From an uncultured Clostridia bacterium (GTDB lineage Bacteria > Bacillota > Clostridia > Oscillospirales > Acutalibacteraceae), in contig CALWIH010000013.1 in assembly GCA_944380675.1 (NCBI GenBank), positions 1 through 35,441 on the forward strand: a DNA stretch of 35,441 nt, read 5' to 3'. This document shows positions 1 to 35,441 of the stretch, in pieces. Numbering within the stretch: the stretch's first letter is position 1; each line of letters begins with the position of its first letter. The notes beneath the pieces were generated by a model. It made no database searches. It saw only the letters and a program-made list of their open reading frames with translations, and had not been told where the DNA came from. The position numbers were made by a program, and so were the translations under genes.

Positions 1-81
1 CGCCGTTGTCTGACGCCCCGGGCAAGCTTTGTTTCGGAGCCCCTCCGGCATGACGCCGGATGTTTAGAGAGGAGAATTATC

Positions 82-1041
82 ATGTCGCCCAAAAGCGGGA
101 AGGAAGTTATCGAGTACAGAAATTATTACCTTCCCTCCCAGTTTCCCCTTGTGTTCCTCAGCGGGCCGAAGTGGAAAATTTCCGATATTCCGAGCGAACG
201 TCTCCATTTTCACAACTGTCTTGAGATTGGAATTTGCCACTCCGGCAGCGCGACGCTCCGCTTCTGCGGAAACAAGGAGCTTTCCATCTGCGAGGGAGAC
301 ATCACCTGCATTCCGCGCAACATTCCTCATACCACCTTTTCGGCTCCCGGCACCACGAGCCGGTGGTCGTATCTGTTCTTTGATCCCCGCCAGATGTTCG
401 CGGAGCTGCTTTCGCCCAATTCCCCGACCCCTTCTACACCGAATGACGTCGCAAGCTATGTGATTCCCGCCAAGGCGTCGGCGAATATCTCCTTTCTGGC
501 GCAGGCGTCCATCCGGGAGCTCTCGCAGCCCTCTCCGACGCACATCCTTGCCAAAAGCTATCTGTTTACGCTGTTCACGGAAATCACGCGTTTCCAGAGC
601 CAGAACGCGGAAGTCAGCCGCAAGGAGGAAAATGCGGGCAGCGGGGAGACGAGCATCCAGCGCATTGCTCCGGCGCTCGATTACATCGAGGATAACTACA
701 TGAACCAGTTCCCCGTGGAAACGCTCGCCGCCCTGTGCCACATGAGCCTGACGCATTTCCGCCGCATCTTCCTGCAGGTGATGGACGTCAGCCCGCTGCA
801 CTACCTCAACGGCGTGCGCATCACGAAGGCGTGCGAGCTGCTCACGAACACGAACCGGACCATCCTCGACATCGCGGAGTCTACCGGCTTCAGCACATTG
901 AGCAATTTCCATCGCCAGTTCAGCCAGATGATTCACCTCACGCCGTCCGAGTACCGCAGACAGTTCCTGAGCGGAAGCGCCATGGGGCAGAGCCCGTCCA
1001 TCGTTCGCTATACCGGCTGGTTTGAACCGGATCCGCAGTAA
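82..1041 (+). CDS. AraC-family transcriptional regulator
   Basis: This is a 319-residue DNA-binding regulator. The N-terminal half looks like a cupin-type ligand-binding domain: the segment LHFHNCLEIG near residue 45 and the following SGSATLRF and EGDITCIP segments are the usual signature. The C-terminal ~100 residues carry the two helix-turn-helix units of AraC proteins, with ETLAALCHMSLTHFRRIF and then ILDIAESTGFSTLSNFHRQF, ending in the family-typical TPSEYRR. The ATG at 82 is preceded by AGAGGAG at good spacing. The gene stands alone and is convergent with the glycerol-1-phosphate dehydrogenase gene, with a shared terminator between. The ligand cannot be read from the sequence. AraC relatives of this design often respond to sugars, but no sugar transport genes are in view. 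The family is certain; the target is unknown. Confidence 0.93.
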   Translation: MSPKSGKEVIEYRNYYLPSQFPLVFLSGPKWKISDIPSERLHFHNCLEIGICHSGSATLRFCGNKELSICEGDITCIPRNIPHTTFSAPGTTSRWSYLFFDPRQMFAELLSPNSPTPSTPNDVASYVIPAKASANISFLAQASIRELSQPSPTHILAKSYLFTLFTEITRFQSQNAEVSRKEENAGSGETSIQRIAPALDYIEDNYMNQFPVETLAALCHMSLTHFRRIFLQVMDVSPLHYLNGVRITKACELLTNTNRTILDIAESTGFSTLSNFHRQFSQMIHLTPSEYRRQFLSGSAMGQSPSIVRYTGWFEPDPQ

Positions 1042-1054
1042 ACCCCGGAATTTG

Positions 1055-1108
1055 CACAAAAGCAGCGCCTCCCTGCCTGGTATGCGGCAGGGAGGCACTG
1101 CTTTTGTG
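1055..1108. terminator. Bidirectional intrinsic terminator
   Basis: A long inverted repeat pairs 1055-1077 with 1086-1108. It has a GC-rich core (CCTCCCTGCC with GGCAGGGAGG), one 2-base internal mismatch and an 8-base loop. An A-run on the left arm and a T-run on the right arm give a U-tract in both transcripts. It lies between two convergent genes and should end both. Confidence 0.88.
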
Positions 1109-1134
1109 TGAGTCCTGATTTGGCGGAGCGCCCG

Positions 1135-2418
1135 TCAGAGCGAGTAAATATCGCGCGCAAAGTCAAACAGCTTGAGCAGGCGCATGAAGGTCAGACGCGC
1201 GCGGACGTAGGGCGAGAGGCGCGCCGCCGGGGCGAGCATGGCGTCGGGCAGGCCGATCTCCGCGAGGCTCTTGACGGCGCCGGCGCGGGTGAGCAGGTCT
1301 GTGAGCTCCTGCGGCGAGGGGATCTCGTCCACGGCGCGCAGAATGTCCGGGAGAGCGCGCCGGATGGCGTCCGGCGTCACACCGGCCAGCGGGTTCGGAT
1401 CGTTTTCATCCAGAATCTCGGCGAGCATCGCCTTGTCGGGAAAGCTCTTTTCGAGGAGCGCGGTCTCGATGTCCATCCCCTCGCGGAGCGTGAACGCACC
1501 CTTTCGGATCTCCTCCGCCGCGCGGTGGTACACGCCGGAGGCGAGCACGAGACCGACGGACACCTTCTCGCCGTGGTAGTAGTCGACGCGGCCGTTGATG
1601 GCCTCCATCTCCCAGAGGTGGGACATATGGTGCTCCGCGCCGGAGGCCGGGCGGGAGTTGCCGACCATCTGCATCGCGAGGCCGGAGAGCAGCAGCGCGT
1701 ACATGAGCTGCTCGCACGCCTCCGCGCCGCCCGCGCGGATGGCCTCGGGCTGTGCGCACACAATGCGCAGCGCGTCGTATTCAAGCGCGCACACACGATC
1801 GCAGAGGTATTCTCCCGTGACGGCGCGGGCGATTTTCCAATCGGCGAGCGCCGTGTATTTGCCGAGCAGGTCGGAGAAGCCGGAGGCGTTCAGCCGCTGC
1901 GGCGCGCGGGAGAAAACGTCGGTGTCGGCGACGACGAGCGACGGCGCGACGGCGGGGAAGGTCTTCTTGCAGCCGTGCCACGTCATCGCCGCCACCGTGG
2001 AGACGAAGCCGTCGACGCTCGCCGCCGTCGGCACGGAGACGAAGGGCAGGCCGCGCTTGTGCGCGATATAGCGCGTGATGTCGTGAACCGTGCCGGAGCC
2101 GACGGCGAGCAGCACATCCGGCGCGGGGCAGGCGGCGAGCCCCTCCTCCGCCATCGTGACGCCGTGCTCGTTCGCGTGCAGGTTCTCCGGATTCAGCACA
2201 ATAAGGCCGCTCTCCGGCAGGAGTCCGCGCACGGCGCGTCCCGCGGCCTCCAGCGTGTTTTCGTCGCAGAGAACGACGGGCTGCCGGTAGCCGTATTGCT
2301 CCAAAAGCGCGGGAATGCGCCTCAGCGCGCCCGCTTCAAGGATGATTTCCTTCACGGAAATGGCGTGCTCCCTGCCGCACGCGCACGGCTTCGCAAATTC
2401 GCTCAGGTCTAATTTCAT
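1135..2418 (-). CDS. egsA: sn-glycerol-1-phosphate dehydrogenase (EgsA/AraM family)
   Basis: The 427-residue product belongs to the AraM/EgsA family, which reduces dihydroxyacetone phosphate to sn-glycerol-1-phosphate, the archaeal-type glycerol phosphate stereoisomer. The fold is that of metal-dependent alcohol/polyol dehydrogenases. Visible motifs are GSGTVHDITRY (nucleotide binding), VPTAASVDGF, DLLGKYTALADW, and the histidine clusters EHHMSHLWE and YYHGEKVSVG that usually hold the metal. A GTG nine bases further upstream would add MCV, but the ATG at 2418 is preferred because GAGGAG sits eight bases before it. The gene follows the terminator of the pheA operon and probably has its own promoter. 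Bacterial members are known in Bacillus subtilis (AraM). What this organism makes with the product is not evident here. Family certain, exact substrate likely. Confidence 0.9.
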   Translation of the reverse strand: MKLDLSEFAKPCACGREHAISVKEIILEAGALRRIPALLEQYGYRQPVVLCDENTLEAAGRAVRGLLPESGLIVLNPENLHANEHGVTMAEEGLAACPAPDVLLAVGSGTVHDITRYIAHKRGLPFVSVPTAASVDGFVSTVAAMTWHGCKKTFPAVAPSLVVADTDVFSRAPQRLNASGFSDLLGKYTALADWKIARAVTGEYLCDRVCALEYDALRIVCAQPEAIRAGGAEACEQLMYALLLSGLAMQMVGNSRPASGAEHHMSHLWEMEAINGRVDYYHGEKVSVGLVLASGVYHRAAEEIRKGAFTLREGMDIETALLEKSFPDKAMLAEILDENDPNPLAGVTPDAIRRALPDILRAVDEIPSPQELTDLLTRAGAVKSLAEIGLPDAMLAPAARLSPYVRARLTFMRLLKLFDFARDIYSL

Positions 2419-2457
2419 CACACACACTCCTCGTCTCAGAGATTACGAAAGCTTACG

Positions 2458-2498
2458 AAAAAACCGGAAACGTAAGACGTATCTTACATTTCCGGTTT
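2458..2498 (-). terminator. Intrinsic terminator after pheA
   Basis: Positions 2483-2498 and 2461-2476 form a 16-bp stem with one mismatch and a 6-base loop. On the minus strand it is followed by six T (complement of the A-run 2458-2463). It closes the aroF-pheA transcript. It also lies at the very start of any transcript from the -10 element at 2501-2506. Confidence 0.8.
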
Positions 2499-2500
2499 CA

Positions 2501-2529
2501 ATTATATCACATTACTCGCGCTCTGTATA
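2501..2529 (-). promoter_or_regulatory. Candidate extended -10 promoter for egsA
   Basis: On the minus strand a TATAAT (2501-2506) is preceded by TG one base upstream (TGATATAAT, an extended -10). A weak -35, TATACA, sits at 2524-2529 with a 17-base spacer and overlaps the end of pheA. The start site would fall within the terminator stem. Plausible but unproven. Confidence 0.5.
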
Positions 2530-3621
2530 GTTCCCCAGGAAAGAAAAGCGCGGCAATTCCGCGGAAAGAGAGGCCAGAAGCGCGAGCGTCTTCTCGTCGC
2601 GGACAGAGCCGGTGAAGTCGAGGTAGAAGTCGTACTCGAACCGTCTCCCGAGAATCGGGCGGCTTTCGATTTTCGTGAGGTTCAGCCCCGCCTGCGCGAA
2701 GCGCGAGAGCACGCCGTGCAGGGAGCCCGTCTGGTGCGGCAGCGAGAAGCAGAGGCTGATCTTGTTCGCGTCCTCGGGCAGGTACAGCGTGCGGCTGATG
2801 ACGATGAACCGCGTGCAGTTGTTTTCGGTATTCTGGACGCCGCGCTCGAGGATGGTCAGCCCGGCGGATTCCGCCGCCTCCTCGGAGCAGATGGCGGCCG
2901 CGTCCGGCTCCTTCGCGGCCTTGAACGCAGCCTCGGCGGTCGTCTCGCACGGGACGGGCGCGAGCGAGAGCGCCGCGATCCTCTGCGAGCACTGGGCGAG
3001 CGCCTGCGGATGCGAGTAGACGCGCACGGGCTTCGCGCCGGGAGCGGCGGCCAGGCAGTGGTGTACGCCGAGCGTCACCGCGCCCACAATATAATAGCGG
3101 AAGCGCAGGATGAGGTCGTACACCTCGCCGACGGAGCCCGCCGACGAGTTCTCGACCGGCATCACGCCGAACTCCGCGTCCCCGGCCTCGACGGCGCGGA
3201 AAATCTCCGCGAACGAGTTATAGGTGACGGGCGTGCTTTCCGGGAACAGAGTCCGCGCCGCCGTATGCGAGAACGAGCCCGGCCTGCCGAAGGTGGCGAT
3301 GCGCTCCGTCTTTTCGGGCGGCAGCGCGGCGGAGGCGACAAGGGCGCGCAGCTCCGCGCCGGAATCGAGCAGGCTGTGCTGCAGCGCGCGGCTGACCTCC
3401 ATCAGCGTGGAGTAGAGCACGCGGGCCGCGCCGCCGTATTCCCCGGCGCTCGCCTCCACCCGGTCGAGGATAGCCTTCTCGCGCTCCGCGTTGAGCACCG
3501 GGAGACCGGCCTCCTTCTTGACAGCCGCGACCTCCTTCGCACAGTCCATCCGCGCCTGAAACAGCGGCAGCAGCTGGGAGTCGATCGCGTCGATTTTCCT
3601 TCTGATTTCCTCAAGCGTCAT
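2512..3621 (-). CDS. pheA: Bifunctional chorismate mutase / prephenate dehydratase
   Basis: The 369-residue enzyme makes phenylpyruvate from chorismate in two steps of phenylalanine synthesis. Residues ~1-85 are an AroQ-type chorismate mutase (LEEIRRKIDAIDSQLLPLF, with the later KKEAGLPVLNAEREKAIL). Residues ~105-280 are the dehydratase, with TFGRPGSFSH, MPVENSSAG and the catalytic-region NCTRFIVIS. Residues ~290-365 are an ACT domain with the ESRPI motif that binds phenylalanine in feedback-inhibited enzymes, so product inhibition is likely. The start overlaps the end of aroC by 11 bases, implying translational coupling. It is the last gene of the aromatic operon and is followed by a terminator. 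Confidence 0.96.
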   Translation of the reverse strand: MTLEEIRRKIDAIDSQLLPLFQARMDCAKEVAAVKKEAGLPVLNAEREKAILDRVEASAGEYGGAARVLYSTLMEVSRALQHSLLDSGAELRALVASAALPPEKTERIATFGRPGSFSHTAARTLFPESTPVTYNSFAEIFRAVEAGDAEFGVMPVENSSAGSVGEVYDLILRFRYYIVGAVTLGVHHCLAAAPGAKPVRVYSHPQALAQCSQRIAALSLAPVPCETTAEAAFKAAKEPDAAAICSEEAAESAGLTILERGVQNTENNCTRFIVISRTLYLPEDANKISLCFSLPHQTGSLHGVLSRFAQAGLNLTKIESRPILGRRFEYDFYLDFTGSVRDEKTLALLASLSAELPRFSFLGNYTERE

Positions 3622-4735
3622 GTTCGTTTCCCTCCATCGTCAGCGCGTTGTTCAGCAGAAGCAGCTCGAGCGCGGCCACGGCGGCGGCGCTCTCCGCGAC
3701 GGGCGCGGCGCGCGGAACAATGCACGGGTCGTGCCGTCCGTGCACCTCGAGTTCCGTCACGCGCCGCCCGGCGAGGTCGACGCTCTGCTGCGGCTGCGAG
3801 ATGGAGGGAGTGGGCTTGACGGCGATGCGGAAGACGAGCGGCATCCCGGACGTGATTCCGCCGAGAATTCCGCCCGCGTGATTCGAGACGGTGCGGATTT
3901 CGCCGCTCTCCGCGACGGTGAACGGGTCGTTGTTTTCGCTGCCGCGCAGCGACGCCGCGCCGAAGCCCTCGCCGAACTCCACGCCCTTGACGGCGGGAAT
4001 CCCGAAGAGGATCGAGGAGAAAAGCGACTCCACGCCGCCGAACAGCGGCCCGCCGAGCCCGGCGGGCAGTCCCGTCACGGCGACCTCGACGACGCCGCCC
4101 ACGCTGTCGCGCGCCATCCGCGCGTCCTCGATGACGGCGCGCATCTGCGCTTCGACGCCGTCGCCGATCGTCGGGAAGTACGTCTCCGAGAGGCGGTGCA
4201 GCAGCTCGTCCGGAATGTCGGGGGAGGGCAGCGGCAGATCCCGCGCCGGCCCGACGGACGCCACATGGCTTCCGATCCGGATGCTGCGCCGCTCGAGAAT
4301 CTGGCGGCAGACGGCCCCGGCGGCGCACAGGCAGGACGTCAGCCTGCCGGAGAAGTGGCCGCCGCCGCGCACATCGTTGCAGCCGCGGTACTTGACGTAC
4401 GCCGCGTAATCGGAGTGGCCGGGGCGCGGGGCCTGCATCACGTTCGCGTAGTCGCCTGAGCGCGTGTTCGTGTTGCGGATAACGATGCACAGCGGCGCGC
4501 CCGTCGTGCGCCCGCCGAGCAGTCCGCTGAGGAACTCCGGCTCGTCGGCCTCTTTCCGCGGCGTCGAGCTCTTGTCTCGCCCCGGCGCGCGCCGGGACAT
4601 CTGCAGACGAAGCGCGTCCATGTCGACGGCTTCCCCGGCGGGCAGTCCGTCTATCACCACGCCGACGGCGGGGCCGTGGCTCTCCCCGAAGATGGATATT
4701 CTGAGGTTAGTCCCCCAGACCGATGCTGCTGCCAT
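3611..4735 (-). CDS. aroC: Chorismate synthase
   Basis: This enzyme converts 5-enolpyruvylshikimate-3-phosphate to chorismate using reduced FMN. The protein is ~374 residues, normal for the family. The N-terminal WGTNLRISIFGESHGPAVG, the central GRLTSCLCAAGA segment and the C-terminal GRHDPCIVPRA are the three classical signatures. The ATG at 4735 is chosen because GGGAGG lies eight bases before it; a TTG six bases upstream would add MH. The gene begins inside the last 29 bases of aroA and its end overlaps pheA, so aroA, aroC and pheA look translationally coupled. Confidence 0.96.
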   Translation of the reverse strand: MAAASVWGTNLRISIFGESHGPAVGVVIDGLPAGEAVDMDALRLQMSRRAPGRDKSSTPRKEADEPEFLSGLLGGRTTGAPLCIVIRNTNTRSGDYANVMQAPRPGHSDYAAYVKYRGCNDVRGGGHFSGRLTSCLCAAGAVCRQILERRSIRIGSHVASVGPARDLPLPSPDIPDELLHRLSETYFPTIGDGVEAQMRAVIEDARMARDSVGGVVEVAVTGLPAGLGGPLFGGVESLFSSILFGIPAVKGVEFGEGFGAASLRGSENNDPFTVAESGEIRTVSNHAGGILGGITSGMPLVFRIAVKPTPSISQPQQSVDLAGRRVTELEVHGRHDPCIVPRAAPVAESAAAVAALELLLLNNALTMEGNEHDA

Positions 4736-6008
4736 GTGCAACCCCTCCCAATGCCGTATAGTCGTGGAAAAAGCCGGGATAGCTCTTGCGGATGCTCCCG
4801 GCGTCCGTGACGGTGCACGGCCCTGCCGCGCGCAGGGCGGCCACCGCGAGCGACATCACGACGCGGTGATCGTTCGCTCCCTCGGCCTCGCCGCCGCGCA
4901 GGGACGGCGTCCCCCGGAGGACAAGTCCGTCCGCCGTCTCGCGGACGTCCGCGCCGAACGCCGAGAGCCCGCGCGCCATCGCGGCGAGCCGGTCGCTCTC
5001 CTTGAGGCGCAGCCGCTCCGCGTGAAAAATCACGGTATCCCCCTCCGCGAGGGAGAACGCCGCCGCGAGGATCGGCACGAGGTCGGGGATCTGCGAGGCG
5101 TCCACGCCGATTCCGTGCCACGCGTCCGCCGTGCAGCGCAGGCCGTCCGCCTCCCAGGTGAGGCGCGCCCCGCCCTGCGCGAGCAGCTCCGCGATCGCCT
5201 TGTCGCCCTGCAGGGAGTCGCGGCGCACGCCCGTGACGAGCACGTCCCCGCCGAGCGCGCCCGCCGCGAGGAAGAACGCGGCCTGCGACCAGTCGCCCTC
5301 CACCGTGTACCGGCGGGGCGAGTACCGCTGGTTTCCCGGAATCCGCCAGCCGCCCTCTGTGCGCGTGACGGCGACGCCGAAGTCCGCCATGGCCTGCACC
5401 GTCATTTCCACATAGGCGGCGCTCTCAAGCGGCGTTGTGAGCACAATCTCGCTGTCTCCGGAAAGAAGCGGCAGGGCGAACAGAAGGCCGGTGATGAACT
5501 GCGAGCTGACGTTCCCGGGAAGCGCGAAGACGCCCGGCGTGAGCCGCCCTTCGATCGAGAACGGCAGCCCGCCCTCCGTGCGGCAGCGGACGCCGTGCTG
5601 CGGCAGGAGCTCCGCGTAAAGGCCGATCGGCCTGCCCGGCAGGCGTCCGCGCCCCGTGAAGACGGCGGGGACGCCGAGCGCGGCGGCAATCGGAATCAGG
5701 AAGCGCAGCGTCGAGCCGCTTTCGCAGCAGTCGAGCGTGACGGCGCCCTCCGGCCTTACGCCGCGCCGGAGCGTGCAGACGCCGTTTTCCGAAACCGTCT
5801 CCGCGCCGAGCGCGCGCACGGCCCCAAGCGTCGCGCGGATGTCGTCCGAGAGGTCGAGGGGGGAGAGGACGCTCGCCTCCTCCCGCGGCGCGAAGATTGC
5901 CGCGAGGGCCGCGCAGAGGATGGCGCGGTGCGCCGCGCTCTTCGACGGCGGGGCGGCCACCGTCCCGCGCAGACGGCCCGGCTCGAGCGTCACGCTGCAC
6001 GCGCTCAT
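4707..6008 (-). CDS. aroA: 3-phosphoshikimate 1-carboxyvinyltransferase (EPSP synthase)
   Basis: The ~433-residue product transfers the enolpyruvyl group of phosphoenolpyruvate to shikimate-3-phosphate. Key family motifs are present: PPSKSAAHRAIL near the N-terminus, ESGSTLRFLIPIAAALG, GRGRLPGRPIGLYAELL, RLRLKESDRLAAMARGL and DHRVVMSLAVAAL. The ATG at 6008 is chosen over a start 30 bases upstream because it overlaps the aroB stop codon as ATGA and has GGAGGA six bases before it. The protein is the usual length with no insertion. The first phosphoenolpyruvate-binding motif reads ESGSTLRF rather than the enterobacterial GNAGTAMRP form, so it is not of the E. coli sequence type. Confidence 0.96.
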   Translation of the reverse strand: MSACSVTLEPGRLRGTVAAPPSKSAAHRAILCAALAAIFAPREEASVLSPLDLSDDIRATLGAVRALGAETVSENGVCTLRRGVRPEGAVTLDCCESGSTLRFLIPIAAALGVPAVFTGRGRLPGRPIGLYAELLPQHGVRCRTEGGLPFSIEGRLTPGVFALPGNVSSQFITGLLFALPLLSGDSEIVLTTPLESAAYVEMTVQAMADFGVAVTRTEGGWRIPGNQRYSPRRYTVEGDWSQAAFFLAAGALGGDVLVTGVRRDSLQGDKAIAELLAQGGARLTWEADGLRCTADAWHGIGVDASQIPDLVPILAAAFSLAEGDTVIFHAERLRLKESDRLAAMARGLSAFGADVRETADGLVLRGTPSLRGGEAEGANDHRVVMSLAVAALRAAGPCTVTDAGSIRKSYPGFFHDYTALGGVAHGSSIGLGD

Positions 6009-7078
6009 CGGGCTTCCTCCGCGAGCGCTTCGCGGCACAGCGCGGCGAATTCGGCGCGCGGCAGGCGGTGGACGAAGCTCTCGCCGACGGCGCGCAGCAG
6101 CACAATCCGCAGGTCGCCGCCGAGGCCCTTCTTGTCAAGCGCCGTCGCGCGGAGCACCTCGTCGAGCGAGGCGTCGTCGGAAACGGGGAGATGGTATTTC
6201 CGCAGGACTTCGGCGATCGCGTCCGCCGTGCCCGCCTCCGTCAATCCCATGTGTTCGCCGAGGCGGGCGATGAGCACCATGCCGATCCCGACGGCCGCGC
6301 CGTGCGTCAGCCCCGTGTAGCCGTGCGCCTTCTCGAGCGCGTGGCCGAGCGTGTGGCCGAAGTTGAGGACGAGGCGTTCGCCCGTATCGAACTCGTCGTG
6401 CTCGACGATGACGCGCTTGCAGTCGACGCAGTCATAGAGGATCGATTCCATCAGCGGCGCGAGGTCGTCCGCGCCGCGCAGCGTCTCAAAGAGGGCGCGG
6501 CTGCGGATGCAGCCGTACTTGATGACCTCGCCCATGCCGTCCGCAAAGAAGAGCGGCGGCAGCGTCTCGAGCGTGTCGGGGTCGATGAGGACGAGGGCGG
6601 GCTGATGGAACGCGCCCGCCAGATTCTTCCCCTGCGGCAGGTCGACGGCCGTCTTCCCGCCGACGGAGGAGTCCACCTGCGCGAGCAGCGAGGTCGGTAC
6701 CTGCACAAATCGGACGCCGCGCAGATAGCACGCCGCGGCGAAGCCCGCCATGTCGCCGGTCACGCCGCCGCCGAGGGCGACGAGAAAATCGCTGCGCGTG
6801 AGGCCGCGCTCCGCGAGGAAGCCGAGCATCTGCGCGACAGTCGAGAGCTGCTTGCTCGCCTCCCCGGCGGGGAAGACGAAGAAATCCGGCTGAAAGCCCT
6901 CCCCGCGCAGCGAGGCGAGAGCGCGCTCCCCGTAGAGCGGGAAGACGTTGCTGTCGCTGATGACGGCAGCCTTTGCGCCGGCCGGGAAAAGCGCGGCGCA
7001 GCGCGCGCCGAGCGAATCGAGACAGCCGCGTTCGATGAAAATCTCATATGGTTTTGAGGTTTTGACGTTGAGCTGCAT
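6005..7078 (-). CDS. aroB: 3-dehydroquinate synthase
   Basis: This is the second enzyme of the shikimate pathway. It cyclises 3-deoxy-D-arabino-heptulosonate 7-phosphate to 3-dehydroquinate and needs NAD and a divalent metal. The 357-residue protein has the NAD-binding segment VALGGGVTGDMAGFAA, the substrate-binding VPTSLLAQVDSSVGGKTAVDL and the metal-site segments DGMGEVIKYG and LNFGHTLGHALE. The start ATG follows GAGAGG by eight bases. It is separated from tyrA upstream by 36 bases and overlaps aroA downstream by four. Confidence 0.97.
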   Translation of the reverse strand: MQLNVKTSKPYEIFIERGCLDSLGARCAALFPAGAKAAVISDSNVFPLYGERALASLRGEGFQPDFFVFPAGEASKQLSTVAQMLGFLAERGLTRSDFLVALGGGVTGDMAGFAAACYLRGVRFVQVPTSLLAQVDSSVGGKTAVDLPQGKNLAGAFHQPALVLIDPDTLETLPPLFFADGMGEVIKYGCIRSRALFETLRGADDLAPLMESILYDCVDCKRVIVEHDEFDTGERLVLNFGHTLGHALEKAHGYTGLTHGAAVGIGMVLIARLGEHMGLTEAGTADAIAEVLRKYHLPVSDDASLDEVLRATALDKKGLGGDLRIVLLRAVGESFVHRLPRAEFAALCREALAEEAR

Positions 7079-7114
7079 GGTGCAGGCCTCTCTTTCCTTA
7101 TTATATAGGACGCC

Positions 7115-7963
7115 TCATTCTCCGAGAGACTCCTTGACAAGCCGCCCCTGCCGCAGGAGCTCGGAGAGACGCGCCGCGTCCCCGTCCCGGACGGCGTCGC
7201 GCACCGCGGAGAGGTTGGCGATGAGCGTGTCGAGCTCGTCGGTCAGCGGCCCCGAGTTGCTCAGAAAGAGCTCCGTCCAGAGCGTCTCGTTGATGTTCGC
7301 CACGCGCGAGACGTCGCGGTAGCTGCCCGCCGAAAAGCCCTTGTGGCCGGGACACTGCGGGCTGAGCACATAGGCGCACGCGAGGGCGTGCGGCACCTGG
7401 CTCGTGAAGGCGATCATGCGGTCGTGCTCCTCCGGCGTCGTCACGACGCAGCGGCCGAAGCCGAGCGCCTCCGCCGTGCGCCTGAGCAGGGCGACGTCCT
7501 CGTCGGACGCGCCGCACGGCGTGATGAGATAGCTCGCGCCGCGGAACAGCGACGCCTCGCTCGCCGCGAAGCCGACCTTCTCGCGACCCGCCATCGGGTG
7601 GCTGCCCGCGAAGCGGAATCCGAATTCCCTCGCGAGGGCGGAAAGCTCCGCGCAGACCTGCGTCTTGATGCCGCACACGTCCGTCACAAGGCAGGAGCGC
7701 GGGATCTGCGCCCCGTGCTCGCGCGCGAAATCGACGGCGGCCTTCGGATAGAGCGCGAGGATGAGCAGGTCGAGGCGCCGGAGATCGTCGTCACTGCCAA
7801 CGCGATCGATTGCCCCGCAGGCGAGCGCCGCCTCTGTGACCTCGGGATTGCTGTCAAAGCCAATCACCTCGCAGTTCGTGTACTCGCGGAAGGCCTTCGC
7901 CATCGAGCCGCCGATGAGGCCGAGGCCGACAATCCCGACGCGAAGGGAGAGCTCCTCCTCCAT
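7115..7963 (-). CDS. tyrA: Prephenate dehydrogenase
   Basis: The 282-residue enzyme oxidatively decarboxylates prephenate to 4-hydroxyphenylpyruvate on the tyrosine branch. It begins with a Rossmann motif, RVGIVGLGLIGGSMAKAF. It contains FRFAGSHPMAGREKVGF, where the histidine and glycine-rich stretch are conserved in TyrA, and EEHDRMIAFTSQVPHALA. It is a stand-alone dehydrogenase without a fused mutase or a C-terminal ACT domain, so feedback control may rest elsewhere. Its GGAGGG ribosome site lies inside the last codons of aroF, only three bases separating the genes. NAD versus NADP use cannot be read safely. Confidence 0.94.
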   Translation of the reverse strand: MEEELSLRVGIVGLGLIGGSMAKAFREYTNCEVIGFDSNPEVTEAALACGAIDRVGSDDDLRRLDLLILALYPKAAVDFAREHGAQIPRSCLVTDVCGIKTQVCAELSALAREFGFRFAGSHPMAGREKVGFAASEASLFRGASYLITPCGASDEDVALLRRTAEALGFGRCVVTTPEEHDRMIAFTSQVPHALACAYVLSPQCPGHKGFSAGSYRDVSRVANINETLWTELFLSNSGPLTDELDTLIANLSAVRDAVRDGDAARLSELLRQGRLVKESLGE

Positions 7964-7966
7964 GAC

Positions 7967-8983
7967 TCAGCCCTCCGCGTGCAGCAGCGAGGCTGCCTGG
8001 AAGACGCGCCGGGCCACACGGTCGAACTGGTCGGGCGTCAGCGACTGCGCGCCGTCGGAGAGGGCCTTCGCCGGGTTGTTGTGCACCTCGATGATGAGGC
8101 CGTCCGCCCCCGCCGCGACGGCGGCCATCGCGAGCGGCTCGACGAGCCAGGCGATGCCGGAGGCGTGGCTCGGGTCGACGACGACCGGCAGGTGCGACAG
8201 GCGCTTCAAAATCGGCACGGCGGAGATGTCGAGCGTGTTGCGCGTGTACGTCTCGTAGGTGCGGATGCCGCGCTCGCAGAGAATGACCTGCTCGTTGCCG
8301 CCCGCCATGATGTACTCAGCGCTCATGAGCAGCTCCTCGATCGTGCTCGAGAGGCCGCGCTTGAGGAGGATGGGCTTTCTGATCTTGCCGAGCTCCTTGA
8401 GCAGCTCGAAGTTCTGCATATTCCGCGCGCCGACCTGGATGATGTCGACGTCCTCGAACAGCGGCAGATGCGCCGCGCTCATGATCTCGGTGACGATCGG
8501 CAGGCCCGTCTTCTTTCTCGCCTCGCGGAGCAGCTCGATGCCCTCCGCCTTCAGACCCTGGAACGCGTAGGGGGAGGTGCGGGGCTTGAACGCGCCGCCG
8601 CGCAGGAACTGCGCGCCCGCCGCCTTGACGCGGTCCGCGACCTCGCAGATCTGCTCCTCCGTCTCGACGGAGCACGGCCCGGCGATGATGGAGAGAGAGC
8701 CGCCGCCGATCCTCTGTCCGCCCGGCAGCTCGATGACGGTGTCGTCGGGATGGAACTTGCGGTTCGCCTTCTTGTAAGGCTCCTGGACGCGCTTGACGCT
8801 CTCCACGAAGTCCTGCGCGGCGATGTAATCGATGTCGATGACCGACGTGTCGCCGATGAGGCCGAGCACAGTGCTCTGCGTCCCGACCCAGGTGTTGACC
8901 TTGACGTTGTAGTCGTGGGTCAGGCCGTCGGTGAAATGCTTGAGCTGTTCCACGGTGCAGTTTGGCTTTAATACGATGATCAT
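7967..8983 (-). CDS. aroF: 3-deoxy-7-phosphoheptulonate (DAHP) synthase, class I-beta
   Basis: This is the committing enzyme of aromatic synthesis, joining phosphoenolpyruvate and erythrose 4-phosphate. The ~338-residue product starts with a ferredoxin-like regulatory domain (residues 1-~70, MIIVLKPNCTVEQLKHFTDG), as in the Thermotoga-type I-beta enzymes. The TIM barrel follows: SIIAGPCSVETEEQI, LRGGAFKPRTSPYAFQG and VDPSHASGI. The ATG at 8983 is chosen because AGGAGG lies eight bases upstream; an upstream TTG in the same frame falls against the attenuator. It is the first structural gene of the aroF-tyrA-aroB-aroA-aroC-pheA operon. Its expression is probably governed by the leader-peptide attenuator just upstream. 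The N-terminal domain suggests allosteric inhibition by an aromatic amino acid. Confidence 0.95.
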   Translation of the reverse strand: MIIVLKPNCTVEQLKHFTDGLTHDYNVKVNTWVGTQSTVLGLIGDTSVIDIDYIAAQDFVESVKRVQEPYKKANRKFHPDDTVIELPGGQRIGGGSLSIIAGPCSVETEEQICEVADRVKAAGAQFLRGGAFKPRTSPYAFQGLKAEGIELLREARKKTGLPIVTEIMSAAHLPLFEDVDIIQVGARNMQNFELLKELGKIRKPILLKRGLSSTIEELLMSAEYIMAGGNEQVILCERGIRTYETYTRNTLDISAVPILKRLSHLPVVVDPSHASGIAWLVEPLAMAAVAAGADGLIIEVHNNPAKALSDGAQSLTPDQFDRVARRVFQAASLLHAEG

Positions 8984-9029
8984 GGGAAAGTCCTCCTTTT
9001 TTTCTGTGCAGTCTCCGGCGCAGGGCAAC

Positions 9030-9062
9030 AAAAAACGGCGGAGCCGTTTCCAGCTCCGCCGT
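9030..9062 (-). terminator. Attenuator terminator in the aroF leader
   Basis: On the minus strand a perfect 10-bp stem (ACGGCGGAGC with GCTCCGCCGT) with an 8-base loop is followed by six T. It lies 56 bases after the leader-peptide stop and 46 bases before the aroF start. A terminator between promoter and first structural gene is the hallmark of attenuation. Confidence 0.87.
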
Positions 9063-9099
9063 CGATGCGTCGTCAGATCCCGGCCCGCCCGATATCCGG

Positions 9100-9128
9100 G
9101 ACGGGGCAGGGGCTTGGTTTACAAGCCC
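9100..9128 (-). promoter_or_regulatory. Leader RNA structures around the leader-peptide stop codon
   Basis: A 7-bp perfect stem with a 5-base loop (9110-9128) encloses the TAA stop of the leader peptide. Just downstream, the minus-strand segment CCCCGTC (9100-9106) can pair, with one bulged base, with GACGGCGG in the left arm of the terminator. It is therefore a candidate antiterminator arm. The pairing was worked out by eye and is not a calculated fold. Confidence 0.45.
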
Positions 9129-9247
9129 GCTCGTCTGCCGCGCGGCATGGAGTTTCCACAGCTTTCAGCGCACGCACAAAAATCCCGCGCCATAAAATAG
9201 CGGGGATAGCCAAAGCCGGTAAATCGTGCGGTGAAAATGGCGTTCAT
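9119..9247 (-). CDS. Phe/Tyr-rich leader peptide of the aro operon
   Basis: A 42-codon reading frame starts at an ATG with CAGGAG seven bases upstream, and lies ~50 bases after the predicted transcription start. It encodes MNAIFTARFTGFGYPRYFMA and continues to a TAA stop. Phe occupies residues 5, 9, 12, 18 and 23, and Tyr residues 14 and 17, so seven of the first 23 residues are the end products of the operon. Tryptophan is absent. An intrinsic terminator follows before aroF. By analogy with the pheA and trp leader peptides of enteric bacteria, a ribosome slowing at Phe/Tyr codons when charged tRNA is scarce would prevent the terminator forming. I infer function from composition and position. 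The C-terminal part is Cys/Arg-rich and has no obvious role. Confidence 0.8.
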   Translation of the reverse strand: MNAIFTARFTGFGYPRYFMARDFCACAESCGNSMPRGRRAGL

Positions 9248-9302
9248 GGATAAGCTCCTGTTCCGCGGCTTTTGAGAAAGCCTTGCGTTTGAAATCGTTC
9301 TT

Positions 9303-9331
9303 ATCATACCCTGCTTTTTTCCGTTTGTCAA
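9303..9331 (-). promoter_or_regulatory. Sigma-A promoter of the aroF operon
   Basis: On the minus strand the sequence reads TTGACA (9326-9331), a 17-base spacer, then TATGAT (9303-9308): a perfect -35 and a five-of-six -10. The predicted start is near 9296, giving a leader of ~310 bases before aroF that contains the leader peptide and terminator. Confidence 0.88.
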
Positions 9332-9355
9332 CCGGAAATTTCGCGGATTTCTCAT

Positions 9356-9388
9356 TTTTTGCAGGAAAATATTGATTTCCTGCAAAAA
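9356..9388. repeat. Inverted repeat between aroK and the aroF promoter
   Basis: A perfect 13-bp inverted repeat (TTTTTGCAGGAAA with TTTCCTGCAAAAA) with a 7-base loop lies just after the aroK stop and upstream of the aroF promoter. The T-run precedes the stem and the A-run follows it on both strands, so the U-tract is taken up in pairing. It may mark the end of the aroE-aroK transcript, or be a protein site. Confidence 0.5.
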
Positions 9389-9399
9389 CATCGAAACGG

Positions 9400-9918
9400 T
9401 CAGCCGCCCTCCCCGAGCGCCGCGAGAATGCTCCGCACGACCTCCGCCGGAGCAGCCCCCGCGTCGACGGCAAAATCGGCGGCGCTCCGGTAGAGCGGAA
9501 GACGCTGCCCAAGCAGCTCCTCAATGACGGCGTTCCGGTTCGGCTTCTGCAGCAGCGGACGAGCCGTGTCGTTCGCGAGCCGCCGCTGCAGCTCCGCGAG
9601 CGGGACGTCGAGCAGGACGATGACGCCCGTCCGGCGCAGGAGCTCGGCGTTCTCCCGCCGGACGAGCGTCCCGCCGCCGGACGCTATCACGAGCCCGCTT
9701 TTGCGGGAGAGCGCTTCGCACGCCTCGCGCTCCAGCGCCCGAAAGCGCGCCTCGCCGTCCTCGGCGAAGATCGCCGAGACGCTTTTTCCGACGCTCTTTT
9801 CGATATAGGAATCCATGTCGACGAAGCTTCTGCCGCTTTTTCCTGCAAACAGGGAGCCTACGGTGCTCTTGCCGCAGCCCATGAAGCCGCACAGGACGAT
9901 GTTCCGCTTTCCGCTCAT
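9400..9918 (-). CDS. aroK: Shikimate kinase
   Basis: The 172-residue kinase phosphorylates shikimate at O3 using ATP. The Walker A loop GFMGCGKST is at residues ~11-19, followed by the shikimate-binding DMDSYIE, the glycine triplet ASGGGTLVRRENAELL and the lid arginines near TARPLLQKPN. Length is typical. The ATG at 9918 overlaps the aroE stop as ATGA and has AGGGGGA eight bases before it. An upstream extension of the same frame is rejected because it lies within aroE. It forms a two-gene unit with aroE, separate from the attenuated aroF operon. Confidence 0.95.
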   Translation of the reverse strand: MSGKRNIVLCGFMGCGKSTVGSLFAGKSGRSFVDMDSYIEKSVGKSVSAIFAEDGEARFRALEREACEALSRKSGLVIASGGGTLVRRENAELLRRTGVIVLLDVPLAELQRRLANDTARPLLQKPNRNAVIEELLGQRLPLYRSAADFAVDAGAAPAEVVRSILAALGEGG

Positions 9919-10793
9919 TTGGATTCCCCCTTGAACCGGCGGTTCATCTCGGCCACGGCGTCCGCGCTCAGGGCGAGGAGCGCCTCCCTGCCGCACGCGG
10001 GCAGACCCCAGAGCTCCTGCGCCTTCGCGGCCTGGCCGCACAGCATCCCGATGCCGTGCACCGCCGTCTTCCCGAGGCGCTTTGCCGTCCGCAGCAGGAC
10101 GGTCTCGTCCGGGTTGTACACCGCGTCGAAGACGGCCCCGCAGCGCTCCACGACGTCCGCGGAGACGGGGCAGCCCTCCGTGTGCGGGTGCATCCCGACG
10201 GGCGTTCCGTTCACGAGGAGGGTGTAGCGGCTCGCCCTGTCCGCCTCGAGCGCTTCAAACGTCTCCACCGCGACGCGGCAGGAGAGGCCCTTCGCCTCCG
10301 CGATGGCGCGCAGATCGGCGGCAAGCGGCTCGGCGCGCGCCGGATTGCGCGCGGCGATGGTGACGGACGAGGCTCCCGCGAGGAGGGCCGTCCCGCCCAT
10401 CGCGCGCGACGCCCCGCCGCTGCCGAGCAGCAGGACGTCTCCCGGCTCCGTCACGCCCGCGGCCGCGAGGGCGAAGAGAAAGCCGTCGCCGTCGGTGGTA
10501 TGGCCGTACAGCTTCCCGTTTTCGTTTTTGACGGTGTTGACGGAGCCGAAAAATCTCGCCTTCTCGTCGATTCCGTCGAGCAGCGGGATGACGGCCTCCT
10601 TGTACGGGATGGTGATGTTGAAGCCGTCGTACGCCCGCAGCCGCTCGACAGCGCGCGGCAGCTCCTCGCGCGGGAACTCCATGAGCTCGTAGGAGGCGTC
10701 CGTCCCGGAGAAGGAAAACAGCCGCTCGTGCAGGAAGGGGGACATGGAGTGCCCCAGCGGGCAGCCGATCAGAGCAAATTGTTTTCTGTACAT
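9915..10793 (-). CDS. aroE: Shikimate dehydrogenase (NADP+)
   Basis: The ~292-residue enzyme reduces 3-dehydroshikimate to shikimate. Substrate-binding residues are in LIGCPLGHSMSPFLHE, in the catalytic-lysine segment GFNITIPYKE and in NTVKNENGKLYGHTTDGDGF. The nucleotide loop is LLLGSGGASRAMGGTALL, followed by IAARNPARAE. The ATG at 10793 is chosen because the conserved N-terminus begins there. A start 75 bases upstream would add an unconserved Phe-rich extension encoded by AT-rich leader sequence. It is the first gene of the aroE-aroK unit. Dehydroquinate dehydratase, the enzyme one step earlier, is not in the window. Confidence 0.94.
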   Translation of the reverse strand: MYRKQFALIGCPLGHSMSPFLHERLFSFSGTDASYELMEFPREELPRAVERLRAYDGFNITIPYKEAVIPLLDGIDEKARFFGSVNTVKNENGKLYGHTTDGDGFLFALAAAGVTEPGDVLLLGSGGASRAMGGTALLAGASSVTIAARNPARAEPLAADLRAIAEAKGLSCRVAVETFEALEADRASRYTLLVNGTPVGMHPHTEGCPVSADVVERCGAVFDAVYNPDETVLLRTAKRLGKTAVHGIGMLCGQAAKAQELWGLPACGREALLALSADAVAEMNRRFKGESK

Positions 10794-10861
10794 TTTTCCG
10801 GCGTCCTTTCGTGAAAATGTGAAAAAATGATGAGAAGAAAAACGTTTTCCTAAAAAAATGA

Positions 10862-10890
10862 TTGACAAAGGCGCAGTTTGCTAATAATAT
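10862..10890 (+). promoter_or_regulatory. Sigma-A promoter of acpP
   Basis: TTGACA (10862-10867) and TAATAT (10885-10890) are separated by exactly 17 bases. The predicted start near 10897 gives acpP a ~130-base leader. The element lies inside the likely 5' leader of the divergent aroE transcript. Confidence 0.8.
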
Positions 10891-10933
10891 GTGGTTAGGC
10901 AAGGTGGGGCGGCCAGCCGCCGTCACGCCTCGT

Positions 10934-10963
10934 ATTGTATCACATACGTCCGGCGTTTGTCCA
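10934..10963 (-). promoter_or_regulatory. Candidate promoter of aroE-aroK
   Basis: On the minus strand TGGACA (10958-10963) and TACAAT (10934-10939) are 18 bases apart. The start near 10927 lies downstream of the opposing acpP start, so the two divergent transcripts would overlap by ~30 bases. Confidence 0.55.
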
Positions 10964-11027
10964 CCCCGCGCGGCGCATGGACGCGTGCCTGGCGTCTCTG
11001 ATTCTGATGATGAAGGAGGGAAAACGT

Positions 11028-11255
11028 ATGGTTCTGGAAAAGGTGAAGAAGATTCTGAGCGACCAATTCGATGTGGAAGAGGATTCCATCACTCCCGACA
11101 CCATGATCGAAGGCGATCTGGGCGCGGATTCTCTTGACGTTGTCGATCTGCTCATGTCGATCGAGGACGAGTTCGAGCTCGAGATTCCCGATGAGGAGAC
11201 GGATAAGATCAAGTCCGTCGGCGATCTGGTTCAGTACATCGAGGATCACACCTGA
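11028..11255 (+). CDS. acpP: Acyl carrier protein
   Basis: The 75-residue acidic protein carries fatty acyl chains during type II fatty acid synthesis. The motif DLGADSLDVVDL contains Ser35, the serine that takes 4'-phosphopantetheine. Length and charge are typical. The ATG at 11028 follows AAGGAGGG at ideal spacing; upstream codons in the same frame belong to the leader. It appears to be a single-gene transcript with its own promoter and terminator. No fab genes or plsX are adjacent, unlike in many Firmicutes, so other fatty acid genes must be elsewhere. Confidence 0.96.
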   Translation: MVLEKVKKILSDQFDVEEDSITPDTMIEGDLGADSLDVVDLLMSIEDEFELEIPDEETDKIKSVGDLVQYIEDHT

Positions 11256-11273
11256 TTTGTATGAAACCCTATT

Positions 11274-11301
11274 CCCCGCCGGGATCGGCGGGGATTTTTT
11301 T
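11274..11301 (+). terminator. Intrinsic terminator after acpP
   Basis: A perfect 8-bp stem (CCCCGCCG with CGGCGGGG) with a 4-base loop is followed by A and seven T. It lies 18 bases after the acpP stop. Confidence 0.93.
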
Positions 11302-11315
11302 CGGAATTTTTTGGC

Positions 11316-11344
11316 TTGCAATGGGCAAAGCTTTCCTATATAAT
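11316..11344 (+). promoter_or_regulatory. Promoter of the decarboxylase beta-subunit gene
   Basis: TTGCAA (11316-11321), a 17-base spacer and a perfect TATAAT (11339-11344) lie just after the acpP terminator. Predicted start is near 11351. Confidence 0.78.
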
Positions 11345-11350
11345 TAAAGG

Positions 11351-11511
11351 TGCTTTTCCCGCGGTTCGGTTCATCCGCGGGGTTTTCTTGAAGCCGCGCG
11401 TCCGGCCGCTCCGGGGCGCCATGCGAAAATGTAGGTCCAGGCAATACGGGGGGAACGCTTCCCCGAAACAGATTTCGGGCGGATAGAAAAAAGAAAAGGA
11501 GAGAAAAACAC
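11351..11511 (+). promoter_or_regulatory. Structured 5' leader of the decarboxylase gene
   Basis: The ~160-base untranslated leader can form a hairpin at 11358-11381 (CCCGCGG/CCGCGGG) followed by GTTTTC. Near the start codon there are two competing options: a G-run at 11448-11453 pairing with CCCC at 11461-11464, or CCCGAAA pairing with TTTCGGG (11462-11479). The two share bases, so they exclude each other. No known riboswitch class was recognised. Confidence 0.35.
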
Positions 11512-12648
11512 TTGCTGAGCGAATTTTCATTTCTGATCGACGGGTTCCGGAATGTCACCTGGCAGATGGTGCTCATGTGGGCGATCGGCGGACTGCTCAT
11601 CTGGCTGGCAGTGAAAAAGGACTTTGAACCGACCCTTCTGCTGCCCATGGGCTTCGGCGCGATCCTCGTCAACCTCCCGCTTTCCGGCGTGGTGGGCGAG
11701 CACGGCATCATCACCTGGCTGTTTGAAAAGGGAATCAACGTCTATGAGGTCTTCCCGCTTGTGCTGTTCATCGGCATCGGCGCGATGATCGATTTCGGCC
11801 CCCTGCTCTCGAACCCGCGGATGCTTCTCTTCGGCGGAGCGGCGCAGTTCGGTATTTTCCTCACGGTCGTCCTTGCCGTCCTTCTCGGCTTCGATATGAA
11901 CGACGCGATGAGCGCCGGCATCATCGGCGCGGCGGACGGCCCGACCTCCATCATGGTTTCCCAGAAGCTTTCGAGCAACTATCAGGGCGCCATTGCGGTG
12001 GCGGCGTACTCGTACATGGCCCTCGTGCCGGTCATCCAGCCGCTGTGCATCCGTCTCGTGACCACGAAGAAGGAGCGCATGATCCGGATGCCCTACAACC
12101 CCGCGAAGGTCAGCAAGACGACCCGCATCCTGTTCCCGATCATCGTCACCATCATCGCCGGCTTCATCGCCCCCGATTCCGTGGCGCTCGTCGGGTTCCT
12201 GATGTTCGGCAACCTGATCCGCGAGAGCGGCTGCCTCGAGAGCCTGTCGCAGACGGCGCAGGGCCCGCTCGCGAACCTCATCACCATCTTCCTCGGCATC
12301 ACGATTTCCTATCAGATGCGCGCGGAGGTCTTCGTGACGTGGGGCACGATCGTCGTCATGGCGCTCGGTCTCTTCGCCTTCGTTTTTGACACCATCGGCG
12401 GCGTGCTGTTTGCCAAGCTGCTCAACATCTTCCTGCCGAAGGACAGGAAGATCAACCCGATGGTCGGCGGCGCGGGCATTTCCGCGTTCCCGATGTCCGC
12501 CCGCGTCATTCAGAAGATGGCGCTCAAGGAGGACAACCAGAACCACCTGCTCATGCACGCGGTCGGCGCGAACGTCGCCGGTCAGATTGGTTCCGTCGTG
12601 GCCGGCGGCATCATTCTCTCGCTGGCTCCGCAGTTCCTGGGGATGTAA
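11512..12648 (+). CDS. Sodium-translocating decarboxylase, beta subunit
   Basis: The 378-residue integral membrane protein belongs to the beta-subunit family of oxaloacetate, methylmalonyl-CoA and glutaconyl-CoA decarboxylases (OadB/MmdB/GcdB). It pumps Na+ out as carboxybiotin is decarboxylated. It has about ten hydrophobic segments. The two conserved ion-site regions are IIGAADGPTSIMV (near residue 145) and GGAGISAFPMSARVIQKM (near residue 325). A TTG start at 11512 is preferred: AAAGGAGAG lies about ten bases upstream and the N-terminus matches the family's amphipathic start. A small gamma-like subunit follows, but the carboxyltransferase alpha subunit and the biotin carrier are not in the window, so the substrate cannot be named. 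Confidence 0.9.
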   Translation: MLSEFSFLIDGFRNVTWQMVLMWAIGGLLIWLAVKKDFEPTLLLPMGFGAILVNLPLSGVVGEHGIITWLFEKGINVYEVFPLVLFIGIGAMIDFGPLLSNPRMLLFGGAAQFGIFLTVVLAVLLGFDMNDAMSAGIIGAADGPTSIMVSQKLSSNYQGAIAVAAYSYMALVPVIQPLCIRLVTTKKERMIRMPYNPAKVSKTTRILFPIIVTIIAGFIAPDSVALVGFLMFGNLIRESGCLESLSQTAQGPLANLITIFLGITISYQMRAEVFVTWGTIVVMALGLFAFVFDTIGGVLFAKLLNIFLPKDRKINPMVGGAGISAFPMSARVIQKMALKEDNQNHLLMHAVGANVAGQIGSVVAGGIILSLAPQFLGM

Positions 12649-12669
12649 GGAAAGGATTGGTGGAATAGT

Positions 12670-12864
12670 ATGCTGAACAATCTCATTTTTACGGCCGCCG
12701 TCCTCTTTCAGAGCGTGCTCGGGGACGTGACGGACAAGGAAGTCTTTGATTCCCTGAAGCTCATGGGCTTCGGTATGCTCGGCATCCTGATCGTGATGGT
12801 GCTCATCTGGATCGTGATCGCCGTGCTCAACCGCGTTTTCTCCGGGAAGAACGAGGAGAAATAA
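12670..12864 (+). CDS. Small membrane subunit, OadG-like (gamma)
   Basis: The 64-residue protein has one strong transmembrane helix (residues ~32-55, [20 protein letters not shown]) followed by a short charged tail. OadG-type gamma subunits of sodium-pumping decarboxylases have this architecture and anchor or stabilise the complex. It starts 21 bases after the beta-subunit stop, with AAGGATTGGTGG upstream. The sequence is short, so the family call rests on size, topology and position directly after beta. It lacks the proline/alanine-rich linker and the C-terminal metal-binding tail seen in some longer gamma subunits. Confidence 0.75.
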
Positions 12865-12872
12865 CAACGGAA

Positions 12873-12890
12873 TCCGGCCCCGCGGCCGGA
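12873..12890 (+). other. Hairpin between the gamma subunit and proS
   Basis: A perfect 7-bp stem (TCCGGCC with GGCCGGA) with a 4-base loop follows the gamma-subunit stop. No U-tract follows, so it is not a convincing terminator. It could be a processing or stability element if proS is co-transcribed. Confidence 0.4.
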
Positions 12891-12917
12891 GAATATAGAA
12901 CAAGAGGAGAGACTCTC

Positions 12918-14354
12918 ATGGCTGAACAGAAAAAAATGGTCGAAGCCATCACTCCCATGGAGGAGGACTTCGCCCAGTGGTACACCGACATCGTCAAGAA
13001 AGCGGAGCTGATGGATTATTCCAGCGTGCGCGGCTGCATGGTCATCGAGCCGTACGGCTACGCCATCTGGGAGAACATCACGCATTTCCTCGACGCCCGC
13101 TTCAAGGAGCTGGGGCATGAGAATGTGTCGATGCCTCTGTTCATCCCGGAGAGCCTCCTGCAGAAGGAGAAGGATCACGTCGAGGGCTTCGCGCCCGAGG
13201 TGGCCTGGGTCACGATGGGCGGCTCCGAGAAGCTCGAGGAGCGCCTCTGCGTGCGCCCGACCTCCGAGACGCTGTTCTGCGACCACTACGCCCGCGTGAT
13301 CCATTCCTGGCGCGACCTGCCGAAGCTGTACAACCAGTGGTGCAGCGTCGTCCGCTGGGAGAAGACGACCCGTCCCTTCCTGCGCAGCGTGGAGTTCCAC
13401 TGGCAGGAGGGCCACACCATGCATGAGACGGCCGAGGAGGCCATGCGGGAGACGGAGCAGATGCTCCGCGTCTACGCCGATTTCTGCGAGCAGCAGCTCG
13501 CCATCCCGGTGGTGAAGGGCCGCAAAACCGACAAGGAGAAGTTTGCCGGCGCGGAGGCCACCTACACCATCGAGGCCATGATGCACGACGGCAAGGCGCT
13601 GCAGAGCGGCACCAGCCACTATTTCGGCGACGGCTTCGCCCGCGCCTTTGACGTGACCTTCCAGGGCCGCGACAACAAGCCGCAGTATCCGCACCAGACC
13701 TCCTGGGGCATGAGCACCCGCATCATCGGCGGCATCATCATGACCCACGGCGACGACAACGGCCTCGTCCTGCCGCCCGCCGTCGCGCCGATTCAGGTCG
13801 TCGTCCTGCCGATCGCCCAGCACAAGCCGGGCGTCCTCGACAAGGCCGCCGAGCTGCGCGATCGCCTCAAGAAATCCTTCCGCGTCAAGCTCGACGACAG
13901 CGAGCAGAGCCCCGGCTGGAAGTTCGCCCAGTATGAGATGAAGGGCGTGCCGCTCCGCCTCGAGATCGGCCCGAAGGACATCGAGAAGAACCAGTGCGTG
14001 CTCGTCCGCCGCACCGACCGTGAGAAGATTTTCGTCTCCCTCGACAACCTCGAGGAGGCCATTCAGGAGCAGCTCTCCATCGTGCGCCAGCAGATGTTCG
14101 ACAAGGCGCTCGCCCGCCGCGAGTCGATGACGTACGAGGTCCGCACGCTCGACGAGCTCATCGACATCGCCGCCAACAAGCCCGGCCTCATCAAGGCCAT
14201 GTGGTGCGGCGACGAGGCCTGCGAGCAGAAGCTCAAGGACGACGCCGGCGTGTCCTCGCGCTGCATCCCCTTCGAGCAGGAGCACCTCTCCGACGTCTGC
14301 GTCTGCTGCGGGAAGCCTGCCAAGAGCATGGTGTACTGGGGCAAGGCGTATTAA
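12918..14354 (+). CDS. proS: Prolyl-tRNA synthetase, type 3 (archaeal/eukaryotic-like)
   Basis: The 478-residue cytoplasmic enzyme charges tRNA-Pro. It is the short class II form, without the editing insertion of the long bacterial type. Class II motif regions are visible: [27 protein letters not shown] and the motif 2 region [20 protein letters not shown], with [20 protein letters not shown] and then [12 protein letters not shown]. The C-terminal domain has cysteines ([21 protein letters not shown]) of the zinc-binding type and ends in WGKAY, where a terminal tyrosine is typical of this subclass. The ATG follows AAGAGGAGAG. A strong terminator follows. No T-box leader was found in the short upstream gap. 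Confidence 0.96.
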
Positions 14355-14381
14355 GAAAGCGCCCACAGAAGTATTGCTTGC

Positions 14382-14419
14382 AAAACGCTCCGGCGGTCTG
14401 ACCGCCGGAGCGTTTTTTT
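14382..14419. terminator. Bidirectional intrinsic terminator after proS
   Basis: A perfect 16-bp inverted repeat (14382-14397 with 14401-14416) with a 3-base loop ends in seven T on the plus strand and has an A-run on its left side. It lies between the convergent proS and the Mrr-N-like gene, so it can stop both. Confidence 0.92.
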
Positions 14420-14423
14420 GCGC

Positions 14424-15053
14424 TTATTTTGCCTCCTCCTCGAAATACAGGCCCTCGAAAAACGACGCGAGGCGCTTCGCCTCCGCCTTCGTGAGGTTTT
14501 CCGGCACCTCGAAGCGCACGCTGAAATCACGGCGCAGCGGATAGCTGACGGCGATCGTCTTGTGCGCCTCCCTGGCCGGGTTTTCCTCGCCGCGCGCGAG
14601 CGCCTCGATCTCGGGCAGGTGCTTCGTCAGATCCGCCGCCGTGCGCTGGGATTTGAGAGACATCCGCAGCTCCATCGAGAGCGCGCTGCGCGCCGTATTG
14701 CGCAGCCACGTCACGCGCCTCTGATGCGGATAGCCGTCGCCCCGTCTGCCCGGCTCGAAGAAATAGCCGCTCTCCACCCGGGCGAAGAAAATATCGTCCC
14801 CATCCGGGACGAGGAGAAGGTCGCCCTTCTGCATCCGGTTGACGAAAATGTCCACCGTCGCGTAGGAGTTCCCGAGCCGCGTCCCCGAGAGCAGGAACGG
14901 CCCCGCCTGCAGCTTCGCCTTGAGCGCCTCCCGCGTCAGCCCGCTCAGATCGCCGAGCTCCGCCCAGCCGATCGCGGTTATCTCGTCCCTGCGGAATTCT
15001 TCGAGTCTTTTTACGTTGTCGGGATGCGGACGCAGCAGCCATGCCTGTTTCAT
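14424..15053 (-). CDS. Orphan protein resembling the N-terminal (PUA-like) domain of Mrr-type restriction enzymes
   Basis: The 209-residue soluble protein is not a named family I can assign with certainty. The segments WLLRPHPDN, EITAIGWAELGDLSGL, RMQKGDLLLVPDGDDIFFARVESGYFFEP and RRVTWLRNTARSALS resemble the N-terminal domain found ahead of the nuclease in some Mrr-like restriction proteins. That domain (an 'AIGW-LGDLS ... GDLVVLP' pattern) is PUA/EVE-like and is thought to recognise modified bases. No nuclease motif (D-EXK) is evident, so this is the domain alone with a ~60-residue charged tail. The ATG at 15053 has AAGGAGAG upstream. It is a single-gene unit with a promoter set among phased repeats. 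It might sense DNA modification or act as a regulator; that is inference. Confidence 0.55.
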   Translation of the reverse strand: MKQAWLLRPHPDNVKRLEEFRRDEITAIGWAELGDLSGLTREALKAKLQAGPFLLSGTRLGNSYATVDIFVNRMQKGDLLLVPDGDDIFFARVESGYFFEPGRRGDGYPHQRRVTWLRNTARSALSMELRMSLKSQRTAADLTKHLPEIEALARGEENPAREAHKTIAVSYPLRRDFSVRFEVPENLTKAEAKRLASFFEGLYFEEEAK

Positions 15054-15081
15054 GCATATCTCTCCTTGTTATCATGATGAT

Positions 15082-15149
15082 ATATTGATTTCTATTGAAA
15101 TACTATCACGAATTCATGTTGTTGTCAATATATATTGAAAATATATTGA
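15082..15149. repeat. Helically phased ATATTGA boxes around the Mrr-N-like promoter
   Basis: The heptamer ATATTGA occurs at 15082-15088, 15132-15138 and 15143-15149, with a CTATTGA variant at 15092-15098. Within each pair the starts are 10 or 11 bases apart, one helical turn. A perfect 14-base palindrome TCAATATATATTGA (15125-15138) overlaps the -35 element. The arrangement resembles operator sites for a repressor. Confidence 0.55.
15100..15128 (-). promoter_or_regulatory. Promoter of the Mrr-N-like gene
   Basis: On the minus strand TTGACA (15123-15128) and TAGTAT (15100-15105) are separated by 17 bases. Predicted start near 15093 leaves a ~40-base leader. Confidence 0.75.
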
Positions 15150-15184
15150 ATTTATTCTGCGGAATCCTCCTCCGCAAATTTTCC

Positions 15185-15212
15185 TTGTCTCTTTCCGGAT
15201 TTATGATATAAT
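15185..15212 (+). promoter_or_regulatory. Promoter of the HydS-module operon
   Basis: TTGTCT (15185-15190), a 16-base spacer and a perfect TATAAT (15207-15212) precede the first DRTGG gene. Predicted start is near 15219, giving a ~70-base leader. Confidence 0.65.
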
Positions 15213-15226
15213 GAATAACAACACAG

Positions 15227-15267
15227 ATCGCCAGAAAATCAGCCGGGGAAAGAGAAAAACTGGCGAT
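15227..15267 (+). promoter_or_regulatory. Stem-loop in the 5' leader of the HydS-module operon
   Basis: ATCGCCAG (15227-15234) pairs perfectly with CTGGCGAT (15260-15267) around a 25-base purine-rich loop. It ends 14 bases before the GGAGGA ribosome site. No terminator tail follows. It could be a protein-binding or stability element. Confidence 0.4.
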
Positions 15268-15291
15268 ATTCTGCAAAATGGAGGAACCACT

Positions 15292-15642
15292 ATGACGGTA
15301 AATGAGGTTGTCCGCATCCTGAACGCCACGGTTCTGGTAGAGGGAGACATGGAGACGGAGATCAAGACGGCCTGCGGCAGCGACATGATGAGCGACGTGC
15401 TCGCCTTTGTCAAGGATCAGGCGCTGCTTCTGACGGGCCTGTGCAATCCGCAGGTTATCCGCACGGCGGAGATGATGGATATGCGCTGCGTCGTCTTTGT
15501 CCGGGGCAAGGAGATCGACGAATCCATCAAGGATCTGGCCCGCACGCGCGATATCATCGTGCTCAAGACGGGCTACCGGATGTTTACCGCCTGCGGGCTG
15601 CTGTTCGCCGGAGGACTGCGCGGGGAGTGTGACGAGAAATGA
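15292..15642 (+). CDS. DRTGG-type domain protein, first copy
   Basis: The 116-residue soluble protein is of the small DRTGG-like family found beside hydrogenase genes in Clostridia. No catalytic residues are evident and the role is unknown. Its N-terminus (VNEVVRILNATVLVEGD) matches the second copy at 17392 in layout, with VEGD at residues 16-19 in both. The ATG at 15292 has GGAGGA six bases upstream. An in-frame ATG at 15211 is rejected because it overlaps the -10 element. Its stop overlaps the next gene's ATG (ATGA), so it is probably made in step with the RsbT/W-like ATPase. DRTGG domains elsewhere accompany CBS and phosphotransacetylase domains, which suggests small-ligand binding; that is inference. 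Confidence 0.65.
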   Translation: MTVNEVVRILNATVLVEGDMETEIKTACGSDMMSDVLAFVKDQALLLTGLCNPQVIRTAEMMDMRCVVFVRGKEIDESIKDLARTRDIIVLKTGYRMFTACGLLFAGGLRGECDEK

Positions 15643-16058
15643 GCACGCTGACGCTGCGCTATGAAGTGCCGGGAGACGACTTCACCCGGGCGGGCGAGGC
15701 CTCGAGCGACGTGAAGCGCAAGCTCAAGCAGCTTGGCTACAATCCCGAGGCGATCCGCAAGGTGGCAATCGCGATGTACGAGGGCGAGATCAATATGGTG
15801 ATCCACGCCGGAGGCGGCGAGGCCACCGTCGACATCGATCCGAAGCAGGTCCGCATCGTCCTGACCGACCACGGCCCCGGCATCCCGGACGTGGGGAAGG
15901 CGATGCAGGAGGGCTGGAGCACCGCGCCGGATAACGTGCGCAATCTCGGCTTCGGCGCAGGCATGGGCCTGCCGAACATGAAAAAATATACCGACGAGCT
16001 CCGCATCGACACGAAGGTGGGAGAGGGGACGACCCTCTATATGACTGTCTTTGCCTGA
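15639..16058 (+). CDS. RsbT/RsbW-like serine kinase / anti-sigma ATPase
   Basis: The 139-residue protein is a stand-alone GHKL ATPase of the type used in partner-switching control of sigma factors. The N box is YEGEINMVIHA (residues 47-57, Glu48/Asn52 region). The G1 box is DHGPGI (77-82) and the G2 region is GFGAGMGLPNMKK (104-116). There is no transmembrane segment or HisKA domain. In the known Rsb systems such proteins phosphorylate a small STAS-domain partner or bind a sigma factor; neither is visible here. It overlaps the preceding DRTGG gene by four bases and precedes the HydS-like gene by 26 bases, so it may carry the signal from that sensor. The ATPase fold is sure; target and kinase activity are inferred. 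Confidence 0.85.
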   Translation: MSTLTLRYEVPGDDFTRAGEASSDVKRKLKQLGYNPEAIRKVAIAMYEGEINMVIHAGGGEATVDIDPKQVRIVLTDHGPGIPDVGKAMQEGWSTAPDNVRNLGFGAGMGLPNMKKYTDELRIDTKVGEGTTLYMTVFA

Positions 16059-16084
16059 GGAGCCGCAGGGGAGGGGAATCCTCA

Positions 16085-17395
16085 TTGGAAGGCTTTTTTC
16101 ATTCCGTAACGCTTGACAGCTCCAAATGTATGGGCTGCACGAACTGCATCAAGCGCTGCCCGACGGAGGCGATCCGCGTGCGCGAGGGCAAGGCGTGCAT
16201 CATCTCCGAGCGCTGCATCGACTGCGGCGAGTGCATCCGCGTCTGCCCGCACCACGCGAAGCGCGCCCAATACGATCCGCTGTCGGTGATCGACGGCTTT
16301 GCCTATAAAATCGCCCTGCCCGCGCCGACGCTGTACGGGCAGTTCAACAATCTGGACGACATCGACATCGTCCTCACCGGTCTCAAGCGGCTCGGCTTCG
16401 ACGACGTGTTTGAGGTCTCGCGCGCCGCGGAGCTGGTGTCCGAGGCGACGCGCCGCCTCATGCGGGAGGGAAAGCTGCGATCTCCGATCATCAGCTCGGC
16501 GTGTCCCGCCGTCGTGCGGCTGATCCGCGTGCGCTTCCCCGATCTGTGCGATCACGTCCTGCCGCTCGCCTCCCCGATGGAGTTCGCCGCGCGGCTCGCG
16601 AAGGACGAGGCGCAGAAGAAGACGGGTCTGCCGCGCGAGCGGATCGGCGCGTTCTTTTTGACGCCCTGCCCGGCCAAGGTGACGGATGTCCGCGCGCCGC
16701 TGACCTTCGAGCGCTCCGAGGTCGACGGGGCGATCGCCATCAGCGAGATTTTCCCGAAGCTGACGGAGAAGATGGAACACCTCGACAAGACGGAGCCGCT
16801 GCAAAGCTCCGGCGTGATCGGCGTGAGCTGGGCCTCGAGCGGCGGCGAGAGCGCCGCCCTGCTCAACGACAAATACCTTGCCGCCGACGGCATCGAGAAT
16901 GTGATCCGCGTCCTGGAGGAGCTGGAGGACGACCGCATCCGCGAGCTGGATTTTATTGAGCTCAACGCGTGCGCCGGCGGCTGCGTCGGCGGCGTTCTCT
17001 CGGTGGAGAACGCCTACGTCGCGAAGGCGAGACTGCAGCGCCTGCGGCGGTATCTGCCCGTCTCGCGCAACCATCTCGCGAGCGAAGTGCCGGGCAAGCT
17101 GCGCTGGGAGTCGGAGCTTGAGTACGCGCCCGTGCTCAAGCTTTCGGACGATATGGAGCGCGCTCTGCAGATGATGTCCGATATCGATCGCATCTGCGAG
17201 GGCTTCCCCGGCCTCGACTGCGGCTCGTGCGGCGCGCCGTCTTGCCGCGCGCTCGCGGAGGATGTCGTCCGCGGCGAGGCGCAGGAGAGCGACTGCATTT
17301 TCGTGCTGCGCGAGCGTATTCGCTCGATGGCGGACGCGCTCGGCGCGATCGGCGGTCATGCGTGCGGGGAAGAAGGAAGGGGGAAGGACAGATGA
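16085..17395 (+). CDS. Sensory-type [FeFe]-hydrogenase homologue (HydS-like)
   Basis: The 436-residue iron-sulfur protein has three parts. Residues 15-54 hold two [4Fe-4S] motifs (Cys15, 18, 21, 25 and 44, 47, 50, 54). Residues ~75-310 are an H-cluster domain with Cys140, Cys195, Cys296 and Cys300. Residues 379-404 are a further four-Cys motif (Cys379, 382, 387, 404) like that of RnfB. The P1 motif reads SSACPA: the cysteine that serves as proton relay in catalytic enzymes (Cys299 in the C. pasteurianum enzyme) is Ala139. The P2 motif reads TPCPAK instead of MPCxxK. The same Ala occurs in the Thermotoga maritima HydS protein, described as a putative sensor, so slow or no turnover is expected. 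No PAS domain is fused. A TTG start at 16085 follows GGGGAGGGG. Neighbours are regulatory-type genes and, downstream, hydABC. Confidence 0.85.
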   Translation: MEGFFHSVTLDSSKCMGCTNCIKRCPTEAIRVREGKACIISERCIDCGECIRVCPHHAKRAQYDPLSVIDGFAYKIALPAPTLYGQFNNLDDIDIVLTGLKRLGFDDVFEVSRAAELVSEATRRLMREGKLRSPIISSACPAVVRLIRVRFPDLCDHVLPLASPMEFAARLAKDEAQKKTGLPRERIGAFFLTPCPAKVTDVRAPLTFERSEVDGAIAISEIFPKLTEKMEHLDKTEPLQSSGVIGVSWASSGGESAALLNDKYLAADGIENVIRVLEELEDDRIRELDFIELNACAGGCVGGVLSVENAYVAKARLQRLRRYLPVSRNHLASEVPGKLRWESELEYAPVLKLSDDMERALQMMSDIDRICEGFPGLDCGSCGAPSCRALAEDVVRGEAQESDCIFVLRERIRSMADALGAIGGHACGEEGRGKDR

Positions 17396-17730
17396 CAATT
17401 CGTGAACTGGCGGACGGCCTTCGCGCCGAAATCCTTGTCGAGGGCGACCTCACGCGCGAGGCGGAGACCGGCTACGTCGGCGACCTGCTCAGCTGGGTGA
17501 TGGCGCGCCTGCCCGAGGGCGCGGCCTGGATGACCGTCATGGGTAACCTCAACGCCGTCGCCGTCTGCTCGCTGAAGGACGGCGCGTGCATCATCCTCAC
17601 GGAGAACGCCGCGCTCGACGAGGACGCCCGCCGCCGCGCGGGGATGGAGGATATTCCCGTCCTGCGCGTCGAGGACGGCGCGTACCGGACGGCGCTGCGT
17701 GTCGCGGCGCTTTTGGGAGAGACGGCGTGA
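17392..17730 (+). CDS. DRTGG-type domain protein, second copy
   Basis: This 112-residue protein is a paralogue of the first DRTGG-type protein. TIRELADGLRAEILVEGD aligns without gaps to the other copy's start, with VEGD at residues 16-19 and a conserved Asp-Leu/Val pair near residue 31-36. The C-terminal halves differ more. Hydrophobic strands (AAWMTVMGNLNAVAVC, GACIILTE) suggest a small alpha/beta fold. The ATG overlaps the HydS-like gene's stop (ATGA) with GGAAGGGGGAAGG upstream, and its own stop overlaps the PHP gene's GTG, so three genes are coupled. Its function is unknown. The two copies flank the ATPase and sensor, which suggests they may act as a pair. Confidence 0.62.
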   Translation: MTIRELADGLRAEILVEGDLTREAETGYVGDLLSWVMARLPEGAAWMTVMGNLNAVAVCSLKDGACIILTENAALDEDARRRAGMEDIPVLRVEDGAYRTALRVAALLGETA

Positions 17731-18530
17731 GAGTTTTCTGCGATCTCCATCTGCACTCATGCCTCTCGCCGTGCGGCAGCGACGACATGACGCCGAACAA
17801 CCTCGTTAATATGGCGGCGCTTCTCGGCTTCCAGCTGATTGCCGTTACCGATCACAACACCTGCGGCAACGCCGGAGCGGCCATGGAGGCCGGCCGCGCC
17901 GCAGGTCTTGTCGTTGTACCAGGCATGGAGCTGTGCACCGCCGAGGAGGCGCACGTCGTGTGCCTGTTCCCGGAGCTCGAGGCCGCCCGGGAATTTGAAA
18001 AGCTCGTCGTGCGAAACAGCCCTCCGCTCAAAAACCGCCCGGAGATTTTCGGGCGTCAGCTTCTTCTGAACGCCGGGGACGAGCCGGTCGGCGAGGAGGA
18101 GCGGATGCTGCTTGCCTCGTCCTTTCTTTCGGCGGAGGACGCGGCCGCGCAGGCGCGCGCGCTCGGCGGCACAGCGTTTCCCGCGCACGTCGACCGCGAC
18201 TCCTACAGCCTCATTGCGAGCCTCGGCGCTGTCCCGCCGGAGCCGGGCTTTTGCGCCGCGGAGATCAGCCCCGCGGGGGACGCCCGAGCCCTCCTGCGCG
18301 CCCATCCGGAGCTCGAAGGACTCGTCCTCCCCATGGATTCCGACGCGCACTATCTCGAAAATATGCTCGACCCGGTCTTCTGGCTCGACCTGCCGGACGT
18401 CTCGGCGCACTCTTTGATCGCCGTGCTTAACGGCGAGCTCCTCGTCCCCTGGTACCGCCCCGGCCGGACGTCGGACGGGAAAAATTGGGAGGCGCGCGAA
18501 ATGCATGAAAATAGAATAGGTCATGAATAA
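17727..18530 (+). CDS. PHP-domain metal-dependent phosphoesterase
   Basis: The 267-residue protein has the polymerase-and-histidinol-phosphatase (PHP) fold. Likely metal ligands are His8 and His10 in CDLHLHSCLSPCG, Asp42/His43 in AVTDHNTCGNAG, Glu68 in PGMELCT, His154 in FPAHVDRDS, and Asp204/His208 in MDSDAHYLENM. A GTG start at 17727 overlaps the previous stop as GTGA and gives an N-terminus that begins directly with the first strand of the domain. It is the last gene of the HydS module. PHP proteins hydrolyse phosphoesters, including nucleotides, and its place beside a kinase-like ATPase suggests a turn-off role in signalling. The substrate is unknown. Confidence 0.87.
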   Translation: MRVFCDLHLHSCLSPCGSDDMTPNNLVNMAALLGFQLIAVTDHNTCGNAGAAMEAGRAAGLVVVPGMELCTAEEAHVVCLFPELEAAREFEKLVVRNSPPLKNRPEIFGRQLLLNAGDEPVGEEERMLLASSFLSAEDAAAQARALGGTAFPAHVDRDSYSLIASLGAVPPEPGFCAAEISPAGDARALLRAHPELEGLVLPMDSDAHYLENMLDPVFWLDLPDVSAHSLIAVLNGELLVPWYRPGRTSDGKNWEAREMHENRIGHE

Positions 18531-18552
18531 AAATTATTTTATTTGACTGAAT

Positions 18553-18570
18553 TTGATAAATTATTAACGA
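18553..18570. promoter_or_regulatory. Rex-like operator 1
   Basis: TTGATAA-ATTA-TTAACGA matches 12 of 14 fixed positions of the clostridial Rex consensus TTGTTAA-N4-TTAACAA. Rex is an NADH-sensing repressor. The site is ~230 bases before the hydC promoter, and in AT-rich DNA a chance match is possible. Confidence 0.38.
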
Positions 18571-18666
18571 CCACTCACAATGAAAAAAGGAATTATTTTC
18601 ATGAAATTTTGAAGCAATTTACAAAATTATCACGAATTTTTTCAAATATAAGAAAAAATGAATCCT

Positions 18667-18692
18667 GCTGTTCTGAATGGGACAGCTTTTTT
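18667..18692 (+). terminator. Intrinsic terminator after the HydS module
   Basis: A 7-bp stem (GCTGTTC with GGACAGC, one G-U pair) with a 6-base loop is followed by six T. It is ~135 bases beyond the PHP stop and separates the module from the hydrogenase operon. Confidence 0.72.
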
Positions 18693-18703
18693 CAGACTCC
18701 ACA

Positions 18704-18721
18704 TTGTCATCAATTTAACAA
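18704..18721. promoter_or_regulatory. Rex-like operator 2
   Basis: TTGTCAT-CAAT-TTAACAA matches 12 of 14 fixed positions of the clostridial Rex consensus, with a perfect right half-site. It lies ~60 bases upstream of the hydC -10 element. This is the better placed of the two sites for control of hydrogenase genes by the NADH/NAD+ ratio. Confidence 0.45.
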
Positions 18722-18760
18722 TCTACAGGGCTGAATTTGAGTATTTCTTACATAAAGTTC

Positions 18761-18789
18761 TGGATTTTACGAAACGGGTATGTTATACT
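18761..18789 (+). promoter_or_regulatory. Extended -10 promoter of the hydrogenase operon
   Basis: TGTTATACT (18781-18789) is an extended -10 element. The -35 position holds only TGGATT (18761-18766, 17-base spacer). Start near 18796 leaves a ~105-base leader before hydC. Confidence 0.6.
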
Positions 18790-18899
18790 GTACCATGTAA
18801 AATGAGTCGGAATGTGGCTGCTTCCCCTAAACGGCGCCGCGCTTCCGTTTTACGAAATTCGCAGTACCAACGCATTGCATGAATCAGGGAGGAAAAAGA

Positions 18900-19406
18900 A
18901 TGCAGAAACGTATCAGCAACCTGCCCTTCAGCGGAACGCCGGAGCAGGAAGAAAAACTGAATGCGATTATTGCCCGTCACAAGGACGAGAAGGGCGCCAT
19001 TATGCCCTGCCTTCAGGAAGCGCAGGAGGTCTACGGCTATCTTCCGGTGGAGGTGCAGACGATGATCGCCCGCGGCCTCGGCGTTTCGCTTGAGGAAGTG
19101 TTCGGCGTGTCGACCTTCTACTCGCAGTTCTCGCTCACGCCGAAGGGGCGGTACAACATTTCCGTCTGCCTCGGCACGGCGTGCTACGTCAAGGGCGCGG
19201 CAGCCGTCCTCGACGCCATCACGAAGAATCTCGGCATCCAGCCGGAGGAGTGCACGCCGGACGGGATGTTCTCGCTCACGGCCTGCCGCTGCATCGGCGC
19301 GTGCGGCCTCGCGCCCGTCATGACGGTGAACGACGAGGTTTACGGCCGTCTCGTTCCCGAGGAGATTGACGGCATCCTCGAGAAGTACAAGAACGGCGAT
19401 GCGTGA
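18900..19406 (+). CDS. hydC: Bifurcating hydrogenase subunit HydC (NuoE-like)
   Basis: The 168-residue protein has a thioredoxin-like [2Fe-2S] domain. Ligands are Cys90 and Cys95 (CLGTACYVKG) and Cys131 and Cys135 (CIGACGLAP), preceded by a NuoE-type helical N-terminus (PCLQEAQEVYGYLP). It passes electrons within the HydABC complex. An ATG at 18900 with AGGGAGG eight bases upstream is preferred to an ATG 21 bases earlier that overlaps this ribosome site. It is the first gene of the operon, and its end overlaps the next gene by eight bases. It could also serve an NADH dehydrogenase, but the HydA downstream settles the context. Confidence 0.93.
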   Translation: MQKRISNLPFSGTPEQEEKLNAIIARHKDEKGAIMPCLQEAQEVYGYLPVEVQTMIARGLGVSLEEVFGVSTFYSQFSLTPKGRYNISVCLGTACYVKGAAAVLDAITKNLGIQPEECTPDGMFSLTACRCIGACGLAPVMTVNDEVYGRLVPEEIDGILEKYKNGDA

Positions 19407-19950
19407 ACTGGCGCTGAACGTGATGGACGTCGCGCAGAACTCCATCTCCGCGGGGGCGTCGTTGATTACCCTGACGGTGGAGGAGGACCTTGCGGCGGAC
19501 AGGCTCACGATAACGCTTGAGGACAACGGCTGCGGCATGACCGAGGAGCAGGTCCGAAGCGTGATCGATCCGTTCTACACCACCCGCACGACGCGTAAGG
19601 TCGGCCTGGGCGTGCCCCTCTTTAAAATGGAGGCGGAAATGACGGGAGGCAGCTTTTCGATTCGTTCCCAGAAGGGGAAGGGAACGGTTCTCTCGGCTGT
19701 GTTCGTCCCGTCGCACGTCGATATGATCCCTTTGGGGGACATTTCGGGCACGGTCCGCCTGCTCGTCACCTGCAACCCGACGCTTGATTTCGTTTTCCGG
19801 CGAACCCGGGACGGCAGGGAATTCACCATGGATACGCGCGAGCTCCGGCAGATTCTCGGGGAGGACGTCCCCCTGAACGACCCGGAGGTCTCGGAATGGA
19901 TCGCCGGATATTTGGAGGAACAGACCGCATTACTGAAGGAGGAAATGTAA
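19399..19950 (+). CDS. GHKL ATPase (histidine kinase-like) within the hydrogenase operon
   Basis: The 183-residue protein has the ATP-binding fold of histidine kinases without a dimerisation/phosphoacceptor domain. The N box is LNVMDVAQNSISAGA (residues 7-20, Asn14). The G1 box is EDNGCGM (41-47), followed by DPFYTTRTTRKVGLGVPLFK, a G2/ATP-lid segment. Homologues lie between hydC and hydB in many clostridial clusters. Its role is not established. It differs from the RsbT/W-like ATPase at 15639, so the region holds two separate GHKL proteins. It overlaps hydC and is followed within two bases by the ferredoxin-like gene, so it is certainly co-transcribed. It may be a maturation, assembly or signalling factor; no partner is visible. 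Confidence 0.82.
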   Translation: MRELALNVMDVAQNSISAGASLITLTVEEDLAADRLTITLEDNGCGMTEEQVRSVIDPFYTTRTTRKVGLGVPLFKMEAEMTGGSFSIRSQKGKGTVLSAVFVPSHVDMIPLGDISGTVRLLVTCNPTLDFVFRRTRDGREFTMDTRELRQILGEDVPLNDPEVSEWIAGYLEEQTALLKEEM

Positions 19951-19952
19951 CA

Positions 19953-20321
19953 ATGAAGTCTTTAGCTGAGCTTCAGGCCATCCGCGACAAGGCCCGCGCG
20001 CAGGTCGGACTGCGCGCCGAAAGCGGAGCGTCCGTCCGCGTGCAGGTCGGCATGGCCACCTGCGGGATCGCCGCCGGCGCCCGCCCGGTGCTCAACGCTT
20101 TTGTGGAGGAGGTCGCCAAGCGCGGCCTGCAGGATATCATGGTCACGCAGACGGGATGCATCGGCATCTGCCAGTATGAGCCCGTCGTCGAGGTGATCGA
20201 AGGGGAAAAGAAAACCACCTATGTCAAAATGACCGCCGAAAAGGCCGTCCGCGTTGTGAACGACCATCTCGTCAACGGCAACGTGGTGACGGAGTACACC
20301 ATCGGCTCGAACGCACAGTAA
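19953..20321 (+). CDS. Small [2Fe-2S] thioredoxin-like ferredoxin protein
   Basis: The 122-residue protein is similar to the N-terminal domain of HydB/NuoF and to other (2Fe-2S) ferredoxin-domain proteins in hydrogenase operons. Cysteines are Cys37 (MATCGIAAGARP) and Cys69 and Cys73 (TGCIGICQYEP). The expected second Cys of the first pair, five residues after Cys37, is absent: Gly/Ala occur there. Cluster binding may therefore be altered or use another ligand. The ATG at 19953 has AAGGAGGAAATG before it. It lies directly upstream of hydB and probably belongs to the electron-transfer complex or its assembly. Confidence 0.82.
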   Translation: MKSLAELQAIRDKARAQVGLRAESGASVRVQVGMATCGIAAGARPVLNAFVEEVAKRGLQDIMVTQTGCIGICQYEPVVEVIEGEKKTTYVKMTAEKAVRVVNDHLVNGNVVTEYTIGSNAQ

Positions 20322-20334
20322 GGAGGCGGCTGTA

Positions 20335-22125
20335 TTGTATCGTTCTAATGTACTCGTTTGCGGCGGTACCGGCTGTACCTCCTCGAACAGCGAGCTCATC
20401 ATCGAGCGCCTGAAGGAAGAGATCCGGGCGCACGGCCTCGAGAAGGAGGTCAACGTCATCCGCACCGGCTGCTTCGGCCTGTGCGCGCTCGGCCCGATCA
20501 TGGTTGTCTATCCCGAGGGCGCGTTCTACAGCATGGTCAAGCCCGACGACGTCCCCGAGATTGTCGAGGAGCACCTGCTCAAGGGCCGTATCGTCAAGCG
20601 CCTGCTCTATCAGGAGACGGTGGTCGACGACAACTCCGTCAAGTCGCTCAACGACACGACGTTCTACGGCAAGCAGAGAAGAATCGCGCTGCGCAACTGC
20701 GGCGTGATCAACCCTGAGAATATTGACGAATACATCGCCGTCGACGGCTATGCCGCCCTCGGCAAGGTGCTTACCGAGATGACGCCGCAGCAGGTCATCG
20801 ATGTCATGAAGGCGTCCGGTCTGCGCGGACGCGGCGGCGCGGGCTTCCCGACCGGCGTAAAATGGGGCTTCGCGGCGGCGAATCAGGCGGATCAGAAGTA
20901 CGTCTGCTGCAACGCCGACGAGGGCGACCCCGGCGCGTTCATGGACCGCTCCATCCTCGAGGGCGACCCGCACGTCGTGCTCGAGTCCATGGCCATCGCG
21001 GGCTACGCCATCGGTGCGTCCCAGGGATACATCTACGTCCGCGCGGAGTACCCGATCGCCGTCAAGCGCCTGCAGATCGCCATCGATCAGGCGCATGAGT
21101 ACGGTCTGCTCGGCAACGACATCTTCGGCACGGGCTTCAACTTTGACATTCAGCTCCGCCTCGGCGCGGGCGCGTTCGTCTGCGGCGAGGAGACGGCGCT
21201 GATGACCTCCATCGAGGGCAAGCGCGGCGAGCCGCGGCCCCGTCCGCCGTTCCCGGCGCTCAAGGGTCTGTTCCAGAAGCCGACGATCCTCAACAACGTC
21301 GAGACCTGGGCGAACGTCACGCAGATTATCCTGAACGGCCCCGAGTGGTTCCGGTCGATCGGCACCGAGCGCTCCGCCGGTACGAAGGTCTTCGCCCTCG
21401 GCGGCAAGATCAAGCACACCGGCCTCGTCGAGGTCCCGATGGGCACCACCCTGCGCGAGATCGTCGAGGAGATCGGCGGCGGCGTGCCGAACGGCCATAC
21501 CTTCAAGGCGGCCCAGACGGGCGGCCCCTCCGGCGGCTGCATCCCGGCGTCTGAGATGGACGTCAAGATCGACTACGACAACCTGATCGCCATCGGCGCG
21601 ATGATGGGCTCCGGCGGCATGATCATCATGGACGACACCACCTGCATGGTGGATATCGCGAAGTTCTTCCTCGAGTTCACCGTCGACGAGTCCTGCGGCA
21701 AGTGTACGCCGTGCCGTGTCGGCACGCGCCGCCTGCTTGAGATCCTCAACAAGATCACGAGCGGCAACGGCACGCTCGAGGACATCGACCGTCTCGAGAA
21801 GCTCTGCTATTATCTCAAGGAGAACTCCCTGTGCGCGCTCGGCCAGACGGCCCCGAACCCGGTGCTCTCCACGCTCAAATATTTCCGCGACGAGTACATT
21901 GCCCATGTGACGGAGAAGCGCTGCCCCGCCGGCGTCTGCAAGGCGCTGACGAACTACGTCATCGATCCCGAGAAGTGCCGCGGCTGCACGCTCTGCGCCC
22001 GCAACTGCCCGGTCGGCGCCATTTCCGGCACTGTCAAGCATCCGCATGTGATCGACACCGAGAAGTGCATCAAGTGCGGCGCCTGCATGGAGAAATGTAA
22101 GTTCGGCGCGATTGCCAAGAGATAA
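20335..22125 (+). CDS. hydB: Bifurcating hydrogenase flavoprotein subunit HydB (NuoF-like)
   Basis: The 596-residue protein holds the flavin where NADH and ferredoxin electrons meet. Domains in order: a thioredoxin-like [2Fe-2S] domain (Cys9, 14, 46, 50); the NuoF FMN/NADH domain (GLRGRGGAGFPTGVKWGFA, CNADEGDPGAFMDR); a SLBB segment; a [4Fe-4S] motif ESCGKCTPCRVGTRRLL; and a C-terminal two-cluster ferredoxin domain (CRGCTLCARNCPVGAI and CIKCGACMEKCKFGAI). That tail is present in bifurcating HydB and absent from complex I NuoF. A TTG start at 20335 follows AGGAGGC at good spacing. It sits between the ferredoxin-like gene and hydA. Confidence 0.95.
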   Translation: MYRSNVLVCGGTGCTSSNSELIIERLKEEIRAHGLEKEVNVIRTGCFGLCALGPIMVVYPEGAFYSMVKPDDVPEIVEEHLLKGRIVKRLLYQETVVDDNSVKSLNDTTFYGKQRRIALRNCGVINPENIDEYIAVDGYAALGKVLTEMTPQQVIDVMKASGLRGRGGAGFPTGVKWGFAAANQADQKYVCCNADEGDPGAFMDRSILEGDPHVVLESMAIAGYAIGASQGYIYVRAEYPIAVKRLQIAIDQAHEYGLLGNDIFGTGFNFDIQLRLGAGAFVCGEETALMTSIEGKRGEPRPRPPFPALKGLFQKPTILNNVETWANVTQIILNGPEWFRSIGTERSAGTKVFALGGKIKHTGLVEVPMGTTLREIVEEIGGGVPNGHTFKAAQTGGPSGGCIPASEMDVKIDYDNLIAIGAMMGSGGMIIMDDTTCMVDIAKFFLEFTVDESCGKCTPCRVGTRRLLEILNKITSGNGTLEDIDRLEKLCYYLKENSLCALGQTAPNPVLSTLKYFRDEYIAHVTEKRCPAGVCKALTNYVIDPEKCRGCTLCARNCPVGAISGTVKHPHVIDTEKCIKCGACMEKCKFGAIAKR

Positions 22126-22145
22126 GAAAGGAGCTGCCAGAGCAA

Positions 22146-23891
22146 ATGAATATGGTTAACGTAAAAATCAACGGCATGCCCCTCTCGGTGCCGGCTGACT
22201 ATACCATCCTGCAGGCCGCCAAGAGCGCCGGGATCGACATTCCGACGCTGTGCTACCTCAAGGATCTCAACGAGATCGGCGCGTGCCGTATGTGCGTCGT
22301 CGAGGTCAAGGGAGCCCGCTCCCTTGTCGCGTCCTGCGTCTATCCCGTCAACGAGGGCATGGAGGTCTACACCAACACGCCCAAGATCATCGAGTCCCGC
22401 AAGATGACGCTCGAGATGCTGCTGTCCGTCCACAACAAGTCGTGCCTCACCTGCAAGCGCAGCCAGAACTGCGAGCTGCAGGCGCTCTGCCAGGAGCTCG
22501 GCGTCGAGGATTCCACGAGCTTCGAGGGCGCGATGCCCGATTCCACCTACGACGACAGTACGCTGCACCTCGTCCGCGACAATTCCAAGTGCATCCTCTG
22601 CCGCCGCTGCGTCGCCGCGTGCGCGAACCAGCACGTCGCCGTCATCGGCCCGAACAGCCGCGGCTTCGATACCCATATCGGCTGTATGTTTGAGCAGCCG
22701 CTCGCGAACGTCGCGTGCGTCTCGTGCGGACAGTGCATCGTCGCCTGCCCGACGGGCGCACTCACGGAGAAGGATCAGTGCGCCGACGTTCTCGCCGCGC
22801 TCAGCGATCCCGAGAAGTACGTCGTCGTGCAGACGGCCCCGTCCATCCGCGCGACGCTCGGCGAGTGCTTCGGGATGCCCGTCGGCACGAACGTCGAGGG
22901 CAAGATGGTCGCCGCGCTGCGCCGCATCGGCTTCAAGAAGGTGTTCGACACCGACTTCGGCGCCGACCTCACCATCATGGAGGAGGCGCACGAGTTCCTC
23001 GGCCGCGTGCAGAACGGCGGCGTCCTGCCGATGATCACGTCCTGCTCGCCCGGCTGGATCAAGTTCTGCGAGCATTACTTCCCCGAGCTTCTGCCGAACG
23101 TGTCCTCCTGCAAGTCGCCCCAGCAGATGACGGGCGCGATGATCAAGTCCTGGTTCGCCGAGAAGGAGGGCATCGACCCGAAGAATATCGTCGTCGTCAG
23201 CATCATGCCGTGCACGGCGAAGAAGTTTGAGATTCACCGCGACGACATGGAGGGCGCCGGCGAGGGCATCCCGGACACCGACATCGTCCTCACGACGCGC
23301 GAGCTTGGCCGCCTGATCAAGCTCTGCCGCATCGATTTCACCGCCCTGCCCGACGAGCAGTTCGACCCGGCGATGGGCGAGTCCACCGGCGCGGCCGTCA
23401 TCTTCGGCTCGACCGGCGGCGTGATGGAGGCCGCGCTCAGAACGGCCGCCGACGTCCTCGAGGGCCGCAGCGTCGAGAACATCGAGTACAAGGAGATCCG
23501 CGGCGGCGCGGGCATTAAGGAGGCCGTCTATAAGATCGCCGGCATGGACGTCAAGGTTGCCGTCGTCAGCGGTCTGAAGAACGCCAATGAGGTTCTCACG
23601 AAGGTGAAGAACGGCGAGGCGGACTACCACTTCATCGAGATCATGTGCTGCCCCGGCGGCTGCGTCAACGGCGGCGGCCAGCCGATTCAGCCGTCCGGCG
23701 TCCGCAACTTCACGGATCTGCGCGCCCTGCGCGCGCAGGCGCTCTATACGCAGGACGAGAATATGCCGCTGCGCAAGAGCCACGACAATCCGCTCATCAA
23801 GAAGGCTTACGAGGAATTCCTCGGCGAGCCCGGCAGCCACAAGGCGCACGAGCTTCTGCACACCACCTATGTGGCGCGCAGCAGATACTGA
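22146..23891 (+). CDS. hydA: Bifurcating [FeFe]-hydrogenase catalytic subunit HydA
   Basis: The 581-residue enzyme makes or uses H2. It has an N-terminal [2Fe-2S] domain (Cys36, 47, 50, 64), a His-ligated [4Fe-4S] motif (His96, Cys100, 103, 109), two [4Fe-4S] motifs (Cys149-159 and Cys191-201) and the H-cluster domain. The H-cluster signatures are ITSCSPGWIKF (298-304), IMPCTAKKFE (Cys356) and EIMCCPGGCVNGGGQP (Cys502, Cys506). This architecture with NuoE- and NuoF-like partners is that of the NADH/ferredoxin-dependent trimeric enzymes. The P1 motif has Ser301 where many hydrogenases have a second cysteine; I recall this form as common in the subgroup but could not check. AAAGGAG precedes the ATG. 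A strong terminator follows. The maturases HydE, HydF and HydG are not in the window. Confidence 0.96.
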   Translation: MNMVNVKINGMPLSVPADYTILQAAKSAGIDIPTLCYLKDLNEIGACRMCVVEVKGARSLVASCVYPVNEGMEVYTNTPKIIESRKMTLEMLLSVHNKSCLTCKRSQNCELQALCQELGVEDSTSFEGAMPDSTYDDSTLHLVRDNSKCILCRRCVAACANQHVAVIGPNSRGFDTHIGCMFEQPLANVACVSCGQCIVACPTGALTEKDQCADVLAALSDPEKYVVVQTAPSIRATLGECFGMPVGTNVEGKMVAALRRIGFKKVFDTDFGADLTIMEEAHEFLGRVQNGGVLPMITSCSPGWIKFCEHYFPELLPNVSSCKSPQQMTGAMIKSWFAEKEGIDPKNIVVVSIMPCTAKKFEIHRDDMEGAGEGIPDTDIVLTTRELGRLIKLCRIDFTALPDEQFDPAMGESTGAAVIFGSTGGVMEAALRTAADVLEGRSVENIEYKEIRGGAGIKEAVYKIAGMDVKVAVVSGLKNANEVLTKVKNGEADYHFIEIMCCPGGCVNGGGQPIQPSGVRNFTDLRALRAQALYTQDENMPLRKSHDNPLIKKAYEEFLGEPGSHKAHELLHTTYVARSRY

Positions 23892-23910
23892 TTTCCATTC
23901 TGTCCATAAG

Positions 23911-23942
23911 ACCCGGCACGGTGCGAACCGTGCCGGGTTTTT
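23911..23942 (+). terminator. Intrinsic terminator after hydA
   Basis: A perfect 12-bp stem (ACCCGGCACGGT with ACCGTGCCGGGT), a 4-base loop and a T-run lie 19 bases after the hydA stop. Confidence 0.94.
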
Positions 23943-23982
23943 GCGTTATTTCCCCCCTATTCACACCCAGTTTACGAACTTC

Positions 23983-23991
23983 TGTTATACT
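23983..23991 (+). promoter_or_regulatory. Extended -10 promoter of the YdcF-like gene
   Basis: TGTTATACT is the same extended -10 as before hydC. No good -35 is visible. The element is ~30 bases before the start codon. Confidence 0.5.
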
Positions 23992-24023
23992 CTCTGTAAT
24001 TCACCTGCAAAAGGAGGCTGCGG

Positions 24024-24770
24024 ATGCGAAAATTTGTGTTTTGGGCGGGCGCGGCGATCTGCGCCGTGTACCTGCTGGCCGCCGTCCTGTTCGGTGTGTG
24101 GAGCCTCGGTACCTGGGTCGGACTCGCGGCGGGCGGCGTGCTGATCGCGGGCGCGCGCCTTTGGCCGCGGCTCCGGGCCGTCTGCGGGACGCGGGGCAGG
24201 CGCTGGATTCCGCCCGCGCTCCTCGCCGCCCTCGGCGCCGCCGTGCTCTATGCGCTCGTCCTTTTTGGCTGCATGGCCGCCGGAGCTGCGAACGCGCCTC
24301 CTCAGGCGGAGGGGACGGTCGTCGTCCTCGGCAGCAAGGTCAACGGCACGGTGCCGAGCGCCGACCTGCAGGCGCGCATCAACCGCGCCGCCGCCTATCT
24401 GCTCGAGCACCCGGAGCTTTCCGTCGTGGCCTCCGGCGGGCAGGGGGCGGGGGAGGAGATCTCGGAGGCGGAGGCCATCCGGGACGGCCTTGTCGCCCTC
24501 GGCGTCGACAGCGCGCGGATTTACCTCGAGGACGCGTCCTCCGACACCGAGGAGAACATCGCGTTTTCCAAAGCCGTGATGGAGGAAAACGGCCTCCCGG
24601 AGCCGATGCTGATCGTCACGGACGAGTACCATGAATTCCGCGCGAACACCCTCGCGTCGCGCGCCGGGATCACGTCGTACGCCGTCCCCGGGCAGACGCC
24701 GTTCTATCTCCTGCCGGCCTGCGCGGCGCGGGAGCTTCTCGCCCTGACGAAGCTGTTCGTCCTCGGCTGA
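24024..24770 (+). CDS. YdcF/SanA-like (DUF218) membrane protein
   Basis: The 248-residue protein begins with two or three transmembrane segments (residues ~4-30, ~33-46 and ~66-90), followed by a DUF218 domain. VVVLGSKVNG, RINRAAAYLL, VVASGGQGAGEEISEAEAI and DTEENIAFSK are the family's conserved segments, and IVTDEYHEFRA is the usual histidine-containing strand. Members such as ElyC, SanA and YdcF act in the cell envelope of E. coli or bind nucleotides; the biochemical activity is not settled. The ATG has AAGGAGG seven bases before it. It lies alone between the hydrogenase terminator and the pyrC promoter, with no evident tie to either. Confidence 0.88.
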   Translation: MRKFVFWAGAAICAVYLLAAVLFGVWSLGTWVGLAAGGVLIAGARLWPRLRAVCGTRGRRWIPPALLAALGAAVLYALVLFGCMAAGAANAPPQAEGTVVVLGSKVNGTVPSADLQARINRAAAYLLEHPELSVVASGGQGAGEEISEAEAIRDGLVALGVDSARIYLEDASSDTEENIAFSKAVMEENGLPEPMLIVTDEYHEFRANTLASRAGITSYAVPGQTPFYLLPACAARELLALTKLFVLG

Positions 24771-24788
24771 CTTCTCCCGCCGGAAGCC

Positions 24789-24817
24789 TTGTAAAGCGGG
24801 CCGCGCTATTGTATAAT
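24789..24817 (+). promoter_or_regulatory. Promoter of the pyr operon
   Basis: TTGTAA (24789-24794), a 17-base spacer and a perfect TATAAT (24812-24817). The predicted ~50-base leader holds a 6-bp hairpin (GCCCCG with CGGGGC) but no PyrR-type binding loop or attenuator that I can recognise. Confidence 0.8.
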
Positions 24818-24870
24818 GAAAGGACAGCCCCGGACACGGGGCGCAGCGTCACGGGAAAGGTTGTGATACG

Positions 24871-26157
24871 GTGAGCAGAATCCTGCTGAAAAACATGAAG
24901 GTGTACGACCCCGCGTCCCGGCGGGACGGAGCGGTCTCCGATATTCTCATTGAGGACGGCGCCGTCCGTGCCGTCGGGCAGCGGATCGACGCGCGGGACG
25001 CCGAGACGATCGACGGCGAACGCCGCCTGTGCGCCGCGCCCGGTCTCGTCGATATGCACGTCCATTTGCGCGACCCCGGCTTCACGGCGAAGGAGGACAT
25101 CCTCACCGGCTGCCGCGCCGCGGCGGCGGGCGGCGTGACGAGCCTTCTGTGTATGCCGAACACGAAGCCGGCGATCGATACGCCGGAGACGGTGCGGTAC
25201 ATTCTCGAGAAGGCGGAGAGCGCCGACGCCCGCGTCTATGTCGCCGCCGCCATCACGAAGGGGCTCGGCGACGCCACGGAGCTCTGCGACCTCGAAGCGC
25301 TGCGCGCGGCGGGAGCTTCCGCCTTCAGCAACGACGGGCGCCCCGTCGTCGATTCCCGCAAGATGGCAGAGGCGCTCCGCACCGCGGCGAAGCTCGGCGT
25401 CCCCGTCGTCTCCCACTGTGAGGATCTCTTCCTTTCGGCGGGCGGCCTGATGAACGAGGGAGCCGTCAGCCGCGCGCTCGGCGTGCCGGGCGTCCCGGCT
25501 GCGGCGGAGGACTGCGGCACAGCCCGCGAGATTGCGCTCGCCGCCGCGTACGGCGTGCCGGTGCACATCTGCCACGTCAGCACGAAGACGAGCGTCGCCC
25601 TGATCCGCGACGCGCGCCGCCGCGGCGTCCAGGTGACGGGCGAGACGGCTCCGCACTATTTCGCCCTGACGGACGAGGAGCTGCGGGATCGCGACGCGGA
25701 CAAGCGCATGAGTCCGCCGCTTCGCACCGATGAGGATCGCCTCACGGTGATCGAGGCGCTGCGCGACGGCACGCTGCAGGCGATCGCGACCGACCACGCG
25801 CCGCATACGCCCGAGGAGAAGGCCGACTTCGCCAAAGCGCCGAATGGCAGCATCGGGATGGAGACGTCCCTCGCCGCCGGCATCACCTTCCTTGTGAAGC
25901 CCGGCCTCCTGACGATGTCGGAGCTCATCCGGCTGATGAGCACGTCCCCGGCGCGGCTGCTCGGGCTGCACGCCGGCACGCTGGCGGAGGGCTCCCCCGC
26001 CGACGTCGTCGTCTTTGACCCGGACGAGGTCTGGACGGTCGACCCGGACGCGCTGCACGGCAAGAGCCGGAACGCCGTCTTCAAGGGCAGGGAGCTTACG
26101 GGGCGCGTCAAGGCCACCGTCTGCCGCGGCCGCTTTGTCTGGCGCGAAGGAATCTGA
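24871..26157 (+). CDS. pyrC: Dihydroorotase
   Basis: The 428-residue zinc enzyme closes N-carbamoyl-aspartate to dihydroorotate in pyrimidine synthesis. It is the class I type: metal-binding DMHVHLRDPGF (His63, His65), GGVTSLLCMPNTKPAID, HICHVSTKTS, and ATDHAPHTPEEK with the catalytic aspartate. A GTG start at 24871 gives the usual N-terminus (ILLKNMKVYDP). The upstream GGGAAAGG is a modest ribosome site. It is the first gene of pyrC-pyrF-pyrK-pyrD. Hydantoinases and allantoinases are related, but the operon context makes dihydroorotase secure. Confidence 0.95.
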   Translation: MSRILLKNMKVYDPASRRDGAVSDILIEDGAVRAVGQRIDARDAETIDGERRLCAAPGLVDMHVHLRDPGFTAKEDILTGCRAAAAGGVTSLLCMPNTKPAIDTPETVRYILEKAESADARVYVAAAITKGLGDATELCDLEALRAAGASAFSNDGRPVVDSRKMAEALRTAAKLGVPVVSHCEDLFLSAGGLMNEGAVSRALGVPGVPAAAEDCGTAREIALAAAYGVPVHICHVSTKTSVALIRDARRRGVQVTGETAPHYFALTDEELRDRDADKRMSPPLRTDEDRLTVIEALRDGTLQAIATDHAPHTPEEKADFAKAPNGSIGMETSLAAGITFLVKPGLLTMSELIRLMSTSPARLLGLHAGTLAEGSPADVVVFDPDEVWTVDPDALHGKSRNAVFKGRELTGRVKATVCRGRFVWREGI

Positions 26158-26195
26158 GAAAAAAACAGAGAAGAATCTGATGGAGGGTATTTGGT

Positions 26196-27134
26196 ATGTC
26201 TCTTGACAAGATGATTGAAAAAATTGCGGCTCTGCAGAACCCCACGGTCGCGGGCCTCGACCCGAAGCTCGACTACATCCCGCAGTACATTCGGTATCAG
26301 GCGTACGCGAAGTACGGCCAGACGCTCGAGGGCGCTGCCGAGGCCATTCTGCAGTACAACAAGGGCCTGATCGACGCCCTGTGCGGAATCGTCCCGGCGG
26401 TGAAGCCGCAGGCGGCGTACTATGAGATGTACGGCTGGCAGGGCGTCCGCACGCTGTGCGAGACGATCCGCTACGCGCGGGAAAAGGGAATGTACGTCAT
26501 CCTCGACGGCAAGCGCAACGACATCGGCGCGACGATGGAGTCCTATGCCGCCGCCTGGCTCGGCCTGACGCAGATTGAGGGCAAGCTGGAATCCGCCTTC
26601 GGCGCGGACGCGCTGACGGTTAACGGGTATCTCGGCAGCGACGGCATCAACCCGCTGCTCAAGGTCTGCTCGGAGGGCGACAAGGGCATTTTCGTCCTCG
26701 TCAAGACGTCGAATCCTTCCTCCGGCGAGCTGCAGGATCGGGCGCTCGCGACGGGCGAGACCATCTACCGCGCGATGGGCGCGTCGTGCGAGGAGTGGGG
26801 CAAGTCCCTGCCCGGCAAATACGGCTACTCCGGCGTCGGCGCGGTCGTTGGTGCGACGTACCCGGCGCAGCTCGGCGAGCTGCGCGAAGCGATGCCCTAC
26901 ACCTTCTTCCTCGTGCCCGGCTACGGCGCGCAGGGCGGCGGCGCGAAGGACGTGGCTCCCGGCTTTGACAGGAACGGCCTCGGCGCGATTGTGAACGCCT
27001 CGCGCTCCATCCTCTGCGCGTGGAAGAAGACGAACGCCGCGCCGGAGGACTTCGCGAAGGCCGCCGCCGCGGAGGCCGTGCGGATGCGCGACGACATCAT
27101 GAGCGAGGTCGGCGCGATCCGCCTGCCCGAGTGA
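26196..27134 (+). CDS. pyrF: Orotidine 5'-phosphate decarboxylase, type 2
   Basis: The 312-residue enzyme forms UMP from OMP. It is the longer type 2 form: TVAGLDPKLDYIP at the start, VKPQAAYYEMYGWQG, the catalytic DGKRNDIGATMESYA, and LVPGYGAQGGGAKDV near the end. The ATG follows ATGGAGGG at eight bases. It lies 38 bases after pyrC and eight before pyrK, in one operon. Confidence 0.96.
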   Translation: MSLDKMIEKIAALQNPTVAGLDPKLDYIPQYIRYQAYAKYGQTLEGAAEAILQYNKGLIDALCGIVPAVKPQAAYYEMYGWQGVRTLCETIRYAREKGMYVILDGKRNDIGATMESYAAAWLGLTQIEGKLESAFGADALTVNGYLGSDGINPLLKVCSEGDKGIFVLVKTSNPSSGELQDRALATGETIYRAMGASCEEWGKSLPGKYGYSGVGAVVGATYPAQLGELREAMPYTFFLVPGYGAQGGGAKDVAPGFDRNGLGAIVNASRSILCAWKKTNAAPEDFAKAAAAEAVRMRDDIMSEVGAIRLPE

Positions 27135-27142
27135 GGTGCAAA

Positions 27143-27901
27143 GTGAAGCAATATGATGTGCGGCAGTGCCGCGTGATGCAGTTTGATCAGCTTACGGCGG
27201 ACATTTACAGTGCCTGGGTCGACGCGGGGGAGCTTGCCCGCCTCGCGAAGCCCGGTCAGTTCGCGCAGATTTACGTTCCCGGCAAGACGCTGCGCCGCCC
27301 GATCTCCATCTGCGACGCGGAGGGGGATGCGCTGCGCTTTGTCTTTCAGATCCGCGGCGAGGGCACGGCTATCCTCGCCAACACCCGTGCCGGCGATTCC
27401 TGGGACGTCCTTGCCCCACTCGGCCATGGCTTTTCGCTCGGGGACACCGGGCGGAAGGTGTGCTTTGTCGGCGGCGGCATCGGCGTGCCGCCCCTCGTCG
27501 CTGCGGCGAAGGTCTTCGGCGCGAACGCCACGGTTGTGACGGGCTTCCGCAATCGGGACGCCGTCATCTTGCAGGACGACTTTGCGAAGAACGGCAACCG
27601 CGTCGTGCTTGCCACGGACGACGGCTCGGCGGGCTTCCACGGACTCGTGACGGAATGCCTCCCGGAGGACTGCGAGGCGATCTTCGCCTGCGGCCCGACC
27701 CCGATGCTCCGCGCCCTGACCGCCGAGGCGGAAAAGCGCGGCGTCGAGTGCCAGGTTTCGCTCGAGCAGCGGATGGCCTGCGGCATCGGCGCGTGCCTCG
27801 GCTGCGCCGTGAAGCTCAAGACCGAGGACGGCGGCTGGCGGCACGGCCACGTCTGCAAGGACGGCCCTGTTTTTGACGCGCGGATCGTCGCGTTTGACTG
27901 A
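27143..27901 (+). CDS. pyrK: Dihydroorotate dehydrogenase electron-transfer subunit PyrK
   Basis: The 252-residue subunit carries FAD and a [2Fe-2S] cluster. It lets the PyrD-B enzyme use NAD+ as electron acceptor. It shows a ferredoxin-reductase-like fold: RRPISICD (flavin site), VCFVGGGIGVPPLVAAAK (nucleotide site), FACGPTPMLRAL, then the cluster cysteines Cys213, 218, 221 and 238 (MACGIGACLGCAVK, GHVCKDGP). A GTG start at 27143 is inferred: it follows GAGGTG and begins the conserved N-terminus. It is immediately followed by its partner pyrD. Confidence 0.95.
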   Translation: MKQYDVRQCRVMQFDQLTADIYSAWVDAGELARLAKPGQFAQIYVPGKTLRRPISICDAEGDALRFVFQIRGEGTAILANTRAGDSWDVLAPLGHGFSLGDTGRKVCFVGGGIGVPPLVAAAKVFGANATVVTGFRNRDAVILQDDFAKNGNRVVLATDDGSAGFHGLVTECLPEDCEAIFACGPTPMLRALTAEAEKRGVECQVSLEQRMACGIGACLGCAVKLKTEDGGWRHGHVCKDGPVFDARIVAFD

Positions 27902-27915
27902 GAGGAGGAGCGAAC

Positions 27916-28827
27916 ATGGCGGATCTCAAAGTAACCATCGCCGGCGTCGAGCTGGCCAACCCCCTGATCGCGGCCTCCGGCACCTTCGGCTTCGGCCATG
28001 AATACGCGGAGTTCTATCCGCTTTCGACGCTCGGCGGCATCTCCTGCAAGGGCATTACGCTCAAGGAGCGCCCCGGCAACCCGCCGCCGCGCATCGCGGA
28101 AACGCCCTCGGGGATGCTCAACGCCGTCGGTCTGCAGAATCCCGGCGTCGACCACTTCATCGAGCACGATCTGCCGTGGCTGCGGCAGCAGGGGACGGCG
28201 GTCATCGCGAACATCGCGGGCAATACGCCCGAGGACTACTGCGCGATGGCGGAGAAGCTCTCCGACACCGACGTCGACATGATTGAGATGAACATATCCT
28301 GCCCGAACGTCAAGCAGGGCGGCGTCCAGTTCGGCACCTCCTGCGCGGGCGTCGGCTCCATCACGGCTGCGGTGCGAAAATACTGCAAAAAGCCGCTGAT
28401 GGTCAAGCTTTCCCCGAACGTCGCCGACATCGGCGAGATTGCCGCGGCGGCGGAGGCGTCCGGCGCGGACGCGATCTCTCTCATCAACACGCTGACGGGA
28501 ATGCGCATCGACATCCGCACGCGCCGCCCGATCATCCGCAACAATACCGGCGGCCTGAGCGGCCCCGCCGTCTTCCCGGTCGCCGTGCGCATGGTGTGGC
28601 AGGCGTCCCAGCGGGTGAAGATCCCGGTCGTGGGCCTCGGCGGCATCGCGACGTGGCAGGACGCCGCCGAGATGCTGCTCGCCGGCGCTTCGGCGCTGCA
28701 GATCGGCACCGTCCTGTTCACCGACCCGTACGCCCCCGTCAAGATTCTCGACGGTCTGAACCGCTTTTTGGACGAGCAGGGGCTCGCCTCGGTCACGGAG
28801 CTGACCGGCGGCGTCCGCCCGTGGTGA
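27916..28827 (+). CDS. pyrD: Dihydroorotate dehydrogenase B, catalytic subunit
   Basis: The 303-residue FMN enzyme oxidises dihydroorotate to orotate. It is of class 1B, with a catalytic cysteine (Cys129 in EMNISCPNVKQGG) rather than the serine of membrane-bound class 2 enzymes. Other motifs are ASGTFGFGHEY, SCKGITLKERPGN (Lys45) and VVGLGGIATWQDA. It follows pyrK by 14 bases with AGAGGAGG upstream. With PyrK it forms the NAD-linked heterotetramer. Confidence 0.96.
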   Translation: MADLKVTIAGVELANPLIAASGTFGFGHEYAEFYPLSTLGGISCKGITLKERPGNPPPRIAETPSGMLNAVGLQNPGVDHFIEHDLPWLRQQGTAVIANIAGNTPEDYCAMAEKLSDTDVDMIEMNISCPNVKQGGVQFGTSCAGVGSITAAVRKYCKKPLMVKLSPNVADIGEIAAAAEASGADAISLINTLTGMRIDIRTRRPIIRNNTGGLSGPAVFPVAVRMVWQASQRVKIPVVGLGGIATWQDAAEMLLAGASALQIGTVLFTDPYAPVKILDGLNRFLDEQGLASVTELTGGVRPW

Positions 28828-28847
28828 GACAAAAGGAGGCTTTTTCG

Positions 28848-30605
28848 TTGGAAGAACAGTTTTATCTGCCTGTCCGCCTGCTCGGCGGGCGGGACGCCGT
28901 GCGGAGGAACGCGGCGCGCTTTGCCGCGCTCGGGAAGCGCTGCCTGCTTGTGACGGGCCGCTCCTCCGCGGAGAAGAGCGGTGCGCTCGCCGACGTGACG
29001 GCCGCCCTCGAGGAAAACGCGATTGCGTGGGAGGTCTTCTCCGGCATCGGGGAGAACCCGCGCCTTGACGACTGCGAGCGCGCGGCGGCGCAGGCGATTG
29101 CGTCCGGCGCGGAATTTGTCGTCGGCATCGGCGGCGGCTCGCCGATGGACGCCGCGAAGGCCGTGGCCGTGCTCGCCGCGAATCCCGGCATGGACGGCGC
29201 TTCGCTCTATTCCTCCGCGCCGAGAAAGCGCGCGCTCCCGCTTGTCCTCGTCGGCACGACGAGCGGCACGGGCAGCGAGGTCAGCGCCGTCTCCGTCCTC
29301 ACGGACGCTTCGGGGCGCAAGCGCTCGATCAAGGGAGACGACCTGTACGCCGCCTTCGCGTTCGGCGACGCGAAATATACCTTCTCCATGAGCCGTAAGG
29401 AGACGATCTCCACCGGCCTTGACGCCTTCTGCCACGCGATGGAGGGCTACCTCTCCCCAAAATGCGGGGCCGTCTGCGGCGCGCTCGCGGAGTCGTGTCT
29501 GCCGTCCTTGTGGGAGGGGCTCGTCTCCCTGTATGAGGGGGCAGAGCTCACCGAATCGCTGCACGAGTCGCTCTACGACGGGTCGCTTGTGGCCGGCTTT
29601 GTCCTCAACGCCCTCGGCACGTCGTACCCGCACCCGCTCGGCTACATTCTGACGGAGCGGTACGGGATCCCGCACGGCCGCGCCTGCGCCGTGTTCGCGC
29701 CGTCGCTGCTCGCGCTCGCCCTTGACCGGGGCTGCGCGCGGGCGAAGCGCGTGACGGAGCTGCTCGGCGTCACGACCGAGCGCTTCTCCGAGGTCTTCCT
29801 CGCCCTCGCGGACTGCGGCGGCGTCTCCCTGACCGAGGAGGAGCTTCAGGCGCTGCGGGAGCGCCTCACCGGCGTCAAGAATTACGCGAACGTTCCCGGC
29901 GGCTTCGACGAGGTGCAGGCTCTGGCGCTCCTGCGCCGCCTGTTCGGCAGGAAGACGCGGCTGCTCCTCGTGCGGCACGCCGAGTCCGTCGGCAACGATA
30001 TGGCCATTTTTCAGGGACACATTGACTGCGACGTGAGCGAGAACGGCAAAAAGCAGCTCGACCTGCTCAGCATCCGCCTGCGCAACGTGCGCCTCGACGC
30101 GATTGCCTCGAGCCCGCTGCTGCGCGCCGTGCGCTCCGCGGAGGCGATCAACCGCTTTCACCAGCTTCCCGTCGAGATCTATGACGATCTCATCGAGATC
30201 GACGGCGGCGACTACAACGGGACGCTGTGGAGCGAGCTGCCCGCGCGCTTCCCGGAGCAGAACGACAAGTGGTATCACGATCCGGCGAACTTCGAGGCTC
30301 CGCACGGCGACGCCATGCGCGAGGTCTACGAGCGGATTTGGCGCGGCCTTCTCGCCGTCGTCCGCGATCACCGCGGGCAGACGGTCTGCGTCGTCTCGCA
30401 CGGCAGCGCGATCCGCTGCGCCGTCTGCCGGATGCTCTACGGCACGATCGACCGCCTCGGCGATACGCCGTGGTCGGACAACACGGGCTTCACGACCGTA
30501 GACTTTACGGACGACGATACGCCCTGTATCGTCAAGCTCAACGACGCGTCGCACCTCACGCCGGAGACGTCGTCGATGGCGAAGCAGGATTGGTGGAACG
30601 GATGA
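28848..30605 (+). CDS. Fusion: iron-containing alcohol dehydrogenase + histidine phosphatase
   Basis: One uninterrupted frame of 585 residues joins two enzymes. Residues 1-~365 are a group III (iron-dependent) alcohol dehydrogenase. VGIGGGSPMDAAK (92-104) and GTTSGTGSEVSAVSV bind NAD(P). Asp192, His196, His262 and His276 occur in DAFCHAMEGY, PHPLGY and GIPHG, the metal ligands with family spacing. Residues ~372-585 are a histidine phosphatase (phosphoglycerate mutase-like), with the phosphohistidine motif LLLVRHAESVGN (Arg376, His377), a second histidine in VVSHGSAIR (His518), and an EIDGGDYNGTLW segment. A TTG start at 28848 follows AAAGGAGG at nine bases. No stop or ribosome site lies at the junction (near 29,950). 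It sits in the operon between pyrD and ruvX. Both domains look intact. Confidence 0.88.
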   Translation: MEEQFYLPVRLLGGRDAVRRNAARFAALGKRCLLVTGRSSAEKSGALADVTAALEENAIAWEVFSGIGENPRLDDCERAAAQAIASGAEFVVGIGGGSPMDAAKAVAVLAANPGMDGASLYSSAPRKRALPLVLVGTTSGTGSEVSAVSVLTDASGRKRSIKGDDLYAAFAFGDAKYTFSMSRKETISTGLDAFCHAMEGYLSPKCGAVCGALAESCLPSLWEGLVSLYEGAELTESLHESLYDGSLVAGFVLNALGTSYPHPLGYILTERYGIPHGRACAVFAPSLLALALDRGCARAKRVTELLGVTTERFSEVFLALADCGGVSLTEEELQALRERLTGVKNYANVPGGFDEVQALALLRRLFGRKTRLLLVRHAESVGNDMAIFQGHIDCDVSENGKKQLDLLSIRLRNVRLDAIASSPLLRAVRSAEAINRFHQLPVEIYDDLIEIDGGDYNGTLWSELPARFPEQNDKWYHDPANFEAPHGDAMREVYERIWRGLLAVVRDHRGQTVCVVSHGSAIRCAVCRMLYGTIDRLGDTPWSDNTGFTTVDFTDDDTPCIVKLNDASHLTPETSSMAKQDWWNG

Positions 30606-31039
30606 AGATTTTGGCAGTGGATCTCGGCAAGGCCCGTACCGGCCTCGCCGTCTGCGACGAGGGGGAGATTCTCGCGAGCCCCGTCGCCGTGATCGCGCAG
30701 TACAACCGCGAGAAGCTCGCACAGGCGATCGCGGAGAAGGCGCGGGAGCTCTCTGTAAAGGAGCTCGTTGTCGGCCTGCCGCGCAACATGGACGGCAGCG
30801 AGGGCGAGAGCGCCCAGGGCGCGCGGGAGTTCGCCGCCGTGCTCGGCGAGCTGACCGGATTGCCTGTCGCTCTGCGCGACGAACGGCTGACGACCGTCAC
30901 GGCGCACGGCTATCTCAACGACACGAACACGCGCGGTAAAAAGCGCAAGGCGGTCGTCGACGCGGTCGCCGCCGTCGTGATACTGGAGGAATACCTCGCT
31001 TACCGCCGGCAGCGGCGGCAGGCGGCGCAATCAGAATAA
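30602..31039 (+). CDS. ruvX: Holliday junction resolvase-like protein RuvX (YqgF)
   Basis: The 145-residue protein has the RNase H-like fold of YqgF. The acidic residues are in ILAVDLGKARTGLAVCD (Asp7), VVGLPRNMDGSEGE, RDERLTTVTA and KAVVDAVAAVVILEEYL. The family is implicated in 16S rRNA 5' maturation in E. coli and was also proposed as a resolvase. The ATG overlaps the fusion gene's stop (ATGA), so translation is coupled. The C-terminus ends in a basic, Gln/Arg-rich tail. Confidence 0.93.
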   Translation: MKILAVDLGKARTGLAVCDEGEILASPVAVIAQYNREKLAQAIAEKARELSVKELVVGLPRNMDGSEGESAQGAREFAAVLGELTGLPVALRDERLTTVTAHGYLNDTNTRGKKRKAVVDAVAAVVILEEYLAYRRQRRQAAQSE

Positions 31040-31077
31040 AATCCCGCCGCGCGGCGGGAGGGGGGAGGATGATTCGT

Positions 31078-32091
31078 ATGGCAACCGTTTTGCTCGGAAG
31101 AACGGGCATTGAGGTGGAGAAGAACGGCTTCGGCGCTCTGCCGGTGCAGCGCGTCCCGATCGGGGACGCCGTGCCCCTGCTGCGAAAGGCGTTTGACGGC
31201 GGCGTCCGCTACTTTGACACCGCCCGCGTCTACACCGACAGCGAGGAAAAGCTCGGCGCGGCGTTCGGGGACGGCCTGCGCGATAAGCTCTATCTCGCGA
31301 CGAAGACGGCCTCGCAGACGGCGGAGGGCTTCTGGAAGGATCTCGAGACGAGCCTTCGCCTCCTGCGCACCGACTATCTCGACGTCTACCAGTTCCACAA
31401 TCCGGCCTTCTGCCCGAAGCCGGGCGACGGCAGCGGCCTCTATGAGGCGATGCAGGAGGCCAAAAAGCAGGGAAAGATCCGCTTTATCGGCCTGACCAAC
31501 CACCGCCTGCCCGTCGCGCGGGAGGCGGTCGAGTCCGGCCTGTACGACGTGCTGCAGTTCCCGTTCAGCTATCTCGCCGACGAGAAGGACGTCGCGCTCG
31601 TCCGCCTGTGCGCGGAGAAGAACGTCGGCTTCGTCGCCATGAAGGCGCTCTCCGGCGGCCTCATCACGAACTCCGCCGCGGCGTACGCCTATCTCGCGCG
31701 GTTTGAAAACGTGCTGCCGATCTGGGGCGTCCAGCGCGAGAGCGAGCTTGACGAGTTCCTCTCGTACATTGACAATCCCCCCGCGCTGACGCAAGAGCTC
31801 GACGCGGTGATTGCGCGCGACAGGAAGGAGCTCGCGGGCGACTTCTGCCGCGGCTGCGGCTACTGCCTGCCGTGTCCCGCCGGGATCGACATTCCGACGG
31901 CCGCGCGGATGTCGCTGCTGCTGCGCCGCTCGCCCGCCGCGGGTCATCTCACAAAGGAGTCGCAGGAGAAGATGCGGCGCATCGAGAACTGCATTCACTG
32001 CAACCACTGCGCCAACCACTGCCCCTACGGTCTCGACACGCCGCGCCTCCTCGCCGCGAACTACGAGGATTACAAGACGTTCCTCAAGTAA
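31078..32091 (+). CDS. Aldo/keto reductase with C-terminal [4Fe-4S] ferredoxin domain
   Basis: The 337-residue protein has an NAD(P)H-dependent TIM-barrel reductase domain: GVRYFDTARVYTDSEEKLG with the catalytic Asp/Tyr, LATKTASQTAEGF, DYLDVYQFHNP and IRFIGLTNHR. The C-terminal ~80 residues hold two four-Cys clusters: FCRGCGYCLPCPAGID and NCIHCNHCANHCPYGL. This combined type is common in Clostridia; the natural substrate is unknown. The ATG at 31078 is preferred to one nine bases upstream because GGGGAGG lies nine bases before it, and the upstream ATG abuts the ribosome site. A 16-base perfect palindrome (31043-31058) precedes the ribosome site. Confidence 0.91.
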   Translation: MATVLLGRTGIEVEKNGFGALPVQRVPIGDAVPLLRKAFDGGVRYFDTARVYTDSEEKLGAAFGDGLRDKLYLATKTASQTAEGFWKDLETSLRLLRTDYLDVYQFHNPAFCPKPGDGSGLYEAMQEAKKQGKIRFIGLTNHRLPVAREAVESGLYDVLQFPFSYLADEKDVALVRLCAEKNVGFVAMKALSGGLITNSAAAYAYLARFENVLPIWGVQRESELDEFLSYIDNPPALTQELDAVIARDRKELAGDFCRGCGYCLPCPAGIDIPTAARMSLLLRRSPAAGHLTKESQEKMRRIENCIHCNHCANHCPYGLDTPRLLAANYEDYKTFLK

Positions 32092-32143
32092 GCGTTCGGG
32101 AAAGGACCGGCGCGGAACCCCATCGCAATCATACAGAAGACAG

Positions 32144-32178
32144 AAAGAGGGCTCTCCCACAGCGGGAGAACCCTCTTT
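32144..32178. terminator. Bidirectional intrinsic terminator between the reductase and gltD
   Basis: AAAGAGGG and CTCCC on the left (32144-32158) pair with GGGAG and CCCTCTTT on the right (32164-32178), with a 2-base mismatch and a 5-base loop. The genes on either side converge on it. Confidence 0.85.
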
Positions 32179-32182
32179 GCCG

Positions 32183-33667
32183 TTACAGGTTCGTATATCC
32201 CATCAGCGACTCGTCGACGGCGCGGGCGGCGGCTTCACCCTCCGCGATGGCCCATACGACGAGCGACTGGCCGCGCCGCATATCGCCCGCGGCGAAGACG
32301 CGCGGCACGTCCGTCAGATAGCCGCCGGGAGCGGTCTGCGCGCAGCCGCGCCCCGTGCGGGAGACGCCGAAGGTCTCGGCCGCGTACGCTTCGCAGCCCA
32401 CAAAGCCCGCCGCGATGAGCACGAGGTCGGCGGGAACCTCCTCCTCGCTGCCCTCGACGGGAATCATGGCGAGCCGCCCTGTCTTTTCGTCCTTTTCGGG
32501 CCGCAGCGAGACGAGCACAGCGGCCCGGACACAGCCGTCCTCACCCATGAGGAACTCCTTCACCGTCGTCTGGTAGCGGCGCGGGTCGCTGCCGAACACG
32601 GCGGCGGCCTCCTCCTGGCCGTAGTCGGTCTTCTTGACGCGCGGCCACTCCGGCCACGGGTTCGAGGGCAGGCGCTCCTCGGGCGGCTCGGGCATCATTT
32701 CAAGCTGCAAGACGCTCGCCGCGCCGAGGCGCACCGACGTGCCGACGCAGTCGTTGCCCGTGTCGCCGCCGCCGATGACGAGGACGTGCTTTCCCTTGAC
32801 CTCGTCCTCCGGCGTCTGCAAAAAGTCGCTGTCGAGAAGCGTCTTCGTCACATGGCCGAGGAAGTCGACTGCGAAGGAAATGCCCTTCGCCTCGCGGCCG
32901 GGGACGTTCAGATCGCGCGGCTGGGACGCGCCGCACGCGAGAATCACGCGGTCATACTGTCCGAGCAGCGCTTCGCCGGTGATATCCCGTCCCACGTCTG
33001 CGCCGCAGACGAACCGCACGCCCGATTGCTCCATCAGATGGATCCGGCGGTCGATGACGCTCTTTTCGAGCTTCATGTTCGGGATGCCGTACCGCAGCAG
33101 GCCGCCGGGCCGATCGCTGCGCTCGTACACCGTGACGCTGTGGCCGCGGCGGTTCAGGCAAAGCGCCGCCGCGAGACCGGCCGGCCCGCTGCCGACGACG
33201 GCGACGGTCTTTCCCGTGCGCACCGGCGGCGGATCGCCGGAGACGAGGCCGTTCGCAAACGCGTACTCAATCACGCGGCGCTCGTTCTCCTTCGTGGAGA
33301 CGGGGCCGTCGTGGAGGCCGCAGGTGCACGCCGCCTCGCACAGGGCGGGGCAGACGCGCGAGGTGAATTCCGGCAGGCAGTGCGTCGCGCTCAGGCGGAC
33401 GTACGCCTCCTTCCAGTTGCCGTGGTAGACGAGATCGTTCATCTCGGGAATCAGGTTGTGCAGCGGACAGCCCGAGGCCATGCCCGCGATCATCATGCCC
33501 GCCTGGCAGAACGGAACGCCGCAGTCCATGCAGCGCGCGGCCTGCCGCTGCTGCTCCTCGACGGGGAGGAGGGCGTGGAACTCATGAAAATGTTTGATGC
33601 GCTCGAGCGGCGGCGTCACGCGGCCGTCCCTGCGCTGAAATTCCAGAAATCCTGTCGCTTTTCCCAT
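32183..33667 (-). CDS. gltD: Glutamate synthase, small (beta) subunit
   Basis: The 494-residue subunit takes electrons from NAD(P)H through FAD and passes them to GltB for conversion of glutamine and 2-oxoglutarate to glutamate. The N-terminal Cys-rich domain (CMDCGVPFCQAG, GCPLHNLIPE, CPALCEAACTCG) holds [4Fe-4S] clusters. It is followed by an FAD motif, VVGSGPAGLAAALCLNRRGH, the GGLLRYGIPNMKLEK segment, a second dinucleotide motif VIGGGDTGNDCVGTSVRLG, and a C-terminal VFAAGDMRRGQSLVVWAI. The ATG at 33667 follows AAGGAGGAG. It lies 16 bases after gltB. Confidence 0.96.
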   Translation of the reverse strand: MGKATGFLEFQRRDGRVTPPLERIKHFHEFHALLPVEEQQRQAARCMDCGVPFCQAGMMIAGMASGCPLHNLIPEMNDLVYHGNWKEAYVRLSATHCLPEFTSRVCPALCEAACTCGLHDGPVSTKENERRVIEYAFANGLVSGDPPPVRTGKTVAVVGSGPAGLAAALCLNRRGHSVTVYERSDRPGGLLRYGIPNMKLEKSVIDRRIHLMEQSGVRFVCGADVGRDITGEALLGQYDRVILACGASQPRDLNVPGREAKGISFAVDFLGHVTKTLLDSDFLQTPEDEVKGKHVLVIGGGDTGNDCVGTSVRLGAASVLQLEMMPEPPEERLPSNPWPEWPRVKKTDYGQEEAAAVFGSDPRRYQTTVKEFLMGEDGCVRAAVLVSLRPEKDEKTGRLAMIPVEGSEEEVPADLVLIAAGFVGCEAYAAETFGVSRTGRGCAQTAPGGYLTDVPRVFAAGDMRRGQSLVVWAIAEGEAAARAVDESLMGYTNL

Positions 33668-33683
33668 GGGTGTCTCCTCCTTC

Positions 33684-35441
33684 TCAAGAGCGGATGCTCG
33701 CGTAGAACGCTTCGATCTGGGCTTCCTCGCGGCTCATACCCTGTTCCTCGAACTGGGCGGAGAGCTGCGTGAGGCGCTTGTAGTCCTCGGGGATGATTTT
33801 CTTGAACTTCGGCAGGTAGCCCTCGAAGTCCTCGAGGATGCGCTTGCCCTTCGCGGAACCGGTGTGGCGGACGTGCGCCTCAATCAGGCGGCGCAGCTCC
33901 TCGCGGTCGGTCTTCGATTCCACCTTTTCCATGCTGACCATGCTCTTGTTCAGGTTGCGGTAGAGGGCGTTGTGCTCGTCAAGGACGTACGCCACGCCGC
34001 CGCTCATGCCCGCGGCGAAGTTTTTGCCCGTCGGGCCGAGGATGACGGCGCGTCCGCCCGTCATGTACTCGCAGCCGTGCTCGCCGACGCCCTCGACGAC
34101 GGCGACGGCTCCGGAATTGCGCACGCAGAAGCGCTCGCCCGCGACGCCGTTGATGTACGCCTCGCCCGAGGTCGCGCCGTAGAGCGCGACGTTGCCGACG
34201 ATGATGTTCTCCTCGGGGACGAAGCGCGCCGCCGGGGAGGGATGCACGATGAGCTTGCCGCCGGAGAGGCCCTTGCCGAAGTAGTCGTTGCTGTCGCCGC
34301 ACAGGTCGAGCGTGAGGCCCTTCGGCAGGAACGCGCCGAAGCTCTGGCCGCCCGCGCCGGTGCAGGCCACCGTGACGGTGTCGTCCTCCATGCCCTCGGG
34401 ATGGCGGCGGGTGATCTCCGCGCCGAGCAGCGTGCCGAAGGTGCGGTCGGTGTTCGTCAAAGCGACGCGGAAGGTGCGCTTCTTGCCGCCCGCGAGCGTG
34501 TCGAGGAGGCCCTTGTCGCGCAGCAGGACGGCCTCGTCCTTTGTCTTTTCCAGCTCGAAATCGTAGGCGCGCTCCGGCGAGAAGGTGACGTTCTGCGCGC
34601 TGCCGGGGCAGAGGATGCGGCTCAGATCGAGCCGCGCCGCCGCGCCGGAGAGATCGCTGCGCTGGCGGAGCAGGTCGGTGCGGCCGACCATCTCGTCCAC
34701 GGTGCGCACGCCGAGCCGCGCCATGTACTCGCGCAGCTCCGCGGCGATGAAGCGCATGAAGTTCTCGACGTACTCGGGCTTGCCGCAGAAGCGCTTTCTG
34801 AGCTCCGGGTTCTGCGTCGCGATGCCCATCGGGCAGGTGTCGAGGTTGCACACACGCATCATCACGCAGCCGAGCGTCACCAGCGGGGCGGTGGCGAAGC
34901 CGAATTCCTCCGCGCCGAGCAGGGCGGCGACGGCGACGTCGCGGCCGCTCATCAGCTTGCCGTCCGTCTCGATGACGACGCGGTCGCGCAGGCCGTTCTG
35001 CAGAAGGGTCTGGTGCGTCTCGGCGAGGCCGAGCTCCCAGGGAAGGCCGGCGTCGTGGATGGAGCTCAGTGGGGCCGCGCCCGTGCCGCCGTCGTAGCCG
35101 GAGATGAGCACGACCTGCGCGCCCGCCTTCGCGACGCCCGCCGCCACGGTGCCGACGCCCGCCTCGGAGACGAGCTTGACGGAGATCCGCGCGTCCTTGT
35201 TCGCGTTCTTCAGATCGTAGATCAGCTGGGCCAGATCCTCAATCGAATAGATGTCGTGGTGCGGCGGGGGAGAGATGAGGCTCACGCCCGGGGTCGAGTG
35301 GCGCGTCTTCGCGATCCACGGATAGACCTTGCGCGCGGGCAGATGGCCGCCCTCGCCGGGCTTCGCGCCCTGCGCCATCTTGATCTGGATCTCCTTCGCG
35401 CTCACGAGGTAGCGGCTCGTCACGCCGAAGCGGCCGCTCGC
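33684..35441 (-). CDS. gltB: Glutamate synthase, large (alpha) subunit, C-terminal part (runs off the window)
   Basis: The 585 residues seen are the C-terminal ~40% of GltB; the frame is open to the end of the window, so the amidotransferase domain lies outside. Present are the FMN/2-oxoglutarate barrel ([40 protein letters not shown]), the [3Fe-4S] cysteines in [19 protein letters not shown], and the C-terminal beta-helix domain with repeated glycine-rich turns ([59 protein letters not shown]). The gene ends cleanly with an intact terminus 16 bases before gltD. Confidence 0.96.

Follow-up and report, generated by a model that had tools for sequence, protein, structure and literature searches.

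A putative attenuator with a mixed Phe/Tyr leader peptide in front of the aroF operon in Clostridia

INTRODUCTION

How is transcription of the genes for aromatic amino acid synthesis adjusted to the supply of their products in an uncultured Clostridia bacterium of the family Acutalibacteraceae? The window, that is, the whole stretch of 35,441 nucleotides of contig CALWIH010000013.1 (assembly GCA_944380675.1) analysed here, carries an aroF-tyrA-aroB-aroA-aroC-pheA operon, the products of which include both Phe and Tyr. The original prediction, made from the nucleotide sequence, placed a ribosome-stalling attenuator with a mixed Phe/Tyr leader peptide in front of aroF, assigned to it the control of the whole operon, and regarded such a device as notable for Firmicutes. 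In the classical pheA (pheL) and trp leaders of Escherichia coli, the control codons lie in strand 1 of an RNA that can form three alternative pairings (1:2, 2:3 and 3:4). We examined whether the aroF leader of the window and those of its relatives conform to such a layout.

RESULTS

Leader and operon of the window

The following features, numbered as in the window, precede aroF.

9331–9303, minus strand: promoter of the sigma-70/A type (TTGACA at 9331–9326, 17-bp spacer, TATGAT at 9308–9303), from the sequence
9259–9255, minus strand: leader ribosome-binding site AGGAG, from the sequence
9247–9119, minus strand: leader peptide frame of 42 codons (ATG at 9247, stop codon TAA at 9121–9119), from the sequence and comparable frames in relatives
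9235–9179, minus strand: control-codon stretch from Phe5 to Phe23, the proposed first strand (S1) of the switch, with a CGA-TTT dicodon (9226–9221) inside it
9229–9174, minus strand: possible outer stem of GCACGA (9229–9224) with TTGTGC (9179–9174), with weaker support
9208–9183, minus strand: in-frame hairpin over Tyr-Phe codons with one bulged base, followed by U5, from compensatory changes
9152–9133, minus strand: proposed antiterminator segment (S2), CTCCATGCCG.., pairing with the 5' half of the terminator, from duplex energies and a family-level test
9128–9110, minus strand: 7-bp hairpin over the leader stop codon, from the sequence and folding
9062–9030, minus strand: intrinsic terminator with a perfect 10-bp stem (9062–9035) and six U (six T at 9035–9030)

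The leader frame translates as MNAIFTARFTGFGYPRYFMARDFCACAESCGNSMPRGRRAGL, with its seven Phe/Tyr codons at positions 5, 9, 12, 14, 17, 18 and 23, and the ATG of aroF follows the terminator at 8983 on the minus strand. The promoter, the ribosome site, the 42-codon frame with seven Phe/Tyr in its first 23 residues, the stop-codon hairpin and the perfect terminator ahead of aroF, all named in the original prediction, were thus found in the sequence. The hexamers and the spacing of the promoter are identical in the genus-mates L083 and L084; the stop-codon hairpin was not seen as a conserved feature in 24 leaders inspected by eye. The leader RNA folded more stably than shuffled sequences (z −4.1), as did its 3' part (z −4.5). 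In the best fold of the ribosome-free RNA, the S2 region pairs with the ribosome site and start of the leader itself (9264–9133, minus strand), a modelled pairing that could limit leader translation. Rfam families include leaders for Phe, Trp, His, Thr and Leu; none of the known leader-peptide families matched the window at the gathering score or up to E = 10, and no Rfam family of any kind matched it at threshold.

The operon following the terminator consists of six genes.

7967–8983, minus strand: aroF, DAHP synthase, the first controlled gene (NCBIfam NF006421 and TIGR01361 above cut-off)
7115–7963, minus strand: tyrA, prephenate dehydrogenase (clear family matches below curated cut-offs)
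6005–7078, minus strand: aroB, 3-dehydroquinate synthase (TIGR01357 above cut-off)
4707–6038, minus strand: aroA, EPSP synthase, given as the longest frame and overlapping the end of aroB (TIGR01356 above cut-off)
3611–4741, minus strand: aroC, chorismate synthase (TIGR00033 above cut-off)
2512–3621, minus strand: pheA, chorismate mutase-prephenate dehydratase (clear family matches below curated cut-offs)

Directly upstream and in the same direction lie aroE and aroK, the best NCBIfam matches of which are clear and under the curated cut-offs. Beyond pheA, and in the same orientation, lies a glycerol-1-phosphate dehydrogenase-like gene (1135–2427, minus strand; match below cut-off). To see which genes adjoin aroF elsewhere, seven proteins from the aro genes of the window were used as queries at 61 leader-positive named-contig loci, 53 of which had at least 1 kb of sequence after aroF. 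The next gene of the set was tyrA in 33, aroB in 11 and pheA in two of these 53 loci, and in seven none of the set was found. The original proposal of an aromatic operon behind the leader holds, one of these three genes coming next in 46 of the 53. The genome of the window also carries a second DAHP synthase (L002, at G000:C86), 51% identical; the scan found no Phe/Tyr leader adjoining this gene, and a terminator-like hairpin lies about 95 bases before it.

Occurrence of Phe/Tyr-rich frames upstream of aroF

Upstream regions of aroF were collected from two loci of the window's own genome, from the best 80 of at least 594 named-contig loci, and from a search of 200 family genomes, which contributed 29 and 100 (145 places listed, 15 not taken). 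Paralogues of 51–54% identity (L002, L192–L200 and L211), locus L210, which matched only from residue 67, and three loci with less than 250 bases upstream were left out, so that 196 regions were kept, 192 of them distinct. At the level of the class, 138 of the 196 genomes searched had an aroF match. From these, one representative was taken for each of 40 families outside the window's own; some matching families were not taken.

In 149 of the 192 distinct regions, a short frame preceded by a ribosome site had five or more Phe/Tyr among 20 residues, and in 147 it was accompanied by a terminator. When the controls were scored for the frame alone, 62 of 960 dinucleotide-shuffled sequences and 10 of the 192 reverse strands were positive. 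With the threshold raised to eight Phe/Tyr in 20 residues, the counts were 85 of 192 regions, two of 960 shuffles and one of 192 reverse strands. An earlier scan of 169 regions with a threshold of 2 gave 99 positives against five in shuffled and three in reverse sequences. Among all 190 amino acid pairs at six or more in 20 residues, Phe+Tyr was the commonest (136 of 192), followed by Ala+Phe (129). Furthermore, a promoter agreeing with the consensus at 10 or more of 12 bases was found no more than 140 bases upstream in 123 of 144 related leaders, compared with seven of 144 base-shuffled stretches.

Among the 40 family representatives, 23 had a Phe/Tyr frame plus terminator, two had a T-box-like motif (L251 and L255), and 15 had neither by the scan. 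Named carriers include Marasmitruncus massiliensis (L053), Clostridium thailandense (L067) and Emergencia sp. (L076), and many carriers are gut or rumen bacteria according to their contig titles. The closest aroF among the matches listed, from which the nearest records may be absent, belong to Candidatus Heritagella intestinalis and an uncultured Clostridia bacterium (87% identity).

Homologous regions that keep the terminator and lose the frame would speak against the proposed attenuator. The frame was missing by the filter from 43 of the 192 regions, 18 of which have a terminator-like hairpin. Inspection of these 18 by eye recovered a leader missed by the filter in three (L014, L054 and L162) and a T-box-like motif in two (L041, confirmed by Rfam, and L203). 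Among the other 13, the hairpins of L023, L142, L143, L186, L187, L189, L207 and L208 either belong to the upstream gene or its immediate 3' side or precede the promoter. The cases of L072, L103, L178, L190 and L191 are less clear, and there may be a few true counterexamples.

A palindrome, CTTTAAAG, occurs within 150 bases of aroF in 11 of the 45 regions without a frame plus terminator (L011, L012, L016, L023, L028, L103, L154, L187, L206, L207 and L208) and in none of the 147 positive regions. It is located near the promoter and, in several regions, is embedded in CGCTTTAAAGCG or a similar sequence, making it a candidate operator at which some aromatic regulator would act in place of the attenuator.

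A covariance model tuned to the nearest relatives, the misses of which consequently mean little, gave 27 matches in 25 of 150 family genomes. Two matches (L241 and L243) represent leaders in an unusual position, and three (L246, L247 and L249), having no leader frame by the filter, were taken as chance. At L243 (547–1320 and 1453–1587, minus strand), a second, duplicated leader precedes an N-terminal part of AroF fused to shikimate-kinase-like sequence, the second half being identified by eye. At L241 (1486–2699), an epimerase-like gene, also identified by eye, is inserted between leader and aroF.

Conservation of the Phe/Tyr codons

Comparison of 168 distinct leaders, the class-wide sample included, showed that the stretch from the first to the last Phe/Tyr codon consists of 32% Phe, 21% Tyr and 2% Trp, the Phe and Tyr shares being somewhat inflated because the stretch ends in Phe or Tyr by choice. 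Both residues are present in 162 of the 168 leaders, and 141 have at least two of each. In 22 close pairs, 153 of 178 aligned codons for Phe or Tyr still specified one of these two residues, with 14 Phe–Tyr exchanges among them, while 119 of 466 other codons changed residue. Phe–Tyr exchanges accounted for 14 of the 39 residue changes at these codons.

The peptide as such looks unselected because substitutions in the same 22 pairs were not biased towards the third codon position (76, 105 and 114 at positions 1, 2 and 3, respectively) and few internal indels (7 of 37) were multiples of three. Relaxed criteria, which gave 78 pairs, did not sharpen the picture (243, 292 and 286 substitutions; 160 of 630 indels in multiples of three). 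This pattern fits a leader whose product goes unused, and gives no independent proof of translation. The 5–95% range of leader length is 20–49 codons. Close relatives share residues other than Phe and Tyr (RFTGFxYPRYFMAxDFCAC), whereas distant leaders, such as L071 (MNTFAFAAFYFSFYFFYYAL), have little in common beyond the density of Phe and Tyr.

In-frame hairpin and rare arginine codon

The in-frame hairpin is formed by the codons for Tyr-Pro-Arg-Tyr-Phe-Met-Ala-Arg-Asp. In a 16-sequence alignment, changes on both sides were found at eight of its 11 pairs, with 87.4% of cells paired. A covariance model built from this 16-sequence seed gave 44 matches (two of them in L101) from 52 sources, and every one of the 11 pairs had changes on both sides in the resulting alignment, itself biased towards the model; across the whole 17-pair structure of this model-fitted alignment, 77 cells had changed on both sides compared with 25.7 in shuffles. 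Pairing of the possible outer stem (helix 1) varies between sequences, with 72.5%, 70.8% and 60.9% of cells paired in three alignments. When all leader cores were placed in a single MAFFT alignment, RNAalifold detected no structure at default and one short stem at other settings, because hairpin lengths differ. By its resemblance to the pause hairpins of classical attenuators, the in-frame hairpin may play the same role.

At the start of the Phe/Tyr stretch, the Arg or Lys codon that precedes Phe is CGA in 46 of 67 distinct frames. The other 21 include several wrong-frame or early calls whose true leader has CGA-TTT (L004, L105 and L110), the others being distant leaders. In 15 genes of the window, CGA accounts for six of 411 Arg codons and TTT for 37 of 214 Phe codons. 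The 52-sequence set was chosen by CGATTT and therefore cannot itself show that CGA is invariant. The codon may be kept for pairing or for slow decoding.

Predicted alternative pairings of the leader RNA

The segment 9100–9106, originally proposed as the antiterminator, makes five continuous pairs only with the terminator arm (GACGG/CCGTC, by eye), and its sequence CCCCGTC is absent from the genus-mates L083 and L084; this segment was set aside in favour of S2. The 5' part of S2, CTCCATGCCGCG, is letter-identical in L083 and L084, and in L084 the best duplex with the 5' half of the terminator (S3) uses another segment, after the stop codon. In the 52 leaders with a CGA core, S2 paired better with its own terminator 5' arm and loop than with swapped partners (P = 0.0005), and S1:S2 also beat swapped partners (P = 0.007). 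Across the 168 leaders, S2:S3 pairing was native-specific, with a mean residual of −3.7 kcal/mol after partner averages had been removed and none of 5000 permutations as low (z −18), although the leaders are related, so that these tests are not on independent events. For 64 of the 168 leaders, the own terminator ranked in the top 10% of partners. S1:S2 duplexes had −23.6 kcal/mol in native combination and −19.3 and −18.9 kcal/mol with swapped partners, and the S1:S2 and S2:S3 duplexes share at least five bases of S2 in 152 of 168 leaders.

With a ribosome modelled at the last Phe/Tyr codon, the upstream RNA formed at least five pairs with the terminator arm and loop in 152 of the 168 leaders; with the ribosome modelled at the stop codon, at least five such pairs were still formed in 83. 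Folds with a stalled ribosome and swapped terminators had at least five pairs in 265 of 336 cases. A ribosome at the stop codon would overlap S2 in 83% of native and 79% of swapped combinations, giving no separation. In the window itself, a fold with the antiterminator imposed had −44.3 kcal/mol and fell 3.3 kcal/mol short of its strongest competitor, and the S2:S3 duplex ranked an unremarkable 23rd of 51 against swapped terminators. The alternative-pairing model thus fits the leaders as a family and not each leader. The partner of the terminator arm is probably to be placed within the final part of the leader frame, at 9152–9133, a modelled position that is better supported than 9100–9106 and indecisive in the window itself.

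DISCUSSION

The recurrence of the Phe/Tyr-rich frame in relatives, the presence of both residues in nearly all leaders and the native-specific pairing of S2 with S3 support the mixed Phe/Tyr attenuator originally predicted. From these comparisons of sequences, we put the probability that the window leader is a ribosome-mediated transcription attenuator at about 0.88. Mixed Phe and Tyr leader attenuation is supported as the best explanation, in which translation, stalling, pausing and joint sensing of Phe and Tyr are what we infer.

The following course of events is proposed for the window. RNA polymerase would start just downstream of the −10 box (9303) and copy the leader, and a ribosome would follow on the 42-codon frame. 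When charged tRNA-Phe and tRNA-Tyr are ample, the ribosome would reach the stop codon and cover or pass S2, whereupon the terminator would form and stop most transcripts. A shortage of either charged tRNA would make the ribosome halt on one of the seven Phe/Tyr codons (9235–9179), melting the in-frame hairpin and the S1:S2 pairing; S2, once freed, would engage the terminator's 5' half, and the polymerase would continue into aroF-tyrA-aroB-aroA-aroC-pheA. With no ribosome on the leader, S1:S2 would hold S2 and termination would be the default.

The same attenuator may instead respond to the supply of Phe alone, the Tyr codons being passengers. Precedent comes from the aroR leader (Phe-Tyr-Phe) of Corynebacterium glutamicum, which, according to a 2025 review, answers Phe and not Tyr limitation (PMC11802643), and Phe also outnumbers Tyr in the clusters. 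However, most leaders carry at least two codons for each residue, the two are exchanged in over a third of the residue changes at these codons as if they were interchangeable, and the operon makes both amino acids; a response to Phe alone is thus considered unlikely. The residues other than Phe and Tyr that close relatives share could also point to a specific nascent peptide (RFTGF..) that arrests the ribosome on binding a free aromatic compound, with no part played by empty tRNA. This is very improbable, since distant leaders such as L071 are alike in little but their density of Phe and Tyr, and the shared stretch sits on the in-frame hairpin, with its Arg kept as one rare codon, CGA.

It is harder still to credit that the frame is there by accident and that the leader is a ligand-binding RNA (a T-box or riboswitch). 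T-boxes do occur at some Clostridia aroF genes (L041 by Rfam, with T-box-like motifs before L203, L251 and L255), and a sub-threshold match to the Moco riboswitch covers 9131–8977 of the window. Nevertheless, no Rfam family reached threshold there, none of the 11 T-box matches in the window's own genome is at aroF, and the frame recurs in relatives. A T-box (RF00230) at the aroF of the window was rejected, there being no match at the gathering score in the window and none up to E = 10 at 8950–9400. The Moco riboswitch was likewise rejected, its 23.5 bits falling short of the gathering score of 36 and the match lying on GC-rich hairpins not seen by eye in genus-mates. That the frame, ribosome site and promoter are all good is also what would be expected of a gene for a small functional protein, the transcript of which the terminator merely ends; there is little sign of selection on the peptide, its length varies widely, the RNA pairs better with its own terminator than with those of others, and the covariance-model matches in 150 family genomes provided no convincing case of a leader before an unrelated operon, which together make a small protein extremely improbable. 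Mixed Phe/Tyr attenuation is accordingly retained as the preferred reading of the leader.

At E values of 0.001 or lower, the genome of the window contains 11 matches to the T-box (L212–L222), three of them over the gathering score. One over the gathering score precedes tyrS, and matches below it precede pheS, trpS and a TrpB-like gene; the other downstream genes, identified by eye, are ilvB (twice), valS, thrS, hisS, alaS and, ahead of a transport protein, one that resembles a dehydrogenase. Because T-box matches are present in the genome and a leader peptide is present at aroF, the organism appears to use both devices. T-boxes (at tyrS and pheS) and a leader peptide (at the synthesis operon) may read the same tRNAs side by side.

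We advance a broader view tentatively, and on balance would expect it to need revision: leader-peptide attenuation, not the T-box, would be the main and probably ancestral control of entry into the aromatic pathway in the class Clostridia; it would act as a true two-input sensor, Phe and Tyr being interchangeable through one frame; and the conserved in-frame hairpin and the rare CGA before Phe would pace ribosome and polymerase. If the attenuator reading of the leaders is right, a sensor of Phe and Tyr supply that no Rfam family matched here would control the first committed aromatic step across much of Clostridia, providing a counterexample to the practice of looking mainly for T-boxes in this class. 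Many short Phe/Tyr-rich frames would become annotatable, and nature would offer a case in which to test whether two amino acids can be read by a single leader.

The window leader is like the E. coli pheA and trp leaders in its proposed alternative pairings and strand-1 control codons, and differs from them in that those are controlled by a single amino acid each and belong to Proteobacteria. They have been described as being under Phe- and Trp-tRNA control (PMC11802643). Attenuation of aroF linked to tyrosyl-tRNA has been suggested for E. coli and Shewanella (PMC2659441; mentioned in PMC8632094); the suggestion rests on a 1980 study of E. coli, and the passages concerned describe no leader peptide of the window's type. 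In Acholeplasma, uORFC-13-1, a short frame with one or more Phe codons and a possible promoter and terminator directly before aroF, has been proposed to mediate attenuation (PMC8632094). By the description given in that source, it is set apart from the window leader, having 24 representatives, only from Acholeplasma and environmental sequences, and at least one Phe residue.

Among the matches listed from the open-licence literature, there was no report of a Phe/Tyr leader before aroF in Clostridia. The occurrence of such a leader in Firmicutes is less exceptional than originally suggested because leader-peptide attenuators are known from this phylum. Classical leader peptides are reported to take the place of T-boxes at hisS and his operons of Firmicutes and at ilv-leu of Staphylococcus aureus (PMC2965389, PMC9413887, PMC5794164), though these concern other amino acids, other genes and small groups of species. 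A parallel that also lessens this exceptionality is aroR of C. glutamicum, in which a Phe-Tyr-Phe leader peptide precedes DAHP synthase and ribosome stalling raises transcription (PMC4046766, PMC11802643). The aroR leader shares with that of the window its place before an aroF operon and its Phe/Tyr codons; however, it belongs to a different phylum, has three control codons in place of a long mixed cluster, and is reported to respond to Phe and not to Tyr. As judged from its sequence, the mechanism would be the classical one, and the aroF leader of Clostridia is probably a widespread addition to the attenuators already known.
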